From contig JAKLKB010000189.1 in the NCBI GenBank assembly GCA_023150835.1, positions 1-8,524 of the forward strand: 8,524 nt of DNA, read 5' to 3'. Under the pieces are notes generated by a model. The model had not been told where the DNA came from. It saw nothing but the letters and a program-made list of their open reading frames with translations, and did not search any database. The translations under genes and the position numbers were made by a program. Below are positions 1-8,524 of this stretch, piece after piece. The stretch's first letter is position 1. Every line of letters begins with the position of its first letter. The stretch comes from Myxococcota bacterium. Its GTDB lineage: Bacteria > Myxococcota_C > UBA6777.

Positions 1-110
1 GAACTGAGGCGGCATTCGAGGGTCTCTACATGCTCTCTATCGTTTACTAACAACTTGGCTTGCGCCACTTCCTCTGTTGTCGTCTGGTCAACCGGACTTG
101 CCGAAACAAG

Positions 111-130
111 CCCGCCCCTTTAGGGGTGGG
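111..130 (+). repeat. Strong GC hairpin, resembling an IS200/IS605-type right-end hairpin
   Basis: CCCGCCCC (111-118) pairs with GGGGTGGG (123-130) across a TTTA loop. All eight positions pair, one of them as a G-T wobble. Hairpins with a CTTTAG top just past or overlapping the end of tnpB are typical of the right ends of IS200/IS605/IS607-family elements, where they are also part of the omega RNA. That link is inferred from shape and from the stop codon in the loop; no transposase is visible in the window. It could also be an ordinary transcript-end hairpin, although no T-run follows it. Confidence 0.3.
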
Positions 131-703
131 TCATTGACCTCACAATCTCCTTGCTTTTTCAGAATCTATCGTCACACACGGATTGTCCACAGGCACAAAT
201 CCACGTCAAGTTTCCGTGATGGTTCGGAGATAGACCTTTGTTGGTGGGGGGCCGTCTCAAGACTTTGCTGTTGGGGGGGGGATTGCAAACGCGCCGAATC
301 CGATCCACACAGGTCTCAGGTTGCAAGCGAAGACAAGCGAAGCACGGCATCCGCGAAAGGAGTGACACCGTTGACAAGGGAGCGTTGGCTTTTCGGTGTT
401 GGACGTGTGCTGGGTACTCCGACGGTGGATGGGTGCTGTAATACCTAGTGTTTGGCTGCGTAAGCCCTACGGAACATTGGATCGGTGACCACCCGACTTT
501 GCGATGAAACTCGTATGAATCGTCGGATGGGGACTTGCAAGCCGATGTTGGATGGGGTTGTTTTCAGCTTTTGGAGCGTTTGATCGCTTGTGCTACCGTT
601 GGCGATCACATCAGTTTGGGTCGATAGGCGGTGTTTGATGTATGGTCATAAGAGAGGAAATCTACACTGTCAACACAGAAAAAAAAGAACGGCAAAAGAT
701 CAT

Positions 704-708
704 GGAGG
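704..708 (+). promoter_or_regulatory. Ribosome binding site deciding the GTG start at 718
   Basis: A perfect GGAGG lies 9 bases before the GTG at 718. The TTG codons at 709 and 712 are too close to it. The ATG at 775 has only GGAAGGG about 20 bases upstream. This favours GTG 718, although ATG 775 gives a more usual signal-peptide length. Confidence 0.5.
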
Positions 709-717
709 TTGTTGAGG

Positions 718-2643
718 GTGAAAACATACGACAAGCGAGCGCATTTGGAAGGGTGTAGGTCGGTCTGGCGCGATATGCTCCGCTGCGTGGTGGTGTGTTT
801 GTTTGGGTTTGTGTGGGCTTTGGTTTGGGTGGCTTGTGATCTGAGTCCCACGAACGAGCCACCCCCACAAGAAGCCGTATCCGACGGGGCTGTTGAAGAT
901 CACAGCACCAAGACAGAGCCTCGATCCGAGACGCCCCCCAAAGAGTCCACCCAAGACGCCACCGAAGACCTCTCTCCCGATGCGCCTGCTCACGACACCG
1001 AGCCTGCAGAGCCTCCGAGCGATCCCGATCCTTCGGAAAAGATATCAGCCGACGCAAGCCCCGATCACACCGTCTCTGACATCCTCCCCGAGTCGCCCGA
1101 CCCCGATGGAGTGGCCGAACAGACCGCCCAAGACGCAAGCCCTGATGCCCCACCCACAGAGGCCGCCCCTCCCGAACAACCGCCCCAAGGAAGGCTGTGG
1201 TTTGTCTCTCCCCAAGGTAGCGATACACAAGGGGATGGCTCGTTGGGACGGCCTTTTGCGTCGTTGGAGTGGGCTACATCCAAAGCTGTGGGCGGCGATG
1301 CGATCTATCTTCGCGGCGGTACATACCGCGCTTTCAAGCAACGTATCCGCAAAAAAGCCTCTGCGACGGCCCCCCTGATCTTCTCGGTCTACCCCGGCGA
1401 ACAAGTGCTTTGTACCTCGCAAGGAGCCGATTTTTCGGATGGTCGGCATGTCTTTGAAGTTGATCAATCCGCGCATTTGATCTTTCGAGGCGATGGGCGC
1501 TGGATCATCGACGGCCAACAAACGACCCTTCAAAGCAAGCGCTCGCTCGTCAACCTTTCCACAAGCGAATACCTCGAATTCGAGGGCTTTGAGATCCGCC
1601 ACTCAAACGACCGAGGCTTGAGCTTTTATCAATCCAAGCATCTGCGGATCGCACAAAACAACGTACACCACACTTACAATCGCGCCCTTGGAGGCAGCGG
1701 CGATCACATCTTGATCGAGAAAAATCACGTCTCCCACGCCAGTTTGATCAACGAAAACCGCAAGATGTGTTCGGGAAATACGTGTGCGGGGGGCTGGCCT
1801 GCGGCGGTCAGTACGATCTTTTGGTGGGACACTGGCGCGTGGAGCAAAGATATCAAGTTTCGCGAGAATCTGGTGCATAACGTGTGGGGCGAAGGCATCG
1901 ATGCCTTGTACCTTGATGGTGGCGAGATCGTTGGAAACACCGTGTACAACGCCTTTTCTGTCAACATCTATCTCGACAAGGCCCGCCATATCTTGGTCGA
2001 CCGCAATCATCTCTATAGCACCGATCCGGCCTATTCTCGGGCAGACAAGCCTCACCCCGCCAACGGTATCTCCTTTTCTGTCGAGGCCGCCACCCCACAA
2101 AGTACCCTTCCCACCGAAGAGATCACGATCTCAAACAACCTAATCTACGGAACGGGGCGCGGCATCACGTATTGGCACGATGCTGCAAACAAACATCCCC
2201 AAAACAGTTATCGGGCGATCTCCATCCTCCACAATGTGATCCTCGATACCTACGCCGAACCCCTTTACATCGCCGAAGTCACCCCCAAACAAGCGGGCCA
2301 TCTTCTCCCCTCCCTTGGACTTGTTGCCAACAATATCCTCGCCAAAGGCCGTGTGATCTCCCAACACTATATGCTCGGCGATCCGACAGCATGGCGCTTT
2401 TCAAACAACAACTGGATCGGTGGTCTTCCTACAGATCCCGCCGTCTCCCATCCAAACAGCCACGCTCAACCCCCGCTGTGGCTCTCCAATCAACACTTCG
2501 CAGGTGCGCCTCCGACCGCGTTTCGCCTACAACCCACTTCGCCCAATCGCGGCGCAGGTCAGCCGTCGTCCGTCACCACCGACTTTTGGGGAACCCCGCG
2601 TTCTCGAACCTCCCCAACCATCGGAATCCACGAAGTCCAGTAA
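718..2643 (+). CDS. Predicted lipoprotein with acidic Pro-rich stalk and right-handed parallel beta-helix domain
   Basis: The 641-residue product (622 if it starts at ATG 775) has a hydrophobic signal rich in Val, Leu and Trp that ends VWVAC. Cys40 would be the lipidated residue, and it is followed by Asp. Residues 41-157 form a low-complexity linker rich in Pro, Glu, Asp, Ser and Ala with recurring DASPD/SPDAP words, probably a flexible stalk. Residue 160 onward reads as a classic entry to a pectate-lyase-like fold: WFVSPQGSD, GDGS.GRPFASL, then GGDAIYLRGGTYR. It is followed by PbH1-style turns such as KHLRIAQNNVHH, DHILIEKNHVSH, DIKFRENLVHN, HILVDRNHLYS and ITISNNLIYG. Cys351 and Cys356 could close a disulfide loop. 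The C-terminus, DFWGTPR....IGIHE, matches the usual end of this superfamily. The fold is clear. Substrate and activity (polysaccharide binding or lyase) are unknown, as no catalytic set can be assigned. The location is probably a membrane surface. The coding strand is C-rich, unlike the WD40 gene on the same strand. Confidence 0.88.
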   Translation: MKTYDKRAHLEGCRSVWRDMLRCVVVCLFGFVWALVWVACDLSPTNEPPPQEAVSDGAVEDHSTKTEPRSETPPKESTQDATEDLSPDAPAHDTEPAEPPSDPDPSEKISADASPDHTVSDILPESPDPDGVAEQTAQDASPDAPPTEAAPPEQPPQGRLWFVSPQGSDTQGDGSLGRPFASLEWATSKAVGGDAIYLRGGTYRAFKQRIRKKASATAPLIFSVYPGEQVLCTSQGADFSDGRHVFEVDQSAHLIFRGDGRWIIDGQQTTLQSKRSLVNLSTSEYLEFEGFEIRHSNDRGLSFYQSKHLRIAQNNVHHTYNRALGGSGDHILIEKNHVSHASLINENRKMCSGNTCAGGWPAAVSTIFWWDTGAWSKDIKFRENLVHNVWGEGIDALYLDGGEIVGNTVYNAFSVNIYLDKARHILVDRNHLYSTDPAYSRADKPHPANGISFSVEAATPQSTLPTEEITISNNLIYGTGRGITYWHDAANKHPQNSYRAISILHNVILDTYAEPLYIAEVTPKQAGHLLPSLGLVANNILAKGRVISQHYMLGDPTAWRFSNNNWIGGLPTDPAVSHPNSHAQPPLWLSNQHFAGAPPTAFRLQPTSPNRGAGQPSSVTTDFWGTPRSRTSPTIGIHEVQ

Positions 2644-2670
2644 CACGAAATCCGCAGGGCGCGTGATCGT

Positions 2671-2701
2671 AAAACGTAGGGGCAGTTCCCCGTGGCTGCC
2701 C
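2671..2701 (-). terminator. Weak intrinsic terminator candidate for the Cys-rich lipoprotein gene
   Basis: Read on the minus strand, the 6-bp stem GGGCAG...CTGCCC with a 10-base loop is followed by CTACGTTTT. It lies about 80 bases past the stop codon of the minus-strand gene. The T-run is short and offset by five bases, so strength is doubtful. The gap between these convergent genes is only 135 bp, and no better candidate was found for either direction. Confidence 0.3.
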
Positions 2702-2720
2702 AAGAATCGGGCGTCTACGT
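2674..2720. repeat. Compact fold-back element between convergent genes
   Basis: This 47-bp stretch is bounded by a perfect inverted repeat, ACGTAG (2674-2679) and CTACGT (2715-2720). Inside, GGGCAG (2680-2685) pairs with CTGCCC (2696-2701), or alternatively GCCC (2698-2701) pairs with GGGC (2709-2712). The layout, beginning with a GTAGGGGC word, resembles the small palindromic repeats scattered between genes in many bacteria. Copy number cannot be judged from one window. Confidence 0.45.
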
Positions 2721-2778
2721 GTTCTCGTACACACCTTTCGGGTATCGTATAAGCGGATATCCAAACGGACGAGATATC

Positions 2779-4356
2779 TCAGGGGAGGCAATACTTGGGT
2801 TGGAGGGGGTCGGGTTGTGCGCAGAAGGTTCCAAATTTGGCGCATACAGCGGGGTTATCGACGCAAGTGATCACGCATTGCTTGGTATCGCTAGACGCAG
2901 GTGGAGCGAAATAGCCCGTGCAAGCGGCACAATTGACGTTCTTGCAAGCGGTCGAGATGCTGGCGTCGGGAAGAGGGGTGCAGTCAGGTTGCCCGTTGCA
3001 GGTCTCGTTGGAGCAAAAGCCGATGGGACGGAGATCATAGGTTTTCAGAGGAATGAAGCAGCGCAAACCCGCTTCGCAATTTTCATCAAAGAGTTCGCAG
3101 CTTTCCCAACGTTTTCGTACACCTGCTGGGACACAGGCTTTGATGGATTTGAACACGCCCGTTTCGACCCGATGCCCCAGCGTAATGCACTTCTCTCGCG
3201 TGGAACCGCCCGTACAGTCCGAGTCAGACGCACACGTCTTCAAACAAAGCTTGCGCGTTGTCACAAGATGCGGAGTCTTGAGCTCTGTACATGTTTTGCC
3301 CGCAGAGCAAGGCGAGCCCTCGCAGATCTGGGTACATCGAGCAGCCGCAGGAGAAGGCAGGCAGAGGTTGCCCGTCGCACACAGATCGCCATTTCGACCG
3401 CAAGGAGCGCCATCACGACCGTTGTTGGTGGGATTCTCGCACAGCTTGCTGGTCGGGTTGCAAAATTGCCCGCGTGGGCAGGTCTTGTAAAGTTCGTCCA
3501 GACTGCACGGTATGCCCGGTCCTTGGGGGGGGAAGACCGCAAGGCAGAACGCTCCAAATCCCACACGCGCCCGAGCGCACAACAACCCGTTTGGGCAGGG
3601 CGCACCCGTTGGATCGCAAGACTGTAAGCAGTAGCCTTCGGCTTTTCCGCTCGGTCGCATACAAAACAAACCGCCCGAACAAGGTATCGTGTCGCTACAC
3701 TTGATCAGTCCGCATTCGTCGTCGGCTGCATCGAGCTTTCCGTCGCAATCGTTGTCGATCTTGTCGTCGCAGATCTCTTTGGCAGGAACAACGGCCTCGC
3801 TACAAGCGCTCCATGTGTTGTTTTCGCACTTTTGAAAGCCCGCTTTGCAAGGGCTGGTGCAAGTATACTTTCCCTCGGCTTCTTTGGTGCAGCCTGTCGA
3901 AGCCTCGTAGCATGGGCGAGTTTCGCCTGCTTTGCAGGTGCAGTTGTCGTCGGTTTTTCCGTCGCAGTTGTCGTCGATCTGGTTTCCACAGACTTCACTG
4001 CTTGCGGGAGCGACTTCGCCCGTGCATACGCCCCATGCGTTGGCTTTGCAGGTCTGTGCGCCTGCTTTGCACGCTCCCACGCATTTGTAGGTACCGTCAG
4101 CTTGCTTGGTGCAGCCTGTGGTGGGCGTATAACACGGGCGGCTCTCGTTGTCTTTGCAGACCACAGGGGTGGCTTGGACGGCCTTGCATTGTCCGTTTTG
4201 GCACGTCCAAGAACCCGCACAATCCGCGTTGCTTGAACAAGCGCTCGTGAGTTGAGGCGAAAGAGTGGGCGGGCTGCTACAAGCGATCCACAACAACCAC
4301 GCAGTCGAGAGCAACAGGCTCGCGGTACGTCCGAGGCGAAGGGATGAGGTCTTCAT
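2779..4356 (-). CDS. Cysteine-rich lipoprotein with two MopE-type metal-binding-like motifs
   Basis: The 525-residue product starts at the ATG complementary to 4354-4356, with GGAG seven bases upstream; the frame stays open further upstream only through the repeat leader. A signal peptide ends LLWIAC, making Cys26 the lipid anchor. About 63 of 525 residues are Cys. A short motif, C40-C46-C52-C57, comes first. Two duplicated modules of about 75 residues follow (67-140 and 141-216). Each has RPCY..(T/S)TGCTK, then CKAG, then a final EVCGNQIDDNCDGKTDDNC or EICDDKIDNDCDGKLD segment. These ends match the 'putative metal-binding motif' of MopE-like proteins, common in myxobacterial surface proteins. 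Residues 217-525 hold further irregular Cys-pair repeats (PCxxGxxC type). The protein is probably extracytoplasmic and disulfide-rich. Metal binding is family knowledge, not shown here, and the actual role is unknown. It lies 167 bp behind thrS on the same strand and may be reached by read-through. Confidence 0.85.
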   Translation of the reverse strand: MKTSSLRLGRTASLLLSTAWLLWIACSSPPTLSPQLTSACSSNADCAGSWTCQNGQCKAVQATPVVCKDNESRPCYTPTTGCTKQADGTYKCVGACKAGAQTCKANAWGVCTGEVAPASSEVCGNQIDDNCDGKTDDNCTCKAGETRPCYEASTGCTKEAEGKYTCTSPCKAGFQKCENNTWSACSEAVVPAKEICDDKIDNDCDGKLDAADDECGLIKCSDTIPCSGGLFCMRPSGKAEGYCLQSCDPTGAPCPNGLLCARARVGFGAFCLAVFPPQGPGIPCSLDELYKTCPRGQFCNPTSKLCENPTNNGRDGAPCGRNGDLCATGNLCLPSPAAARCTQICEGSPCSAGKTCTELKTPHLVTTRKLCLKTCASDSDCTGGSTREKCITLGHRVETGVFKSIKACVPAGVRKRWESCELFDENCEAGLRCFIPLKTYDLRPIGFCSNETCNGQPDCTPLPDASISTACKNVNCAACTGYFAPPASSDTKQCVITCVDNPAVCAKFGTFCAQPDPLQPKYCLP

Positions 4357-4361
4357 CAAAA

Positions 4362-4499
4362 ATCTCCGCGTGTGAAGGCAGAAGATCTCCGCTTGTAAAG
4401 GCAGGATATCTTCGCTTGTAAAGGCAGGATATCTTCGCGTGTGTAGGCAGAAGATCTTCGCGTGTGAAGGCAGAAGATCTTCGCTTGTAAAAGCGGATC
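4362..4499. repeat. Six head-to-tail copies of a 23-bp repeat in the leader of the Cys-rich lipoprotein gene
   Basis: The units are 4362-4384, 4385-4407, 4408-4430, 4431-4453, 4454-4476 and 4477-4499, each exactly 23 bp with no indels. On the plus strand each starts ATCTYCGC and has a GGC or GCGG core near base 14. Two unit types occur. One has GCGTGTG with a GAAG end (units 1, 4, 5). The other has GCTTGTA with a GGAT or GATC end (units 2, 3, 6). Junctions between type-one units and their neighbours create the 10-bp palindrome GAAGATCTTC. The array fills most of the 167 bp between the thrS stop and the lipoprotein ATG. There are no spacers, so it is not CRISPR. A 23-bp step is not a multiple of three, so it does not encode a peptide repeat. 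Confidence 0.93.
4364..4367 (-). promoter_or_regulatory. Ribosome binding site contributed by the last 23-bp repeat unit
   Basis: On the minus strand GGAG lies seven bases before the ATG at 4356. It belongs to the repeat unit nearest the gene. The same position reads GAAG in four of the other five units and GGAG in the second, so the repeat array supplies the start signal of the gene. Confidence 0.65.
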
Positions 4500-4523
4500 T
4501 TGTGCGGCCCGCTCCAAAGATGC

Positions 4524-6332
4524 CTACTCTTCGAGCGGATTGGCGGGATGAGAGTTGCGACGCAAACGGATCTCGTCGGCGATCCAAGCCGCAAACGCTT
4601 CGACTCCAAAGGTTTCTTGTTCTTTTTGCCCGTAGCGCCGCAGTGTGACATCTTCTTTGTCGCGCTCGTTGCCACCCACGATCAGCAGGTTGGGGATCTT
4701 TTGAACGGTGCCGTTGCGGATCTTTTTGCTAAAAGAATCGTTCGACAGGTCGGCTTCGGCACGCACGCTGTTTTGGCGAAGGCGCGCACGAACTTTATCT
4801 GCATAATCGAAAAACTCAGGTGCAACGGGGATGACACGCGCTTGGATCGGCGCAAGCCACGTCGGAAATGCCCCACCGTAATGCTCGATCAAAAAGCTGA
4901 TAAAGCGTTCGTGTGTGCCGAGCGGTGCGCGGTGGATGATGTAAGGATAGCGTGTTTGTCCATCAGGTCCGGTGTATTCGAGTTGAAAACGCGGGCCGCT
5001 GGTGAAATCAAGCTGGTTGGTACTCGCGGTCTCTTCGCGCCCAACGACGTTCGAGACTTGAAAGTCGATCTTGGGTCCGTAAAAGGCCGCTTCTCCCGCG
5101 ACTTCTTCGTAGTCGATGCCGATCTCTTGGAGGACTCCGCGCAACAGATTGACGGTTTTGTCCCATTCATCGAAGTTATCGACAAACTTGTCTTTGTTTT
5201 GATCGTGAACAGACAGCCGCACCCAATAGTTGGAAAGGCCGAACAGATCGTAGTAATACTTGTGCATCTCCATGACTTTTTTGAGCTCATCGCGGACGTG
5301 GCTTTCGTCGCAATACAGATGCGCGTCGTTCATGTACATCCCGCGCACACGCAGCAGCCCCGCCAACTCGCCCGAACGCTCGAAGCGATAGACTTGGCCG
5401 TATTCGGCAAGACGCAACGGAAGATCGCGGTAAGAGCGGATCAACGCCTTGCAGATCGTGTGATGGTGCGGACAGTTCATCGGTTTGAGATAGTACTCTT
5501 CATCATCAAGGATCATCGGCGGATACATGCTGTCTTTGTAATAAGGCAAGTGGCCGCTGATGTGATAGAGCTTGCTTTGGGTGATATGTGGCGTGGCGAC
5601 GCGATCGTAGCCGTAGGCAAACTCGGTCTCACGCGCAAGTTGTTCGAGGGAGTCACGAATCGCCGTTCCTTTGGGCATCCACAACGGAAGACCTTTGCCG
5701 ACATCTTCGGAGATCGTGAACAGATCCAACTCACGGCCTAATTTGCGGTGATCGCGCTCTTGGGCCAGTTTGCGGCGCTTTTCAAACAACACCAGTTCTT
5801 CGGGAGTTTCAAAGGCCAGCCCGTAGATACGGGTCATCATGACATTTTTTTCATCGCCGCGCCAATACGCTCCTGCGATGCTGTCGAGCTTAAAGGCTTT
5901 GAAAGGCAGGTCGCTGGTCTTTTCGACGTGCGGCCCTTCGCACATATCAGTAAAGGGACCGTTGGTGTAAAAGCTGATCTCTTCGCCTTGTTCGATAAAC
6001 TCTTTGACCAACTCCAGCTTGTATTCTTCGCCGCGTTGTTGGAGGAATTCCACCGCTTTTTGGGCGGGCAATACAAAACGCTCAAAGGTTTGTTTTTCTT
6101 TGATAATCTTTTTCATGCGCTGCTCGATCTCTTTGAGATCTTCGGCTTCGAGCGGGCGCGGCAGCATGAAGTCGTAGTAAAATCCCGTATCGATCGGAGG
6201 CCCGATCCCAAGCTTCACGTCTCCCTGCTTGGCGTCCGCAAAGTAAGACAACACCGCTTGCGCCATCACATGGGCTAGACTGTGCCGATATTTGTACAGT
6301 TGGCTGTTTTTGTCGAGCACTTGCTTCTTCAT
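4524..6332 (-). CDS. thrS: Threonyl-tRNA synthetase (ThrRS) without TGS domain
   Basis: The 602-residue enzyme charges tRNA-Thr with threonine in the cytoplasm and should hydrolyse mischarged Ser-tRNA. The start at 6332 (MKKQVLDKNS) has GGGAG ten bases upstream. The editing domain begins almost at once, with HSLAH (17-21) and CEGPH (131-135) giving its four conserved His/Cys residues. The class II core follows: MNCPHHH with zinc-ligand Cys287, motif 2 YRFERSGELAGLLRVRG (315-331), NDAH with His338, QLDF (440-443), His467 and motif 3 GTHERF (472-477). The anticodon-binding domain runs from about 495 to the end. The usual N-terminal TGS domain of about 60 residues is missing: the frame upstream of Met1 is open but encodes only repeat-derived residues. 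The segment before QLDF reads REETASTN rather than the E. coli-like RAWQCGTV. No infC, rpmI or rplT follows, unlike many bacteria. Confidence 0.96.
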   Translation of the reverse strand: MKKQVLDKNSQLYKYRHSLAHVMAQAVLSYFADAKQGDVKLGIGPPIDTGFYYDFMLPRPLEAEDLKEIEQRMKKIIKEKQTFERFVLPAQKAVEFLQQRGEEYKLELVKEFIEQGEEISFYTNGPFTDMCEGPHVEKTSDLPFKAFKLDSIAGAYWRGDEKNVMMTRIYGLAFETPEELVLFEKRRKLAQERDHRKLGRELDLFTISEDVGKGLPLWMPKGTAIRDSLEQLARETEFAYGYDRVATPHITQSKLYHISGHLPYYKDSMYPPMILDDEEYYLKPMNCPHHHTICKALIRSYRDLPLRLAEYGQVYRFERSGELAGLLRVRGMYMNDAHLYCDESHVRDELKKVMEMHKYYYDLFGLSNYWVRLSVHDQNKDKFVDNFDEWDKTVNLLRGVLQEIGIDYEEVAGEAAFYGPKIDFQVSNVVGREETASTNQLDFTSGPRFQLEYTGPDGQTRYPYIIHRAPLGTHERFISFLIEHYGGAFPTWLAPIQARVIPVAPEFFDYADKVRARLRQNSVRAEADLSNDSFSKKIRNGTVQKIPNLLIVGGNERDKEDVTLRRYGQKEQETFGVEAFAAWIADEIRLRRNSHPANPLEE

Positions 6333-6342
6333 CAAAAAAAGT

Positions 6343-6347
6343 CTCCC
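6343..6347 (-). promoter_or_regulatory. Ribosome binding site of thrS
   Basis: GGGAG on the minus strand lies ten bases before the ATG at 6332, separated by ACTTTTTTTG. It fixes the start at MKKQ and argues against a longer product extending into the minisatellite. Confidence 0.7.
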
Positions 6348-6379
6348 TACGTCGGATCTTTTTGTTTGGGGGGTTGACC

Positions 6380-6395
6380 ACCAAGCTACCTTGGT
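6380..6395. promoter_or_regulatory. Perfect 6+6 inverted repeat upstream of thrS
   Basis: ACCAAG and CTTGGT are separated by CTAC, about 50 bases before the thrS start codon in the divergent intergenic region. The size and spacing would suit a dimeric repressor site or a short RNA hairpin in the thrS leader. It is a single occurrence, so chance remains possible. Confidence 0.25.
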
Positions 6396-6467
6396 CGCAT
6401 CCCTCTCGCTACACGCGACGGGGACGCCAACGGGTCGGTCTGCCCTTGGGGCGCGAATATAGCCGCT

Positions 6468-6481
6468 TCTTGCGCGCAAGA
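6468..6481. promoter_or_regulatory. 14-bp perfect palindrome in the divergent intergenic region
   Basis: TCTTGCGCGCAAGA is fully self-complementary. It lies between thrS and the start of the 9-bp minisatellite, beside a TATAGC word (6458-6463) that might be a -10 element for rightward transcription. An operator role is only a guess. Confidence 0.25.
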
Positions 6482-6521
6482 CAAGGCCACAAAACGCGGA
6501 TGAAACAAAGCAATGTCCACG

Positions 6522-6746
6522 GAAAACACGGAAGACACGGAAAACACAGAAGACACAGAAGACACAGAAGACACAGAAGACACAGAAGACACAGAAGACA
6601 CAGAAGACACAGAAGACACAGAAGACACAGAAGACACGGAAGACACGGAAGACACGGAAGACACGGAAGACACAGAAGACACAGAAGACACAGAAGACAC
6701 AGAAGACACAGAAGACACAGAAGACACAGAAGACACGGAAGACACG
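6522..6746. repeat. 9-bp minisatellite, 25 copies, between thrS and the WD40 lipoprotein gene
   Basis: The unit is GAAGACACR. Twenty-five copies run without indels; the first and third have GAAAAC in place of GAAGAC. The last base alternates in blocks (G, then a long run of A, four G, a further run of A, two G), which suggests block duplication as well as slippage. Because the unit is three codons long, every frame stays open: (EDT)n on plus frame 6513-6764, (RRH)n in a second plus frame, and VFC-, LLC- or SSV-type repeats on the minus strand. The 83-codon (EDT)n frame starts at ATG 6513 without a good ribosome binding site and stops 3 bases before the WD40 start. It is more likely a by-product of the repeat than a gene. 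Confidence 0.95.
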
Positions 6747-6757
6747 GAAGGGAAAAC

Positions 6758-6761
6758 AGGG
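6758..6761 (+). promoter_or_regulatory. Ribosome binding site of the WD40 lipoprotein gene
   Basis: AGGG, part of AGGGTGA, lies six bases before the ATG at 6768. It overlaps the last codons and the TGA (6762-6764) of the (EDT)n frame, so translational coupling is possible if that frame were ever translated. Confidence 0.55.
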
Positions 6762-6767
6762 TGAAGT

Positions 6768-8117
6768 ATGCGTGTGATGGTCGGTTGGTGGTGTTTGGGT
6801 TGCGTGTGGTTGTGTTGGGGTTGTGAGCGAAAGAGCCGTGAGGAGATCCCGAAGCCTCCGAGCGTTTCGGGTCGAACTGCGTTGTGTGAGAGGGAAGGGA
6901 TCTTGGGATCTGAGCCTGTGGTGGGTGGGCGATGTACGAAAGAGGCCGATTGTGGGGCAGAACGAGCGGCATGGAGGCGTTGTGTAGCGGGGCGTTGTGT
7001 GGTGGCGGGTGGAACGCAAGAGGACGGTCATCAAGCGGCTGTGCGGGCAGCGGTGTTTTTGAGTGAGCGGGCGATTGCAAGTGCCGATGAATCGGGGATG
7101 ATCTGGCTGTGGCGGAGAGATGGTGTGCGGTGGCGTCCTTGGCATGGGTGGAAAGGGCATACGGGTGCGATCTTGGCCTTGGAGCGGGGGGCTGCGGGGT
7201 ATCTGTTGAGCGGTGGGGTGGGCGGTGTGCGGGTGTGGGATCTGCGCAGGCGTGTGTTGGTCGCGGATTGGCCGGTACAAGGAGAAGTGCAGGCGTTGGC
7301 GTGGTCTGAAAAACATCAGCGGATCGCCATCTCTTCGACCGATCGGGTGGTTAGGTGGCGAGCTTGGCCGAAGGGTGGAGTGTTTGGGGGAGATAAAAAA
7401 GCGAGTGGAAGGGATGAAAAAGCGAGTGGAAGGGATGAAAAAGCGAGTGGAAGGGATGAAACAGCGAGCGGGGGGTGGAGCGGTGAGGTCGGTGTGTGTG
7501 ATGTCGTGCGGTCTTTGGCGTGGGAGGTCGATGGATCGGGGCGTTTGGCGGGTGGTGGGGATGATGGCTTGTTGTGGATATGGGATGTCAAACGGGCTAA
7601 ACAACGGGGATCATGGCTTGTGGAGCGTTGGAGCGGGCATCGTGGGTGGTTGCGCCGTGTGGGGTGGTGGGGAGAGCGGCCTGTGACGGTGGGATTTGAT
7701 GGCACGATACGGGTGTGGGATCTGCGAAGAGGTCGGAGTGTTCGTGTGGGGGAGGAAGGCCCCTCGCTGCCGTTGTTGTTGGGGCGGGTGGAGCGGTGTG
7801 TGGCCTCGATGGAGCAGAAGAAAAGCGTAGAGGCTGTTGTTTGGAAAAGGCGATGGATCGGGGGAGACCCCTTGGGGATGGCGTTGTTTTCGCGGCGTGG
7901 TTGGGGCGTGGTGGGCGCACACCGAGAGGGGTGGTTGCGCTGGCCTGATGCGGAAGGTTCGGAAGTGGTGGTGTGGTCGCTTCGTGAAGCAAAGCAGCAT
8001 TGCCGTGTGCGTGAGCATCTGTTGGGGGTGCGTGTGGTGGCAGGATCGCCCAAAGAGAGGCGCTTTGTTTCGGGTTCGGATGATGGGACGTTGCGTGTCT
8101 TTCGTCTGGGGCTTTGA
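6768..8117 (+). CDS. WD40 beta-propeller protein, predicted lipoprotein, with N-terminal four-Cys motif
   Basis: The 449-residue product opens with a short Trp/Cys-rich hydrophobic segment (MRVMVGWWCLGCVWLCWGC). Cys19 after Gly is the likely lipid anchor, although the lipobox is poor. A small Cys motif at 56-77 (RCTKEADC...RRCVAGRC) resembles residues 40-57 of the neighbouring Cys-rich lipoprotein. Seven WD-like blades follow: about 88-118 (ends MIWLWR), 131-158 (VRVWD), 170-199 (VVRWRAW), 245-274 (LLWIWDV), 291-318 (IRVWDL), 340-403 (WLRWPD, VVWSL; irregular) and 417-446 (LRVFRL). That is enough for one complete propeller, normally a protein-binding platform. Between blades 3 and 4 sits an inserted loop of four 7-residue repeats (209-236). 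The partner is unknown. The location is probably extracytoplasmic, against the cytoplasmic norm for WD40 proteins. The coding strand is very G-rich. thrS is divergent, across the minisatellite. Confidence 0.88.
   Translation: MRVMVGWWCLGCVWLCWGCERKSREEIPKPPSVSGRTALCEREGILGSEPVVGGRCTKEADCGAERAAWRRCVAGRCVVAGGTQEDGHQAAVRAAVFLSERAIASADESGMIWLWRRDGVRWRPWHGWKGHTGAILALERGAAGYLLSGGVGGVRVWDLRRRVLVADWPVQGEVQALAWSEKHQRIAISSTDRVVRWRAWPKGGVFGGDKKASGRDEKASGRDEKASGRDETASGGWSGEVGVCDVVRSLAWEVDGSGRLAGGGDDGLLWIWDVKRAKQRGSWLVERWSGHRGWLRRVGWWGERPVTVGFDGTIRVWDLRRGRSVRVGEEGPSLPLLLGRVERCVASMEQKKSVEAVVWKRRWIGGDPLGMALFSRRGWGVVGAHREGWLRWPDAEGSEVVVWSLREAKQHCRVREHLLGVRVVAGSPKERRFVSGSDDGTLRVFRLGL
7392..7475 (+). repeat. 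In-frame 21-bp tandem repeat inside the WD40 gene
   Basis: Four copies (7392-7412, 7413-7433, 7434-7454, 7455-7475) encode DKKASGR, DEKASGR, DEKASGR and DETASGG. The two middle copies are identical in DNA and the outer copies diverge, which points to recent expansion. The repeat lies in the connection between blades 3 and 4, where a hydrophilic loop can vary in length without breaking the fold. Confidence 0.93.
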
Positions 8118-8169
8118 CGAGTTGAACGGCGCGAGCCAGCAAAAGCAAGCAAAACAATCCTTCGCTGTG

Positions 8170-8205
8170 AAAAACACCACACTCAATCAATGGTCGAAGT
8201 GGTGT
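8170..8205 (-). terminator. Terminator-like hairpin facing leftward
   Basis: ACACCAC (8174-8180) pairs with GTGGTGT (8199-8205) across an 18-base loop. On the minus strand the stem runs into a T-run (GTGGTGTTTTTC), the form of an intrinsic terminator for leftward transcription. Rightward it has no T-run, so it is a poor stop for the WD40 gene itself. If real, it implies a leftward gene beyond the right edge of the window. Confidence 0.35.
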
Positions 8206-8300
8206 AGGCCGTCGCTTTCTAATGGGGCTTGGAGGTGCGCAGTGAACAAAGAAAAAGCCGTGTTCGTGCAATCTCAAGCGAGAGGGTCGTCCGGTTGAAA

Positions 8301-8338
8301 AACCTGCGATCTCTTCGCCAACCTGCGATCTCTTCGCC
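8301..8338. repeat. Exact 19-bp direct duplication
   Basis: AACCTGCGATCTCTTCGCC occurs twice back to back with no mismatch, followed by AA. Each copy contains a small dyad, GCGA and TCGC around TCTCT. Function unknown. Confidence 0.9.
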
Positions 8339-8350
8339 AATACGGGGTCA

Positions 8351-8456
8351 AGGGGGCAGGGCTCCCTTGTGGGGGGTGGGGTTCCACCCCATAGGCGTTA
8401 GGTGAAGCGCTTGTTGGCCCCCCCCACCCCAGCCCTCCCCCGTGAACAGGGGAGGG
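8351..8456. repeat. GC-rich multi-hairpin intergenic repeat
   Basis: Three pairings are visible. TGGGGT (8377-8382) pairs with ACCCCA (8386-8391). CCCTCCCC (8433-8440) pairs perfectly with GGGGAGGG (8449-8456) around an 8-base loop. GGGGTGGGG (8373-8381) can pair with CCCCACCCC (8422-8430). Blocks of the type CCCTCCCCCGTGAAC...GGGGAGGG are, from memory, a common REP-like motif between genes of many bacteria, often mistranslated as 'SPVHGGGLGWG' frames. The G-runs on the plus strand could also form a quadruplex. Confidence 0.55.
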
Positions 8457-8524
8457 AGCGAAAGTCGGAAGCAGCGGGGATTTTGTTTTTTCATGACGCA
8501 CGCTGTTTGCACGAGACGCAGACG

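Follow-up and report, generated by a model that had tools for sequence, protein, structure and literature searches.

Bacterial minisatellites, or variable-number tandem repeats, consist of head-to-tail units of 10-100 bp, carry variants that are copied as blocks, lie between genes and differ in copy number among relatives. The tandem repeat analyzed here shares all of these features and differs in nothing essential, except that its gene-proximal unit also serves, credibly, as a Shine-Dalgarno sequence. Repeat-number phase variation offers a second comparison: there, as here, a repeat tract sits between an upstream gene and a start codon, and repeat number differs here by species. Unlike in such systems, the units are 23 bp long and imperfect, no promoter was recognized, and the variation is seen between species. 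A third described system comprises the IscB/HEARO (OMEGA) elements of the IS200/IS605 superfamily: a remnant at the orthologous locus of a sister species matches the ends that follow HEARO RNA and IscB, and it joins ATGA, whereas our own locus retains no recognizable element sequence beyond a possible unit core, a footprint at most. An IsrB relative is reported to prefer an NTGA target-adjacent motif (PMC9581776), and PMC5850271 describes A as enriched after bacterial start codons.

The window (the whole stretch analyzed, 8,524 nt) is contig C145 of G000, a draft genome of 7.56 Mb in 239 contigs. Five genomes were compared (G000-G004), and the wider IscB search within the phylum took in these same five; G001 is a sister species in the same genus, G003 a member of another genus.

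Anatomy of the array and its leader

The array fills the gap between two genes on the minus strand: thrS (threonyl-tRNA synthetase; 4524..6392, stop codon at 4524-4526, start codon approximate), its upstream neighbor, and a gene for a 525-aa Cys-rich protein with MopE-type metal-binding motifs and an apparent lipoprotein signal at its N-terminus (2779..4356). The latter belongs to a large family of MopE-motif, Cys-rich proteins, with 44 matches in the genome. Its ATG at 4356-4354, in the context ATGA, is supported as the start since DNA homology with G001 picks up again there; the flanking genes of G000 and G001 are 92-96% identical in DNA. On the other side, a short minus-strand spacer from the thrS stop to the array (4499..4523) ends in GCACAAG, the left array boundary common to both species.

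TRF matched 4362-4488 at period 23 (score 170) and 4362-4498 at period 69 (score 209). Unit-by-unit reading placed the starts at 4362 (type A), 4385 (B), 4408 (B), 4431 (A'), 4454 (A) and 4477 (B'), giving the order B', A, A', B, B, A in gene direction. The sequence-only reading had described six 23-bp units of exact periodicity: the six units are real, but because the thrS-proximal sixth has 22 bp (ATCCGCTTTTACAAGCGAAGAT, one T short), the periodicity is inexact and the array, five 23-bp units plus one of 22 bp on the minus strand (4362..4498), ends at 4498. The two unit types with linked end and middle variants were found as described (type A, GCGTGTG with a GAAG end; type B, GCTTGTA with a GGAT or GATC end), and the co-varying bases are consistent with block copying of two unit lineages, no compensation being needed. 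GGAG (minus strand) was present in the gene-proximal unit and GAAG in four of the five others, again in agreement with that reading, the fifth, its neighbor, also carrying GGAG.

The leader ends in GGAG-ATTTTTG-ATG, which places the gene-proximal GGAG (4364..4367, minus strand) at a spacing of 7 nt to the ATG. In 240 long ORFs from the survey DNA (a crude set in which some frames are spurious), GGAG peaked at spacings of 5-9 ahead of the first ATG (18 at 6, 12 at 7). Since its spacing fits this profile, the GGAG is a credible Shine-Dalgarno sequence, and the proposal that the gene-proximal unit supplies the ribosome binding site is credible for G000. The companion proposal, that GAAG in the other units acts as a weaker signal of the same kind, failed: GAAG was flat before the same ORF starts, enriched at no spacing, and is thus no weaker ribosome-binding motif here.

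The leader RNA has a folding energy of -50.6 kcal/mol (z -3.3 versus dinucleotide shuffles), and 8.3% of 1000 repeat-preserving permutations, in which the 23 columns were permuted alike in every unit, fold as stably as the array; the extra folding stability stems mostly from repetition. One type B unit barely folds, and an alignment confined to eight units yielded no clear excess of pairs and no covariation above shuffles for a unit hairpin. No Rfam family was found in the window and no promoter-like site in the array and leader region. A structured RNA was rejected given the absence of an Rfam match, the weak result against repeat-preserving permutations and the lack of covariation, and the suggestion of a structured or protein-bound unit drew no support from the permutation and covariation results. 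An intrinsic terminator of thrS was likewise set aside, the single terminator-like match, at the last unit, being within chance.

Distribution of the unit and of other tandem repeats

Across the five genomes, a degenerate pattern of the unit matched without mismatches only at this locus and at its G001 counterpart; two other matches in G000 were single copies with 2 mismatches each. An operator or regulon repeat was rejected on these grounds, and the search for the unit upstream of other lipoprotein genes, which the sequence-only reading had put forward, returned this locus only. The orthologous G001 locus holds two units, one of them identical to the gene-proximal G000 unit over 25 bases. Copy number is therefore variable in that it differs between species, 6 versus 2, as counted from two genomes of the genus, one per species and both draft assemblies, in which arrays can shrink during short-read assembly. 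G003 has the same gene order (WD40 - thrS - Cys-rich lipoprotein) and no array in the 170-bp gap, while in G002 and G004 the gene arrangement was absent at the loci found.

The array is far above chance expectation, yet within what this genome shows elsewhere. In 424 kb of G000 surveyed for tandem repeats (5.6% of the genome), 126 non-overlapping arrays scored at least 50, 44 of them at least 170, or about 300 arrays per Mb. By the flank method, length differed between G000 and G001 in 7 of the 8 arrays with alignable flanks. An origin of the genome's minisatellites largely from IscB ends was considered and rejected, blastn-short giving mainly short, weak matches.

Other repeats were seen in passing. 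A 9-bp array (CACAGAAGA; window 6518-6750), 2 kb from the six-unit array, separates thrS from the divergent WD40 gene and has 26 copies, against two or three in its G001 counterpart. The WD40-repeat protein gene contains an in-frame 21-bp repeat (window 7392-7468) of about 3.7 copies, about equal in G001. A short stretch at window 8333-8391 was found twice in the sister contig and is a dispersed repeat near a 19-bp tandem repeat (8301-8340). Elsewhere in G000, a large CRISPR-like array with repeat GTTTCAAACCTTGTTTTGCTGGATAGATCGGGGGGAAC (L065:5260-9351; G000:C138:25260-29351) comprises dozens of repeats about 73 bp apart.

IscB/HEARO ends at start codons

The G001 leader contains about 70 bp between array and ATG that are absent in G000. 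A 62-base query from this insert had 17 matches in G000 and 22 in G001; the aligned copies have in common AAGAAAGGAC, a hairpin and a CGATGA end, beyond which divergence is total. Homology extends further upstream in many copies, reaching some 0.9 kb or more for the longest, and the long copies start with HEARO RNA (RF02033), followed by an IscB gene. HEARO was located at G000:C135:2434, C172:53768 and C193:33982, with right ends on the same strand that stop at a distance of 0.9-1.6 kb from where HEARO begins. RF02033 scored below the family cut-off at C135:2434-2658 and C172:53768-53992 and above it at C193 and C226; it matched in none of 14 control genomes. Rfam at gathering score had given no match on the first dispersed loci; the RF02033 genome search did match. 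Intact-looking IscB proteins with RRXRR and HNH domains (RRXRR, PF14239, E=1.5e-59) are encoded at G000:C193 (476 aa) and G003:C35 (492 aa), the G003 protein matching solved IscB structures.

A covariance model built of the element right end retrieved 22 copies in G000, 27 in G001 and 12 in G003, with no significant match at the G000 leader in the window. Because HEARO RNA and an IscB gene precede other copies of the same end, the G001 leader holds an IscB/HEARO (OMEGA) right end of about 76 nt, which meets the start-codon ATGA without a gap. With a mobile-element remnant of about 55 nt separating array and ATG, the ribosome binding site of the G001 gene does not come from the array. The dispersed copies had also been considered as a shared regulon leader, a candidate dropped once matches to HEARO and IscB identified them as mobile-element ends. 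At one locus (L106:5681-5859; G000:C225), before an hpf-like gene, an IscB right end is itself tandemly duplicated, as two copies of 89 bp that each end in ATGA.

Such placement was the rule: in G000 and G001 together, ATGA adjoins 46 of 49 right ends and GTGA one, the two exceptions being weak matches. From 38 of the 49, a frame runs on for 60 codons or more, or until the fetched sequence stops; the corresponding share of all survey ATGA is 44% (p about 2e-6, which is optimistic, the copies being related). The right ends lie mostly at apparent gene starts, among them those of hpf, acp, tal, metK and glyS (examples from G000 and G001: L177:177-255, L164:61-139, L106:5692-5859, L017:3726-3801). 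Profile matches of the downstream proteins begin at residue 1 and profile position 1 for HPF, acyl carrier protein and YefM; at position 1 for transaldolase (residue 3) and MetK (residue 6); and at position 2 for GlyS (residue 6). An empty/occupied pair was found at tal: the G000 leader (L202) reads AAGGAGATTCCG-ATGAGCAAC, while in G001 ATGAGCAAC directly follows the element end, which severs the native Shine-Dalgarno of tal from the start codon. Right ends at ATGA or GTGA agree with the NTGA target-adjacent motif of the IsrB relative (PMC9581776).

Most ends in G000 and G001 consist of AAGAAAGGAC, the hairpin, nine bases (e.g., GAAGAGTCG or TTAAAAACG) and the ATG; those in G003 have AAAGG or GGAGG after the hairpin, about ten bases before ATGA. 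Two orthologous solo ends (G000:C207 and G001:C7) that have otherwise diverged retain AAGAAAGGACGGC and GAAGAG-CGATGA while the hairpin arms drift. If the hairpin looped out about 40 nt, AGGA would stand at a normal distance from the ATG. Phage T4 gene 38 has a similar looped-out hairpin arrangement. To judge from these motifs, the right ends may carry a ribosome binding site of their own; AAAGGAC doubles as IscB coding sequence (K-D) in intact elements and has other bases in some copies, and the copies are related.

Origin of the array

Taken together, the array is probably an intergenic minisatellite grown by tandem duplication in the lipoprotein leader, with the Shine-Dalgarno kept in the gene-proximal copy. 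That copy would have been, or would have become, the gene's own Shine-Dalgarno region; duplication would have put further copies upstream, most of which, being spare, would have drifted from GGAG to GAAG. Upstream gain and loss of units alters leader length, and any regulatory role for this would be hypothetical. In the G001 lineage, an IscB/HEARO element adjoins the start-codon ATGA and has been reduced to roughly its last 76 nt, so translation there must use a different leader. Growth by tandem duplication is supported by the confinement of the unit to a single locus, by six versus two units with none in G003, by the GGAG spacing, by the abundance of arrays in this genome and the length variation of most comparable ones between G000 and G001, by the copy-number difference of the 9-bp array, and by the unoccupied tal leader, which is of the same kind (AAGGAGATTCCG-ATGA, L202). 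The folding excess, largely repetition, and the lack of covariation support it as well; counted against it is that the stability of the array RNA lies within the upper 8% of permuted arrays.

A different beginning, which we consider rather unlikely, is that IscB seeded the array: an ancestral insertion at ATGA, an internal deletion, duplication of a 23-bp tail segment (GCCTACACACGAAGA) and later loss of the hairpin in G000. The second G001 unit does continue unbroken into the element end (TTCTGCCTACACACGAAGAAAGGACGGCG), GCCTACACACG is present in array-free element copies elsewhere, and the match of unit A' to the tail of copy L100 outscored every one of 2000 shuffles in both directions; the duplicated end at G000:C225 provides a precedent for a right end turned tandem repeat. 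Yet the strong tail match is limited to one unit variant, an 11-base match of an array unit to a 1.5-kb element is no rarity, the window leader has no significant right-end match, and the later hairpin loss in G000 would have to remake a well-spaced GGAG by chance. Two orders of events can be framed: either the native leader gave rise to the array and the element would have reached the G001 lineage afterwards, accompanied by a deletion between array unit and element tail through GCCTACACACG, or the array would have grown from the tail of an older insertion whose hairpin G000 then lost. An array arising first, from the native leader, is favored by the well-spaced GGAG in G000 and by the tal leader. 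Far less probable still is the proposal of the sequence-only reading that unit number, or a factor binding the units, sets lipoprotein expression: the array fills the leader, varies in copy number and folds more stably than dinucleotide shuffles, but repeats of this size are commonplace here and neither covariation nor a promoter-like site was seen. A multi-site operator finds no support, as the unit recurs at no other gene in the genome, and neither does a conserved tunable leader, given the absence of the array in G003, despite the same gene order, and the remnant before the ATG in G001.

On the favored reading, the array itself is an ordinary tandem repeat that changes fast; of more interest, and worth following, are the IscB right ends at start codons. 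Our tentative reading of these sequences, which we hold as possible and somewhat doubtful, is that IscB/HEARO elements may lie before start codons since NTGA coincides with ATGA, that a portable ribosome binding site may keep the host gene translated, and that the array may be a leftover or neighbor of one such event. This would explain how a family of RNA-guided elements, related to the ancestors of Cas9, is tolerated repeatedly at the starts of core genes without destroying them, and the right ends would offer natural, directly testable portable translation-start modules.
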